A DNA stretch of 48,472 nt, from IMG/VR virus record IMGVR_UViG_3300015263_000384, positions 1 through 48,472 of that record, one strand, 5' to 3'. The DNA is from a virus. Below, one piece after another: positions 1 through 48,472 of the stretch. The notes beneath the pieces were generated by a model, which had not been told where the DNA came from, did no database searches, and saw only the letters and a program-made list of their open reading frames with translations. Both the position numbers and the translations under genes were made by a program. Numbering within the stretch: position 1 is the stretch's first letter; each line of letters starts with the position of its first letter.

Positions 1-331
1 GCCACACTTGAAACAGACTTGTCTTATTACGTATTTATTAGGCTCAAAGGTTTCACCCTTTAAGATCGAATAAACATTTACGTCAAACCAATTACCTTTG
101 TATAGGATATCTCGCCTTATTCTACCTTCACGGACGAATCCGATCTTTTCGACAGCTTGAAGTGTGTGATTTGCGTAGACAGGGACTTCAACACTTATCT
201 TAAGCAAATCATATTCTTCCATCACATACTCAAGCATACCTCGACACAAAGCTTCACGTCCAGAAAAACGACGATCCCAAAAGACAAAGTGAGCTTTGCC
301 AGAATGCCCAACCTTAATCTCATTTAATAAG
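1..331. repeat. Near-identical contig end (left copy)
   Basis: Bases 1-331 match 48142-48472 with no gaps and about 10 substitutions (97% identity). The match runs exactly to the right edge of the window. Eight of the ten differences fall in the third codon position of the minus-strand acetyltransferase frame and one more is a silent Leu first-position change. Only two codons change (Gln to His, Met to Leu). This pattern fits natural strain variants of one locus joined in an assembly, or a diverged terminal repeat, rather than random error. It implies a circular map or a terminally redundant genome. Confidence 0.85.
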
Positions 332-585
332 AACAGGCCGACATCATCAACTTCCCAAATCAATCCGGCCGGAACTGGTTCCCCATCAACTTGCTGAACG
401 AAATGGTTAACAAAAGCAGCAAAGTCTCCGCGTACAAAGTCATTAAACAATGTATCGAATTGGCTTAACTTTTGCCAAAAGAAACCAAGCTTCTCAATAG
501 TTAACTTGCACAGCCTTACAGTACGAACAACCTCGCCGTCAGGCTCGCTACATCTGATTTGATATACAACCTCTCGCGTGTCCAT
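1..585 (-). CDS. GNAT-family N-acetyltransferase (5' part; continues across the contig join)
   Basis: Predicted to transfer an acetyl group from acetyl-CoA to an amine; the substrate is unknown. The frame is open from an ATG at 585, preceded by GGAG, to base 1, and continues in phase at 48141-48091, giving 211 residues. The C-terminal half has the usual GNAT ending: VEVPVYANHTL, then an AVEKIGFVREGRIR segment, then the final strand DILYKGNWFDVNVYSIL. It ends in a short tail containing CFKCG. The start lies inside the upstream 88-residue gene in another frame (70-base overlap). It sits between the nozzle-like gene and the internal virion genes, a place where phages often carry acetyltransferases. 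A role in modifying a host or virion protein is inference. Confidence 0.8.
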   Translation of the reverse strand, partial: MDTREVVYQIRCSEPDGEVVRTVRLCKLTIEKLGFFWQKLSQFDTLFNDFVRGDFAAFVNHFVQQVDGEPVPAGLIWEVDDVGLFLLNEIKVGHSGKAHFVFWDRRFSGREALCRGMLEYVMEEYDLLKISVEVPVYANHTLQAVEKIGFVREGRIRRDILYKGNWFDVNVYSILKGETFEPNKYVIRQVCFKCG

Positions 586-782
586 GCTGTTGCTCCATCA
601 AAGAGACTTCCAGCCTTATCTTGTTTAACAACTATAAAACCACTTGGGACAAACCCTAAACTGTGTACTACTTCTATCTCAGTCCCCGGTGTAGCATGAG
701 TAGTAACAGTTACGTAACCACCAAGAAAGTTATTTTCTAGTGTTAAGCCATGAGCTAGAACTTTAAGTTTATTGTCGTCCAT
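516..782 (-). CDS. Small virion-module protein of unknown function
   Basis: Encodes 88 residues starting MDDNKLKVLAHG. The composition is beta-rich (GGYVTVTTHATPGTEIEVVHSL, then SGFIVVKQDKAGSLF), typical of small tail or capsid-associated beta-barrel proteins. It begins two bases after the stop of the 526-residue gene upstream, so it belongs to the same late transcript. Its last 70 bases also encode the start of the acetyltransferase in another frame. I do not recognise a family; a structural role is inferred from position and composition. Confidence 0.7.
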   Translation of the reverse strand: MDDNKLKVLAHGLTLENNFLGGYVTVTTHATPGTEIEVVHSLGFVPSGFIVVKQDKAGSLFDGATAWTRERLYIKSDVASLTARLFVL

Positions 783-784
783 CT

Positions 785-2365
785 TTATCTATGCTGCCCT
801 TTAGCCAAGACTCTTAACCAATAAGATTCTAAGGCAAAGTCACCACCGTAAACTTGTAACCTGAGATACAAATTAGATCCAGAAATTCGTTGCCTTCTAT
901 AAAGCAACTTTTGAAGTTGCGTTGAGGCATCAACAATTTTAAGCAACTCGTTACGCCAAGTAATACCATCAGACGAAGCAGACACTAATACTCGGCAACC
1001 CTGTAAAGACTCAACCATTGCACCAAAATCCTGCAATGTCAATCTACGACTTGCTTGACCAAAGTTAGGTAACTGAATATCTGTTAAATAATCAGCCCCA
1101 TTATAGTCGGTTATAGCTGTATCATCAGCATAAAAGACATTACCAGCATTGGCTTTGAAGAAATCAGTTATGATCTCAACGTCATCAATTAACTCATTGA
1201 TAAATCCAACTTGAGCATCAATAGTCCCGACCAAATCATCAATGAACAACGTTGACATTCCAGTCGTAGCCCAAGACATTGCTGTAATTTCGGGTAATGG
1301 GTCCTTTACCCAAGAATTAGCCCTACGATTGTAAACCCAAACACGACGCATCTTAGGGCTGTCTAACTCATAAGCTTCTCCAATATGGTATTCGTCGTGC
1401 TCAACATCGTAAGCACCTTGGGCAAATTCATTATCTACTTGATCCAAAAACAAATGTCGACGAATAGAAGGATAAGATAACTCAACAGGAGCCGACCCTA
1501 GTGCATAGAAATAAACTCCACGCCTTTGGGCGTTACCAAAGATAATACCACCCGGTACAGCTCTAGCCGTATGTGGAAGATCACAACCGAAGTCTTTAAA
1601 AGCTGCTTCAAAACGCATTGGATTATCAGCAAATGGAAGTCTAGTAGCTACCCAAATACTATTCTCCCGAAGGATAATCATGTTATCTTCATACCCAAAC
1701 AAGCCTGTAATAGCATCACCTAAACCGACTGTCCCACTTACTAATGGCTCAAAACCACTACCTGTTCCAGTCCAATCAGTTGGATCACTATTTACAGGCC
1801 AATATACAGTATAAGGGGCACCAGGGGCATTTGCCGCGACTGTCCTTTCCGCAAAATTAGTTACATATTTAGCGACTGGTGCATCCTCAATTGACTCCGC
1901 TGTTTGATTGATAAAGTCAATTTCTCTTAATTTTGATTCACCATTAGCTACATATACTTTATCCAAGAACGTAGCATAGTCAAATCTCTTTCTAAAAGAT
2001 CCAGTAGTATACGTAACCCAATTACCCAATCCTTCATCCACAGCTATGCGCGCGCGTGTAATTCTAATTAACTTAGTGACGTTCTCATCTTCAAACGGGA
2101 TTAAGTTTAAAACCTCTTCATCTTCAGTAGCTCCACCATAAGAAGTAGTACCTTCTCTACGCCTTAACTTTCCATCTCTAGTTCTAACATTCTCACCAAG
2201 AATTAAAGAACCTTGAGGTAGCCTATCCCTTGGTGTATCAGGGTGCATCCCATCAATGACACTTAGAACTTCAATAAAAGCTTCTGGATCAGGCTCAATA
2301 GAAACTCCAGGGCGGAGTCCTCTATCTTTGTCAATCCGTTCTATGGTATCACGTTCGATGGGCAT
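785..2365 (-). CDS. Tail nozzle / tubular-B-like structural protein
   Basis: Encodes 526 residues. The N-terminal segment GENVRTRDGKLRRREGT resembles the conserved start of podovirus nozzle (T7 gp12-like) and tail-stabilisation proteins, in which a strand of the type G-x-L-R-x-R-x-G-T precedes a beta-propeller. The rest is rich in short beta strands with aromatic turns (YTVYWPVNSDPTDW, NRRANSWVKDPLPE). The length is shorter than T7 gp12 but compatible with a propeller nozzle. It lies downstream of the adaptor and two fibre-like genes. Attachment at the tail tip is inferred; the exact family assignment is uncertain. Confidence 0.6.
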   Translation of the reverse strand: MPIERDTIERIDKDRGLRPGVSIEPDPEAFIEVLSVIDGMHPDTPRDRLPQGSLILGENVRTRDGKLRRREGTTSYGGATEDEEVLNLIPFEDENVTKLIRITRARIAVDEGLGNWVTYTTGSFRKRFDYATFLDKVYVANGESKLREIDFINQTAESIEDAPVAKYVTNFAERTVAANAPGAPYTVYWPVNSDPTDWTGTGSGFEPLVSGTVGLGDAITGLFGYEDNMIILRENSIWVATRLPFADNPMRFEAAFKDFGCDLPHTARAVPGGIIFGNAQRRGVYFYALGSAPVELSYPSIRRHLFLDQVDNEFAQGAYDVEHDEYHIGEAYELDSPKMRRVWVYNRRANSWVKDPLPEITAMSWATTGMSTLFIDDLVGTIDAQVGFINELIDDVEIITDFFKANAGNVFYADDTAITDYNGADYLTDIQLPNFGQASRRLTLQDFGAMVESLQGCRVLVSASSDGITWRNELLKIVDASTQLQKLLYRRQRISGSNLYLRLQVYGGDFALESYWLRVLAKGQHR

Positions 2366-2367
2366 AA

Positions 2368-3183
2368 TTAACCAATCTTAGATGCAGATAAATAAGAAGC
2401 AGTTGTAATGTTTCTAGAAGTACCTGAATCTTGATATAATTCTGCTGTAATTACATCAGAAGCAGTTAATTCAATATGTGCGGTACAACCATTATAAATA
2501 CCATCACTAGCTCCACCACAAGCAATAACATTACTGCCTTCTTTAATTACTACATAATGAGAGAAACCTCCACCACCATCTAACACTGTGTTAAGTGTAA
2601 TGATGTACCAGCCATCTAAAGGAATAACTAACTGCGTTGGAGATCCAACATCCCACCAAGTTGTAGGCGTTTCAACAGCAGCAGCATCCCAAGGGATAAC
2701 CTTTAATACAGCATCAGTAGTAGCTTCAACTCCAGTTAAGTATACTCTAACTCTTGGTAAAGACTTAACAGCCCAAGCTCCACTTAAATAAATATACTCA
2801 ATACCTTCATCTGTAGCCCAGAATCTAGCTCCTTCTTGTACAGCTCCAGTTGGGATATTAGCAATAGCTTCCGAAGTATTACCTACAATAACCCAGGTTG
2901 GCGTGCCTCCAACATCTGTACCAACATACTCGATCTCAAGAGTTTCATCATAAAAGCGTTGCCCATCAAAAGTCGGAGCAGCAGGTTTTTCCCCTGTTGC
3001 ACCAGAAGCCAATAGTCCTGTCGGCTGTTTAGGGTCTACCGCATCATTATCCCAATCTGGAAAAACATCTTCTAATCTTTCTCTTACACTAACTTTAATA
3101 TTCTGTAACTCTGTATCAATTTGATTTGCAGGAGTGGTAGACCCATCTGGTGATGTTTCATCCCAAGCAATAGAGTAAGCCAT
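2368..3183 (-). CDS. Tail appendage protein with C1q-like C-terminal domain
   Basis: Encodes 271 residues. The N-terminus (WDETSPDGSTTPANQID, then VSVRERLEDVFPDWD) matches an anchor pattern often seen at the start of phage appendage proteins. The C-terminal 110 residues look like a C1q/TNF jelly-roll: LDGWYIITLNTVLDGGGG, SHYVVIKEGSNVIA, IELTASDVITAELYQDSG. A linker rich in Gly and Thr joins them. Its ATG overlaps the stop of the giant propeller gene by one base (TGATG), so the two are probably translationally coupled. Likely a trimeric fibre or side structure contacting the host surface. Confidence 0.6.
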   Translation of the reverse strand: MAYSIAWDETSPDGSTTPANQIDTELQNIKVSVRERLEDVFPDWDNDAVDPKQPTGLLASGATGEKPAAPTFDGQRFYDETLEIEYVGTDVGGTPTWVIVGNTSEAIANIPTGAVQEGARFWATDEGIEYIYLSGAWAVKSLPRVRVYLTGVEATTDAVLKVIPWDAAAVETPTTWWDVGSPTQLVIPLDGWYIITLNTVLDGGGGFSHYVVIKEGSNVIACGGASDGIYNGCTAHIELTASDVITAELYQDSGTSRNITTASYLSASKIG

Positions 3184-6100
3184 CAGTATATCTCCATACC
3201 TTGATTAGTAAGTACAGTTGCATAAGCTTCAATCTCACCTAATAATACAGGAGAATATAAATCAGAGAAATCAATGATGGCTAACATTGGAGTACCAGTC
3301 ATCGACTTGTAGGTAATCAAGACAACGTATGATGTACCAGATACATGAATACTAGTAATTTCTCTCTGCGTCATATAAGCACTAAGCGCAGCAGGCACAG
3401 CACTTGGCGTACTTACATCAAATACTCTAACACCCCAATCAGAAACGCCAAGGCCAGAATTGCGATAAGCTACAAAGAGATAGTTACCAGAATCCTCTAG
3501 AGCTGCTCCTCCAAAGATAATAGAAGGTGGAGACATATTGGTAAACGCACCAATCCTAGGCTCGCCATTAGTAACCAACGCAGCACAAATCCTAAATGGA
3601 TTATAACCAATGGCAATTCCGTTATTGGTCCCTCTAATATGGTATAACTTGCCCGGCCTAACCCGCTTAGAAACAGACAAGTCACCCAAACCACGAACGT
3701 CAACAATATTAGAAAGATCAGATGCGTCTGCTACAGCAATACCTCCAACTGAATTTAACCTACCAACAACAAGTGTACTTCCAGTCATAGCAGCACAACC
3801 AACACTTCTAGTATATTCTTGACTAGGGTTATAAGCCGGAGTTATCCTCAATGGTGCATTTGGGTTGGTCAAATCTACACCATAACCAGGTACGACACCT
3901 TTACGCGTCGTCGTATCAAAACCCCAAGCATCATTAGTGCCAGGTGAATTTAAATGTGAAGCTTCAGTTATAGCCCCAACCGTAGTAACATTGATTACAG
4001 TAAGGACTGGTTGGGAAGACGAAGGATTAGAATGTCCAACTACAACGTAATCCAAACCTGCAACAGAAAAACCGAAGGCTTCTCTATCACCATTGGATAT
4101 AATTGTAAGTATGTCCTCCTCTACAATTGAAGCACCAAGAGAATAACTAATAGCGTGTTTGCTGTTATCAAAAGCTACGAGCTTTCCATTAGAAATAGCT
4201 CCAGCTAATAAAATCCTACCAGTTGCTAACGAAGCAGTAACAGTTGGAGAAGCAGGAGTTGTAACATTTAATCTAGTAATCGTACGCCCAATAATAACAA
4301 CTTCTGTACTAGATGCAACGGCTAAAGCTCCTCCACCAGTTCCAGGAGAATACTCAGCTTCTAATGAAGGACTTGAAGGTGTAGTAACGTCAACGATAGT
4401 AAGACCTTTTGCCGACGCGGAATCTGTTGAATGCAATACATATACAAAATTGCCGTTCTTAACAATAGCCGAGGGCGAGTCGGACCTAGTACCATTATGG
4501 TAATAGCCAACGAAATCAAGCGTAGCTACACCATACTTAAAAACAGCTAAGCCTCCACCATTGTAATCATTCCATACATAGGCGTAGGTGGCGTCGAGAC
4601 AAATCTTTTTACAGTTAACTAATTCAATAGGTCTAGTCCAGCCGCTTCTAAGTCCATCAGCTTGTGCAACTAAACCTGGCCCATCTTGTTCGATGATTAA
4701 ACCAGCAGCATCAGTCAAACCATAAATAGTTGCATCACCAGCAACACCATCATAGTAAGACGGACCAATATCAGCAGAACTACTAATTGTAGGAGTAGTT
4801 GGATCGGTAATGTCAATTTCAATCAACGTATTACCAACAGTAACCCATAATGTATCTGTACGCTTAGAAGCAATTAAGCCAGTAGCTCCAGAGAAAGACG
4901 AACTAACTAGCGTCCCAACAAGAGCAAATGCAGCCCCAGTTGCATAAATCTGCAATGTAGTAGCGCCTAATAGAGCAATATGTCCATCATACGTAAACGC
5001 AACATATGGCCCCATGCCAGAATTATATAACGCAGTCTCTCTAACAACGACAGGTAAAGTTGGTGTAGTGTAATCATCTAAACCAACAATCGCAGCAATA
5101 CCATAAGACCCACTAGAACCACTAACAACTGCTAAATTAGCATCAACTGGCGTTGGGTTAATAGCAGTTAATACATCAGAACCGAATCTAAAAGATTTAG
5201 GACCTTTAGGGCATCCAATGTTTTCAGCTTGATTAGGGAAAGCTCCATCATCAATTTTAGCAAGAGCTAAATCATTAGAAACATCAATTGATTGAGCACC
5301 AATCATTGAAATCAAATAAGGGCTTAATGCCCTATCAGATTCAACATAATGTATAACGTCGCCTTGCTTAACAACTGCAATGCCTGCATATAAAAGATAG
5401 TTACTAAGTAACGTAAGATTATCTAAATCAGAAATATCAACGACGCCAATAGCTGGACCAGTTCCATTGGTGCTTAAATAAACATATGCTCTAGTATTAT
5501 CAGAACTAATAGCAATGTTGCCAGGAACTGTGGAAGCATCTACCTCAGCTGGAAAGAATAACGTATCTCTAACCGACATCGAAGCCGGCGTTGAAATATC
5601 AATAGACGAAAGAGCTTTTCCACTACTAGCGTAATCAGTTACTAGTAAGTTATTTGGATCAACTCTCCTCAAGTGTACAATAAGCGGAGAACCAGTTACA
5701 CCTAAATCTACAGTTCCAACATGAGTAACAGTTAAACCATCAGCACTAATAGAAGCAGCATGAACACAAGGCTTTGTACCCCCACTGTTAAGAGCGCCAG
5801 TGAAGATAAAAGCTTCGTCATAAGAAAGTTCAATACCAAAAATATCATGAAATGTCCCCCATGCTGCCAACACAGTGTTACTAATTAACGTAGGATTAGC
5901 CGTAACATTACTGACATCGTAGATAGCTACACCATTCTTCGAGCCATCAGTAATGTGGTACGTAATATAAATACGTTGTGTGTTGTCAGAATAGAAAGCA
6001 TTAGTTAAAATTCTACCTAAACCTGGAACTCCTCCAATTTCAGTAAAGATGTTGTACTCATAGCTCTTAACAGGAGCTACTGGATCTGTCATATCCCAAT

Positions 6101-6548
6101 GAGCTAATACTAAATAACCAGAACTGAGAACAGTTGTATAAGACAAGTGCCAGCAATTTAATGCATCTTCTGACACCATTAAGTTTGAGACTCTTGCGTT
6201 AGAGCCAGTTAACCAAGAGGTATTACTGTAATCAACACCAGCACTTAATTGTCCTGGGTCAGATGGGTCACATAGAGTAACAGCAAACTGATTGGGACTA
6301 TCTAATAACTCACCAGAAACAAAGAAGCCAACAGTAGGTCCTGGGTCCACAGCAGGAGGATCATGTGGAGCTGGAGTAGATGGATTAACTGGAGGATCAA
6401 TTCCAGATGGAACGTCATTTGGATCTGATACCGTTGGAGGTTGAGTAGGTGTGACAGGAGGAACAGTGACTAAAGTTTGATCACCGTCACAAGACAACTT
6501 TGTATATGTAGGACTAGTATCGCAAACAATAGGAGTAAAATCAGTCAT
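3183..6548 (-). CDS. Giant LVIVD-repeat beta-propeller virion protein (probable receptor-binding or tailspike)
   Basis: Encodes 1121 residues from ATG 6548; a TTG four codons earlier lies inside the preceding gene and is less likely. After a short N-terminus comes a proline-rich linker (about residues 30-75: PPVTPTQPPTVSDP, PPVNPSTPAPHDPP). The rest is built from many repeats ending in the LVIVD pattern, for example VVDISDLDNLTLL, IVDVTTPSSPSLE, VINVTTVGAITEA, VFDVSTPSAVPAA and IIDFSDLYSPVLL. LVIVD repeats are known to form beta-propellers in surface proteins. The gene lies between the adaptor and the C1q-like appendage gene. An adhesin role is inferred; there is no visible enzymatic motif. 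Confidence 0.7.
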   Translation of the reverse strand: MTDFTPIVCDTSPTYTKLSCDGDQTLVTVPPVTPTQPPTVSDPNDVPSGIDPPVNPSTPAPHDPPAVDPGPTVGFFVSGELLDSPNQFAVTLCDPSDPGQLSAGVDYSNTSWLTGSNARVSNLMVSEDALNCWHLSYTTVLSSGYLVLAHWDMTDPVAPVKSYEYNIFTEIGGVPGLGRILTNAFYSDNTQRIYITYHITDGSKNGVAIYDVSNVTANPTLISNTVLAAWGTFHDIFGIELSYDEAFIFTGALNSGGTKPCVHAASISADGLTVTHVGTVDLGVTGSPLIVHLRRVDPNNLLVTDYASSGKALSSIDISTPASMSVRDTLFFPAEVDASTVPGNIAISSDNTRAYVYLSTNGTGPAIGVVDISDLDNLTLLSNYLLYAGIAVVKQGDVIHYVESDRALSPYLISMIGAQSIDVSNDLALAKIDDGAFPNQAENIGCPKGPKSFRFGSDVLTAINPTPVDANLAVVSGSSGSYGIAAIVGLDDYTTPTLPVVVRETALYNSGMGPYVAFTYDGHIALLGATTLQIYATGAAFALVGTLVSSSFSGATGLIASKRTDTLWVTVGNTLIEIDITDPTTPTISSSADIGPSYYDGVAGDATIYGLTDAAGLIIEQDGPGLVAQADGLRSGWTRPIELVNCKKICLDATYAYVWNDYNGGGLAVFKYGVATLDFVGYYHNGTRSDSPSAIVKNGNFVYVLHSTDSASAKGLTIVDVTTPSSPSLEAEYSPGTGGGALAVASSTEVVIIGRTITRLNVTTPASPTVTASLATGRILLAGAISNGKLVAFDNSKHAISYSLGASIVEEDILTIISNGDREAFGFSVAGLDYVVVGHSNPSSSQPVLTVINVTTVGAITEASHLNSPGTNDAWGFDTTTRKGVVPGYGVDLTNPNAPLRITPAYNPSQEYTRSVGCAAMTGSTLVVGRLNSVGGIAVADASDLSNIVDVRGLGDLSVSKRVRPGKLYHIRGTNNGIAIGYNPFRICAALVTNGEPRIGAFTNMSPPSIIFGGAALEDSGNYLFVAYRNSGLGVSDWGVRVFDVSTPSAVPAALSAYMTQREITSIHVSGTSYVVLITYKSMTGTPMLAIIDFSDLYSPVLLGEIEAYATVLTNQGMEIY

Positions 6549-6550
6549 TG

Positions 6551-7204
6551 TTATTCCCAACGAACATCTAAGCGAGCATTACGATTATCACTATCTTCCT
6601 TAGCAATCTGAGGTACAGCTTGTCTAATACCACCAATTTGGAAATTAGCAGCCTGTCTTGCTCTTTGATAATCTTCAGTATAAAAATGTGCACGCCAAAT
6701 TGCACCTTGTACGACTAACTCATCCCAATTACGTGGAAGTCCAGTTGATTCATTAGTACCTTCTAATAATGACTCAACACCTTCTTGGAAATTAATTTCA
6801 ACCAAATATGTATCATCTGGGTCCCAATCAAAATAAAGACAAGAAGCCTCACGCATATACTTTGTCGGCTTGGCTTGTGAATTAGAACTCAATACAACAT
6901 TAGAGTCATACCAATCACGAACCATCTTGTCTAACTTAGTTCTAGCTCCAGTATCAGAATCAATTATAGCAACAGACCTAATAGCGTTAGGAGTATTCAA
7001 TGGAGCAGTTGAATATGTACTTTGCCCAACGACCATGTTAAACCGATACTTAGACTTCTTTGTCTCAAATGGAAACCTATCTTCAAGTTCCCACAAGCTC
7101 ATGTTCAATAATTCGTCAGCATCTTCATCAGGAAGCTCATCATCCGTAAGATTACCAGCCCCTTTACGGAGCCACTTACGCATTTGATCTAAGTCAAGGC
7201 TCAT
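6551..7204 (-). CDS. Head-tail adaptor protein (gatekeeper-like)
   Basis: Encodes 217 residues; the start has GAGG eight bases upstream. The N-terminal helical part (DLDQMRKWLRKGAGN, LLNMSLWELEDRFPF) is followed by a beta insertion (YRFNMVVGQSTYST, PNAIRSVAIID) and a C-terminal helix (GAIWRAHFYTEDYQRARQA). This helix-beta-helix plan and the length are typical of adaptor proteins such as podovirus tail tubular protein A that dock under the portal. The position downstream of capsid genes and upstream of tail appendage genes supports this. The call rests on pattern and order, not on a search. Confidence 0.65.
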   Translation of the reverse strand: MSLDLDQMRKWLRKGAGNLTDDELPDEDADELLNMSLWELEDRFPFETKKSKYRFNMVVGQSTYSTAPLNTPNAIRSVAIIDSDTGARTKLDKMVRDWYDSNVVLSSNSQAKPTKYMREASCLYFDWDPDDTYLVEINFQEGVESLLEGTNESTGLPRNWDELVVQGAIWRAHFYTEDYQRARQAANFQIGGIRQAVPQIAKEDSDNRNARLDVRWE

Positions 7205-7219
7205 TTAATTTGCCTCATA

Positions 7220-7468
7220 TTAAGCTGTTGATACCTGAATGGCGTCCATATGCACTTCTTGTTTGGCCTCTTTAACAATCGCCTGCACGTTAATAGGCCC
7301 AATAATCATATAAGGTTCATCTTGTAATTCAACAACTTCACCATCAGGTAACATTATTTGGACAACAGAGTTTGGGGGAGGCTCAACTAGCCATGACCCA
7401 AGCTCAAGATTTACGCGAGGACCGACAAAAGGAGCTTTACCTCCAGCTAAGAGGATTTTCTTTTTCAT
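7220..7468 (-). CDS. Small virion-module protein of unknown function
   Basis: Encodes 82 residues beginning MKKKILLAGGKAPF. The ATG at 7468 follows GGAG by eight bases and comes directly after the stop of the lectin-like gene; a longer reading from an in-frame TTG would overlap that gene without its own ribosome site. The middle is beta-rich (VVQIMLPDGEVVELQDEPYM). The N-terminal KKKILLAGG segment is mildly hydrophobic but too short for a clear signal peptide. Possibly a small head completion or decoration factor; not recognised. Confidence 0.6.
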   Translation of the reverse strand: MKKKILLAGGKAPFVGPRVNLELGSWLVEPPPNSVVQIMLPDGEVVELQDEPYMIIGPINVQAIVKEAKQEVHMDAIQVSTA

Positions 7469-7469
7469 T

Positions 7470-8177
7470 TTATCGCTCCGCCCAAACCCCAATATAGTCG
7501 GCCTTGGTGTTGAACGTACCAGTAGCCGAACCGGAAATAGACATCATAGCGGGAGTCATGAGCGCAGTTGGAATGTTAGTCGTATGAGTAGCAACTAATA
7601 CCCGATTAACATAGAACCACACATGACCAGTTCCATAAGCCCTAAACCCAAGCTTAACAGCGGTCGCGTCGGCTGCATCAATCTGAGAATCAACTGAAGT
7701 TGCAGTATCACTAGCTTCAGTAATACAAAGAATCGAAGCATCGCCTTCAGTTACTTGGAAACCAATTCGATTAGATGCAGTTAAACAAGCCTCTGGATCA
7801 GTAGCAAAGTTCTCACAAAGGCCAACAAAGAAATCTTGATCGTTAGCATCGTGTAACTTAACCGAAGCCTCAAACCAAAGATTTTTGCTTGCAACTAACT
7901 GAAAAACTTCATTCCCCTGGATAGAAGCACCATCTGCGTCAGTAGTAGCAGCAGAAATAAGGTTAACCTCACCCCCTAATACATCTGCACCTAAAGCAAC
8001 AGAAGCGCCAGTATCCTTTACAACAGTCCAATCATCAGTAGCGTTAAAAACTGCCCGATTAAAGTCATCAAAAAGTACTTGATAATCAGGATTGTACTGG
8101 ATTGGGAGATTTAAAAACCAACCTCTTCCTACATCTCTCCCATCGTCAAGGAGAGGCCCAGAGTAACGTGTAGACAT
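7470..8177 (-). CDS. Concanavalin-like (lectin/glucanase-fold) virion protein
   Basis: Encodes 235 residues with a strong ribosome site (GGGGAGAG). The pattern FDDFNRA, a strand NLWFEASVKL, FVGLCENFAT, KLGFRAYGTGHVWFYVN and the ending NTKADYIGVWAER matches the jelly-roll sandwich of LamG/concanavalin-like proteins that phages place next to the capsid gene. It begins 18 bases after the capsid gene. The likely role is a head fibre or decoration protein that binds glycans or the capsid surface. No catalytic residues are evident. Confidence 0.6.
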   Translation of the reverse strand: MSTRYSGPLLDDGRDVGRGWFLNLPIQYNPDYQVLFDDFNRAVFNATDDWTVVKDTGASVALGADVLGGEVNLISAATTDADGASIQGNEVFQLVASKNLWFEASVKLHDANDQDFFVGLCENFATDPEACLTASNRIGFQVTEGDASILCITEASDTATSVDSQIDAADATAVKLGFRAYGTGHVWFYVNRVLVATHTTNIPTALMTPAMMSISGSATGTFNTKADYIGVWAER

Positions 8178-8194
8178 TTTACTCTCCCCTTGAG

Positions 8195-9100
8195 TTAGGT
8201 CGCGTTAGAACCGATCCAACCGCGCTGATCGTAGAAGTAAACAAGGAACCGCTGACGAGAAGCATAGTAAGCGGTACGAGTGGAATCCTCAAACCAGTCA
8301 GAGAATTGGGGTTTAACCTTCCAAAGGAAGTGTGCATCGTGAATCATGGTATCACGAGCAAACCAATCCTTACCAGTTTGATCCTTATAGTGCGACATCG
8401 TATAGCCAAGCTGCCTCTTACGCCGCGTAGCGTTGACATTACGATTCGCGGTGAACGGCTCATTCTCATTCTGTGTGAGCTGAATAGCCATCCACTCATT
8501 TGCAATGTTGATAATCAAATGGTCAATCCGAACAGGAATAGGATCGCCACGATGGTCAACAGTTTGCTCTCCTAACTCAAACGCAGCCTGCAATCCGGCA
8601 ACACCAAGCTGAGGATTACCAGAAATTTGATTCGACCACGTATTAGCAGAAGATAAAAGAGTATGAGCAGTAGAGCACAGAGCCTCAGACGCATAACCAG
8701 TAAAAGATGTACCAGTAAATGCATCATCTAAGAAATCTGCAACTGCATACTCTTGAGCGAGCCTAGTAGAACGACCAAGCCACTTAGCAGATTGATTGGC
8801 CTTGTTATAAAGATCGTCCTCCATCATTTCCTTCGTCACACCGAAGCCCAGACCATACTGCGTGTCAGTCTTCGTGATCTTAGCAGAAATCTCTGCATCA
8901 ACAAACGTATAGCTCTCACCTTCACCAAGTACCACCTGGCGAGGAAGACCACTAAGCGTCGTCATTTCAATTTCTGCACGATCCATAGTACCAGTTCTGA
9001 GGATCTTAGAATACTCCTCCTCAAAACTATTATATGAATCCCTGAAATCCCTCCGTAAGCCAGGACGCAGGAGGGCGTTAAATGCGCCACGAGTGTGCAT
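8195..9100 (-). CDS. Major capsid protein (HK97-type fold)
   Basis: Encodes 301 residues with the strongest ribosome site of the arm (AAAGGAGG, spacing 7). The N-terminal arm reads FNALLRPGLRRDF, then SYNSFEEEYSKIL. It is followed by a spine helix (LGFGVTKEMMEDDLYN, WLGRSTRLAQEYAVADFLDD) and a central region with P-domain-like strands (IRIDH... style: PVRIDHLIINIANEWMAIQ). The order scaffold, decoration protein, capsid protein, adaptor supports the call. The N-terminal arm shares a striking motif with the small early protein at 31176-31388. The family most resembles Mu gpT-like heads, but this is a visual judgement. Confidence 0.8.
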   Translation of the reverse strand: MHTRGAFNALLRPGLRRDFRDSYNSFEEEYSKILRTGTMDRAEIEMTTLSGLPRQVVLGEGESYTFVDAEISAKITKTDTQYGLGFGVTKEMMEDDLYNKANQSAKWLGRSTRLAQEYAVADFLDDAFTGTSFTGYASEALCSTAHTLLSSANTWSNQISGNPQLGVAGLQAAFELGEQTVDHRGDPIPVRIDHLIINIANEWMAIQLTQNENEPFTANRNVNATRRKRQLGYTMSHYKDQTGKDWFARDTMIHDAHFLWKVKPQFSDWFEDSTRTAYYASRQRFLVYFYDQRGWIGSNAT

Positions 9101-9113
9101 TCTCTAGCCTCCT

Positions 9114-9587
9114 TTAGTTGGCGAGAACGGTGGAAATAACCTTGAAGAGGACCGCGTTAATCTCAGTGATAACCTTAGTCACAAAGACATGAACGTTAGT
9201 CGTATCCTCTTCATCGACATACCAATAACCAGCAGTAGGCTCAACAAGACCAAAATCATTACCTTCGTGAGTCCCAACTGCCGCAGTAGCTACTGCACCA
9301 CCACTTACATCCCAAACCTGCGCGAGGAATTCTGTATCCACATTGGCGATTGCCACAGGGATAGTCGTACCAAATCCAGGAGTTCCAGCAGTCACAGGAG
9401 CCATAGCAAAACCGACAAGACCAGTAACGGTTGCGCCACCTGCAAAAGCTTCAATTAACTCAGGATCAGAAGAATTCCGTTGAACCGGCTCACCAATAGC
9501 AAGAGTAACAGATGCAGTAGGCGTCATCTGCCGAATCTCGATATGTCTCCCCGGCTTACGCGAAGGCTGAATGCGAATCAGCCCCAT
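9114..9587 (-). CDS. Head decoration or capsid-stabilising protein
   Basis: Encodes 157 residues, small and beta-rich, with glycine/alanine turns (ATVTGLVGFAMAPV, DTEFLAQVWDVSGG). The segment SVTLAIGEPVQRNSSDPE and the later TGLVGFA strand are typical of trimeric beta-tulip decoration proteins encoded just before the capsid gene. It lies 13 bases upstream of the capsid gene. The decoration call comes from genomic order and composition. Confidence 0.6.
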   Translation of the reverse strand: MGLIRIQPSRKPGRHIEIRQMTPTASVTLAIGEPVQRNSSDPELIEAFAGGATVTGLVGFAMAPVTAGTPGFGTTIPVAIANVDTEFLAQVWDVSGGAVATAAVGTHEGNDFGLVEPTAGYWYVDEEDTTNVHVFVTKVITEINAVLFKVISTVLAN

Positions 9588-9610
9588 GTTAGTTAGTCCT
9601 TTTTAAAAAG

Positions 9611-10150
9611 TTAAAGTTCAACAACAGGAACAGTCCAAGCGGACGTTTCCATTTGAGCACGCTTGGGTTCAGATTGACGACGCCTACGTTCAACCCTTTC
9701 AAGCTTTACTAACTTGTTCGCAATGTAGACTTCCTCTGGCATAATCATGAGGATAGTGTCTCCCATATGAACCTTTGTATCTGCTGCGCCAGTCAGCGTT
9801 TTCTTGGAAGCTTTCTCATCATGAAATACTTCCCAGCCAAGGGCCTGAGCACGAGATACCTCTAATTCAGTATCTAACTTAAACTCACCGACGTAACCCT
9901 TGGGAACTAATTTCAAGAGACGCTCAATTCCATCAAGAACAGGTCCTCTTGAAAGAACTTCAACAGACTTAGCCTTTGCTTCCCTAATACGTTCAAGCTT
10001 ATCCGCAACTTCTTGATCAGAAAACTTAGCTGCATCAATACCAAACTTGAGTAAAAACTTACGACCAGCTTCAATCTGATTTCCAGCATAAGCAGGAAGT
10101 TGTTCATCATCTTCTAACAAATTCATCTTATCGAGGCCGAAGATAGACAT
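9611..10150 (-). CDS. Structural-module protein of unknown function
   Basis: Encodes 179 residues. The N-terminal half is helical (NQIEAGRKFLLKFGID, EVADKLERIREAKAKSVEVL). The C-terminal half contains WEVFHDEKA, then MGDTILMIMPEEVYIANK and a very basic segment VERRRRQSEPKRAQ. The ATG overlaps the stop of the scaffold gene by one base (TAATG), suggesting coupled translation and a role in head assembly. Similar proteins are common between scaffold and capsid genes of podoviruses, but their function is not established. Confidence 0.65.
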   Translation of the reverse strand: MSIFGLDKMNLLEDDEQLPAYAGNQIEAGRKFLLKFGIDAAKFSDQEVADKLERIREAKAKSVEVLSRGPVLDGIERLLKLVPKGYVGEFKLDTELEVSRAQALGWEVFHDEKASKKTLTGAADTKVHMGDTILMIMPEEVYIANKLVKLERVERRRRQSEPKRAQMETSAWTVPVVEL

Positions 10151-10989
10151 TATTGCTTCACTCCGATGTCAGAAGATGTAACGTCTTCCTCATTGATATC
10201 AAGCCAATCGAGATATTCTTTCTCTGACTTAAAGCCTTGCATCCTCATTACCGTACGCTCAGATTCAGTAAGTTGTCTAATGGGCTTATTACCAGTTTGT
10301 CCAGCACTAATTGGCTGCCTAGAAGCAGGGTGTTGAGGAGGAGCAGGCCGACCTGAGCTATTAGCAGGAGCAGCAGGAGGAGTTTCCATACCAAGTGAAT
10401 CCTTTGCATCAAGATAAAGTAACCTAATAGTTCCTGCCGTCGGGTCCTTAATACCTCTTTGATCTAACTGCGTTTGAATGTAATCCTTATAAGTATCAAG
10501 GTCAGCATAACGTTCTCTAACAGCCTGCCAAGCTTGAGCTTCACGAGTCTTAGCTAAGTCTTCCCTAAACGGTGAAATAATTTCTTGCATATCTCTGGTT
10601 AGTCTATTAGCAATTCTCTCCTCCATCTGCTTGAGAGCCTTACCAGGTTCTGCAAAAAATGTAGTAGCATCAATATCTGGGTCAGGAGCAGGAGGAGCTT
10701 CTACAACAGGAGGACCTCTCCTAGCTGCATCATTTAAAGCTCTTCCTTGTTCCCTAACAGTCGCCTCCAATGCACGAAGCTTTAAAGCAGCTTCTTGTGG
10801 AGACAAACCTTCCAATCCAGCAATACCAGCAAACGGAGATTCAGTACCCGTAGGCGAATGGTTCTGCTGTTGGTCCGTCGTCTGCTCTTGGTCCGTGTCT
10901 AGTGTTTGCTGATCTCCTCCGCCTGACGAAGCTAGATCGTCCTCTCTGTCCTGGAATACCATCCAGGGAAACATCTTCCGGCTGTTCAT
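10150..10989 (-). CDS. Capsid scaffolding protein
   Basis: Encodes 279 residues. The ATG at 10989 is preceded by AGAGGAAG. The low-complexity N-terminus is rich in Asp/Gln (DQQTLDTDQEQTTDQQQ), then come a long charged helix (EAALKLRALEATVREQG), a Pro-rich linker (PPVVEAPPAPDPDID), further coiled-coil (LKQMEERIANRLTRDMQ) and a second Pro-rich stretch. The mostly helical, acidic, Pro-linked composition between portal and capsid genes is characteristic of phage scaffolds, which template the procapsid and then leave. The first 149 bases overlap the preceding small gene in another frame. Confidence 0.75.
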   Translation of the reverse strand: MNSRKMFPWMVFQDREDDLASSGGGDQQTLDTDQEQTTDQQQNHSPTGTESPFAGIAGLEGLSPQEAALKLRALEATVREQGRALNDAARRGPPVVEAPPAPDPDIDATTFFAEPGKALKQMEERIANRLTRDMQEIISPFREDLAKTREAQAWQAVRERYADLDTYKDYIQTQLDQRGIKDPTAGTIRLLYLDAKDSLGMETPPAAPANSSGRPAPPQHPASRQPISAGQTGNKPIRQLTESERTVMRMQGFKSEKEYLDWLDINEEDVTSSDIGVKQ

Positions 10990-11266
10990 TGTTTTCTTCC
11001 TCTCGACTAGAGATTTGGTGTAATGTGTCTAGAGCTTTTCTAAAGCCCTTTCCCTCATTTACTCGCGCAAGAGCTTCCTCTCCAGTTTTGGAATTCTCTT
11101 GATCTGCGAGTAAACCTGCATACTGCTCTTCTAAGAGCAATAATACAATCTTCCAACCTTGTGACTTAATAGTCTTCCTTAATTCTTGACTATCATTGAG
11201 TTCCAGGTCCGAGAGCAGGTCGTGGAGCGGGGAGTGTTCCAGCATTTCCACCGTTCTGGGGTCCAT
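10841..11266 (-). CDS. Small protein overlapping portal and scaffold genes
   Basis: Encodes 141 residues with a good ribosome site (GGTGGAG, spacing 9). The first 95 residues look like a normal helical acidic protein (LLSDLELNDSQELRKTI, KIVLLLLEEQYAGLLAD, LDTLHQISSREEENNEQ). The final 45 residues are Arg/Gly-rich (SSFVRRRRSANTRHGPR) and lie wholly within the scaffold gene in another frame. Its start overlaps the portal end by 74 bases. The chain of overlaps suggests tight coupling of portal, this protein and scaffold. Function unknown; a portal or scaffold cofactor is a guess. Confidence 0.6.
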   Translation of the reverse strand: MDPRTVEMLEHSPLHDLLSDLELNDSQELRKTIKSQGWKIVLLLLEEQYAGLLADQENSKTGEEALARVNEGKGFRKALDTLHQISSREEENNEQPEDVSLDGIPGQRGRSSFVRRRRSANTRHGPRADDGPTAEPFAYGY

Positions 11267-13130
11267 TTTGTGTTACTCCACCTGTTAAAGTATATTGCTC
11301 TGCGTCTGGAATAGCAAAAGTCTCAGCAAGCTTAACCAATACAGCATCCGAAGTAATCAACGCCCTTTGCGCAATTTGAGCCAAGATTGTCGGATCACCA
11401 GTCATTTGAGCAAAGACTTGAGCAAATTGTGCAGCTTGCTGATAGTAATTTGTAAGAACTTGGAACAACGTAAGCCACTGTCTCTGCTCAACTTCACGGT
11501 TCGTGATAGAATCAGTAACGGTTAGTGTAATCAAAGCTCCATGTCGAATTAGTTTAGAAGGCATCTGTAACACCTTCTCCACCTCAACTCCATCATCACC
11601 AACAACTAACCAATGTAATTGTTGATCTCCAAAGAACTGCATATTAGCTATAATATCATAACCAACTAAGCTTCCAAATCTCTTTACATTTTTGAGAACA
11701 AGGTCAAATCGCTTGTTCCCCTCTGCCAATCGCGAGAGATCAGAAGTTGCAGTTCCAGGTGTTCCTTCTTGTGGCAATCCAAGGATAGCTTCATTAGCCC
11801 CCGATCTTTTCTCATAATATCGTACAATGCTTTCTTCATTATTGTAACTTGAGGGATACACTTCGGAAAGCTTGAATTCTTTAATGTCAGTCTGGACATT
11901 ATCCACGAACCACATCTTGCCAGGAAAGAGGGGCTCTCCATCCCCATAGCCTAAGCCCTTCCTAATGACAATTTGTGCCATGTTAGCCAACGTCGCGTTA
12001 TCCAAACGCTGGCGGTGAATAGTAGTTGCCTCTTCTTGGAATTGCTCAGTCTGCTTACAAATACCAATACCAGCCCAAATACCTTCAACAGGAATGTAAT
12101 TGCAAAGTCGATAAGGACGATGAAGGTCGTCGTACCAATTGTAGCGAATAGAAAGAAATGAACCGGAATCCTTATGATAGTCAACGACAATCTCTTCGTC
12201 CCAACCATCGCCATCAACATCAAAAGACAAATAAAGCTCATGAACTTTAAATACAGAAGTCCACTTTGGTTCTGCATTCGCGTGTTCTTCAATCTTTTCT
12301 TGTGCTTCGTTTACATCATTAAAATTACTAGGTTGATTCTTAAGTGTCCATTGATGTTTAATTGCTTCAATAGCCTTTCCACTCATCCGACCAGACTGAG
12401 CCATTCTTTTGAGCTGTGCCCAAGTAAATTCATGAACTTCCCCAACCATAGGTGCAAGCTGAGGATCAGTCTCATTGAAACGCATAATGAAGTTTCCAAG
12501 AGGCACACGCTCAATGGTAGCTCCATTCTTTATTACAGCATAAATCTCTTCCTCTGCATCCCCTACTTTCTTCAAGCCTTTCTTAATAATTTTCTCATAA
12601 CCAGTCTTACCTACTGCTGTACCTAGCTTACAAAACTCCATAAGCCATTCATTATAAAACTCATACATCTTTAACCCATCAGGAGATTCAATCCTTGCTT
12701 GTAAGTACTCCTCGAAGGGTTTATTTACAGCACTCCACTCCTTTGAAGTCGGCCTAATACTATAAAAAGGCTCAACAGCAAAGAGGGTATTCATAAACCT
12801 AGCCTGAATAGCCTCTACAGCAATAGCAGCGAGAGGAATAACTACATTAGCAGCTCGCTTAAACGGGAAATTCCGCTCTTTCTTGGCAGGAGCTGCCCAA
12901 TAGAGGGTTTGAAAACGCTTCCAATCCTCCATCATAGGCTGACGCTCTGTATAGAACGCCTCTAACTCCTCATCAAGCCATGTCCTTAAATTATTTTGGA
13001 CATCTTCATCCAGCAAAATCATCCTAGGCCAATTACCTTGGGTATTTGCGTCTGTACTTGGCTTTACTCCACCATCTACAGGAGCTTCCCCACGATATGC
13101 TGGATCTTGATAGAGTGCAAGAGATGACAT
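11193..13130 (-). CDS. Portal protein
   Basis: Encodes 645 residues. Portal-like features are an N-terminal acidic helix (LRTWLDEELEAFYTERQPMMEDW), an aromatic FPFKRAANVVIPLAAIAVEAIQAR segment that resembles the wing of podovirus portals, and a C-terminal barrel rich in Gln/Ala (LTNYYQQAAQFAQVFAQM). The size, and the position between TerL and scaffold, fit a dodecameric portal. The C-terminus ends in a Gly/Pro-rich tail. No nucleotide-binding motif is present. The family (T7-like versus P22-like) cannot be settled by eye. Confidence 0.8.
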   Translation of the reverse strand: MSSLALYQDPAYRGEAPVDGGVKPSTDANTQGNWPRMILLDEDVQNNLRTWLDEELEAFYTERQPMMEDWKRFQTLYWAAPAKKERNFPFKRAANVVIPLAAIAVEAIQARFMNTLFAVEPFYSIRPTSKEWSAVNKPFEEYLQARIESPDGLKMYEFYNEWLMEFCKLGTAVGKTGYEKIIKKGLKKVGDAEEEIYAVIKNGATIERVPLGNFIMRFNETDPQLAPMVGEVHEFTWAQLKRMAQSGRMSGKAIEAIKHQWTLKNQPSNFNDVNEAQEKIEEHANAEPKWTSVFKVHELYLSFDVDGDGWDEEIVVDYHKDSGSFLSIRYNWYDDLHRPYRLCNYIPVEGIWAGIGICKQTEQFQEEATTIHRQRLDNATLANMAQIVIRKGLGYGDGEPLFPGKMWFVDNVQTDIKEFKLSEVYPSSYNNEESIVRYYEKRSGANEAILGLPQEGTPGTATSDLSRLAEGNKRFDLVLKNVKRFGSLVGYDIIANMQFFGDQQLHWLVVGDDGVEVEKVLQMPSKLIRHGALITLTVTDSITNREVEQRQWLTLFQVLTNYYQQAAQFAQVFAQMTGDPTILAQIAQRALITSDAVLVKLAETFAIPDAEQYTLTGGVTQNGPQNGGNAGTLPAPRPALGPGTQ

Positions 13131-13151
13131 TTAGAAAGATTTTTTAGAGGA

Positions 13152-13496
13152 TTACTTAGATTGTTCTGTATGTCTTGTACGCCACTCTTCTAACTTTTCA
13201 ATTCTCTCTATACTAGTCTTAATATCTCGAGAATTATCCCTAGAGAGCAAAAAAGTGCCAAAAATACCGCCAATTACAGCAGCAAGTAAAGTAACTAAAA
13301 GACCTGTCCTTACTTTAGGCCAATCAGCTATACCGTTTCCATTACCATTCCCATTCCCATTCTTCTTTTCACGCTTTTCCAGAACGTCTAGTTGCGCCCG
13401 CATGGCCCGCAATTCGTCTAACAATAAGCGTTCTACGGGCACGTCCTCCTCAGCTTTTGCTCGAAGCTTTGCTATTAAATCTGATTGTTGAGTCAC
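13152..13496 (-). CDS. Single-pass membrane protein with coiled coil and Asn-Gly repeat (holin- or spanin-like candidate)
   Basis: Encodes 114 residues from a GTG at 13496 that follows GAGGAG by seven bases; an upstream in-frame TTG lacks a well-placed site. The order is a charged coiled coil (LLLDELRAMRAQLDVLEKRE), a KKNGNGNGNGNG repeat (about residues 45-56), one membrane segment (TGLLVTLLAAVIGGIFGTFLL) and a charged helical tail. One-helix proteins with a coiled coil beside terminase genes are sometimes holins or spanins. That role is only inferred here, because no endolysin was recognised nearby. Confidence 0.6.
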   Translation of the reverse strand: MTQQSDLIAKLRAKAEEDVPVERLLLDELRAMRAQLDVLEKREKKNGNGNGNGNGIADWPKVRTGLLVTLLAAVIGGIFGTFLLSRDNSRDIKTSIERIEKLEEWRTRHTEQSK

Positions 13497-13650
13497 TCTT
13501 GTTCTCCTCAATTTGACGCATTTCTAAGATAGGATACAATCTACGTATCCTAGCTAAAAGGACACGCGTTTGGATAACAACTTCACCTCGAAGAGGACTC
13601 ATATCACTCGGTGGCTCAAATTTCTGCCGACGCTCTGGAATTGCATTCAA
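13450..13650 (-). CDS. Small basic protein of unknown function, TTG start
   Basis: Encodes 66 residues from a TTG at 13650 with AGGAAG seven bases upstream, the best site available. It starts 26 bases after the TerL stop and overlaps the following membrane-protein gene by 47 bases. The sequence is basic and helical in the middle (VVIQTRVLLARIRRLYPILEMRQIEE), with a Ser/Lys-rich tail. Short Arg-rich helical proteins between TerL and portal are common, but I do not recognise this one. Confidence 0.5.
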   Translation of the reverse strand: MNAIPERRQKFEPPSDMSPLRGEVVIQTRVLLARIRRLYPILEMRQIEENKSDSTIRFNSKASSKS

Positions 13651-13676
13651 GATTGTACTTCCTATCTGAAGAGGAT

Positions 13677-15416
13677 TTAATATCCAGTCAAAATTGATCG
13701 TTCTTCAAGTAATTGAGTGACTCGCTCTTGAGTTTGCTGCAACGATCTAGTATCCATACCAGATTTCCAAAATTCAGGACCTTGAGCAAGCGCATCTAAT
13801 AAATGTTGGCTCTGCCCCATTGGAAATTGCTCATATTCATCACGAAAATCATGCATCCCTTCATGAATATAAACTTGTCCTGCTGAAAAGAAATGAGCTA
13901 AACCCCTAATTCTTGCTTCTTTTGACCTAGCTGACCCAGGCTTATAAGCTGTAATAGGAAGGTTTGTCCTATTTCTAGTAGCTTCTTTTTCAATCCAGTA
14001 GCGATAGATACCTGAAAAGTTAACTTCCTCAATTGCGAATACTCTAGGACGATACTTCAAATATAACCTAAACGCATGATCCACAAAATCGGGAGGGCGA
14101 AGTCGTTTCTTGATCGTCTCTAAGATGAAAATATTAGATTCTTGATCAACACCAGTAACTACAATACCTGTTTCATCTGCTTGATCACTTTCTCCCATTG
14201 AAGGATCGCAAAAGATATAGACAGCTAAATCTCTAAGCTTCCTTTTGATCGTTGGGTTTCTTAAATCTCCAGTTTCTACAACAATATTATTGTAAATATC
14301 AACTTTGTAGTATTTGAGAGGCCAAATAAACTCAGTTAACCCTGCTTCCATTGGGTTGTTTGCATACTGAGCAGCCCAAACCAATGCATTTTTTCTTAAA
14401 ATATTCAACTTCGAATGAGAGAAACCAGAAATATACTTACCTTTTTCGTTAAACTGCACAGGAAAAACAGGTTCTCCTTCCTCTACAGCTCCGCGTGCGT
14501 ATACTCGAAGTAAACCACCAGAATTTTCTACAAGATCCTTTTTAGCTAAACAGTTAGTGACAGAATTTCTGTACCTTAACTTCTTCCCATTTACATCATA
14601 CAATGTAGTTCCGGTGTCGATACCATAGACCTTAATTGCATGAGAGTAAACATCTGCAAAGGCCCAACGCGTTCCAATTAAATCCCAACCATCAATTTCA
14701 AGATCCGTTAACAACGAAGCAATATTGTCAAACCAAGACAACACTCTCTTCATTACAGTCTCAGAATTTCGAGCATCTTCTCCAACTAGGTCGTCCAGTT
14801 TCAACCAATGATAGTGTCCAGACTGTGCAGCACCGCCAGCACCAATCGTAGAGAATGTCGCGTGCCTGTGATGCTCTTCTCTTGGAAGTTCTAGTTCCCA
14901 TTTATTAACCCTTTGCACTCTCTTAGACGGAATACAATCAGAGAAAAGTGCAAGCATCGTCTCATTCTTAGTAAATGCCGACGCGATTTCAAACAAGAAC
15001 TCCGACGCCTTCTCTCTAACTTCGTGGGCTATTAAGAGCTTTAAGTTGGGTCCGTGTACGTAAGGGTGGGCTTGTACAACATTACCCACGTTAGGCAGGG
15101 CCATTTGAATCGAGTCTACTATTGTGTTTAGCGTACTCTTATAATGACCACGTGCGAAAAGAGTTAAACGATATTGCTGACCCCTTTGTCTCTCTAGCCA
15201 ACGGGCATAATGCCCATGAAATACTGGATGAAGCTTATTATATCCAAGCATTGATGCGAGGAAATATAAATCATTCTTCATCCTTCTACGAAGATGCTCA
15301 ATTGTGTCTGAGTCTAAATCTTCATATTTCTTCTCAGCAGCCGACCGACGTTCAGATAGAGCTTTCTCGTCTACCAGAGCATCAAAATCGCTGTCTGTAT
15401 GAAGATTATCACTCAT
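13677..15416 (-). CDS. Terminase large subunit (packaging ATPase and nuclease)
   Basis: Encodes 579 residues. The N-terminal ATPase has a Walker-A-like FARGHYKST (about residues 87-95) after the adenine-motif region, and an acidic LKLDDLVGED that may serve as Walker B. The C-terminal RNase-H-like nuclease shows IFCDPSMGESDQADETG (first metal aspartate), FAIEEVNF (second acidic site) and HLLDALAQGP (last aspartate). The enzyme cuts concatemers and pumps DNA through the portal. Its start overlaps the end of TerS by four bases (ATGA). Length and motif order are normal for the family. Confidence 0.9.
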   Translation of the reverse strand: MSDNLHTDSDFDALVDEKALSERRSAAEKKYEDLDSDTIEHLRRRMKNDLYFLASMLGYNKLHPVFHGHYARWLERQRGQQYRLTLFARGHYKSTLNTIVDSIQMALPNVGNVVQAHPYVHGPNLKLLIAHEVREKASEFLFEIASAFTKNETMLALFSDCIPSKRVQRVNKWELELPREEHHRHATFSTIGAGGAAQSGHYHWLKLDDLVGEDARNSETVMKRVLSWFDNIASLLTDLEIDGWDLIGTRWAFADVYSHAIKVYGIDTGTTLYDVNGKKLRYRNSVTNCLAKKDLVENSGGLLRVYARGAVEEGEPVFPVQFNEKGKYISGFSHSKLNILRKNALVWAAQYANNPMEAGLTEFIWPLKYYKVDIYNNIVVETGDLRNPTIKRKLRDLAVYIFCDPSMGESDQADETGIVVTGVDQESNIFILETIKKRLRPPDFVDHAFRLYLKYRPRVFAIEEVNFSGIYRYWIEKEATRNRTNLPITAYKPGSARSKEARIRGLAHFFSAGQVYIHEGMHDFRDEYEQFPMGQSQHLLDALAQGPEFWKSGMDTRSLQQTQERVTQLLEERSILTGY

Positions 15417-15925
15417 TCAATAATTTCGTACGAAACTTCTTCAACTGCTTCTGGGTCGTTGTCGCCAGAATGCAACATCCGAGCTTCGTTTGCCTTTTCT
15501 AAAGCGGAGGTAAACCTATCTAATAGACTCGCAGGTACCTTCTGCGTTCTATCCACTTCATCAGGGTCGGCTCCATTTAGGAAACCTTTACCCTTCAATA
15601 AATCTAAACTAACACGATCTTGGTGCTTCTTAGCGTCCGTTCCTGGGATAAAAGCCTGATCGAGAGTTTCCTCAATTCTATCGACACTAAGTTTTGCTAA
15701 ATTCAAAAGCTTATCAGAAATTTCTGTGCCAAATTGTTCTCTCACCCTTTCTAGGTGAGTAGCAATAAGAGCTTTTGCTTGATGTGTTTGTAATACTTGA
15801 TAAACTCGCTGAGGCGTAATTTTAACATACTCAGCAATAGCCTCATTACTCCACCCTCCAATATGGAGCATCACGATATTCTCGTGACGAGGCTTCCAGT
15901 TTTTGATTGGGATTATGGAGGACAT
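15413..15925 (-). CDS. Terminase small subunit (DNA recognition)
   Basis: Encodes 170 residues. The N-terminal helix-turn-helix (WSNEAIAEYVKITPQRVYQVL, about residues 25-45) is followed by long helices (LIATHLERVREQFGTEI, LLNLAKLSVDRIEETLDQAF) that would form the oligomerisation core, then an acidic tail. This is the classic layout of small terminases, which bind the packaging site and hand DNA to the large subunit. It sits directly upstream of TerL with a four-base ATGA overlap. Confidence 0.8.
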   Translation of the reverse strand: MSSIIPIKNWKPRHENIVMLHIGGWSNEAIAEYVKITPQRVYQVLQTHQAKALIATHLERVREQFGTEISDKLLNLAKLSVDRIEETLDQAFIPGTDAKKHQDRVSLDLLKGKGFLNGADPDEVDRTQKVPASLLDRFTSALEKANEARMLHSGDNDPEAVEEVSYEIIE

Positions 15926-15942
15926 TTTAATTCTCTCTTTAA

Positions 15943-16269
15943 TTAACTACAATTCTCTTCACCCTTAACGATGAAGACCCGTTCTGCTACCTCAACAGAA
16001 GCCGAGTAAACACGAAGGTACTTAAATCCAACAGATTGCAAAGTAACTGAGCCGTCCGCTGGGATAGCAATATCAGCTCCGGCACTTTGCTTGTCAAACC
16101 AAGTAGTATTATCTTCTGACACTTGAACTTTAACAGAACCAGTCAATACACCAGGACCATAAATATCAATAGACTCTACCGACCCACGCCATCCAGTAAA
16201 GTCTAATGAAGATGAAGCTTGACTAGATGCTGGAATAGTTAAAGTTCCTAAGTCAACAGCCCTGTGCAT
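15943..16269 (-). CDS. Small beta-sandwich virion protein
   Basis: Encodes 108 residues with a textbook GGAGG ribosome site. The strands SSSLDFTGWRGSVESIDIYG, TGSVKVQVSEDNTTWFD and VTLQSVGFKYLRVYSASVE resemble a small discoidin- or Ig-like sandwich of the kind used in head or fibre decoration. It lies between the 44-residue aromatic protein and TerS. A structural role is inferred from composition and place. Confidence 0.6.
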   Translation of the reverse strand: MHRAVDLGTLTIPASSQASSSLDFTGWRGSVESIDIYGPGVLTGSVKVQVSEDNTTWFDKQSAGADIAIPADGSVTLQSVGFKYLRVYSASVEVAERVFIVKGEENCS

Positions 16270-16278
16270 TATGCCTCC

Positions 16279-16413
16279 TCAATCAAGTCTAGTGATGGTC
16301 GAAATATCAATGATACCAATTAAGCCGCCTAATACAACCAAAACTTCACCAATAGATTGTGGGTAGTATCTAGGCGCAAAATAATGTGCAGCGAAATAAG
16401 AACGAGGAAACAT
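16279..16413 (-). CDS. 44-residue aromatic protein with membrane-like segment
   Basis: Encodes 44 residues, MFPRSYFAAHYFAPRYYP... followed by a hydrophobic run VLVVLGGLIGIIDI. The start of the next gene follows its stop directly (TGAGGAGG), so it sits in the operon with normal spacing. The aromatic SYFAAHYFAPRYY motif is, from memory, recurrent in tiny phage proteins found between fibre and terminase genes; their role is not known. The gene is easily missed because of its size. It may insert in the membrane or pack against a virion protein. Confidence 0.65.
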   Translation of the reverse strand: MFPRSYFAAHYFAPRYYPQSIGEVLVVLGGLIGIIDISTITRLD

Positions 16414-16416
16414 TTA

Positions 16417-18444
16417 TTACAATCCAGTAAACGCAAGAGTAATAGCACTCCTATTGCCATTTGCATCTACAGTTGCAGAGATTCTGGTTTGTGTGCCATC
16501 TGGATTGGTAATAGTCACAGAGGTCGTGTCCGCTCCAGAAACACGTCCAGCCATAGCTGCAAGTAATGTACCAAGAACTTGACGAGGAGTTAAACCATCA
16601 ATAGCAGAAGCATCGTCTAAAATGTCTGCGACAGATATATTATTAAGAGCACTAATTTCTGTCGAAAGTGCATGAGCCTGCATTTCTTCGCCAAACGAAC
16701 CAGCAGTAACGTGTCCTGCTTTTGCTTCGTCCCAAACTGCATCTGCTACGTCGGCTGCACTTGGAGCACTAGCTCCAGCCAAAGCTTCAGCAGTAGATCC
16801 AATTGTACCACTGTGATCAATAATAGCCTCTTCCCAAACCTGGTCCGCAATAGCCGCAGCGGTAGGATCATTCAATGCCGCGATTAAACCTGGAACGTCA
16901 TCTAATTGTAATTCGTTAGTATCTGCAAGAATTGCAGTAAGTTGAGTGCTATTAGAATCAATCTCAGTCCTAATCTGCACAGCCGTAGGAACAGCCGCAG
17001 TCACGTCGGCGGAGCTAAGATTATTTAATGCAGAAATTTCAGTAGAAAGTGCGTGTGCTTGAACTTCCTCTCCAAACGAACCGACGCCGACATGAGCAGC
17101 TTTAGCCTCATCCCATACGGCATCTGCTATAACGGCAGCCGTTGGGTCATTTAATGCTGCAAAACCAGCGTCCAATTCAGCTTTTGTAGGAGCGTCGTAA
17201 TCTGCAAGGGCTGTATCTACTTCTGCATTAACTTCTGCCGCGGAAAGGTCATTTAAATTTCCAATGATATTTCCAGCAGAACCCGCTCCGTAAGCACCGG
17301 GAAGGGCAGTTGTCCAAGGATCGCCTGCCGCTCCAGCAGCGTTGAGTGCTTCTCCAGTAGAACCAGCCCCAAGATGTCCAGAAAGAGTTTCGTCCCAAAC
17401 CCCATCTGCAATTTGAACAACTGTAGGTACTGCTGCTGTAACGTCGGCAGAACTTAAATCATTAAGAGCAGCAATTTCGGAAGATAAAGCATGGGTCTGA
17501 ACCTCTTCTCCAAAACTCCCAACTCCTACGTGTGCAGCAGCAGATTCATCCCATACTGCGTCTGCAATAGCTCCCGCTGTTGGAATAGTCGAACCATCAA
17601 CATTAACAACATCAGCAGCAATAGTATCAAGGATTAGATCGAGTCTCCCGCCGTTGACCCAATCTGCAAGAGTGTCCATTGCAAGTGAACCAGCAGCGGA
17701 TACTGGAATACCTCCGGCAGCTCCTGCAACAGCAGCAGGTAAAGCAGTTCCAGCTAATCCTCTAGTTGCAGTCCAGTTAGAACAAGCTGTGCTTAAATTT
17801 CCAGCATTAGTTAAACTACCAATAACAGAACCAAGATCATGACGAGGGAAGATAGAAACATTATCTCCCGCAGCCATCGTAAAGATTCCAGGATTAACTT
17901 GTAAAGTTACTGTCTTGGTAGAACCAGTATAGCCAGAAATAAATCCTTGTGCGATCTGAATACCAGAAGCAACATCATGGATTAAAATTGGACAGTATAG
18001 ATAAGCGCTATTATCTGCACTACCGGCAGCTAACGTAAAAGAGGTCTGGCTTGCAAGAGTTGCAATATAAGTATTTAAGATAGCTCCTTCATAAGCAAGC
18101 TCAAAAGTAGCAGCAATGAAGGAGACAGTCTGACCATCAACTGTAATAGTAGAAATGACTACCCAATACTTAGAACCGGCAGTATAAAATCCTGCTGTAG
18201 TATTATCTGCTAAATCAATAGAAACTCCATGAATACCAGTAATACTATCGAAGTCTGTTCCATCTGTATCTAAGAGTGTAAAGCCAGACGTAGAAGCTCT
18301 TTGTGTAGTCCCACCATCTTTGTAGATTTGAATATCACCAACAGCCAAACCCGTCATCGTGATAGAGGCACCTGTACCACCATCGAACGTCGAGAATGGA
18401 ATATATATTGTAGATCCAGGACGTACTCTTCCTAGATTCAACAT
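16417..18444 (-). CDS. Repetitive fibre or virion surface protein (VWDE/GSFGEE repeats)
   Basis: Encodes 675 residues with a GGAGG site. The first 230 residues form beta-rich domains (GRVRPGSTIYIPFSTFDGG, AAGDNVSIFPRHD). Then come at least five repeats of the form A-D-x-V-W-(D/E)-E-x(4)-H-x-G-x-G-S-x-G-E, for example VWDESAAAHVGVGSFGEE, VWDETLSGHLGAGSTGEA and VWDEAKAGHVTAGSFGEE. Helical spacers of the type ALNDLSSADVTAAVPT separate them. The C-terminus is a short beta domain (TSVTITNPDGTQTRISATVD). Such repeats are typical of elongated phage fibres. Its start overlaps the upstream gene by seven bases. Confidence 0.7.
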   Translation of the reverse strand: MLNLGRVRPGSTIYIPFSTFDGGTGASITMTGLAVGDIQIYKDGGTTQRASTSGFTLLDTDGTDFDSITGIHGVSIDLADNTTAGFYTAGSKYWVVISTITVDGQTVSFIAATFELAYEGAILNTYIATLASQTSFTLAAGSADNSAYLYCPILIHDVASGIQIAQGFISGYTGSTKTVTLQVNPGIFTMAAGDNVSIFPRHDLGSVIGSLTNAGNLSTACSNWTATRGLAGTALPAAVAGAAGGIPVSAAGSLAMDTLADWVNGGRLDLILDTIAADVVNVDGSTIPTAGAIADAVWDESAAAHVGVGSFGEEVQTHALSSEIAALNDLSSADVTAAVPTVVQIADGVWDETLSGHLGAGSTGEALNAAGAAGDPWTTALPGAYGAGSAGNIIGNLNDLSAAEVNAEVDTALADYDAPTKAELDAGFAALNDPTAAVIADAVWDEAKAAHVGVGSFGEEVQAHALSTEISALNNLSSADVTAAVPTAVQIRTEIDSNSTQLTAILADTNELQLDDVPGLIAALNDPTAAAIADQVWEEAIIDHSGTIGSTAEALAGASAPSAADVADAVWDEAKAGHVTAGSFGEEMQAHALSTEISALNNISVADILDDASAIDGLTPRQVLGTLLAAMAGRVSGADTTSVTITNPDGTQTRISATVDANGNRSAITLAFTGL

Positions 18445-19148
18445 ACTAAGACGCCTCCAAGTAAGCCATTACCGAGTAATTTTCCACCAATTAAAAGTCC
18501 TTCTGGATCACCAGCAGATGCTGGCTGTAATACAATTGCACAAATATCCCACCATTCATCACCGCCAGTCATTGATGCTGTTACAGATGATCCAGTAGCA
18601 GCCTCCCAACTCATGTAGCAATTACCGAACAGCGTACCCGACCCAGATGTAAGACCACCTATCAATTGACCTTCATCATCTGTATATGTCGTTGGATTAT
18701 AATTATTTACACAATCGACAACTACATCACCACTTGCAGTTGTTATTGAAAGACTAGGAGTTGTACTACCTCCAGTAGCAGAATTAGTTGCACCGACCGG
18801 CGTCCCGTCAGCATCCACACCAGAAAAATCACTAATAACAGTAGCTGCATATTTGTTATCTGTCGTCCAGTTAATCACAACATTATTAGCTCCCGTTGCT
18901 GGGTTTGCTAATCCCCAAATTTCGCCCCAAGCGCTTTGACTACCACCTGCTTGAATTGGGCCAACATGTTGTGTTAAACTAATTGAATTATACGTAATAT
19001 CTGACACGACAGAAGAACTTCCACGATAACCCTCACCAAAACCTACGACAAGATAATTACTACCACTACCAAGCGTATGAGATGTAGTCCAACCACCTGC
19101 ATAAGGATTACCGCTATTTGTCGTAACGTTACCAAGGGCAATTGCCAT
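18438..19148 (-). CDS. Beta-rich virion protein with Gly/Leu-rich C-terminus
   Basis: Encodes 236 residues, almost entirely beta-strand and small-residue turns (TSHTLGSGSNYLVVGFGEGY, TYNSISLTQHVGPIQAGG, ASGDVVVDCVNNY). The last residues, LLIGGKLLGNGLLGG, form a glycine-zipper-like tail seen at the end of other phage surface proteins. It lies upstream of the repetitive fibre gene and overlaps it by seven bases, so the two may form one appendage. Confidence 0.6.
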   Translation of the reverse strand: MAIALGNVTTNSGNPYAGGWTTSHTLGSGSNYLVVGFGEGYRGSSSVVSDITYNSISLTQHVGPIQAGGSQSAWGEIWGLANPATGANNVVINWTTDNKYAATVISDFSGVDADGTPVGATNSATGGSTTPSLSITTASGDVVVDCVNNYNPTTYTDDEGQLIGGLTSGSGTLFGNCYMSWEAATGSSVTASMTGGDEWWDICAIVLQPASAGDPEGLLIGGKLLGNGLLGGVLVC

Positions 19149-19151
19149 AGA

Positions 19152-19676
19152 TTACTGCAACTCTGCCTCGATGGCTGTCGCGAGGGTATTGCGCTCCGTC
19201 TGCGTAATCGGTTCGCTGATGATCCGACCGTTCACTTTGTGCGCGTTCATAATCGACGCGAAGACGGGCGCGATGTTGTTCGTCGACGTGATGTAGCCCT
19301 GAACGGCAGTCAGCCACTGTGGTAACAAGTACGAGATTGTCGCACTCTTGTTGGCCTCCATCGTGACAAACCACGCCCGTTCATTGGCAAAGTGAACACG
19401 CCAGGCTTGGCAACCTCGGTGATCTGGGAGAAGAATCTGGGTTCGGTCAGATGGCGATTCTGTCCAAACTTCAAAATTAGCAGAATCACGAAGAATTGCC
19501 GCAATTTCAGTTAAATTAGTCCACGCAGCTCTAGTGCGTTGGGCCAACACATAAAGATTACGTAGATCCGTTTCCAGAGCGGCAAACTCTGGGTAAAGGC
19601 TAGTATTGAAAATCATATAATATCGCTTTACCAGGGCCTTACTGCGAGAGCGTCGTTCTTTTCGAGTTTTCTTCAC
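19152..19676 (-). CDS. Protein of unknown function at the head of the virion block
   Basis: Encodes 174 residues from a GTG at 19676; an alternative ATG lies 20 codons in (19616). Neither has a strong ribosome site, so the start is uncertain. The N-terminus is very basic (KKTRKERRSRSKALVKR). The rest is mixed, with a helical middle (ALETDLRNLYVLAQRTRAAW) and WRVHFANERAWFVTMEAN. The 3' third (about 19152-19380) is visibly GC-richer than the 5' part, which may mark a recombination boundary. Not recognised. Confidence 0.55.
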   Translation of the reverse strand: MKKTRKERRSRSKALVKRYYMIFNTSLYPEFAALETDLRNLYVLAQRTRAAWTNLTEIAAILRDSANFEVWTESPSDRTQILLPDHRGCQAWRVHFANERAWFVTMEANKSATISYLLPQWLTAVQGYITSTNNIAPVFASIMNAHKVNGRIISEPITQTERNTLATAIEAELQ

Positions 19677-19848
19677 TCATTTGAACTCGTCTAGCTTTAA
19701 CATTACGAAATTGAATAACTCTTTGCATCCGTTCTTTATCAGACTTAAAAATAGGAAGCTCCCCCGTCCGCATAATCCTCCCTCGAACGAGAAGCATAAT
19801 CTTATCAGCTTCCATCCTTCTTTTAATCCAACTCAAGATTTTCTTCAT
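19639..19848 (-). CDS. Possible small basic protein
   Basis: Encodes 69 residues from ATG 19848 (MKKILSWIKRRMEADKIML...), highly basic and helical. It overlaps the following gene by 38 bases. There is no convincing ribosome site, and the frame stays open further upstream without a better start, so this call is tentative. Position and orientation fit the first gene of the late virion block. Confidence 0.4.
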   Translation of the reverse strand: MKKILSWIKRRMEADKIMLLVRGRIMRTGELPIFKSDKERMQRVIQFRNVKARRVQMSEENSKRTTLSQ

Positions 19849-19990
19849 AATTATTTTGCTTTGTCCAAGCTGGATACACCTCACCACCTTCAATATAGGG
19901 CATAGGGGGAGGGAACGCAACCCCTCTCTTCCCGACCCGACCCGCACCATCTCCCTCGCCTTCCTCATTTCCAATACAGCATCATTAAAA

Positions 19991-20019
19991 ATTTTTTATT
20001 TTCAAAATTTGGTTTACAA
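19991..20019 (-). promoter_or_regulatory. Candidate promoter for the late virion block
   Basis: Read on the minus strand, TTGTAA (20019-20014) is followed after 17 bases by AAAAAT (19996-19991). The spacing is right for a sigma-70-type promoter, and the surrounding sequence is very AT-rich. It points toward the first late genes. The hexamers are imperfect, so this is a candidate only. Confidence 0.3.
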
Positions 20020-20038
20020 ATTAGAGAAGGCGCTCGCC

Positions 20039-20190
20039 CGCAGCTTACACGCCATTTTTGGGGGTGCCGGGTCTGTTTTGGACATATGATTATCTATATA
20101 TCTTTATGGTTGTATTCCGCAGCATATACGCATAACATATAATTCGCAGCTTATCCGCAACCGCAGCTTATACTGCGCAGCTTATCCGCA
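20039..20190. repeat. Iteron array with DnaA-box-like cores
   Basis: Five related 15-mers lie at 20039, 20118, 20145, 20162 and 20176. Two are exactly CGCAGCTTATCCGCA (20145-20159 and 20176-20190); the others are degenerate (CGCAGCTTACACGCC, CGCAGCATATACGCA, CGCAGCTTATACTGC). The core TTATCCGCA differs by one base from the DnaA box TTATCCACA. The array may be part of a replication origin or a regulator-binding region upstream of the late block. Confidence 0.55.
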
Positions 20191-20201
20191 ATAGAATGAA
20201 T

Positions 20202-20240
20202 AAAAAAATCCCCCCTACTCCCGAAGGAATAGAGGGGATT
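20202..20240 (-). terminator. Rho-independent terminator of the GC-rich gene
   Basis: On the minus strand, a strong imperfect stem (AATCCCCTCTATTCC pairing with GGAGTAGGGGGGATT around a short CTTCG-like loop) is followed by seven T residues. It begins 17 bases after the stop of the 159-residue gene at 20258. It would insulate that gene from the virion block. Confidence 0.8.
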
Positions 20241-20257
20241 CCTTTAGATCGGAAAAC

Positions 20258-20737
20258 TTACCCGATCAGCCCTTCAAACATCGCTGCGACTTCCTCCTTA
20301 GTGAGCTTCTCGCCCCGTGCAAGCTTCGCCTTCGCCTCATTGGCGATCTGATCAAACTTCTTTTCGGCAAGGCTCTTGACAGTAGGCGCTACGGCCACGG
20401 TGTTCGGAGCGGCCTTAAGCGCTGCGGCACGGGTTTCATCCGTTGCTTTCTTGGAAAGCAGACGGGCCCGGAGCCGGTTGCCTTCGGCGGTAGAAAGGTA
20501 GGCGTTGACAACCTTCGCCACCTCTACCATTCCGTCTGGCACTCCGAAGTGTGCGGCATACAGATTGGAGAGAGCAGTCAGACCAGCCGCATTCTCTTCA
20601 ATCTGGGGGACTTCGCAGGAAGCGAGCACTTGATAGGTGCCTTTCGACTTGCTTCCCGTCCCAATCTCGATGGGCGTCCGGGTAAAACCTTCGGCGCTTT
20701 TCTTGATTGTCGGAAGTCCCTTTGCAGTGCGTGCCAT
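20258..20737 (-). CDS. Stand-alone GC-rich gene of unknown function
   Basis: Encodes 159 residues from ATG 20737, preceded by GGAG with eight bases of spacing; a longer frame from an upstream codon lacks a site. It starts MARTAKGLPTIKKS, then a beta-looking GSKSKGTYQVLASCEVP and a helical Ala/Lys-rich C-terminus (LAEKKFDQIANEAKAKLARG, LTKEEVAAMFEGLIG). Its GC content is well above its neighbours. It has its own upstream palindrome and its own terminator, so it is probably regulated alone, like a recently acquired cargo gene or an early regulator. No family recognised. Confidence 0.65.
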   Translation of the reverse strand: MARTAKGLPTIKKSAEGFTRTPIEIGTGSKSKGTYQVLASCEVPQIEENAAGLTALSNLYAAHFGVPDGMVEVAKVVNAYLSTAEGNRLRARLLSKKATDETRAAALKAAPNTVAVAPTVKSLAEKKFDQIANEAKAKLARGEKLTKEEVAAMFEGLIG

Positions 20738-20829
20738 GATACGTTCTCCAGCTAGAGATTGACCCGGATTCAAGGGGCGGGCCGTCCCCGTTTCTGTCTA
20801 TCACTTGTGTAGGCTGTCCGGTGAAGCTT

Positions 20830-20842
20830 GGGTCACTGACCC
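20830..20842. promoter_or_regulatory. Operator-like palindrome
   Basis: GGGTCACTGACCC is a perfect six-base inverted repeat around one central base, 88 bases upstream of the GC-rich gene. Just upstream on the minus strand, TTGCTT and ATACGA lie 16 bases apart and could form a weak promoter. The arrangement suggests a regulator site overlapping a start region. It is unproven. Confidence 0.4.
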
Positions 20843-21068
20843 CTGTCGTATCCTACACTACAAAGGTAAGCAATTCCACAGGTAGGCGCAAGCCTTTTCT
20901 TCAAAAATCTTCTTCGGCTTCTCTTCGGGTCCCCAGCCCCGGTGGGCGATCCCATATATATAAAGGTACAACACCGAATCGAGAGGTACAGAATCCAGCC
21001 TAATAGAATGGACGCAAGTGGAATGAGCACAAGGTGAGGGAATATGTGCCGAAACGGGCCCGAACAAA

Positions 21069-21420
21069 TCCCAACTATCCCAATTGGGACGTTTCAGCAC
21101 CGAAACCTTCTGCTCGGCTGAAAGCCCTACTCTCCCAACGGGTTTCGACTTCCCAACTTTCCCAACCAACTAGCATTCCAATTGGGATAATTGGGGGGTG
21201 GCATACATATAGTCATAGGATGGGGGTAGTTCTTGAAAAAATAAAAAAAAATATAAATAAAACATATACATACCCCCTCTATGCCTATGGGGGTCCAATT
21301 ATTCCAATTGGGATGGGAGAGAGTTGGGATAGTTGGAGTTGGGGTGGAAAGCGTTGTGGGACAACGGGTGTGAGGTTTCCCTCATGTTCCAATTGGGAAA
21401 ATTGGACCAATTGGGAAAAT
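21069..21420. repeat. TCCCAA / TTGGGA iteron field around an AT-rich core
   Basis: CCAATTGGGA occurs five times (21080, 21178, 21304, 21389, 21407). The first copy is the perfect 12-base palindrome TCCCAATTGGGA (21078-21089). Extra TCCCAA half sites lie to the left (21069, 21133, 21151, 21160), and an extra TTGGGA half site lies to the right (21324). Left half sites mostly point one way and right ones the other, flanking the AT-rich core. This looks like a binding field for a replication initiator or master regulator. Confidence 0.7.
21272..21294. other. Hairpin beside the AT-rich core
   Basis: ACCCCC (21272-21277) can pair with GGGGGT (21289-21294) across an 11-base loop, directly after the 40-base A/T-rich tract. 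There is no T-run after it in either direction, so it is not a clear terminator. It may be part of the origin-like structure. Confidence 0.4.
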
Positions 21421-21684
21421 TGGAAAATACCCGAAGGAAACCCGAAGGCCCTAACGGCCCCTTGGATGGCCCTAGATGGCCCCAGGACCGACCCGGCCGA
21501 CCAGCCCTAGTGACCCACGGGCCCCGTTCCCACGTCCCTCCTACCTACCCCCAAAGCCCTGAATAAGCCTATTAGGCTGTAGCGTCCCCAACTTGACTAT
21601 TGTATATTTCCTCATGGCCGGAGTCCCATTCCAGAGCCAGAATAAAAAATTCCTGAGATTCCCTAGTCGAAAGGGGTGGAAAAG

Positions 21685-21810
21685 ATGGAGATTGTAAGGT
21701 TTTACCCAACCAAAGAAGCAGCAGAAGAAGCTCAGAAGTATTTTTTCCTGTACGAAAAAACAGAGATTCGTGAAGTCTACGGTATCTGGGAGTTAATCTT
21801 CTATGTCTAA
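21685..21810 (+). CDS. First early gene, 41-residue protein
   Basis: Encodes 41 residues starting MEIVRFYPTKEAAEEAQ and ending YGIWELIFYV. The site AGGGGTGG lies a few bases upstream. Its last eight bases overlap the next gene, so translation is coupled. The alternating beta/helix pattern suggests a small folded protein. Its place as first gene after the divergent region fits an immediate-early host-takeover factor, which is inference only. Confidence 0.6.
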   Translation: MEIVRFYPTKEAAEEAQKYFFLYEKTEIREVYGIWELIFYV

Positions 21811-22315
21811 TTACCCAACCAAAACATTCAAGCGTCGGGCAATTCTCGAAGCTCTCGCGCGGGAAGAATTTCCAGAAATGGATACCTCACGCATTGTCTT
21901 CCGGATTCATTCCTACGGTGAAGATTTCTGCTACCTGATCCACAACGGAGAAGAGCAGGATATTGACATCCTCGTCCACAAGAAGTTTTTTAGTGGTCTT
22001 GAGGATCTGCGAAAGATCGTGAAAGAAATGGTTTCACAAGCCATGCGTGATCCGCATTTCGTTGTTCAAACTGAAGAAGTAGTAAACATTCGGGATCTCG
22101 CACCTGATAAGGAAAGCTCTCCAAAGATTGCTGGAACGGCATTGCATACGTTGATCGAGAATGCTGGCCCAGAAAAGGCTAGAACATATCTGCGTATGAT
22201 TACGAGTGGAGAATATGATAAGCATGAGTGGCTAGAAGTTATGGCTAGTTATCCTTATCTCTCCCGTCGTCTCGCGTTGGCTCTTTGGCATTTTGGAAAG
22301 GAGAATGTTTCATGA
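21803..22315 (+). CDS. Early protein of unknown function
   Basis: Encodes 170 residues. A basic start (SNYPTKTFKRRAILEALARE) is followed by beta strands (RIVFRIHSYGEDFCYLIH, QDIDILVHKKFF) and a helical C-terminal half (AGTALHTLIENAGPEKARTY, YLSRRLALALWHFG). The start overlaps the 41-residue gene by eight bases, and the stop overlaps the next gene by four (ATGA). No family recognised. Confidence 0.65.
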   Translation: MSNYPTKTFKRRAILEALAREEFPEMDTSRIVFRIHSYGEDFCYLIHNGEEQDIDILVHKKFFSGLEDLRKIVKEMVSQAMRDPHFVVQTEEVVNIRDLAPDKESSPKIAGTALHTLIENAGPEKARTYLRMITSGEYDKHEWLEVMASYPYLSRRLALALWHFGKENVS

Positions 22316-22521
22316 ATACCTTCACTCTCCCAGGTGGAACGCAAGTTATTGACGGCCCAACCGTTCCACTAGCATTTGCACAATTCTACGAAGTGCGTAT
22401 GATTTCAGACAACGCAATTCGGTTGTATGATTGGCCGTCGGATGTCTACGCGGGAAATCATCTTTGGTATGGAATGGGTAAGATCTTTATTACTGATCTT
22501 CCTAGGGTGGATAGATGGTGA
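22312..22521 (+). CDS. Early protein, 5' part of a probable +1 frameshifted gene
   Basis: Encodes 69 residues from ATG 22312 (AAAGGAG upstream). It reads through NHLWYGMGKIFITDLP and then meets RVDRW and a TGA at 22519. If one base (A22504) is skipped after the CCT at 22501-22503, the reading continues as GWIDGEQAWLNEDDF in the +1 frame to 22660, giving a 115-residue protein. The join reads smoothly as TDLPGWIDGE. Programmed +1 shifting at CCT-AGG-G, a natural mutation, or an assembly indel are all possible. Function unknown. Confidence 0.6.
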   Translation: MNTFTLPGGTQVIDGPTVPLAFAQFYEVRMISDNAIRLYDWPSDVYAGNHLWYGMGKIFITDLPRVDRW

Positions 22522-22660
22522 ACAAGCATGGCTCAATGAAGACGATTTCATAGAATCAGCTAGGTCCGCACGTTGGCCTTCTCACCAAATAGAACGCTGT
22601 GCTCGTTTGATTCCTACAAAAACCTGTAGAGTAAAGGAGAAACACGATGTCAAAGTCTAA
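22505..22660 (+). other. +1-frame continuation of the 22312 gene
   Basis: This is an open frame of 51 codons plus stop with normal coding character (WLNEDDFIESARSARW, then HQIERCARLIPTKTCR). It has no plausible start or ribosome site of its own. The frame is open back to 22427, but the ATGs at 22442 and 22469 lack upstream sites. It ends inside the start region of the next gene, which has a strong site. It is best explained as the C-terminal half of the preceding gene. Confidence 0.5.
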
Positions 22661-22814
22661 GAAGCCTCAAGCAGAGCTTTTGTTCTATCTCGGAAACGGG
22701 ATCGCGTACGACGATAAGCGGGATAAGTTGATTCTCGTGGGGGACGAATTCATTCAACATGGGAAAGCTACGTTGGGCGAAGTATCAGGAAACGTATTTG
22801 GAGCGAAAGTCTAA
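22647..22814 (+). CDS. Small early protein of unknown function
   Basis: Encodes 55 residues with an excellent site (AAAGGAG, spacing 7). It begins MSKSKKPQAELLFYLGNG, continues DDKRDKLILVGDEFIQHG, and ends in NVFGAKV. A mixed beta/helix small protein, unknown. The stop is followed within eight bases by the left arm of the tRNA-His leader stem. Confidence 0.6.
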   Translation: MSKSKKPQAELLFYLGNGIAYDDKRDKLILVGDEFIQHGKATLGEVSGNVFGAKV

Positions 22815-22821
22815 TTAAAAT

Positions 22822-22911
22822 AAATACTACCTCCCTCAAAGGTTAGTAGAGAAATGTGACTCTTCCTCTGCTATTTACGGTTGTAGGGGACTGACTTTGA
22901 GGGAGGTATTT
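22822..22911 (+). ncRNA. Long stem-loop leader directly 5' of tRNA-His
   Basis: CCTCCCTCAAAG (22830-22841) is exactly complementary to CTTTGAGGGAGG (22895-22906). AAATA (22822-22826) extends the stem with TATTT (22907-22911) across a three-base bulge. The 53-base interior contains a further stem TAGTAGAG / CTCTGCTA. The right arm abuts the first base of the tRNA. A similar layout precedes tRNA-Leu. Possible roles are processing, transcript protection or an independent RNA; none is proven. Confidence 0.55.
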
Positions 22912-22982
22912 AGGCGAGTGGTCTAAATGGTTAAGACGCTTGGTTGTGGCCCAAGAAATTGCGGTTCGATTCCGCGCCGCCT
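22912..22982 (+). tRNA. tRNA-His (GTG anticodon), degenerate acceptor stem
   Basis: The cloverleaf has D stem GTCT/AGAC, anticodon stem CTTGG/CCAAG around TTGTGGC (anticodon 22946-22948), and T arm TGCGG-TTCGATT-CCGCG. The acceptor pairs AGGCG with CGCCT, but the inner two pairs mismatch. CCA is not encoded, and the usual extra 5' G of tRNA-His is not apparent. It may be functional after processing, or decaying. Anticodon identity is clear from the loop. Confidence 0.7.
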
Positions 22983-23018
22983 GATTTTTGTCCCATCCTA
23001 AACGAAGGAGTTAGAATT

Positions 23019-23180
23019 ATGGACACTGAAACCTTAGCAAATCAAATTCGCGAGATTTGCAAAACGTGTTCGATTGAATTACGTAAAACAGCAAATACTC
23101 CAGCGAATTTAGGGAAGACTCCTGCGTATGTCATAGCAGAAATGCTTTTAGCTACGCTTCCAAAGAACACAATTTCCTAA
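23019..23180 (+). CDS. Small helical protein of unknown function
   Basis: Encodes 53 residues from ATG 23019, with AAGGAG upstream; a longer frame would read back through the tRNA and is rejected. It starts MDTETLANQIREICKTC and ends AEMLLATLPKNTIS. It ends two bases before the helicase gene, so it is probably co-translated with it. No family recognised. Confidence 0.6.
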   Translation: MDTETLANQIREICKTCSIELRKTANTPANLGKTPAYVIAEMLLATLPKNTIS

Positions 23181-23181
23181 A

Positions 23182-25419
23182 ATGTCCTCCGAAGAAATCC
23201 AACGCCTAGAAGCAGAAGAGCGGGAGCTTGCAGAAAAGCTCGCCGCTATTCGTGCTACTAAAGCCAGAAAAATAGAAGAAGAAAGACTGGCGGCAGAGGC
23301 GGAGAGAAAGAGAAAAGAATTAGAGCAAGTTGTAGAGATCCAAGTAGAAAAGCTGACGCCGTATAACGTAGTGATTATCCGCACAGCTTTTATGCGTAGT
23401 GATCTCCTTGCTATTCTACGTGCTACTCCCGGTCGGCATTATAATCACGTTGGATCGACGAATGATATTCAACTGAAAGAGTGGGAAAAATTTGTTCGAT
23501 CCGCTAGTGCATTGCCAAAGGTTGAGTTTCAGTATCTCACAGGAGTTGAGGAGCAAATAGAACGTGCTCTGAAACTTCCTGCATGGTCAGTTTCTATCGA
23601 CCACACATTCGACCACAATCCCTTCCGAATTGATCGCTATTGGAGAGCAGAGCGGTATATTGCTTTTCATAGAATCCCTGGGTATAAGGATTACAATAAG
23701 GGTTTAGAATCCTACACTGTAATTCCTAGACACGAGGGATGGCGGATTATCAAGCTCTTTGCTGAATATCCCAACGAAGTTGTTGAGTATTCAGAAGAAG
23801 CACAAGCAGAGCTTGAGAAGCAGATCAATGTGCGTGAGGCTCTAAATGAGATAGCGCAGAAAGAAGATTCGCTCGATCCAAGGATTATGGCTCTCACGCG
23901 GCTCGTGGAAAAAGATGGAGAAACGAAGCCGTGGTGCGAGCATATGTATCCGTATCAACGAGTTGGGATTGAATTTGGTCTAGAATCCCTAGAGCTTAAT
24001 GGTGGAATGCTCAACGGGGATGTCACGGGATTAGGAAAGACTTGGGAAGCTCTAGCAATCTCCGAAATCTTCCGTAGGGAAGAAAAGGTAACGCAAACTC
24101 TTATCGTTGTAAAACCCGCGAACCTAGATAACTGGATTCGTGAAATCGAGAGATTGACTGGAGAATTTCCTGTAGTCTGCCGTACTGGAAATCCTGCTGG
24201 CGAAGTGCTCAAGGGAATCGTTGTAGATAGAAAGCCTTATGTATTGATTTCACATGATACAATGGCACTCTACATGGAGAAGCCGACCGGAGAGATTGAC
24301 GTTCTCACGAACAAGCCAAAGGTTGATAAGATCTTTACTTGGCGTGTGATTTTCGAGATCAATCTTCCAGATATGCTTATTATTGACGAAGCGCATAAGA
24401 TCAAGAATTCAGGAACATATCGCTTCCAATCAATAAAGCCATTGTCGAATATTAAGTACGTCTATCCAATGACAGCTACTCCGGTAATCAATCGTACTGG
24501 AGAATATTGGGCAATCCTACATATGTGTGCGCCAAGAATTTTCCACTCACAAGAGAAATTCTTGACGACGTACACAAACAACGGACAGCCCAAGAATTCT
24601 GAGCAGCTACAGGAAATGCTGCGGCCGATCTTTTTCAGAAGGCTTAAGAAAGATGTCTTCAAGGATCTGCCTCCCGTTAATAGGATCCCAGAATTCCGCC
24701 CGTTGAGTGAGAAGAATCAAAGAAGATACAAGAAGATTCTCGATGGTATTTATGAGAGTCTTGCTACATTCGATCCCCACGGTCGGGGTGGCGAGGAAAT
24801 GGCAATTATGTCTATCCTCGCACAGATCACGAGACTAAAGCAAGTTTGCGCGGCGGATATGGTAGAACATACCGCAGAACTTGCGACTTCTCTTGCGGAT
24901 GAAAACCCTGAAAGTGGGAAGATCCTGATTTTCTCTCACTTTAAGGGAAGTGCATTAAAGATTGCACGTATGCTTGGACAAGAAGCTGTTTGTACAGTAA
25001 AGCACACGGAAGCAGGATTTACTTCTCTCACGGCTCCACAGAGGGATAGAGTATTTGAAGAAGCAAGGCATAATAAGAACATTCGTTTCATCGTCACGAC
25101 CGAAGCCGCTTGTGAAGGACATAATCTTGAGTTTTGCGATTACGTAATCTTCAATGATTATTGGTGGACGCCAGCCGGACACGAGCAAGCGGAGGGAAGG
25201 GCATACGGCAGAGCTTCTAATCCGCATCCCATCGACGCTATTTATATGACAACGATGGTTCCTATTGTAGAGTGGATTCGCAATTTGCTCTTTGCAAAGA
25301 TGAAGATTATTGACGAAGCCGTAGAGGGAGTGGAAGCCTCACGGATTTCTGCAAATGGATTTGCTAAGGAGCTTATTGAAATGATGAGGGCATCCCAAAG
25401 AAAAGGAGAAGCGGCATGA
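23182..25419 (+). CDS. SNF2-family (superfamily 2) DNA helicase / translocase
   Basis: Encodes 745 residues. An N-terminal charged coiled coil (about residues 5-50) is followed by a domain of about 200 residues and then the ATPase core. Motifs are I GDVTGLGKT (279-287), II DEAHKIKNSG, III MTATPVINR, a second RecA lobe with ILIFSHFKGSALKIARML, FIVTTEAACEGHNLEFCDYVI, and motif VI QAEGRAYGRAS. The layout YQRVGIEFGL before motif I is typical of SMARCAL1/HARP-like and phage SNF2 proteins. It probably remodels DNA or forks during replication or repair. It overlaps the next small gene by four bases. Confidence 0.85.
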   Translation: MSSEEIQRLEAEERELAEKLAAIRATKARKIEEERLAAEAERKRKELEQVVEIQVEKLTPYNVVIIRTAFMRSDLLAILRATPGRHYNHVGSTNDIQLKEWEKFVRSASALPKVEFQYLTGVEEQIERALKLPAWSVSIDHTFDHNPFRIDRYWRAERYIAFHRIPGYKDYNKGLESYTVIPRHEGWRIIKLFAEYPNEVVEYSEEAQAELEKQINVREALNEIAQKEDSLDPRIMALTRLVEKDGETKPWCEHMYPYQRVGIEFGLESLELNGGMLNGDVTGLGKTWEALAISEIFRREEKVTQTLIVVKPANLDNWIREIERLTGEFPVVCRTGNPAGEVLKGIVVDRKPYVLISHDTMALYMEKPTGEIDVLTNKPKVDKIFTWRVIFEINLPDMLIIDEAHKIKNSGTYRFQSIKPLSNIKYVYPMTATPVINRTGEYWAILHMCAPRIFHSQEKFLTTYTNNGQPKNSEQLQEMLRPIFFRRLKKDVFKDLPPVNRIPEFRPLSEKNQRRYKKILDGIYESLATFDPHGRGGEEMAIMSILAQITRLKQVCAADMVEHTAELATSLADENPESGKILIFSHFKGSALKIARMLGQEAVCTVKHTEAGFTSLTAPQRDRVFEEARHNKNIRFIVTTEAACEGHNLEFCDYVIFNDYWWTPAGHEQAEGRAYGRASNPHPIDAIYMTTMVPIVEWIRNLLFAKMKIIDEAVEGVEASRISANGFAKELIEMMRASQRKGEAA

Positions 25420-25589
25420 GCGCCATAGACATCATCCAAAATTGTTTCTTGCTAATGGTAATAATTGCATTATATGCATCTTTCACTTCTTTTAGCACAA
25501 ATAAACACGCAAAAGAGGTAACGAAAATACTTAAAGATCTTTTTGATTTCCTAGAAAATGAATGTGATAGAATGGGGAGTAAGAAATAA
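25416..25589 (+). CDS. Small single-pass membrane protein
   Basis: Encodes 57 residues. An N-terminal membrane segment (CFLLMVIIALYASFTSF) is followed by a charged helical tail (HAKEVTKILKDLFDFLE). It starts within the end of the helicase gene (ATGA), and its stop overlaps the next start (TAATG), so the three genes are coupled. Likely an early membrane-bound effector; not recognised. Confidence 0.6.
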   Translation: MSAIDIIQNCFLLMVIIALYASFTSFSTNKHAKEVTKILKDLFDFLENECDRMGSKK

Positions 25590-26044
25590 TGCAAACATTC
25601 CTCCCCTACGCAGACTTTGCTAAATCCGCCGCGTGCTTGGATAACAAGCGTCTCGGAAAGCAGAGAGTCGAAGCGTATCAGATTCTAAAGACACTCAAGA
25701 AGATCCGACTCGCCGGGCATAATCCGTATAAACTACGAGAAATTGGCTGGCGTAATCATCCTGCCGTGAATATGTGGAAGCATCACGACGGACATTTAAT
25801 CCTGTACGCATCTACAATCTGCGAAGAATGGATGAGCCGAGGCTACGAGGATGGAATCAATGAGAGACTCAAGCTATTTGTTATGGAATTACCTCAAGAG
25901 CTTTTTGTCCCTGCTCCTTGGTTTGGTAATGCGGAGTTTCACCGTTCGCATCAAAGCAATCTAGTCAGGAAGAATCCTGAGCATTATCGAAAGTTCTTTC
26001 CTGACGTTCCTGCGGATCTTCCTTATGTTTGGCCGGTGATCTAA
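25589..26044 (+). CDS. Pyrimidine-dimer glycosylase-like protein (MSMEG_6728 / Pyr_excise-related)
   Basis: Encodes 151 residues. The start MQTFLPYADFAKSAACLDNK, then LGKQRVEAYQIL, the middle GWRNHPAVNMWKHHDGHL, and the end HRSHQSNLVRKNPEHYRKFF follow the pattern I associate with the MSMEG_6728 family, which is linked to T4 endonuclease V (DNA glycosylase/AP lyase for UV dimers). In DenV the N-terminal Thr2 is catalytic; here Gln is second and Thr third, so activity is uncertain. It is placed among replication and repair genes. A DNA-repair role is inferred. Confidence 0.65.
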   Translation: MQTFLPYADFAKSAACLDNKRLGKQRVEAYQILKTLKKIRLAGHNPYKLREIGWRNHPAVNMWKHHDGHLILYASTICEEWMSRGYEDGINERLKLFVMELPQELFVPAPWFGNAEFHRSHQSNLVRKNPEHYRKFFPDVPADLPYVWPVI

Positions 26045-26058
26045 AAAGGGGAATGAAA

Positions 26059-26268
26059 ATGAAAATGCCTTGGACTAAGTTAATTGAATCTAACAAGGAA
26101 TATATTCAAGCACAAAAGGATTTGATTGAATCCGATGCAAAAGTTATTGCTGCACAAGAAACGTTGATTCAAACGTACGATCACATGGTTAAGCTTTTAG
26201 AACAAACACTTAGATTAAGGGAAGAACAAGTTAATTTGCTTAAAGTTAAGCTAGAGTTAAATGCCTAA
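26059..26268 (+). CDS. Coiled-coil protein of unknown function
   Basis: Encodes 69 residues. Of three closely spaced ATG codons (26053, 26059, 26065), the second has the best spacing (seven bases) from AAGGGG. Almost the whole protein is a heptad-like helix (IESNKEYIQAQKDLIESD, MVKLLEQTLRLREEQVNLL). It overlaps the HNH gene by eight bases. It may be a dimerisation partner or an unrelated small effector. Confidence 0.6.
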   Translation: MKMPWTKLIESNKEYIQAQKDLIESDAKVIAAQETLIQTYDHMVKLLEQTLRLREEQVNLLKVKLELNA

Positions 26269-26665
26269 ATACGTGCCTCTCTTCAGCAAAGTCACAGTAA
26301 CGCGAAAGTGTCTCGCGTGTGGCTCGGAGAAGAATATTGAGAGGCACCATTTGGCAAGAGAAAAACTCTTTGTCGTCATTCATACAAAGACACCTTTAAG
26401 CAAGACAAGATGGTACAAGAAGTTAGTTGCACGTTATGCAATGTTTAACGATTTCGATGTTAGGCATCTTTGTAATTCTTGCCACAAGAGAATTCACAGA
26501 CACCTAAATGGTGTTCTAAAGAAGTGGAACAAATCTAGAGAGTGGCCTCCAAAGAACATTGCATACTACACGGCTGTTGAGTGCGATGAGTTAATGAAGG
26601 TTTTCAAAGAAGCATCGTTAAGGTGGATTGAGAAGGAAGCCAAAAAGAAAAGGAGGAAGTCTTGA
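26261..26665 (+). CDS. HNH-endonuclease-like zinc protein
   Basis: Encodes 134 residues. CLACGSEKNIERHHL supplies a Cys pair and the His pair of an HNH core. DVRHLCNSCHKRIHRH supplies the second Cys pair and the downstream His. A 45-residue insert separates the two, and the C-terminus is basic (EKEAKKKRRKS). The layout fits the His-Me finger nucleases. It could act as a homing nuclease, in DNA processing, or on host DNA. It overlaps the coiled-coil gene upstream and the tiny membrane gene downstream. Confidence 0.65.
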   Translation: MPKYVPLFSKVTVTRKCLACGSEKNIERHHLAREKLFVVIHTKTPLSKTRWYKKLVARYAMFNDFDVRHLCNSCHKRIHRHLNGVLKKWNKSREWPPKNIAYYTAVECDELMKVFKEASLRWIEKEAKKKRRKS

Positions 26666-26769
26666 CAATCGACGACGTAATTACAATCGCGTGGGTGGTT
26701 CTAGTTGGAAGTGCCTCGTGTTACTACTTTATCCAAGTAGTCTTTCCAAGAAAAAAGGGAGGAAAGTAA
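26662..26769 (+). CDS. 35-residue membrane protein, TTG start
   Basis: Encodes 35 residues starting at TTG 26662, with AGGAGG nicely placed upstream. There is one membrane span (VITIAWVVLVGSASCYYFI), then a basic tail VFPRKKGGK, so the tail would lie in the cytoplasm. The start overlaps the stop of the HNH gene by four bases. Function unknown. Confidence 0.5.
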   Translation: MTIDDVITIAWVVLVGSASCYYFIQVVFPRKKGGK

Positions 26770-26825
26770 TCATAGTTAGCTCTGACTCGCAAGAAGTTCA
26801 AGCTTTTCTAAGGTAGGATAAAGAT

Positions 26826-27077
26826 ATGAGTGGAACAAAGAGAAAGCCCGTGCATCTTGCTAATCCTAGAGGAGTAGCTTACTGCGGACAGAGGGGAAGT
26901 AAAATAAGAATCATCCGAAGTGATGAAGGAGTTACTTGTACAAGTTGCATGAGGGCTTATACGTATAGCATAGAACAAAAAGCAAAAGACTTAGCACTCT
27001 TAAAAGAATACGAAGATGAAATGAATCAACTTGAGCAAGAATGGCTTGAAAGGAGGAATCATGCACAGGGTGTTTAA
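26826..27077 (+). CDS. Small possible zinc-binding protein
   Basis: Encodes 83 residues. VAYCGQRG and VTCTSCMRAY provide three or four Cys residues that could form a partial zinc knuckle. The C-terminal half is a charged helix (LALLKEYEDEMNQLEQEW). It overlaps the next gene by 17 bases. No family recognised. Confidence 0.55.
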   Translation: MSGTKRKPVHLANPRGVAYCGQRGSKIRIIRSDEGVTCTSCMRAYTYSIEQKAKDLALLKEYEDEMNQLEQEWLERRNHAQGV

Positions 27078-27333
27078 GTATCAAGTTGAAGCACTGCCTA
27101 CAGCACAAACTTTGAATGTCCCTATAGGAACTAAATTTATTCACTTAGCTTTAGATCCAAGTGGTGCTCTTTGTGTTTGGGCAATTGTTGAAGAAGATGC
27201 CCCTTTAATGGATGTTGTTGTTTTTATAGTTGGAACAGGGAACAAAATTCCTGAAAATACTGTTCATGTTGCATCTTGCATTGATCAATTTTGGGTATGG
27301 CATTTGTTCTGTGATCGTACTTTAGCAAAGTAA
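27061..27333 (+). CDS. DUF7352-like small protein
   Basis: Encodes 90 residues from ATG 27061 with AGGAGG upstream; the upstream in-frame ATG lies in the preceding gene. The pattern VFKYQVEA, VPIGTKFIHLALDPSGALCVWAIV, VFIVGTGNKIP and FVWHLF-type ending (FWVWHLFCDRT) resembles a widespread small phage/bacterial family that I recall as DUF7352. Function is unknown for the family. It is followed by the tRNA-Leu leader. Confidence 0.6.
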   Translation: MHRVFKYQVEALPTAQTLNVPIGTKFIHLALDPSGALCVWAIVEEDAPLMDVVVFIVGTGNKIPENTVHVASCIDQFWVWHLFCDRTLAK

Positions 27334-27341
27334 ATGCAACA

Positions 27342-27463
27342 TTCCCTACTCCCTCTAGCCTTAATTGGCCTAAGTCGGTGTGAGAATTGTGAAGGAAACT
27401 TCCTTTTCGTGGGTTAACTCCTTTCCCCATAGGACACAATACCTAAAGGACGGGAGTAGGGAA
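27342..27463 (+). ncRNA. Long stem-loop leader 5' of tRNA-Leu
   Basis: TTCCCTACTCCC (27342-27353) is exactly complementary to GGGAGTAGGGAA (27452-27463). The right arm ends three bases before the tRNA. The 98-base interior can form further hairpins, for example AAGGAAACTTCC at about 27391-27402. The C/T-rich left arm, G/A-rich right arm and tight tRNA junction copy the tRNA-His leader without sequence identity. No protein frame occupies it. Confidence 0.55.
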
Positions 27464-27466
27464 ATC

Positions 27467-27550
27467 GCCAGAGTGGTGGAATCGGCAGACACTAGAGACT
27501 TAAAATCTCTTGAGCTAACGCTCGTCCGGGTTCGAGTCCCGGCTCTGGCA
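27467..27550 (+). tRNA. tRNA-Leu (TAA anticodon)
   Basis: Acceptor GCCAGAG/CTCTGGC is perfect. The anticodon stem AGAGA/TCTCT surrounds CTTAAAA with anticodon TAA at 27501-27503. A long variable arm (GAGCTAACGCTC) marks a class II tRNA. The T arm is CCGGG-TTCGAGT-CCCGG. CCA is not encoded. It would decode UUA/UUG, common codons in this AT-leaning genome. Confidence 0.95.
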
Positions 27551-27575
27551 TATTCTATAAAAGGAAAAAGTCTAA

Positions 27576-28061
27576 ATGAGCAAATTCGGGCCACGCGTAC
27601 CATATATGGACGCAATGGTTTGTGCTATGTGGGCAGGTAATACAATTAGGGATCTTACAGTCCACGCTTCTGTAGTAGGATCATTAAGACGTAAGCAAGA
27701 AACAATAGGGGACATTGATTTACTAGTCCAACCGACCGAACCCTACCCACGAATCATCGAAGAAATCAAGCGACGCATCTTAACAAAAGCAGAGTGGTAT
27801 AGAGGAGGCCAAAGGATTCTTTCCTTCTCTAATGTATTGGACACAGGAATCCCAATGCAGATTTTCTTAGCTTACCCTCCTAAAAATTACTATGCTCTAC
27901 TCGCCCTCCGTACCGGACCAGCAGAAGATTCTTTAAGACTCCGTGCAGCATTAGAAGCAAGAGGTTTTCCTAGACCTCATTCTGAAATTGCAGTAAGAAG
28001 TGAGCAGGAATTGTATGAGTTAGCTGGACTTCCCTGGATTGAACCTACAGAAAGGAGTTAA
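27576..28061 (+). CDS. PolX-type nucleotidyltransferase domain, probably missing one catalytic Asp
   Basis: Encodes 161 residues. GSLRRKQETIGDIDLLV (residues 35-51) is the DNA polymerase beta-like signature, with two of the three metal-binding Asp (46, 48). NYYALLALRTG and SLRLRAALEARGF match the palm/thumb region. ELAGLPWIEPTER matches the C-terminal element L-x-Y-x-x-P-x-x-R. The third Asp expected in the strand after GIP is replaced by Gln (GIPMQIFLA, Gln95). The length is far below a full PolX enzyme. It may be a repair enzyme fragment, a regulated transferase, or inactive. Confidence 0.7.
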   Translation: MSKFGPRVPYMDAMVCAMWAGNTIRDLTVHASVVGSLRRKQETIGDIDLLVQPTEPYPRIIEEIKRRILTKAEWYRGGQRILSFSNVLDTGIPMQIFLAYPPKNYYALLALRTGPAEDSLRLRAALEARGFPRPHSEIAVRSEQELYELAGLPWIEPTERS

Positions 28062-28065
28062 AAAG

Positions 28066-28278
28066 GTGCATTCCTACCAAAAAGGAAGCTTCGTCGCACA
28101 TTTCAATTCTGATTTTTCTGGTGATGTAATTCTTCGTAAAGACTTTGGGGAGGAAATAAGTATTCCAGGACAATTTCTATTAGAGCTTGTTGCGTATGGA
28201 TTTGTCTTACCTAATAAAATTGCAGCTCTTGAAGATATGGATGCTCATAGCCTTTTACTTCCCAACAAAAGGAGTTAA
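28066..28278 (+). CDS. Small protein of unknown function, GTG start
   Basis: Encodes 70 residues from GTG 28066, eight bases after AAAGGAG; the longer frame from 28039 would overlap the PolX-like gene. The N-terminal half is beta-rich (GSFVAHFNSDFSGDVILRKD), then a helical FLLELVAYGFVLPNKIAAL. Not recognised. Confidence 0.55.
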   Translation: MHSYQKGSFVAHFNSDFSGDVILRKDFGEEISIPGQFLLELVAYGFVLPNKIAALEDMDAHSLLLPNKRS

Positions 28279-28282
28279 AATC

Positions 28283-28522
28283 ATGGCCGGACTCGAAGAG
28301 TGGGATTGGGATGGTTATTATGTTCGCCCTTTCGATCTCGAAGGTGAGTTAGAAAACAGGTACGAGCGGGATAAAATTCTTGCGGAGCTTGATATGAAAA
28401 ATCCTGATTTCTTTGATGATTTTGAAGATGAAGATGAGTTTGATCTTATTGAAGAAGAATGGGATGAGGATGACGATGAAGAGGATGACGATGAGGATTG
28501 GGATGATGAGGATTGGGATTAA
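28283..28522 (+). CDS. Extremely acidic small protein
   Basis: Encodes 79 residues from ATG 28283 (AAAGGAG upstream). The first half is mixed (LEEWDWDGYYVRPFDLEGEL). The last 40 residues are almost all Asp, Glu and Trp (EEEWDEDDDEEDDDEDWDD). The predicted charge is strongly negative. Acidic phage proteins sometimes mimic DNA to block restriction or other DNA-binding enzymes. Here that is a hypothesis from charge alone. The stop is directly followed by the next start. Confidence 0.6.
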   Translation: MAGLEEWDWDGYYVRPFDLEGELENRYERDKILAELDMKNPDFFDDFEDEDEFDLIEEEWDEDDDEEDDDEDWDDEDWD

Positions 28523-28753
28523 ATGACCTGCGGCTACGTTCTTCTTTACTGGCCTACGCCAGAGAAATTAAAATTTCGCAAGTTAATGGGTGGTCCTTTG
28601 GGATGGTGGACATCCGACCCGACCCAAGCGAAACTCTGTAAGGATAGAGAAACTGCGAAGAGGGATCAGGCACATATCGCAAAAGTTTTACCTCCTGGAG
28701 TAGTTGAAAATACTAAGATCGCTCGCGTTGTCCTAGAAATTGAGGAGGACTAA
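28523..28753 (+). CDS. Small early protein of unknown function
   Basis: Encodes 76 residues. The ATG follows directly after the stop of the acidic gene (TAAATG), so it relies on coupled translation. It starts MTCGYVLLYWPTPEKLKF, has GGPLGWWTSDPTQAKL, and ends in a beta strand IARVVLEIEED. Unknown; a small alpha/beta fold. Confidence 0.55.
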   Translation: MTCGYVLLYWPTPEKLKFRKLMGGPLGWWTSDPTQAKLCKDRETAKRDQAHIAKVLPPGVVENTKIARVVLEIEED

Positions 28754-28757
28754 CAGA

Positions 28758-28955
28758 ATGAGACTTTACGCTGTAGCACATGGGGCTTTAGATCAAAGAA
28801 TGCTTACTGCTTCTTTTGTCGCTAATAAGTTAAGAGACAAATTGTATTTAATTGACAGCTACCTTGTTGGGCGTCTAGCAGATACATACAAAGAAGCAGG
28901 AGACTCTGACATGGCAAACCGTTTATACGATCTCGAAGAGCGGCTTATTCAATAA
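28758..28955 (+). CDS. Small helical protein of unknown function
   Basis: Encodes 65 residues from ATG 28758, preceded by GAGGAGG. It starts MRLYAVAHGALDQRML, then helices VANKLRDKLYLIDSYLV and MANRLYDLEERLIQ. Nothing characteristic is visible. It lies in the dense early block of short genes with individual ribosome sites. Confidence 0.55.
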   Translation: MRLYAVAHGALDQRMLTASFVANKLRDKLYLIDSYLVGRLADTYKEAGDSDMANRLYDLEERLIQ

Positions 28956-28966
28956 AGGAAAACAAA

Positions 28967-29149
28967 ATGGGTGAGATAGCTGAAATGATGATTGATGGTA
29001 CACTTTGCCAATTTTGTGGTGAATATTTAGAAGATGGTGCTCCAGGTTATCCACGTTCTTGTAAAAGATGTGAACGTGTTGAAAATAAACTAAAGGAGAA
29101 GCGACGTGATCGAGACAAATCGAGCAGCAATAACAAGAGACAACGGTAA
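28967..29149 (+). CDS. Zinc-ribbon protein
   Basis: Encodes 60 residues with AAAGGA upstream. LCQFCGEYL and SCKRCERVEN form a CxxC...CxxC zinc ribbon. The tail is very basic (KEKRRDRDKSSSNNKRQR), suitable for nucleic-acid contact. Its end overlaps the next gene by 44 bases. Possibly a small transcription or host-interaction factor. Confidence 0.6.
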   Translation: MGEIAEMMIDGTLCQFCGEYLEDGAPGYPRSCKRCERVENKLKEKRRDRDKSSSNNKRQR

Positions 29150-29474
29150 ACTAACGCTCTTAATTATGCTTGATGAAGTCTATGTGGAATTGATACAAGG
29201 CTTTCTACGCAACACTCAACGAAGAGACATCGCTAAGTATATCTTCGCGTCGCTCTTTGAACAATCAGACATCTGTGGAGAAAGTGGTGTTCATAGGAAT
29301 ATAGAAGAAATCAAAGTAGGGGACAAAAGAGAAATCCACGGACGTTCTGCATATCCAATTTCGGCCTCTCTAAACATAACATACAATGACTACAGCAGGT
29401 TACGACGGACCAGAGCAAGACTCAACAAAGAATCACCCTTCCCCGACTTCGTGTTTGTGGGAGGTGGTGAATAA
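29106..29474 (+). CDS. Early protein of unknown function, GTG start
   Basis: Encodes 122 residues from GTG 29106, seven bases after AAAGGAG. N-terminal helix (LTLLIMLDEVYVELIQGF), then RRDIAKYIFASLFEQSD and a beta part SAYPISASLNITYND. It overlaps both neighbours (44 and 89 bases). Not recognised. Confidence 0.55.
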   Translation: MIETNRAAITRDNGKLTLLIMLDEVYVELIQGFLRNTQRRDIAKYIFASLFEQSDICGESGVHRNIEEIKVGDKREIHGRSAYPISASLNITYNDYSRLRRTRARLNKESPFPDFVFVGGGE

Positions 29475-29634
29475 TCCTGATGTACAAGGTACAGAAGGTT
29501 ATGTTTATGTAAGGGTCGAGATCAACGGTGAATCCATTGGGATGCTAAGACTTCCTAATAACGATTACGTCAGATTTGTAAGGGAGAGGTTGAATTATGA
29601 CCCCAAATCACAACCCCACACTGAACCCTGGTAA
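29386..29634 (+). CDS. Small early protein, start uncertain
   Basis: The open frame codes for up to 82 residues from ATG 29386, but that ATG has no ribosome site and overlaps the preceding gene by 89 bases. GTG codons at 29464/29467 after GGGAGG are an alternative, giving about 56 residues that contain the well-formed beta segment EGYVYVRVEINGESIGMLRL. The latter part (NDYVRFVRERLNYD) is helical. Unknown function. Confidence 0.45.
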   Translation: MTTAGYDGPEQDSTKNHPSPTSCLWEVVNNPDVQGTEGYVYVRVEINGESIGMLRLPNNDYVRFVRERLNYDPKSQPHTEPW

Positions 29635-29818
29635 TGATCGTTTTACTTACTGCCCTTTCACAAAGCACAAAGGAATCCGTTGGATCGAAGTAGTACAAGA
29701 TGATGTGCAGTATGTAGAATGGCTCTTAGATTCAGAAGACGCGGACGTAGATGATTCAATGCACGAGTTTCTAACGAATCTCCTAGAGGATTACTACAGT
29801 GGGAGTCTTGACATATGA
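29597..29818 (+). CDS. Small protein resembling the ExoX C-terminal / DUF3820-type domain
   Basis: Encodes 73 residues with GGGAGAGG upstream. TYCPFTKHKGIRWIEV and VQYVEWLLDSEDAD follow the PFGKHKG...YL-x-WL pattern of the small domain found at the C-terminus of exodeoxyribonuclease X-like proteins and in DUF3820 proteins. The domain is thought to assist nucleic-acid binding. It overlaps both neighbours slightly. No nuclease residues are present. Confidence 0.55.
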   Translation: MTPNHNPTLNPGNDRFTYCPFTKHKGIRWIEVVQDDVQYVEWLLDSEDADVDDSMHEFLTNLLEDYYSGSLDI

Positions 29819-30039
29819 AACAGGAAATCCTGATTACAATTGCTGCTCTTGCAGCTTGGCTTGAATCAATTTACAATAAGACAAACAACTTGATTGTATC
29901 TCCAAGGAGAAACGGAGACATTGCTCCATGTGTATTGTGTGGCGGAGTTATGTATCCAGATGTAAGGGGTGGCGACAATCTTGTTTGGTATAAGTGCGGA
30001 AGATGTAGGAAGTCTCAAGTTGGTGGGTTACCTGCATGA
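29815..30039 (+). CDS. Small zinc-ribbon protein
   Basis: Encodes 74 residues, starting in an ATGA overlap. The N-terminal helix LITIAALAAWLESIY is followed by a ribbon: PCVLCGGVMY and YKCGRCRKSQ (CxxC...CxxC). It ends with an overlap of the next gene. A nucleic-acid or protein-binding adaptor is likely, but no specific role can be assigned. Confidence 0.6.
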   Translation: MKQEILITIAALAAWLESIYNKTNNLIVSPRRNGDIAPCVLCGGVMYPDVRGGDNLVWYKCGRCRKSQVGGLPA

Positions 30040-30413
30040 CTGCTTCATTTGAAGAATACAACAAGAAGATGCTAAGTAGAATCGAGCACGTAGATTCTCT
30101 CCATCTTGATCCAGTAGAAAGGGCAGAGTTAGTGCAGGAGTTTCTCTTTAAAGCCCTTCGCCTTGATGGAGAAAGAGGTTCAGTTACGCATCCTCTCTTT
30201 TGGGATCTCTTGTGTTATGCTTCACAGTTGTTCAATGTTTATGCAATTCAAACACAAGATGGATCGTTGGACTTTGCAAAGCATTTGAATAGTTATCTTA
30301 TGAGTAGACATTACTCCGTGCCGGACGATCACTCTTGTCTCGGTCCAAGCAGAGAAGAACACAAGCAAATTTGGCTTGATCGAATTGAGTTAATCACAGA
30401 GGTAGAAAGTTAA
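30036..30413 (+). CDS. Early helical protein of unknown function
   Basis: Encodes 125 residues. It overlaps the zinc-ribbon gene by four bases. Mostly helical (FEEYNKKMLSRIEHVDSLH, ERAELVQEFLFKALRLD, HPLFWDLLCYASQLFNVY). The stop is immediately followed by the next ATG. Not recognised. Confidence 0.6.
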   Translation: MTASFEEYNKKMLSRIEHVDSLHLDPVERAELVQEFLFKALRLDGERGSVTHPLFWDLLCYASQLFNVYAIQTQDGSLDFAKHLNSYLMSRHYSVPDDHSCLGPSREEHKQIWLDRIELITEVES

Positions 30414-30995
30414 ATGGGCTACAACATCAGTAAGAATTCGGTCCTAAGAGAAAAGAGTCTTCTCGATGATCTTCTTGAATTCAAAAAGACAGTAGAAATC
30501 CCTTCTGCTAATCCCAGAAAGAGGGTATCTAAAATCTGGGAAGCTCTCAAGAGTGCAGACGCACTACAAAAGAGACACCCAGAATTCGAGAAGTATGCGG
30601 GTCTGCGTTATAACTACCGCTTTCGACAAATTCGTACTGGTGTTTTGTGCGAGTGGGTTGGTGAAGAATCAGCTTCTCCTATTGAAAGTGGAATTAGCAT
30701 GAAGCAATCGGTAGTTACGCCGACCCGAATGGACATACCAGAAGCACGTTCTCTAGTAGACGTAATAGCTTCCGCAATGCGTTTCGCAGACGCTCCTGAA
30801 TTAAGATTTCCAAACGCCGTTCTACGTAGAGCAGACATGATTAAGCTCTACAACTGGACGACGGAAACAGAAGTAAAGTGGACCTTCATTCCTCATGATG
30901 ATGCAGGTCTAACACTTACCACCCGAGAAGTACCGGAGGAAATACTATGGAAACCACAGGAGGAGAACGATGGCGAAGAAAGGACCAAAGTTTAA
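30414..30995 (+). CDS. Early protein of unknown function
   Basis: Encodes 193 residues. Helical first half (SLLDDLLEFKKTVE, RKRVSKIWEALKSADALQ). The second half has strands (TEVKWTFIPHDDAGLTLTTR) and an acidic end. It overlaps the next gene by 26 bases. Its size and place before the recombination genes suggest a DNA-metabolism link, but no motif is evident. Confidence 0.6.
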   Translation: MGYNISKNSVLREKSLLDDLLEFKKTVEIPSANPRKRVSKIWEALKSADALQKRHPEFEKYAGLRYNYRFRQIRTGVLCEWVGEESASPIESGISMKQSVVTPTRMDIPEARSLVDVIASAMRFADAPELRFPNAVLRRADMIKLYNWTTETEVKWTFIPHDDAGLTLTTREVPEEILWKPQEENDGEERTKV

Positions 30996-31179
30996 GAGAA
31001 CAAACGTTGAGATTAATGAAGAACACTTAAAGAGATTCAAAGAGTTGTTCCCGCAAAATGGTGCACTTAAGTGGTTTCTTAACGGATGTTTTGCAGAATT
31101 CTTCGTGCGATACGAGTATGATGTGGATAAAGACATTCGTGAATCCGTTGAAGCAGCAATTGGAAGGATGAAGGGATGA
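30970..31179 (+). CDS. Small protein with 'ELFPxNGAxxWFLN' motif
   Basis: Encodes 69 residues. The basic start KKGPKFKRTNVEINEEH is followed by FKELFPQNGALKWFLNGCF and a helical tail. Proteins with LFP-x-x-GA-x-x-W are, from memory, common small phage proteins of unknown role; a ribbon-helix-helix-like regulator is conceivable. ATGA overlap with the next gene. Confidence 0.55.
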   Translation: MAKKGPKFKRTNVEINEEHLKRFKELFPQNGALKWFLNGCFAEFFVRYEYDVDKDIRESVEAAIGRMKG

Positions 31180-31388
31180 ATAGACGAGGATTTCTTGCAG
31201 CGTTAGCAGTATTGCCGTTTGTACCGGATAAGTTGAAGTTGCTGGAGCCTCAAGTCTTAATGCCAACAAAGCATTTTAAGACAAACATTATAACAGGCAC
31301 TGTGTCCGGAAGATTTACCGATCTACTTCGTCCAGGTTTGGAAGACGCATGGTACGCGCAGTATAAGTCCTTTGGAAAGGAGTGGTAG
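31176..31388 (+). CDS. Small early protein with Tat-like N-terminus and a capsid-arm-like C-terminus
   Basis: Encodes 70 residues. The N-terminus NRRGFLAALAVLPFVP looks like a short twin-arginine or membrane signal. The C-terminus FTDLLRPGLEDAWYAQYKSF, then GKEW, closely parallels the N-terminal arm of the major capsid protein (FNALLRPGLRRDFRDSYNSF, then EEEY): F-x-x-LLRPGL, an aromatic three residues on, Y, SF and E coincide. Placement is in the early arm, far from head genes. A capsid mimic that tunes assembly, or a domain borrowed from the capsid gene, are the ideas; neither is tested. Confidence 0.65.
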   Translation: MNRRGFLAALAVLPFVPDKLKLLEPQVLMPTKHFKTNIITGTVSGRFTDLLRPGLEDAWYAQYKSFGKEW

Positions 31389-31391
31389 TTC

Positions 31392-32444
31392 ATGGGCAAC
31401 CAAAAGATCAACCTAGCAGTCTGGCAACCTAAAATGCCAGTCTATCCGCCCGAAGATGTTTTAGACAATTCCACGATCTCCGAATACGGTGCGTGTCCTC
31501 GTAAAGGATTCTACCGCTACGGAATGCGTCGAGGATTCGATGGAAAGTCTTGGGCAATTCAATTCGGATTGGCCTATCACAAATATCGGGAGGAAGTCGA
31601 AGATAGAATGAAGGAAGCAGGAGTACGCGAGTTGACAGATGATATTCATATCGCATCCATCGACGCTGCGTTAGAAGGATGGGAAGATCCACCGATGGAG
31701 GATAAAAAGGCTTATCTAGATCGGTTGAGATTCTATCATACTTGCGAACAAGCGAAGAAAAGAATTAGGGAGGAGATTAAGGATGGCTCGTTGGAAGTTG
31801 TTAGGTCTGAGGATTCCTTTGATCTTGAACTTCCGTTTTGGGTTTGTCGGGACTGCGGTTTTGCAGAGTTGGAACAAGATAGAGATTTAGGGGATTGTTG
31901 TGGAAACTGTGCTAGTGATAATGTCTTCCGCGCCCGACACGGCGGACGGATCGACCAATTCATCAAAGACATCGCCCGAAAGGGCGTAGACATGGTGAAG
32001 GATTTCAAGACAACCTCCTACAAACCTCATAACTACGAAGATAAATTCGATCCCTCAAACCAATTCTTCGGCTACACTTGGGCACGTGCTGAATTAAGCG
32101 GGCAAAAGTGCGACGGAGCAATTATCGAAACAGTACATAACACAAAGACAATTGGCCCCGCACATTCTCAACACTATGTTTCTTACAGCGAAGGACAAAT
32201 AGAAGCATGGACTGTTGAGCAAATGACAGAACGCCAGATAATTATGACAATGTGGTCTAGGCTTCCAGAGCTAGGTTATCTAGCATTCCCTAAGCGTACT
32301 CAAGAATGTTCTTCTTGGGGAGGCTGTCCATTTAGAGGCGCCTGTCGTGGAGGATCGGCGTTTGAAATTGAAGCATGGCTTGAAGCACGTACTATCGAAA
32401 GTCATTGGGACTTTACCGACCCTAACGAGGAGGCTGGATTATGA
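31392..32444 (+). CDS. Cas4/RecB-like PD-(D/E)XK exonuclease with Fe-S cluster and inserted zinc ribbon
   Basis: Encodes 350 residues. C35 (YGACPRKGFY) together with C306, C312 and C318 (ECSSWGGCPFRGAC) form the usual four-Cys iron-sulphur set. Nuclease residues are H63 (LAYHKYREE), D188 (GGRIDQF) and D204-x-K206 (VKDFKTTS). Between them lies an extra CxxC...C-CxxC ribbon (CRDCG and CCGNC, about residues 152-173). It precedes the Sak4-like ATPase, so it probably resects DNA ends for single-strand annealing recombination. It starts after AGGAG. Related to, but not part of, any CRISPR locus here. Confidence 0.8.
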   Translation: MGNQKINLAVWQPKMPVYPPEDVLDNSTISEYGACPRKGFYRYGMRRGFDGKSWAIQFGLAYHKYREEVEDRMKEAGVRELTDDIHIASIDAALEGWEDPPMEDKKAYLDRLRFYHTCEQAKKRIREEIKDGSLEVVRSEDSFDLELPFWVCRDCGFAELEQDRDLGDCCGNCASDNVFRARHGGRIDQFIKDIARKGVDMVKDFKTTSYKPHNYEDKFDPSNQFFGYTWARAELSGQKCDGAIIETVHNTKTIGPAHSQHYVSYSEGQIEAWTVEQMTERQIIMTMWSRLPELGYLAFPKRTQECSSWGGCPFRGACRGGSAFEIEAWLEARTIESHWDFTDPNEEAGL

Positions 32445-32662
32445 AGCAGGTTAGTGTTTCCATGAATGTTGAGCTTGGTGACGTAGATGTAAACGAAGTA
32501 GATACTATGTGGTGGCGTTGGAAGAGTTTTGTTGCTGGTTTAGATCAACATGGAACACAAAGAAGTGTTGGTTTTGCTGTTAATCACTATAATTATGACA
32601 TGGTGCCTGCACAACCAGAAGATCCAGGCGTACCTGAAACAGCACCTACAGAAGAAATCTAA
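32441..32662 (+). CDS. Small protein of unknown function between nuclease and ATPase
   Basis: Encodes 73 residues, starting in an ATGA overlap and ending at the start of the ATPase gene (TAATG). It contains VSVSMNVELGDVDVNEVD, a Trp-rich MWWRWKSFVAGLD and a Pro/Glu-rich tail. Coupled translation suggests a recombination accessory factor. Not recognised. Confidence 0.6.
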   Translation: MKQVSVSMNVELGDVDVNEVDTMWWRWKSFVAGLDQHGTQRSVGFAVNHYNYDMVPAQPEDPGVPETAPTEEI

Positions 32663-33516
32663 TGTCCCCCATTGTCCCAATCTCACCGGAGATCATTGGT
32701 GATCGTGAAAAGTTCCTTCTCTATGGCGAACCGGGGATGGGCAAAACGTTTACTGCTCTCACACTACCGGAGCCCATACTCTTCGTGGCTGTTGGAGGCT
32801 CGAACGAAGCGAAAACATATTACTCTGAGCATTTTCAGAAAAAGTATGGTAAGAAAGAAATCTTCCTTGCTGTCGCAGAAGAATCTCTTGGTCCTATGGG
32901 CAGGGTCGAGATCCCTGAAGGTTTCGATAATGTCTGTAGAATCCTTGACGAAGCCTTGGATGGAGATGCCCAAGGTGTTCAGGAATTTGCCTCAATCGTA
33001 GTAGACAATGCGACGGTTCTTTCTGAGTATGCAATGTATAAAGCAGTTTACATTGACTACCGCGGAAGGAAAGTAGATAAGCAGTCCGACGCGACCTACA
33101 CAAAGTACATGGCCGAAGGACTTCTCTTCCCCTTCGATTCCGATTGGGGAGGAACACAAAGTCTCATGCGAAAGTTTGTCTCTTGGCTATTCAGGATTGA
33201 CAAGAACCTCGCGTTTGTTGCCCACGAATACAAGGAGACGGTGCCTAATCGAGCAAAGCAAGGAAGTGACATTATTGGATTGAAGCCCCAATTCATTGGA
33301 AAAGACCGAGACATGGTGGCAAATCAGTTTGATAATGTCTGGCACTTTTCCCGCAACGGTCAACAGTATGTTGCAAGGACTGAACCGCAGGGGCAAGACC
33401 CAAGGATTATTGCAAAGACTCGAATTGGAGGAATCATCCCGAGAAACTATCCCGACGCGAATCTTAGTGATTGTATTGCTAAGTTTCGGAAGCATAGTGG
33501 GAGTGTGAAGACATGA
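32662..33516 (+). CDS. Sak4-like RecA-fold ATPase (single-strand annealing recombinase)
   Basis: Encodes 284 residues. Walker A is GEPGMGKT (residues 22-29). The Walker B strand is FASIVVDNATVL. A sensor-like strand is LAFVAHEYKE. The C-terminal part has VWHFSRNGQQYVART and the basic end RKHSGSVKT. This is the AAA_24/Sak4 plan, in which a short RecA-like core promotes annealing with help of a phage ssDNA-binding protein, the probable product two genes downstream. The nuclease upstream completes the module. Confidence 0.8.
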   Translation: MSPIVPISPEIIGDREKFLLYGEPGMGKTFTALTLPEPILFVAVGGSNEAKTYYSEHFQKKYGKKEIFLAVAEESLGPMGRVEIPEGFDNVCRILDEALDGDAQGVQEFASIVVDNATVLSEYAMYKAVYIDYRGRKVDKQSDATYTKYMAEGLLFPFDSDWGGTQSLMRKFVSWLFRIDKNLAFVAHEYKETVPNRAKQGSDIIGLKPQFIGKDRDMVANQFDNVWHFSRNGQQYVARTEPQGQDPRIIAKTRIGGIIPRNYPDANLSDCIAKFRKHSGSVKT

Positions 33517-34031
33517 CAGATGATACAGCAGATGCATTTGCTTACAATTGGCTTAAGAAATTTAAGCGTCCTTATACAGATACAATTTACACATCGAAGC
33601 GAGCATGGAAGTACAATTTACAAACAAGCTCGTTCCAAGCAGAAGGAGAAAATTTTAGTATTACGAGTAAAGAGTTGGATAAGGTCGATAGATATTGGCT
33701 TAAGAAATTTACGCTAGGCACAATCCTCAATAAAATGTATGACGATTTCCACGGAGATCCATACAAAAGCTTATCCGGCTTAGGTAAACTCAACGAAGCC
33801 TTTAATCAAGGAGAACAAAAGATGTCCTGCATTACCCTTTCTCTTAGTCCTATCCTTCCATTCGTTGATCCTTGTAACAAGGAAAACGCAGACCGTCCAT
33901 TCACTCAACAGGAGATTGCCCGTGCTGTAGCCGACCTAGTTGATTTCATCGCAGGGCAGGAAGTGTTTAGTATCGACGCACTAAACATTAGCAAGCTCGA
34001 ACAGTCACCCATTTCACCCATCACGGAGTAA
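33513..34031 (+). CDS. Recombination-module protein of unknown function, with possible internal start
   Basis: Encodes 172 residues, ATGA overlap with Sak4. The N-terminal half is basic and aromatic (AYNWLKKFKRPYTDTIY, KSLSGLGKLNEAFNQG). The C-terminal part begins at M104 (ATG 33822), directly after AAGGAG in the coding sequence, and reads SCITLSLSPILPFVD, then FTQQEIARAVADLVDFIAGQ. The strong internal site suggests a second shorter product of 69 residues, or an old gene fusion. Role unknown. Confidence 0.6.
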   Translation: MTDDTADAFAYNWLKKFKRPYTDTIYTSKRAWKYNLQTSSFQAEGENFSITSKELDKVDRYWLKKFTLGTILNKMYDDFHGDPYKSLSGLGKLNEAFNQGEQKMSCITLSLSPILPFVDPCNKENADRPFTQQEIARAVADLVDFIAGQEVFSIDALNISKLEQSPISPITE

Positions 34032-34037
34032 CAAGCA

Positions 34038-34571
34038 ATGCCTCTTTTCACCCCTGATTTCTCGTCCGTCGATGCCAGTATTCCTATCTACGAGAAGGGA
34101 CGCTATCGTGTGAAGGTTACGAAGCGTACTGGTGTCATTCGGACTTCTAAGGCGGACAAGGATGGAAACACTCACACTTCCGCCGGTGTGCGTTATAACT
34201 TGGAAATGGTTGGACAGTTTGACCGTGAAGGAAATCTTACTGACGATCTCGCAGGAAAGGTTGTTTCTCCCTTTACTGGCTATGTTCACACTGATAAAGC
34301 TTGGGGAATGTGCAAGCAATTCCTTATGGCTGCGTGTGGGTTTAAGTCGAATGAGGAAGCTAAGGCAAACGCAGAGCTTTTCCAAGTCAATGATTGGACT
34401 CTCGATGGAGAGCCCGGCGAAGCTCCTGAGAATATGATTCTTGGGGATGGTTGGAATCTTCCTCTTGATCGTCTCGTGGATGTCACGCTCTCGAAGCGTA
34501 CGCAGAAGAATGATGACACTGGTGATATCTACGAGAATCAGGATTACGGTTCTTGGGCGCCGGTTGAGTAA
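34038..34571 (+). CDS. Probable single-stranded-DNA-binding protein (DUF669-like)
   Basis: Encodes 177 residues. PDFSSVDASIPIYEKGRYRVKVTKRTG and GVRYNLEMVGQFDREGN give OB-fold-like strands; DKAWGMCKQFLMAACGF is a helix; it ends with DRLVDVTLSKRTQ and the acidic/aromatic tail DIYENQDYGSWAPVE. Proteins of this shape follow Sak4 genes in many phages and act as their SSB partner. The acidic tip is typical of SSB tails. The call rests on context and pattern. Confidence 0.65.
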   Translation: MPLFTPDFSSVDASIPIYEKGRYRVKVTKRTGVIRTSKADKDGNTHTSAGVRYNLEMVGQFDREGNLTDDLAGKVVSPFTGYVHTDKAWGMCKQFLMAACGFKSNEEAKANAELFQVNDWTLDGEPGEAPENMILGDGWNLPLDRLVDVTLSKRTQKNDDTGDIYENQDYGSWAPVE

Positions 34572-34600
34572 TTAAATAATCCTAATTGGAGAATAACATC

Positions 34601-34948
34601 ATGGCAAGAAAGAAGGCACCTGTTAAGAAGGCGGAGCCTGTTTCTCACGAAGAGGTACGTGCTCAGTTTGAGATCCGCACGGGTAGGGAAATTCCTCCTG
34701 TTGTTCACGAGTCTAAGTATCCTTGGGGAGAGCTTGCGACTGCTTTCGAGAAGGACCCAGAGGCGCATCCGAGTTTCTTTCTCCCTTGTGATTCGCAGGA
34801 AGATGCGAACAGTAAGAGGAGTGCTATTCAGGGATCTGGAAGGAATTACTATACCAAGCGTAGGATGCCGTATACTTCTATCTCACGTGTGATTGAGGAA
34901 GATGGAGTGTGGGGTATCGAATCTTGGTGTGTTCCTTCTACTGAGTAG
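34601..34948 (+). CDS. Small protein of unknown function
   Basis: Encodes 115 residues from ATG 34601 (GGAG upstream). A Lys/Ala-rich start (ARKKAPVKKAEPVSHEEV) is followed by a compact domain with SFFLPCDSQEDANSKRSAI, RNYYTKRRMPYTSISRVIE and GVWGIESWCVPS. The Arg/Lys content suggests nucleic-acid contact. It ends 13 bases before tRNA-Gln. Confidence 0.6.
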   Translation: MARKKAPVKKAEPVSHEEVRAQFEIRTGREIPPVVHESKYPWGELATAFEKDPEAHPSFFLPCDSQEDANSKRSAIQGSGRNYYTKRRMPYTSISRVIEEDGVWGIESWCVPSTE

Positions 34949-34961
34949 TAATTAAGGCTTT

Positions 34962-35032
34962 GCCCCGTAGTTCAATTGGTAGAACAGTTGACTTTGGATC
35001 AACAGGTTCCCGGTTCGAGTCCGGGCGGGGCT
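34962..35032 (+). tRNA. tRNA-Gln (TTG anticodon)
   Basis: Acceptor GCCCCGT pairs with GCGGGGC with one wobble. The anticodon stem GTTGA/TCAAC surrounds CTTTGGA with anticodon TTG at 34994-34996. The T arm is CCCGG-TTCGAGT-CCGGG. CCA is not encoded. The 3' end directly abuts the next gene, and it has no long upstream stem. Confidence 0.95.
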
Positions 35033-35034
35033 GT

Positions 35035-35319
35035 ATGACATTCATTGCAAGAGGTTTATTCGTTGCTATTTGGTCTTGGGGAAAGGTAGAAGTAAAAAAG
35101 CCTACCCCTCCACCCATAGAAGAAGTGTATAAAGTCGTAAATAAGTATTCAGAAAAGCTTTCAGGCGTTTACCCAATTTATCCAGGAAAGATGTGGTTCT
35201 GTGAAGCTAATAAAACATTTCTTATCGAGGATATACAAGACGCTAGAAGAAAAGTTAAAATAACAGAAGAGTCATTAGATGATTTTATTCGAAGCCGTTT
35301 ACCTGGGAGATTTATGTAA
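35035..35319 (+). CDS. Small protein whose start abuts tRNA-Gln
   Basis: Encodes 94 residues from ATG 35035, two bases after the tRNA. The longer open frame back to 34960 would be the tRNA itself and is rejected. The only ribosome site available is GGGG in the tRNA acceptor 3' strand. There is an N-terminal hydrophobic segment (FIARGLFVAIWSW), then VKKPTPPPIEEVYKVV and a charged helical end. Its stop overlaps the GroES-like start. Function unknown. Confidence 0.55.
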   Translation: MTFIARGLFVAIWSWGKVEVKKPTPPPIEEVYKVVNKYSEKLSGVYPIYPGKMWFCEANKTFLIEDIQDARRKVKITEESLDDFIRSRLPGRFM

Positions 35320-35762
35320 TGCCAACAACCCTGTTCCCTAAGAAATCCGACGTAATCATCCATCCCCTCAAAGCTCCAGAGAAAACCGCAGGAGGATTGT
35401 ATAAGTCAAAATACCACGAGAAGAAAGTAGCCCAAGGTATTATTGTAGCAGTCGGGTCGGAAGCAGCAGAGAAAGGTTTTGAAACGGCTCAACACGTAGT
35501 ATTCAACCCCTACTCAGGCGATGAAGTAGCCGTAGAAGATGGGGGTTGGTTTTTTGTTATCCATTGGGATTTCGTCGAAGCCATTCTTATTAACTCAGAC
35601 GTAAGGTTGATCTCAACGGATAGCGTCAAGCGCATAATCGAAGAGAGAATCGGTGAGTTAAAGCTACGTAAAACCCAACCTACTCTCGATGAGATCGAAG
35701 CATCTTTGAACGAACGTATTGATTCCTATGTTGTCTCCGAAGGCTTTCAATGGGGGTTCTAA
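35319..35762 (+). CDS. GroES-like co-chaperonin (Cpn10 fold)
   Basis: Encodes 147 residues. The Cpn10 features are SDVIIHPLKAPEKTAGGLY (first strands and the mobile-loop entry), QGIIVAVGSEAAEKGF, VVFNPYSGDEVAVEDGGWFFV and the last strand WDFVEAIL. A C-terminal extension of about 50 residues (LKLRKTQPTLDEIEASLN and beyond) exceeds a normal GroES. It would pair with host GroEL to fold phage proteins such as the capsid protein, as T4 gp31 does. No GroEL gene is present in the window. Confidence 0.75.
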   Translation: MPTTLFPKKSDVIIHPLKAPEKTAGGLYKSKYHEKKVAQGIIVAVGSEAAEKGFETAQHVVFNPYSGDEVAVEDGGWFFVIHWDFVEAILINSDVRLISTDSVKRIIEERIGELKLRKTQPTLDEIEASLNERIDSYVVSEGFQWGF

Positions 35763-35963
35763 ATGGAAGACATTAAGATTCAAATTGTGCTGTCTCCTAA
35801 TGGTATGTTTGGAGTTAACCACAATGCGCGGAGTGGCTTACTGGCTGTAGGTATTATGACTATGGCAGTAATCAAAGAGGTTACACAAATTCTCAATCCT
35901 CCTGAACAAAAGAAAGTCATTCCTTTTTCTGGCCCCATCCCTGAGCCTCCGAAGGGGCATTGA
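35763..35963 (+). CDS. Small protein of unknown function
   Basis: Encodes 66 residues, with the ATG directly after the previous stop. A beta start (DIKIQIVLSPNGMFGVNH) is followed by a helix LLAVGIMTMAVIKEVTQIL and a Pro-rich tail (SGPIPEPPKGH). Coupled to the co-chaperonin gene. Not recognised. Confidence 0.55.
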   Translation: MEDIKIQIVLSPNGMFGVNHNARSGLLAVGIMTMAVIKEVTQILNPPEQKKVIPFSGPIPEPPKGH

Positions 35964-35965
35964 TT

Positions 35966-36184
35966 ATGATGAGAGTAGGAGTAATAGCGGGTACCCATCA
36001 GGAGTACGAAGATTGGGAAAGCAAAACAATACAATATAATGATGTTGTTTTCCATGAAATTAACAGTATACAAGATGTACTTGGTATTGAGTTAAATTTT
36101 CTTTTATATGTAGGTACTTGCCTTTATCGTAAAGATTTTATGGAATTAGACGCGCTTGCTCAATCGAGACTCCGCCATGCCTAA
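35966..36184 (+). CDS. Small protein of unknown function
   Basis: Encodes 72 residues from ATG 35966 (AAGGGG upstream, spacing 8). It begins MMRVGVIAGTHQEYEDW, a strand-turn-helix start, and contains LNFLLYVGTCLYRKDF. The end overlaps the UDG-exonuclease start by eight bases. A small alpha/beta fold, unknown. Confidence 0.5.
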   Translation: MMRVGVIAGTHQEYEDWESKTIQYNDVVFHEINSIQDVLGIELNFLLYVGTCLYRKDFMELDALAQSRLRHA

Positions 36185-37301
36185 AATCGGAACCCAAAGA
36201 GTAGGATACGAAGGCCCTGAAAAAGATTACGACATCCTAATCGTAGGCGAAGCTCCCGGTGGAGAAGAAGTAGGACAAGGCCGCCCATTTGTAGGAAAGT
36301 CTGGCGAATTACTAGAACGCTACTTAGCCCGCGCAGGGAAGCGTAGGGGTGAAGTGCGTTTAGCCAATCTTTGCCAATACCGACCAGACGAAAATAAATT
36401 CCACAACCTCTTGGGCTCTCCTCAGCTCGAAGAAGGATTAGCCGAGCTACGAGAAGAGATCGCCCGTGCCAAACCAAACTTAATACTTGGCTTAGGAAAC
36501 TGGCCTCTCTATTATCTCACAGGAAATTGCTCAACTGAGGAGAGAGGAAAGAAAACTACAAAGAAACCTGGAAGTGGAATTAGCCTGTACAGAGGATCAC
36601 GTTTGCCATGTCTTCCTGAGTATGGAGGAGGAAAGTTCTTCGCGACTTTCCACCCTAGCTTTGTCGAAAGAGTGTGGACAGTCAACCCGATCTTTCATTT
36701 AGACATCACTAGAGCAGTAGAAGATTCTACCTGTCCAGAGCTTCGCTATCCAGAATACGATGAATTTATCGACCCTGACCATAGCGATGCAGAGGAGTTA
36801 ATGCGTGAAGCTCTCGATGCTCCTTGGATATCGTTAGATATTGAGAATTTTCCGAATCATACATTTTCAACAGTTGGTTGGTCTTGGCAACTCGACGGTC
36901 GGGATCGTGCAGTAACTACTACGTTCAAAGCTCCTCATCTATGGCACTTCTCCAAGAAGATATGGGAATCGTCAACTCCAAAGATCTATCAATTTGCTAC
37001 CCACGACATACCTTTTATGCGCCGCTTCTATGGTTGGCAACCAGGAGGATATTACGATGGAGTTGGTTGGGACACTTATGTGGCATCGGCTTCGATATAT
37101 CCTGATTATCCCCGTGGTCTTGATTTTCTTGCTAGTGTTTACACAAGATTTCCTTACTATAAGACTGATAGGAAAGTCTGGAAAGAAGCCGGGGACATGA
37201 CCATCTTGTGGAAGTACAACATTAAAGATGTCGTCGCGACGATGCACGTTGCACTTGGGCAAATGGAAGATATGAGGGGGTTATATGCAAGGGCAGCATA
37301 A
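36177..37301 (+). CDS. Uracil-DNA glycosylase fused to a DnaQ-like 3'-5' exonuclease
   Basis: Encodes 374 residues from ATG 36177 (a TTG seven codons earlier is possible). The UDG part (about residues 15-175) has GEAPGGEEVGQGRPFVG, the motif of family 4-type enzymes, and TFHPSFV as the later His motif. The family 4 iron-sulphur Cys set is not complete. The second part has ISLDIENF (DxE, D221/E223), HDIPF (exo II) and YNIKD (exo III, D351), the DEDDy proofreading domain of family A polymerases. The polymerase domain lies in the next gene, overlapping by 17 bases. It probably removes uracil and proofreads. Confidence 0.8.
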   Translation: MPKIGTQRVGYEGPEKDYDILIVGEAPGGEEVGQGRPFVGKSGELLERYLARAGKRRGEVRLANLCQYRPDENKFHNLLGSPQLEEGLAELREEIARAKPNLILGLGNWPLYYLTGNCSTEERGKKTTKKPGSGISLYRGSRLPCLPEYGGGKFFATFHPSFVERVWTVNPIFHLDITRAVEDSTCPELRYPEYDEFIDPDHSDAEELMREALDAPWISLDIENFPNHTFSTVGWSWQLDGRDRAVTTTFKAPHLWHFSKKIWESSTPKIYQFATHDIPFMRRFYGWQPGGYYDGVGWDTYVASASIYPDYPRGLDFLASVYTRFPYYKTDRKVWKEAGDMTILWKYNIKDVVATMHVALGQMEDMRGLYARAA

Positions 37302-38694
37302 AGTCCCCTCCTTCGCAACTCCCTTCGAGTTCGATATGCTAATGCTCGAACCTGTCCATCATATGATGTTCACGGGCATACGCATAGACCAAAAGAAGAA
37401 GAAGGAAAATCAAGACGCTGCAATTGAAGAATGGAAGAAGAACCAAGAATTACTAGACCAAATCACAGGTTACCAAAACTTCAATGCAGAAGGCAAGAAG
37501 ATCGTACCTGATTATCTCTACAATGAATTAGGTCTTAACAAAAAGACAAAGAAAAACAAGATAACAGCCGATGAAGCAGCTATCAGGACAATCATGGCGG
37601 AGTGTAAAGGTAAGATTAACAACCTCAAGACGCTCCAAGCCAAAGAGAAGTATATGCGAGGATACCTCGCTTGTTTGCAAATCCTTCGTGTTAGAGGAAT
37701 CAGAAAGCGAATTTCATCTTACCTTGGAATGCAGATTAAGAAAGGCACACTTGCCGGTGAGGTACCGCTAGAGGATGAGGACGGTAGAATACGCGGTACG
37801 ATTTCGGTCGGCGGAACAGAGACAGGAAGATTCTCACACTCCAAAACTCTATGGGATACAGGAGTTAACTTAGCTACAATCCCAAGAAAGCTCCGTTCAA
37901 TGTTCATCGCAGATGATGGATATGAATTAGCTGAGTTAGACTTAAACCGTGGAGAGTCTTGGGTCTACGCACATCTTAGTCAAGATCCTGAGCTTTTACG
38001 TATTCACTTAGACGGCTTAGATTTCCACGCAGAAACGGCAGCGACAATTTCTAGCGCATTTGGAGAGAAAGACCTAAGCGTTGATTGGATTATTGAACAC
38101 AAAGATGATGAAGCCTACAAGATCCGTTACTTAGCTAAGAGAGTAAATCACGCATCATCTTACCGAATGAAGGCATTCAAGGGAGCAGAGAGTGTTAACA
38201 AAGAAGCCGACGAGACAGGAATCGTTGTCTCCGTCTCTGAGTTCAATGCCGCTAGAAAGCTTTGGCTTGAACGGTATGAGTATGTTCCAAATGTCTGGTG
38301 GCCGAGTATTGAATCAGAGTTGGACCGTACAAGGACAATGGTTACTCCTTACGGGAGAGTTCATCAGTTCCACGACCGTTGGGGGGAAGAGTTATTTAAG
38401 GCTGCCACCGCGTACGTTCCACAGTCTACATCAGTTGATTACCTCAATCGAGGTTTCCTAAAAGTCTACCACCAATTCGTAAAGCCTGGAGCATGGGGCT
38501 TAAAGATTCTTGCACAAACTCATGATAGCTTACTTATCCAGTATAAGCTAGGCTGTCGCGACGAATGCTTAAACGAGGTAGCTCGTGCCATGACAAGCAC
38601 TTTGGTTATAAATGATCGTGAGTTTAGTATCCCCGTTGAACCTCAATACGGTCAGTCTTGGGGAAGTACAAAGACATTCAAGCTTTCTGCCTAA
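37285..38694 (+). CDS. Family A DNA polymerase, polymerase domain only
   Basis: Encodes 469 residues with GGGGG upstream. Thumb-like helices precede TETGRFSH (about 178-185). Motif A is ELDLNRGES with D219. Motif B is RYLAKRVNHASSYRM, with Lys285 and Tyr293 in the expected places. Motif C is QTHDSLLI with D414. Motif C has Ser where Glu is usual, and motif A has an Asn-Arg-Gly-Glu variant of the SQIE element. It has no exonuclease domain of its own; that is supplied by the gene upstream. It replicates the phage genome. Confidence 0.85.
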   Translation: MQGQHKVPSFATPFEFDMLMLEPVHHMMFTGIRIDQKKKKENQDAAIEEWKKNQELLDQITGYQNFNAEGKKIVPDYLYNELGLNKKTKKNKITADEAAIRTIMAECKGKINNLKTLQAKEKYMRGYLACLQILRVRGIRKRISSYLGMQIKKGTLAGEVPLEDEDGRIRGTISVGGTETGRFSHSKTLWDTGVNLATIPRKLRSMFIADDGYELAELDLNRGESWVYAHLSQDPELLRIHLDGLDFHAETAATISSAFGEKDLSVDWIIEHKDDEAYKIRYLAKRVNHASSYRMKAFKGAESVNKEADETGIVVSVSEFNAARKLWLERYEYVPNVWWPSIESELDRTRTMVTPYGRVHQFHDRWGEELFKAATAYVPQSTSVDYLNRGFLKVYHQFVKPGAWGLKILAQTHDSLLIQYKLGCRDECLNEVARAMTSTLVINDREFSIPVEPQYGQSWGSTKTFKLSA

Positions 38695-39891
38695 ATGGCA
38701 ACAAAGCGCCGATGCGAGAATTGGCTTCAATCATTCCTGAATTGGACGCTGCCAGTAAGTGAAGCACCAGAGAGTTTGTTAATCTGGTCTGGCCTCTTTT
38801 GCTTGTCAGCAGTCCTAAAGAAGAAAGTCAGATTCTCCAAAGAGTATTTAAAAAAGTACGACATTTACCCGACGACCTACGTGATCTTTGTAGGGCCGCC
38901 GGGAGTTGTGCGTAAATCTACTAGTGCAGGATACGCACAAGAAATTATTGTAGCTGCTAGTAAAGGATTGCCAGTAACTAATCCAGAAGTCGTACACCTT
39001 GGTCCAACATCCGGTTCGCACGTTGCGATTATGGATAAGATGGCTAAGAGTCCTGACGGGTCTATCACAATTATCTCTGGAGAGTTTGGTAACATTGTTT
39101 CTACTTCACCCGAGCAGACTTATGACTTCCTCTCTAAAATGTTCGATTCAGATAAGACTGCCGAGCGGATTGAGCACTCAACAAGAGGCTCAGGAGATAC
39201 GGTTACTCTTAACCCAAGCCTCAATTTGCTTGGATGCACTACTCCAGACTGGATGTCAGAAAATACCGGATATTTACTTGGAGGGGGACTCGGGGCTAGA
39301 ACAGTTTTCATTTTTGAAAATCACGCTAGACAGAGACACCTCTTCTACCAAAACATCGGACCAAGCGTAAAAGAGTTAGATGCAATGAAGGAAGCTCTTG
39401 TCTATGACTTACGTCACATCGGTCGCCTCAAAGGAGAATTTAAACCAGAGTCCAAAGCCTTAGCAAAAGAAATGGAAGATTGGTACTTATCCTACATCGA
39501 CAAGCAAGCAGAGAAGGGAACAGAGACTTTTCAGGCACGCAAACACGTTCATGGTCTACGTACAGCAATGCTCTTATCAGTAGCAGAACGCGACGACTTG
39601 ATTATTACTACAGAACACTTTAGAGCTTCGTTAGTCTTAATCGAAGAAGTGGAGAAGCGCCTTAGCCGTGGCCTTTCTTCTGTAGGAAGGAACCCATATT
39701 CAGGATTCCTATATGATATACTAGATTACATTGCTATGAACGAACCGATAAATCGGAATGTTGTAATGAGGAGATTTTGGGCGGATCTTCAATTAGATGA
39801 AATTACGAAGATCTTAGAGATCCTCAAGGTGTCAGGAGAGATCACCGAGGATAGGACTACAGGGATGATTAAGACTAAAGGGAGGAATTAA
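38695..39891 (+). CDS. DUF3987-like P-loop ATPase (probable replicative helicase)
   Basis: Encodes 398 residues; the ATG follows the polymerase stop directly. A Walker-A variant VGPPGVVRKST occurs after an N-terminal helical lead (LIWSGLFCLSAVLKKKV). A later IISGEFGNIV may be Walker B with its catalytic Glu. NLLGCTTPDWM resembles the sensor region. The C-terminus has a winged-helix-like part (MNEPINRNVVMRRFWAD). This is the pattern of DUF3987 helicase/primase-associated ATPases in phages. The unwinding role is inferred from context with the polymerase. Confidence 0.7.
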   Translation: MATKRRCENWLQSFLNWTLPVSEAPESLLIWSGLFCLSAVLKKKVRFSKEYLKKYDIYPTTYVIFVGPPGVVRKSTSAGYAQEIIVAASKGLPVTNPEVVHLGPTSGSHVAIMDKMAKSPDGSITIISGEFGNIVSTSPEQTYDFLSKMFDSDKTAERIEHSTRGSGDTVTLNPSLNLLGCTTPDWMSENTGYLLGGGLGARTVFIFENHARQRHLFYQNIGPSVKELDAMKEALVYDLRHIGRLKGEFKPESKALAKEMEDWYLSYIDKQAEKGTETFQARKHVHGLRTAMLLSVAERDDLIITTEHFRASLVLIEEVEKRLSRGLSSVGRNPYSGFLYDILDYIAMNEPINRNVVMRRFWADLQLDEITKILEILKVSGEITEDRTTGMIKTKGRN

Positions 39892-39892
39892 A

Positions 39893-40207
39893 ATGACAGA
39901 AGACAGACGAGGCCGCGAGCCGTTCAGCGCGGTTTCTGGCGAGGACGTGGAGGCGCTGGTGGAACGGCTGGAAGACGCAATTGAAAACATGATACCAGAT
40001 GGCCGTGGTGTCCGACTCAACAGCACCCTGGCAAAGCGAATCGCACTCGCCCTCCGCTCCCGTGCCAGCAAGGGGGAGCGCAAGTGTAACCGCTGTGGAA
40101 AGACGCTGGTTCACGTTGGACCGGACTACTGGCAATGTCCCGATGGAACCTGCTACGAACCACCGAAAGCGGCCCGTCTCGCCGGGGAGGACGACCATGA
40201 GCGATGA
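39893..40207 (+). CDS. Zinc-ribbon protein in a GC-rich cassette
   Basis: Encodes 104 residues. The helical N-terminus (VEALVERLEDAIENMI, LAKRIALALRSRASKG) is followed by a ribbon: KCNRCGKTL and WQCPDGTCYE. Base composition switches to clearly GC-rich immediately after the DUF3987-like gene. It overlaps the next gene by 11 bases. Probably acquired with its neighbours; function unknown. Confidence 0.6.
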   Translation: MTEDRRGREPFSAVSGEDVEALVERLEDAIENMIPDGRGVRLNSTLAKRIALALRSRASKGERKCNRCGKTLVHVGPDYWQCPDGTCYEPPKAARLAGEDDHER

Positions 40208-40364
40208 CAAGGAAAAAAGCGAGCGCACGGAGCCCGTAGTCTGCAAGTGTGGTGAACCAGGTTACGAAGCGTTGTGCCCGTACCAATACGATGTCCACGA
40301 TGACAGCACCGCTATTTGTACGTGCTGTGACAAGTGCCGACAGGAGTGCGCAGATGACATCTAG
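40197..40364 (+). CDS. Cys-rich small protein
   Basis: Encodes 55 residues from ATG 40197 with GGGGAGG upstream. It carries eight Cys (VCKCGEP, ALCPYQ, ICTCCDKCRQEC), enough for one or two zinc sites. Ends DDI with an overlap into the next gene. It lies in the GC-rich cassette. A small metal-binding adaptor is likely; nothing more can be said. Confidence 0.55.
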   Translation: MSDDKEKSERTEPVVCKCGEPGYEALCPYQYDVHDDSTAICTCCDKCRQECADDI

Positions 40365-40737
40365 CGATGACAAAGTGGTGCGGGGGTGGAATCACCTGAT
40401 CTGGGAGCGGACGTTCTATCCAGAAGTGGAGACGGCGTGGGAACCCGAGAGTGATTGCTTCCTCGCTCGTTGGGTAGATCTGCCCGATGTCGGATTGATG
40501 GCCCACAGTGATGATTCCCGCGAAGCGTCTGTACACGAACTCATGTCCGGGACGGCCTTGTATATGACCGTCATGGTTGAGCAAATGAAAGCCATGATCT
40601 CCCGGGAGAAGGTGCGGGAGGCGATAGCGCAGCACCTTGACGAAGCGGAGACAGTTCTACCCGAGCGCGCTTACCTAGCGGTGGAAGCGTTCGCGGAGGT
40701 CGTGCTGGCTTCCCTTGGACTGGAGGAGGAGACGTGA
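40354..40737 (+). CDS. HicB-like small acidic protein (tentative)
   Basis: Encodes 127 residues from ATG 40354 (AGGAG upstream). TAWEPESDCFLARWVDLPDVGLMAHSD resembles the pattern of HicB/DUF1902-like antitoxin domains, in which a strand Y-x-A-x-x-P-D-L-P-G follows. Then come HELMSGTALYMTVMVEQM and a helical Glu-rich C-terminus. No HicA toxin was seen beside it. GC-rich like its neighbours. The family assignment is weak. Confidence 0.5.
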   Translation: MTSSDDKVVRGWNHLIWERTFYPEVETAWEPESDCFLARWVDLPDVGLMAHSDDSREASVHELMSGTALYMTVMVEQMKAMISREKVREAIAQHLDEAETVLPERAYLAVEAFAEVVLASLGLEEET

Positions 40738-41030
40738 GAATCCGAGTAGAAGTCGCAGGGTGGAAACTAGAAGTGGAAGACTCTGATTCACTCAAAGCCT
40801 TCCACTATCTAGAACGTTTAATTTACACACACTTACCGTGGTTAATGCACGACCTTAAAACATCCACGGAAATGCTTTCTGAACAGAGTTCTGTTCCCCA
40901 GACTTTAAAAAGCGAAGGCCGGCTCCCTCTCCAAGAATCTTCATTAGATCAGTCTCTTGCATTGCATCCACTAAATCCCCAACAAAATAAGAACCAGGAA
41001 CAAAGATCGACTGAGGATGCTCAAGAGTAG
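40734..41030 (+). CDS. Last early gene, overlapping the late arm antisense
   Basis: Encodes 98 residues from GTG 40734 with a strong GGAGGAGG site and an ATGA-like overlap with the previous stop. The first 40 residues are a normal fold start (RIRVEVAGWKLEVEDSD, LKAFHYLERLIYTHLPWL). The last 58 are polar and low complexity (NPQQNKNQEQRSTEDAQE) and lie antisense to the C-terminus of the 878-residue virion protein. The overlap is 176 bases, tail to tail. The gene probably extended into the opposite gene after losing a stop. Confidence 0.6.
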   Translation: MRIRVEVAGWKLEVEDSDSLKAFHYLERLIYTHLPWLMHDLKTSTEMLSEQSSVPQTLKSEGRLPLQESSLDQSLALHPLNPQQNKNQEQRSTEDAQE

Positions 41031-43491
41031 GGAACATCATTGCAAGATTACTACGTGCAAGATTCTTTTCTGCATCCGACCCACCGTAGGCCATTGCAAG
41101 ATTGAGGAAAGCGTCAGCATAAGGTCCACCCGTATACTTCAGCGAAGGCAAAGTTGCCCAAGATGTCAAATCAACATCAAAAAATTCAGCACCGGCCACA
41201 ATCACCCCCATATTGATAGCACTATGCATAGCAGCAAATTCAGCGCGATCTTTTAGGGTACCTCGTGAAAGGTTTTCGACTACATAATTCGCGTATTGGA
41301 CAGGGAAGGTTCCGAATTGCCCAAATAACCTTCCACCAACCCCACCCCATCCAGCCGGATGATTAGCGTGGCCGTAGAGTAAGTGTGTTTTATCGGCCAA
41401 CTGCTTCCCAATTAAATTTGCAGCACCTTCAAAGTCATCAGAGCGTACAAGTCTTTCAAATTCAGCTTCGATTGTTTCATCGAAAGTCTTGACTTTGGAA
41501 GCTATCTTGAATTTCTCAAGTCCAGCCTCAGATTGATCTTTGACATAAGCCCCAAGTGCATCCTTTACTCTTTTCCGTCCAGAGTGAAATGCTACTGCTC
41601 GTCCCCAATCGTCGGCCGACCGATAGATAGAGAATCCCTTGTCAAAGAGATCCTCCATTGTCGCACCTAAAGACTGGATCTTAGGATTAAGCTTGCCTGT
41701 AAGACTAGCAGTTTCCACTCCAAAGATTTCTGTTCCACCAAATAAAGGTACAACATTAGGATCAATAGCTCCTCCCTTAACAGCAGCTTCAAAAGCTTCC
41801 TTCATAGTTTTGGGATTAGTAACATATTCTAATCCATGAAACCAAGCTTTAGGGCCAACAACAGGGGCAGTAAAGAAGGCTGTCTGTGTGAAGTTACGTA
41901 AGACGAGAGCTGGTCTAAAAGGAATAGATGCTTGATATGCTAACTTAGAAAGAGTATTGACAATCTTCTCAGCAAACCTATCATCAACTTTCACACCAAC
42001 ATAACGTCCAACAGTCCTAATTGCCCCATTCAAGGCTTCAAAACTCTTAGTAGGATGACCTTCGATCTCATGGAGGTAATCAGTAAAAATCCTACCCATT
42101 CGATCATCAATCTTGGCAATTCTATTTACTTCATCTACCGCAGTCTTAGAAACAGGATCGTAATGCTCTCTCATCAAGAGATTACGAACGTGCTTAAATG
42201 CACTAACGTGAGGATTAAGCTCGTGGGTATTAAGATGACCAGAGATAACTCTACGGGAAAGTACAGCTCTACCTTCCTCTAATGCATCTAGTACTTTACT
42301 CGCAGCATTCCTAGGCTTGCCTGCCTCAGCAGCAAAAATCCCTACATCAGCAAATTGCCTAAAAATTGGAAGTTGTGCTCCAAGAATTTGTGCCCTAGAA
42401 AAACCAGGTGCATGATTAACAAAAGCTTCATCAAGAATTTTTTCTCTAATATCAGCTAAAGCCACAGCTTCCGGCTTCATCCCACGTTGCTTAATAAACT
42501 GCTCTCGACCATTCTTAAATCCTGCTTCTAACTTCGGTGCAGCAGAGTGACGGTAAATTGCAGGGATGTTTAAGTCATCGCGACGTAGGACGCTTCTTAG
42601 TAAGAATAAGGCTTGCTTTTCATTATCAGGCAATGCAAGGTCCTTAACTACATCTTCCCAAGATTCAGACTTGCCTGCAAATGTAAGTAAGGCGTTGAGG
42701 AAAGTTTGATTTTCGGGAGGTAATCTACCTTCAAGGATTTCTACTTCTAATTGTGGAATCAACCCTTCGACAACACTTTTACGATCAGTTACAAATTTAT
42801 CAATGACTGTATTAAGTCGTACATATGCAGGAAGGTTCTCAGCCACACCTAATTCAGCGAAGATATTAGCGTAACCAATCTCTTCTCCTGACATACCTTT
42901 TGCAAGTAATACGCCAGGTCGTTCTAATTCCTCTTTTGTAAAAGCTTCTCCAAGAAGAGTAATAAGACGTTGCTGTTCAGGTTCAAGTTTAAGCACAGCA
43001 TTGTTGAGGCCATGCAGAGCATCTTGATAGCTTTTCCCGCCAAGCACGGCGCGCTTTGTCCGGGCCAAGCTCTCATCAACTAACCTCATGGCTTTCTGGG
43101 TGGTTTCGTAGACCTGGGTGAAGGCTTTCCCTCGCCCCAACTTCTCTACATTCTGAGCAATCTGTTTGATTGGGGTAATAATTGCTCCAGGCCCGACCTG
43201 AGCTAAGGCCAAAAACTTTCGCACTCCCGTAAGTTGATCTTGAATTCTCAATGGACTAGCGTTAGCTGCCGTACCATTAAACGCAGTAGGAAGGGCTCCA
43301 TCTAAATCTGGCATTACCTTTGGAGCTAATCCAGTTAAAAATGTACGAAGCTCCTCGACTGTATTTAATGTAGCAACGTGAGCTCTAGTTGCATTATCTA
43401 CAACTTTATATCTACCTTGAGAATCAATGGAATAACTAGCTCCTTTGACATTAGCCAAAGTTTCTGGGCGTGTCGGAAATCTACAAGACAT
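40855..43491 (-). CDS. Large internal virion (ejection) protein
   Basis: Encodes 878 residues from ATG 43491 (GGAGG upstream; TGATG overlap with the previous stop). Mostly helical and charged, with long amphipathic stretches (VGPGAIITPIKQIAQNVEK, YEHLTQ-like coils, FKHVRNLLMREHY). It has a more hydrophobic late region (FRPALVLRNFTQTAFF, VGPKAWFHGLEYV) that could be membrane active, and an aromatic C-terminus. Size, composition and position at the end of the late arm match podovirus ejection proteins such as T7 gp16-type cores. No lytic transglycosylase motif was seen. Confidence 0.65.
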   Translation of the reverse strand: MSCRFPTRPETLANVKGASYSIDSQGRYKVVDNATRAHVATLNTVEELRTFLTGLAPKVMPDLDGALPTAFNGTAANASPLRIQDQLTGVRKFLALAQVGPGAIITPIKQIAQNVEKLGRGKAFTQVYETTQKAMRLVDESLARTKRAVLGGKSYQDALHGLNNAVLKLEPEQQRLITLLGEAFTKEELERPGVLLAKGMSGEEIGYANIFAELGVAENLPAYVRLNTVIDKFVTDRKSVVEGLIPQLEVEILEGRLPPENQTFLNALLTFAGKSESWEDVVKDLALPDNEKQALFLLRSVLRRDDLNIPAIYRHSAAPKLEAGFKNGREQFIKQRGMKPEAVALADIREKILDEAFVNHAPGFSRAQILGAQLPIFRQFADVGIFAAEAGKPRNAASKVLDALEEGRAVLSRRVISGHLNTHELNPHVSAFKHVRNLLMREHYDPVSKTAVDEVNRIAKIDDRMGRIFTDYLHEIEGHPTKSFEALNGAIRTVGRYVGVKVDDRFAEKIVNTLSKLAYQASIPFRPALVLRNFTQTAFFTAPVVGPKAWFHGLEYVTNPKTMKEAFEAAVKGGAIDPNVVPLFGGTEIFGVETASLTGKLNPKIQSLGATMEDLFDKGFSIYRSADDWGRAVAFHSGRKRVKDALGAYVKDQSEAGLEKFKIASKVKTFDETIEAEFERLVRSDDFEGAANLIGKQLADKTHLLYGHANHPAGWGGVGGRLFGQFGTFPVQYANYVVENLSRGTLKDRAEFAAMHSAINMGVIVAGAEFFDVDLTSWATLPSLKYTGGPYADAFLNLAMAYGGSDAEKNLARSNLAMMFPTLEHPQSIFVPGSYFVGDLVDAMQETDLMKILGEGAGLRFLKSGEQNSVQKAFPWMF

Positions 43492-45185
43492 CAGCGGCAC
43501 CCTCCACCGAATTGAACTTCGGCTGATCTAATGATTCCCTTAAACTCGTCATCCATTAGTTCCTCTACTTGGTTGCCTAAGATGCCACGTTGTAGTTCAA
43601 TGAACTCATTGATTTCTTTTTCTTTGAAACCCTGAGAGCGAAGAAGCCCAGTAATTTGATTCTTCCAAGAAGGAACAAAGGACTCAATAACAGATTGTCC
43701 ATCAGGAGTATTAAAAATTACAGCCTCATCTACATCAATACCTAAGCGTGGGACTTCCTGTTGATATTGAACAGAGTTTTGATCAAAGATATGTACCCTC
43801 TTTGTAATCCCATTTTCCTTCTCAACAAGACCTTTGATTCCTTTATCTTCAGCAAAAGCTCTAAGGGCTGATTGAAAGTCAGGCGCTTCGTACTTTAAGA
43901 TGTCAGCACGATTTGCTTCAATGAAAGACTTTAAAGAAGATACAACCTCAAAATCTTGAATGTCCCGTATGATACCTCTACGGACAGCTCCATTTGCAGC
44001 GTTAGGGACAGCAAAGCCTATAAAATCATTTGCCTTAGCAGCAATACGAGCAAGTTCTTCAAACTTCCTAGAAGAAGGACTAAAGACTCTTCCTAATGTA
44101 CCTCTAGTTACTTCAGCTACTCCAGCAGCAAAAACTGCATGGGGCTTAAAAGGATCTTTAATCTGTACTTTATTAACAGCAACAGCAGCTCCAGTTGCTG
44201 CGTAAGTTTTACCTCTATATTCGACAGCCATTCCATCAAAGAAACCTGTGCTTTCCCATTGAGCAATTTGCTTAGGAGTTAATCTATCAGTAGGATCAAC
44301 TGGATTATGAATTAAAACATCTTCAGCTTCACCACCAAGGATCTTTCTACGAAGGACTTGAGCCCCCTCTAATCTAGCTTGAGCATGATTAACTACACCA
44401 TCTGCATTCTTCAGCCCAGGAATGTAAATAGTAGTTTCATACGTTTGAGTAAGATTAGCGAGGGCTTGTTCGTTAGTTACATTAGGGTTTCTGAGATCAG
44501 CAAACTCGTCGATTAGACGTTCAGGACTCTTTGCATCGGTCGGGACTAAAGCATTCTCAATACTAAGATCAGTAGATGTAACTGGCACATCATGAATAGG
44601 AGAACCAGTATCGAAAAGATCCTTAAAAAATTGCTGAGATCCCCTCGTCCTCATTGCACGAACGAGAAAAACACCTTCAATAGCTGCACCAAAACCTGCA
44701 CCTAAAGCAAGATTCTCAGGTAAGTCCTCTAACTTTTCAGACGTTCCTGCAAACTGGGCTGTACCTGCAATAACATTTTTCAAGAAACCATAAGCAGCTT
44801 TTGACCCTAACGTGTCTCCTGCAACAATACCAACACCTTTAAGAGCAAAGCCAGTCCCAACCGAAAACGGGATAAAAGAAATGCCCATCCCAACCATAGA
44901 GCCTAAAAACTCAGAAGTCTTCTCGGCAGCAGAATCAATCCTTGGGTCTACTTCCGACTTACCTACAATAAAGGTAATAGGCTCAAGTACACCTTTCTTA
45001 ACACCAGCACCGAATGAGCCGACAACCCCAATATCAGCTTCATATGGCTCTCCACCAGTTATGCCAACATTACCTTTCGCAATCTCTAAAAGTCTATTAC
45101 CACTCTTAGGTAAAGCCTCTGTTGGAGATCGCTCTAGGTTTCCACTTTTCGCAATTTGTAGAAGCCTGTTTTCAGGAGTGCTCAT
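43491..45185 (-). CDS. Internal virion protein with hydrophobic segments
   Basis: Encodes 564 residues. The N-terminus carries two short repeats (ENRLLQIAKSGN and GNRLLEIAKGN, about residues 5-40). The next 130 residues hold several Gly-rich hydrophobic segments (SMVGMGISFIPFSVGTGFAL, LALGAGFGAAIEGVFLV) that look able to enter a membrane. The remainder is mixed. It lies between two other internal virion genes and couples to both by short overlaps. It may form part of the channel that delivers DNA. Confidence 0.6.
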   Translation of the reverse strand: MSTPENRLLQIAKSGNLERSPTEALPKSGNRLLEIAKGNVGITGGEPYEADIGVVGSFGAGVKKGVLEPITFIVGKSEVDPRIDSAAEKTSEFLGSMVGMGISFIPFSVGTGFALKGVGIVAGDTLGSKAAYGFLKNVIAGTAQFAGTSEKLEDLPENLALGAGFGAAIEGVFLVRAMRTRGSQQFFKDLFDTGSPIHDVPVTSTDLSIENALVPTDAKSPERLIDEFADLRNPNVTNEQALANLTQTYETTIYIPGLKNADGVVNHAQARLEGAQVLRRKILGGEAEDVLIHNPVDPTDRLTPKQIAQWESTGFFDGMAVEYRGKTYAATGAAVAVNKVQIKDPFKPHAVFAAGVAEVTRGTLGRVFSPSSRKFEELARIAAKANDFIGFAVPNAANGAVRRGIIRDIQDFEVVSSLKSFIEANRADILKYEAPDFQSALRAFAEDKGIKGLVEKENGITKRVHIFDQNSVQYQQEVPRLGIDVDEAVIFNTPDGQSVIESFVPSWKNQITGLLRSQGFKEKEINEFIELQRGILGNQVEELMDDEFKGIIRSAEVQFGGGCR

Positions 45186-46658
45186 TTAATTAGAGCCCAT
45201 TTGTTGAAGAAGAGCAAGGCCATTTTGTGCTCTAAGTAACGCAGATTCTGCCCTTTCTGCAAGACGTGTATAACCTGTACGTTGACTTGCAGTTTTAGCA
45301 GCAGTTGCTTGTGCACGATATTGATTTACTCTACTTTGAAGTAAAGTTACAGACCTTTGTTGTGATTGTAACCTTCTTTGGATTACATTCAAACGTTCAG
45401 GAGAACCACGATTTTGTAGAGCTTCTGATTCTTTCTGTTTTTCAACAAGTTGGGCTAAACCCATTGTTAATTGTTGTCTTTCTATTGGTGTAAGCAATCC
45501 CATTGCAGTCTTACCTTCTGCATCAGCAGCAGAAAGATCCTCATAAGTAGCTTCACCAGAACTAATCGCTTGAAGCATAGCATTTACACGATCTGATTGC
45601 ACTGTTTCAGATGTAAATTCTACTCCTCTTTCTCTTCCAGTAAAACTACGCCCAGGTACAGCTTGGATAGCAGCAATAGGACGAATCACACCTTGATTAG
45701 CGAGATCCTCTCCAATTAAACTCCAATTATTTAACGAGGTCCTAGCTGCTTCAATTACGTCCTGGTCAGAATCTTTGTCATCCTCAACCATCCTAAGATA
45801 TTCTCTAGCTCGCGTAATCTCTTCTTGCACATCCTTAGTAGCTTTGAGGATATCCAAAGGTGTAAGGTTATTCCTAGCATTAGCAATAGCTTCCTGGACA
45901 CCCATTTGTTCATGGGCAGTAAGATGCGAAAGAGCAGCAGGATTCTGCATACCTAAAAGATAATACTGATACTCATGACTATTAGGATCAAGCGAATCAA
46001 GCCTATCTTTATATTGCTGCAAAGTATCTCGATCAAATTGTACGTTTTCAGACTTAGCTCTAGTTTCTAACTCAGTAAGGTCAACAGTCAACCTATCTAA
46101 ACCCTTATCCTTCATCCTACGATAAACTGAACCTTGATAAGCATTTTCAGCAGAAGTTGCAGTAGCTACATCAGCCTTTGCTTGCGAAGTTAATTCTGGG
46201 ATATTGTTAAGTAAATCAGCAGTAAGGCCACGTCCTTGTAAAATTGCTTCACTAACTTGGTTGTCAACAATTAATCCAGGTAAACCAGCACCTAATTGTG
46301 CTTTAGTTGTCGCCTCTGTAACTCTTTTAGTTCCAATATCTGCACCAACGGTAGCCTCTACACCACCACCCTTACGAAAAGCAATATCAGTAAGCTCTGC
46401 GGTGTCAGGCTGAAACGCATCAGCGATAAGACTTTGCACAAACTCCGGCCGAACATTTAAGGCTTTAGCAAAAGCTTCTCCTTGACCCGCTGCAATTGCC
46501 CTCCTAGCAGCAGGCGCAAGCCGAGCCAAAGTTTCAGGATTCTGAGCAAGTTCTTTCTCCCGTATCTTAGTTGCATTAACACGATTGGCAATGGCCGTGC
46601 CTAGTTGTCCAAAAGCCTGAGCCAATGCTCCTTGGGCAGGATCAATTACAACAGTCAT
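45186..46658 (-). CDS. Coiled-coil internal virion protein
   Basis: Encodes 490 residues, Gln/Ala/Glu-rich and helical almost throughout (GALAQAFGQLGTAIANRV, EEITRAREYLRMVEDDKD, QSQQRSVTLLQSRVNQYRAQ). It ends in a long basic coiled coil. ATGA overlap with the gene upstream. This is typical of podovirus core or ejection proteins. No enzymatic motif visible. Confidence 0.6.
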   Translation of the reverse strand: MTVVIDPAQGALAQAFGQLGTAIANRVNATKIREKELAQNPETLARLAPAARRAIAAGQGEAFAKALNVRPEFVQSLIADAFQPDTAELTDIAFRKGGGVEATVGADIGTKRVTEATTKAQLGAGLPGLIVDNQVSEAILQGRGLTADLLNNIPELTSQAKADVATATSAENAYQGSVYRRMKDKGLDRLTVDLTELETRAKSENVQFDRDTLQQYKDRLDSLDPNSHEYQYYLLGMQNPAALSHLTAHEQMGVQEAIANARNNLTPLDILKATKDVQEEITRAREYLRMVEDDKDSDQDVIEAARTSLNNWSLIGEDLANQGVIRPIAAIQAVPGRSFTGRERGVEFTSETVQSDRVNAMLQAISSGEATYEDLSAADAEGKTAMGLLTPIERQQLTMGLAQLVEKQKESEALQNRGSPERLNVIQRRLQSQQRSVTLLQSRVNQYRAQATAAKTASQRTGYTRLAERAESALLRAQNGLALLQQMGSN

Positions 46659-47350
46659 TTGTCTGTCTCCTCATCAATTGGCTTTCCATTTTCATCGTAA
46701 TAGATCCGGCCATAAATTTCAAATGGTTTACCGACCTTAACGTGCTTGGCAAAGGGTGTAGCTAAATCCCATTTGTCATAATAAGCTATATATCTACCCT
46801 TTTCATCTTCGCCTTTGTCAATAGTAAAGTTACCTAAAACAACAGAATTACTATTGATCCCAGGCTTCACCTCATTCAAGTTCTTGATATTACCTTGATC
46901 TGTAATAGCCTTCAAAGCTGCCTTGCGATCCATCTCAAAGTATTGAGCATTTGGGTCACTAGCCTTTGAAGGCTTAAATTTTGCTGGCTTGAATGTTTTA
47001 TTATCTTGAGGTAAACCTAAATACAACTTCCAAGCGTCCTCTGATTCTTTATCAACATACGCTGGTCTAGTTAATTCTCCAGGTTCACCCTTAACTACTC
47101 TAGAAAAAGCATCTACAACTTGGCCTATACCAGCGCCTTGACTTGGATATAAAAATGGGGTAATCGCATTATAAATAGCTTCTGACACACCAGGAATGTA
47201 TCCAGTTTCGTTCTCTTCAAACAATCTAGATCCAGCCGTGATAGCATTACCAATAGCTTTACTACCAGGAAGCGAAGCAGCAGCAACACCCTGTCCAACG
47301 CCAGCTATTCCTGACGCTAATTTTCCTGGTCCTGTCTTATCGTCAGGCAT
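46655..47350 (-). CDS. Virion-module protein of unknown function
   Basis: Encodes 231 residues from ATG 47350. Its start adjoins the stop of the previous gene (TGATATG). The Gly/Ala-rich N-terminus (ASGIAGVGQGVAAASLPGS) is followed by ENETGYIPGVSEAIYN and a beta-rich C-terminal half (NSNSVVLGNFTIDKGEDE, VGKPFEIYGRIYYDENG). Between two predicted internal virion genes. Not recognised. Confidence 0.6.
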   Translation of the reverse strand: MPDDKTGPGKLASGIAGVGQGVAAASLPGSKAIGNAITAGSRLFEENETGYIPGVSEAIYNAITPFLYPSQGAGIGQVVDAFSRVVKGEPGELTRPAYVDKESEDAWKLYLGLPQDNKTFKPAKFKPSKASDPNAQYFEMDRKAALKAITDQGNIKNLNEVKPGINSNSVVLGNFTIDKGEDEKGRYIAYYDKWDLATPFAKHVKVGKPFEIYGRIYYDENGKPIDEETDK

Positions 47351-47351
47351 A

Positions 47352-48119
47352 TCAGCCACCAAAGAGTCTTGGATCTAATTGGAAAGTCCCAGCCCTTGCA
47401 CGATTAGCAGGATTTTGTAAACCAAGACCTCCACCATTATTAGGTAAAGTCATAACTTGAGGACCACCCGAACCTCCAGGCCCACCTCCAGGCATAGCTA
47501 ATGAAGCACCACCAGTAAGATAAGCAGCTCCCGCATTCATGGCGCCAGAAAGTAATTGATCCCCAATGCCAGGACTTACAATCAATTCCTCTGGTAAAAT
47601 TCCAAGAGCAGACATACGCTCAAAAACGCCAGTATTAGCCTCGCCCTGACCAAACAATTGAGCAATAGCTTGGGATAATTGGTCGTTTAATTTAAGTCCA
47701 GTATTCGTGTCAAATTGACTCTGACTCTGTAAAATAGAACCAACAGTTTGATCAAGATTCATTCCAGCATCAGAACGAAGTCTAGCTTCACCTAATGCCC
47801 CTGCTGTACCAAAACGGTTACCTGCAATGCCAGCGCCCTCTCTAAGATCAGCAGCCGATCTATTAGTATTAGTCTGACTTAACCTAGTAACGGCATCAAT
47901 CAGAGGTGAAGTAGTATCAGGACCACCTGTTCCACCTTTAGTACGTTCTTGTAAAGATTGAACAAATTGCTGAATAGCTGTTCCAGCATTTCGCTGTAAA
48001 GGGCCAGCACCTTGTCCAAAGGAACCCTCAGCAATCTGTCCTTGAAGAATTTTAAGAAAATCTTCTGCTAAAGGTGTGGCTTGGCTTGATCTAGTTTCCT
48101 TTTGTACTTTCGGTCCCAT
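47352..48119 (-). CDS. Virion-module protein, Gln/Gly-rich
   Basis: Encodes 255 residues from ATG 48119 with GGAG upstream; a GTG nine codons earlier is less likely. Helical, Gln- and Gly-rich (QRNAGTAIQQFVQSLQERT, NQ-rich KLNDQLSQAIAQLFGQG) with a glycine-rich region (GGGPGGSGGPQ). It overlaps the end of the acetyltransferase by 29 bases. A tail or internal virion component is likely from position. Confidence 0.6.
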   Translation of the reverse strand: MGPKVQKETRSSQATPLAEDFLKILQGQIAEGSFGQGAGPLQRNAGTAIQQFVQSLQERTKGGTGGPDTTSPLIDAVTRLSQTNTNRSAADLREGAGIAGNRFGTAGALGEARLRSDAGMNLDQTVGSILQSQSQFDTNTGLKLNDQLSQAIAQLFGQGEANTGVFERMSALGILPEELIVSPGIGDQLLSGAMNAGAAYLTGGASLAMPGGGPGGSGGPQVMTLPNNGGGLGLQNPANRARAGTFQLDPRLFGG

Positions 48120-48472
48120 GCTTATCTCCAGGGTAAGTGTTGCCACACTTGAAACAGACTTGTCTTATTACGTATTTATTAGGCTCAAAGGTTTCACCCT
48201 TTAAGATCGAATAAACATTTACATCAAACCAATTACCTTTGTATAAGATATCTCGCCTTATTCTACCTTCACGGACGAATCCAATTTTTTCAACAGCGTG
48301 AAGTGTATGATTTGCGTAGACAGGGACTTCAACACTTATCTTAAGTAAATCATATTCTTCCATCACATACTCAAGAAGACCTCGACACAAAGCTTCACGT
48401 CCAGAAAAACGACGATCCCAAAAGACAAAGTGAGCTTTGCCAGAATGCCCAACCTTAATCTCATTTAATAAG
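48091..48472 (-). CDS. GNAT-family N-acetyltransferase (3' part; 5' part at 585-1)
   Basis: This is the right-edge copy of the acetyltransferase frame, open to the window end and stopping at 48091. It supplies the C-terminal 16 residues missing from the left copy (NTYPGDKHGTESTKGN) after the shared CFKCG. Two residues differ from the left copy over the shared 110 codons (His for Gln, Leu for Met). It is not a separate gene unless the genome is truly duplicated here. Confidence 0.75.
   Translation of the reverse strand, partial: LLNEIKVGHSGKAHFVFWDRRFSGREALCRGLLEYVMEEYDLLKISVEVPVYANHTLHAVEKIGFVREGRIRRDILYKGNWFDVNVYSILKGETFEPNKYVIRQVCFKCGNTYPGDKHGTESTKGN
48142..48472. repeat. Near-identical contig end (right copy)
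   Basis: This is the direct repeat of bases 1-331, ending at the last base of the window. It carries the 3' part of the same acetyltransferase frame and then runs on into the stop codon at 48091. The two copies therefore define a join that lets the gene be reconstructed as 585 to 1 followed by 48141 to 48091. Confidence 0.85.

Follow-up and report, generated by a model that had tools for sequence, protein, structure and literature searches.

The DNA analyzed here, a complete IMG/VR record of 48,472 nucleotides (hereafter the window), belongs to a tailed phage. Structural genes occupy mostly the minus strand at 1-20 kb and 41-48 kb of the window, and replication and recombination genes the plus strand at 21-41 kb. 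Within this replication arm lies the gene for a 70-residue protein, P0001 (MNRRGFLAALAVLPFVPDKLKLLEPQVLMPTKHFKTNIITGTVSGRFTDLLRPGLEDAWYAQYKSFGKEW), labeled early from gene position alone, in which a leader and a linker precede a C-terminal segment resembling the N-terminal arm of the phage's major capsid protein (MCP; Table 1). The start of the P0001 gene overlaps the stop of a preceding small gene (30970-31179; ATGA), and three bases separate its stop from the next gene, which encodes a PD-(D/E)XK nuclease and is followed by a gene for a Sak4-like annealing protein. Three tRNA genes are found in the early arm (Gln TTG, 34960-35034; Leu TAA, 27467-27550; His GTG, 22910-22985). A GroES-like co-chaperonin is also encoded in the replication arm, and in other phages with this MCP family its gene lies beside the portal/scaffold genes.

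Table 1. Positions of the early gene, its segments and the related features in the window.
Feature	Position	Strand	Description
P0001 gene	31176-31388	+	70-aa early protein: RRxFL leader, linker, C-terminal copy of the MCP arm
Twin-arginine-like leader	31176-31223	+	P0001 residues 1-16 (MNRRGFLAALAVLPFV)
Copy of the MCP arm	31314-31385	+	P0001 residues 47-70 (FTDLLRPGLEDAWYAQYKSFGKEW)
PD-(D/E)XK nuclease	31392-32444	+	Pfam PDDEXK_1 1.7e-8; conserved neighbor, locus marker in relatives
MCP (P0002)	8195-9100	-	Pfam Phage_capsid_4 E=3.6e-7, Mu gpT 9e-4; PHROG 371
MCP N-terminal arm	9011-9082	-	Residues 7-30; predicted helix 7-25
Candidate scaffolding protein	10150-10989	-	Proposed arm partner; putative, from position between portal and MCP and from composition
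Portal motif LFPGKMWFVDN	11898-11930	-	In portal protein 11193-13130 (PHROG 1216 E=1e-18)
Second early ORF, with portal motif IYPGKMWF	35035-35319	+	PGKMWF at 35182-35199
GroES-like co-chaperonin gene	35319-35762		Replication arm of the window

An early protein ending in a capsid-arm-like segment

P0001 could not be convincingly assigned to any family in Pfam, PHROG, NCBIfam or PADLOC. Its structural model is poor (pLDDT 49), with residues 47-63 predicted as a helix at low confidence. Near the N-terminus it carries the motif RRxF[LIV] (NRRGFLA), and the leader contains an 11-residue hydrophobic stretch with a mean hydropathy of 2.65, which is only 1.44 over 19 residues. We searched six frames of the window, of the related records G021 and L111, and of parts of G029 and G031 for starts of the form M-x(0-4)-RRxF[LIVMF]; only the ORFs of P0001 and of P0003, its G021 counterpart (SRRKFLT), begin in this way. 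Against the twin-arginine model TIGR01409 (cut-off 16.7 bits), P0003 scored 14.3 bits and P0001 gave no match. The leader alone suggests that P0001 may be held at the membrane; true Tat export would place the arm in the wrong compartment and would thus contradict a role in assembly.

The MCP, whose N-terminus reads MHTRGAFNALLRPGLRRDFRDSYNSFEEEY, has no close solved structure by sequence and is HK97-like by fold. An AlphaFold model (22 relatives, pLDDT 74) predicts an HK97 fold whose first helix comprises residues 7-25, the very segment that P0001 copies. Folds near this model include the procapsid protein of JBD30 (TM 0.57) and the SaPIbov5 Ccm procapsid entry 7rwz. In the Mu-like phage JBD30, residues 6-25 of the N-arm are helical in the procapsid and unfold upon maturation (PMC11445458). 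The N-arm helix is bound by the scaffolding protein in SPP1 (PMC6813328) and P22 (PMC9965877), and in 80alpha a scaffold helix contacts it (PMC5644958). The candidate scaffolding protein of the window had no PHROG match.

The first-pass annotation had read the C-terminus of P0001 as a copy of the MCP arm, and the comparison bears this out: the last 24 residues align with MCP residues 7-30 at 11/24 identical positions, ungapped throughout and including the identical LLRPGL, as it had described. The shared residues are the conserved ones of the MCP family, in which most of 14 arms contain L-x-P-G-x8-Y, and P0001 likewise follows the arm pattern [hydrophobic]-x-P-G-[LIVM]-x7-Y-x5-E-[YWFH] or a close variant of it. 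Run in six frames over roughly 0.4 Mb of DNA from related phages, the arm regular expression matched only MCP starts and P0001. The HK97-fold body, about 270 residues following the arm in the MCP, is absent from P0001. Because the chain stops after the arm and has no Pfam capsid match, P0001 is not itself an MCP.

Within the window, none of the 2016 protein pairs outscores the P0001-MCP pair (BLOSUM62 score of 55, ungapped), with which an unrelated-looking pair, the portal and ORF 34960, is tied. This score was reached by 1/300 shuffles of P0001 against the whole proteome and by 0/300 against the MCP. A profile of distant MCP arms, from which the close subfamily was left out, ranked P0001 fourth in the window (E=3.6) and did not single it out. 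Given this tie and the failure of the distant profile to find P0001, the window alone leaves room for chance.

Recurrence in related phages

Direct searches with P0001 failed, and the relative G021 was therefore found through the MCP subfamily. In tblastn against phages, P0001 gave nothing useful (one weak match to an SNF2 gene, E=0.4); against IMG/VR the match was limited to the leader of a Tat-like but otherwise unrelated ORF in contig L001, and against genome contigs it had no useful match. The MCP alignment likewise had no match in the genome contigs. A DNA pattern for an arm ending in EW plus stop matched IMG/VR five times, each time out of frame. Against phages, tblastn with P0003 and with the subfamily arm found no match, and with the other arm type it found only an antisense stretch in Gordonia phages (E 0.1-4). 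A match in L106 was rejected as two weak pieces, probably in a non-coding frame. The small L001 ORF (L001:10001-10285) begins with a nearly identical twin-arginine-like start (MNRRGFLAGLAALPLV), contains no capsid arm, and is followed immediately by a portal-like gene; the contig is that of an unrelated phage.

G021 is a 50.5-kb IMG/VR record with a 72% identical MCP and an orthologous early region, including an orthologue of the nuclease (E=3e-113, 51%) and a polymerase 59% identical to that of the window. The polymerase is apparently split into an ORF with uracil-DNA-glycosylase-like and exonuclease-like sequence (36156-37301) and an overlapping family A polymerase ORF (37285-38694), an arrangement common to the window, G021 and L111. 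Between the G021 orthologues of window genes 30036 and 30414, and preceded by a clear Shine-Dalgarno sequence (GGGGAGG), sits the gene for P0003, an 81-residue protein (MLSRRKFLTLVRNRVAAGVLCSALLAERLYVQPITDLLDDPAYDKLGEVTRDTFHELLKPGLRNAFMEIYKDFPERVNYVS) with the arm FHELLKPGLRNAFMEIYKDF. P0001 and P0003 are 26% identical overall, and the RRxFL leader and the arm are their only common features. Their arms have YK-x-F and an alanine in common that are missing from the MCP arms of the subfamily. Homologues lacking the motif had been named in the first-pass annotation as evidence against a capsid-arm copy; the sole recognizable homologue, P0003, keeps both arm and leader. Over 24 positions, P0001 is identical to its own MCP arm at 11 and to the other at 10, and P0003 at 11 and 11. 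These counts show no co-variation with the cognate MCP arm, in a test with almost no power because the two MCP arms are themselves identical at 21/24. Beside P0003, a G021 gene on the minus strand (L086:14338-14541) starts with MLVRSAFNKIW and contains ESFREEYKKLEG, both arm-like with an insertion between them; as a candidate split second arm copy it scored at chance and was rejected.

With a profile built from MCP arms only, P0001 ranked behind none but the MCP itself in the window (E=4e-4; next match 0.41), as did P0003 in G021 (E=1.8e-4). When 1.57 Mb of phage DNA was translated in all six frames, giving 1.7 million residues, the two best non-MCP matches of the MCP-arm profile were P0003 (17.6 bits) and P0001 (16.8 bits), both in the same arm register, against decoy maxima of 9.3 bits (reversed) and 9.4 bits (5x shuffled). 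With a close-subfamily profile, P0003 reached 17.8, P0001 15.9 and a third ORF 15.2 bits; the next match had 8.6 and decoys scored up to 10.0. A distant-only profile returned P0003 as the best non-MCP match at 10.4 bits, barely above decoys at 9.2, and did not recover P0001, so the copy appears specific to its own MCP subfamily. An unbiased comparison set 709 early-region ORFs against 283 late ORFs. For each of the ORFs from the window, G021 and G029, the best-scoring target was the N-terminus of the MCP, at raw scores of a size that also arises from low-complexity reading frames.

G029 is a more distant phage (MCP about 33%; nuclease E=2.6e-15, 27%). About 1 kb upstream of its nuclease gene lies an early ORF (...KKSIYPGKIFFVDDKEETVIVKGAFNKLLQPGLKEQ...), the third-best match (L089:4862-5452), in which VKGAFNKLLQPGLK corresponds to the MCP arm over its first half only; this ORF has no twin-arginine-like leader. 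The architecture of an early arm copy behind such a leader recurs in G021, and in the third phage, G029, the arm-like stretch alone is found. In L111, a close relative, the 15.7-kb fragment is gap-free from the SNF2 gene to the polymerase, and its genes are 35-60% identical to those of the window (nuclease 53%); it has no P0001-type ORF, and the gene is therefore accessory and not essential to the lineage. Profile searches of the other records examined, several of which are fragments without the early region, also found no P0001-type ORF.

Codons differ at most identical residues of the copies (6/11 in the window, 8/11 in G021 and 6/8 in G029), which are therefore not recent DNA copies; the likeness is held, or was arrived at, in the protein sequence. 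These codon differences, together with a DNA identity of 49% over the arm plus flank, led us to reject a recent duplication of the gene.

A portal motif in early reading frames

The portal protein contains a motif that is conserved in eight close portals (FPGKMWFVDD) and is matched by IYPGKIFFVDD in the G029 early ORF. Outside portals, (F/Y)PGK(M/I)(W/F)F occurred in the sequence examined only in this ORF and in a second early ORF of the window (35035-35319), the same gene whose pairing with the portal tied for the best score. A profile of the portal motif gave 15.7-21.3 bits for the two ORFs against decoy maxima of 12.7-13.3 bits; the window ORF scored 18.8 or 15.7 bits against maxima of 13.3 or 12.7. 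A longer version of the latter (34960-35319) overlaps the tRNA-Gln gene, so the real start lies at 35035 or downstream. The G029 ORF and the portal-motif matches are suggestive. In P22, the tryptophan belt of the portal was shown not to mediate scaffold binding (PMC9320234), and a scaffold role for the portal motif would be a guess.

Candidate roles and comparison with known systems

The likeness between the P0001-type arm and the MCP arm is solid for the window and G021 pair, and we regard it as real because two related viruses carry the same kind of copy. By analogy with the phages in whose literature the element's role is described, the P0001 arm would be a copy of a known head-assembly interaction element, and it probably serves head building. 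We infer that it has been kept for its protein sequence, and beyond the carriage of the arm by P0001 we infer every step of the mechanism. P0001 would bind the immature-head partner of the MCP arm, for which the hook at the C-terminus of the scaffolding protein is the likeliest candidate, and would occupy or gather scaffold before capsid protein becomes abundant. The portal, with its motif copied in the neighboring early ORF and in the G029 ORF, may be gathered too. In P22, scaffold binds portal and coat and forms a nucleation complex (PMC12005531), so that the two copied motifs could share scaffold as their target. The onset of head assembly would then be delayed, seeded or placed, and the leader could keep P0001 at the inner membrane.

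We tentatively favor the reading that P0001 binds the partner of the MCP arm, likeliest the scaffold, and so delays, seeds or places head assembly, at somewhat short of an even chance. We hold as rather doubtful the broader proposal of self-encoded mimicry, in which early copies of head-protein elements on a membrane-type leader would hold the scaffold or initiator and time or place assembly. In the open-access literature, we found no phage in which an early gene carries a copy of that phage's own capsid arm. Control of premature head assembly and of the initiator site is known for few phages, and a self-encoded copy of the scaffold-contacting capsid helix would provide a defined peptide for testing the control of assembly start. 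Comparing a structural-segment profile with early ORFs of the same lineage is an approach that can be repeated on other phages.

The early position and patchy presence of the P0001 gene would also fit an anti-defense decoy, an early peptide that occupies a host sensor of the capsid arm (and portal) before structural proteins appear. The copying of two head proteins is what one would expect if something were watching head proteins, and a decoy of this kind would imply that a host sensor recognizes capsid arms. We know of no sensor of the MCP N-arm, and the early proteins have no PADLOC match. Sensing of capsid protein is known among bacterial immunity proteins, and CapRel-SJ46 uses one domain for an MCP and an unrelated small phage protein (PMC9712102, PMC11578894); however, CapRel was modeled onto the P-domain of the MCP and not its N-arm. 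On this evidence we consider a decoy unlikely.

The early peptide might instead poison the head assembly of a co-infecting relative. The G029 stretches are no less similar to the window subfamily (PGKMWF, GAFNxLLRPGL) than to G029's own proteins (AGRCFF, GAFSNLLAPGY), as such a weapon would predict, and the early copies do not tightly match the cognate MCP arm. Yet these differences in similarity are small, and the copies in the window and G021 match their own MCP equally well, which would put the phage's own assembly at risk unless timed; we think this quite unlikely.

Two further explanations are improbable. If one chaperone or protease (host GroEL acting with the GroES-like protein of the phage, or a prohead protease) served both the MCP arm and the early protein, the short helix of the MCP arm would be of a kind that such factors could bind, and the GroES-like protein is indeed encoded in the same arm of the genome. 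However, no link was found between that gene and the capsid arm, and a chaperone site needs no L-x-P-G-x8-Y, a pattern that is family-wide in one MCP family and nearly absent elsewhere. If an unrelated small gene had long ago picked up a partial duplicate of the MCP gene's 5' end, the resulting decaying fragment without function would account for the absence of the gene in L111, the differing operon positions in the window and G021, and the half-length copy in G029. Against this, the copy recurs in two phages with most codons changed and residues kept, and leader and arm have both been retained while the linker diverged, which argues for selection.

Chance resemblance, to which the tied pair score and the blind distant profile (E=3.6) would point, is largely refuted and highly improbable, given that the architecture is repeated in G021, that scores exceed those of decoys by 7 bits and that three genomes converge on the same MCP segment.

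Among known systems, the N-arm helix of SPP1, P22, JBD30 and 80alpha is the same structural unit as the C-terminal copy in P0001; in those phages it lies within the capsid protein, whereas here it forms the C-terminus of an unrelated early protein of 70-81 residues. SaPIbov5 Ccm, which redirects capsid size, is comparable as a head-size protein supplied by a small mobile element. Ccm is itself capsid-protein-like over its whole chain, whereas P0001 has the arm helix only and no HK97 body. T4 gp40 is a membrane factor for portal assembly and would be an analogue should P0001 act at the membrane as an initiator of heads; to our knowledge, it has no sequence relation to P0001 and no capsid-arm copy has been described in it. 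The second CapRel trigger, the small protein Gp54 of phage Bas11, shares with an MCP its binding domain on the host sensor (PMC11578894); unlike P0001, Gp54 has no sequence similarity to the MCP. The nearest mechanism is that of SaPI1 CpmB, a satellite-encoded internal scaffold that carries the capsid-binding RIIK motif of the helper phage scaffold and competes at the scaffold-capsid interface (PMC5644958). Like P0001, CpmB is a small non-structural protein with a copied head-assembly interaction motif; it is a satellite product that mimics the scaffold side, whereas P0001 copies the capsid side, is encoded by the phage in its own replication arm and, unlike CpmB, begins with a twin-arginine-like leader.
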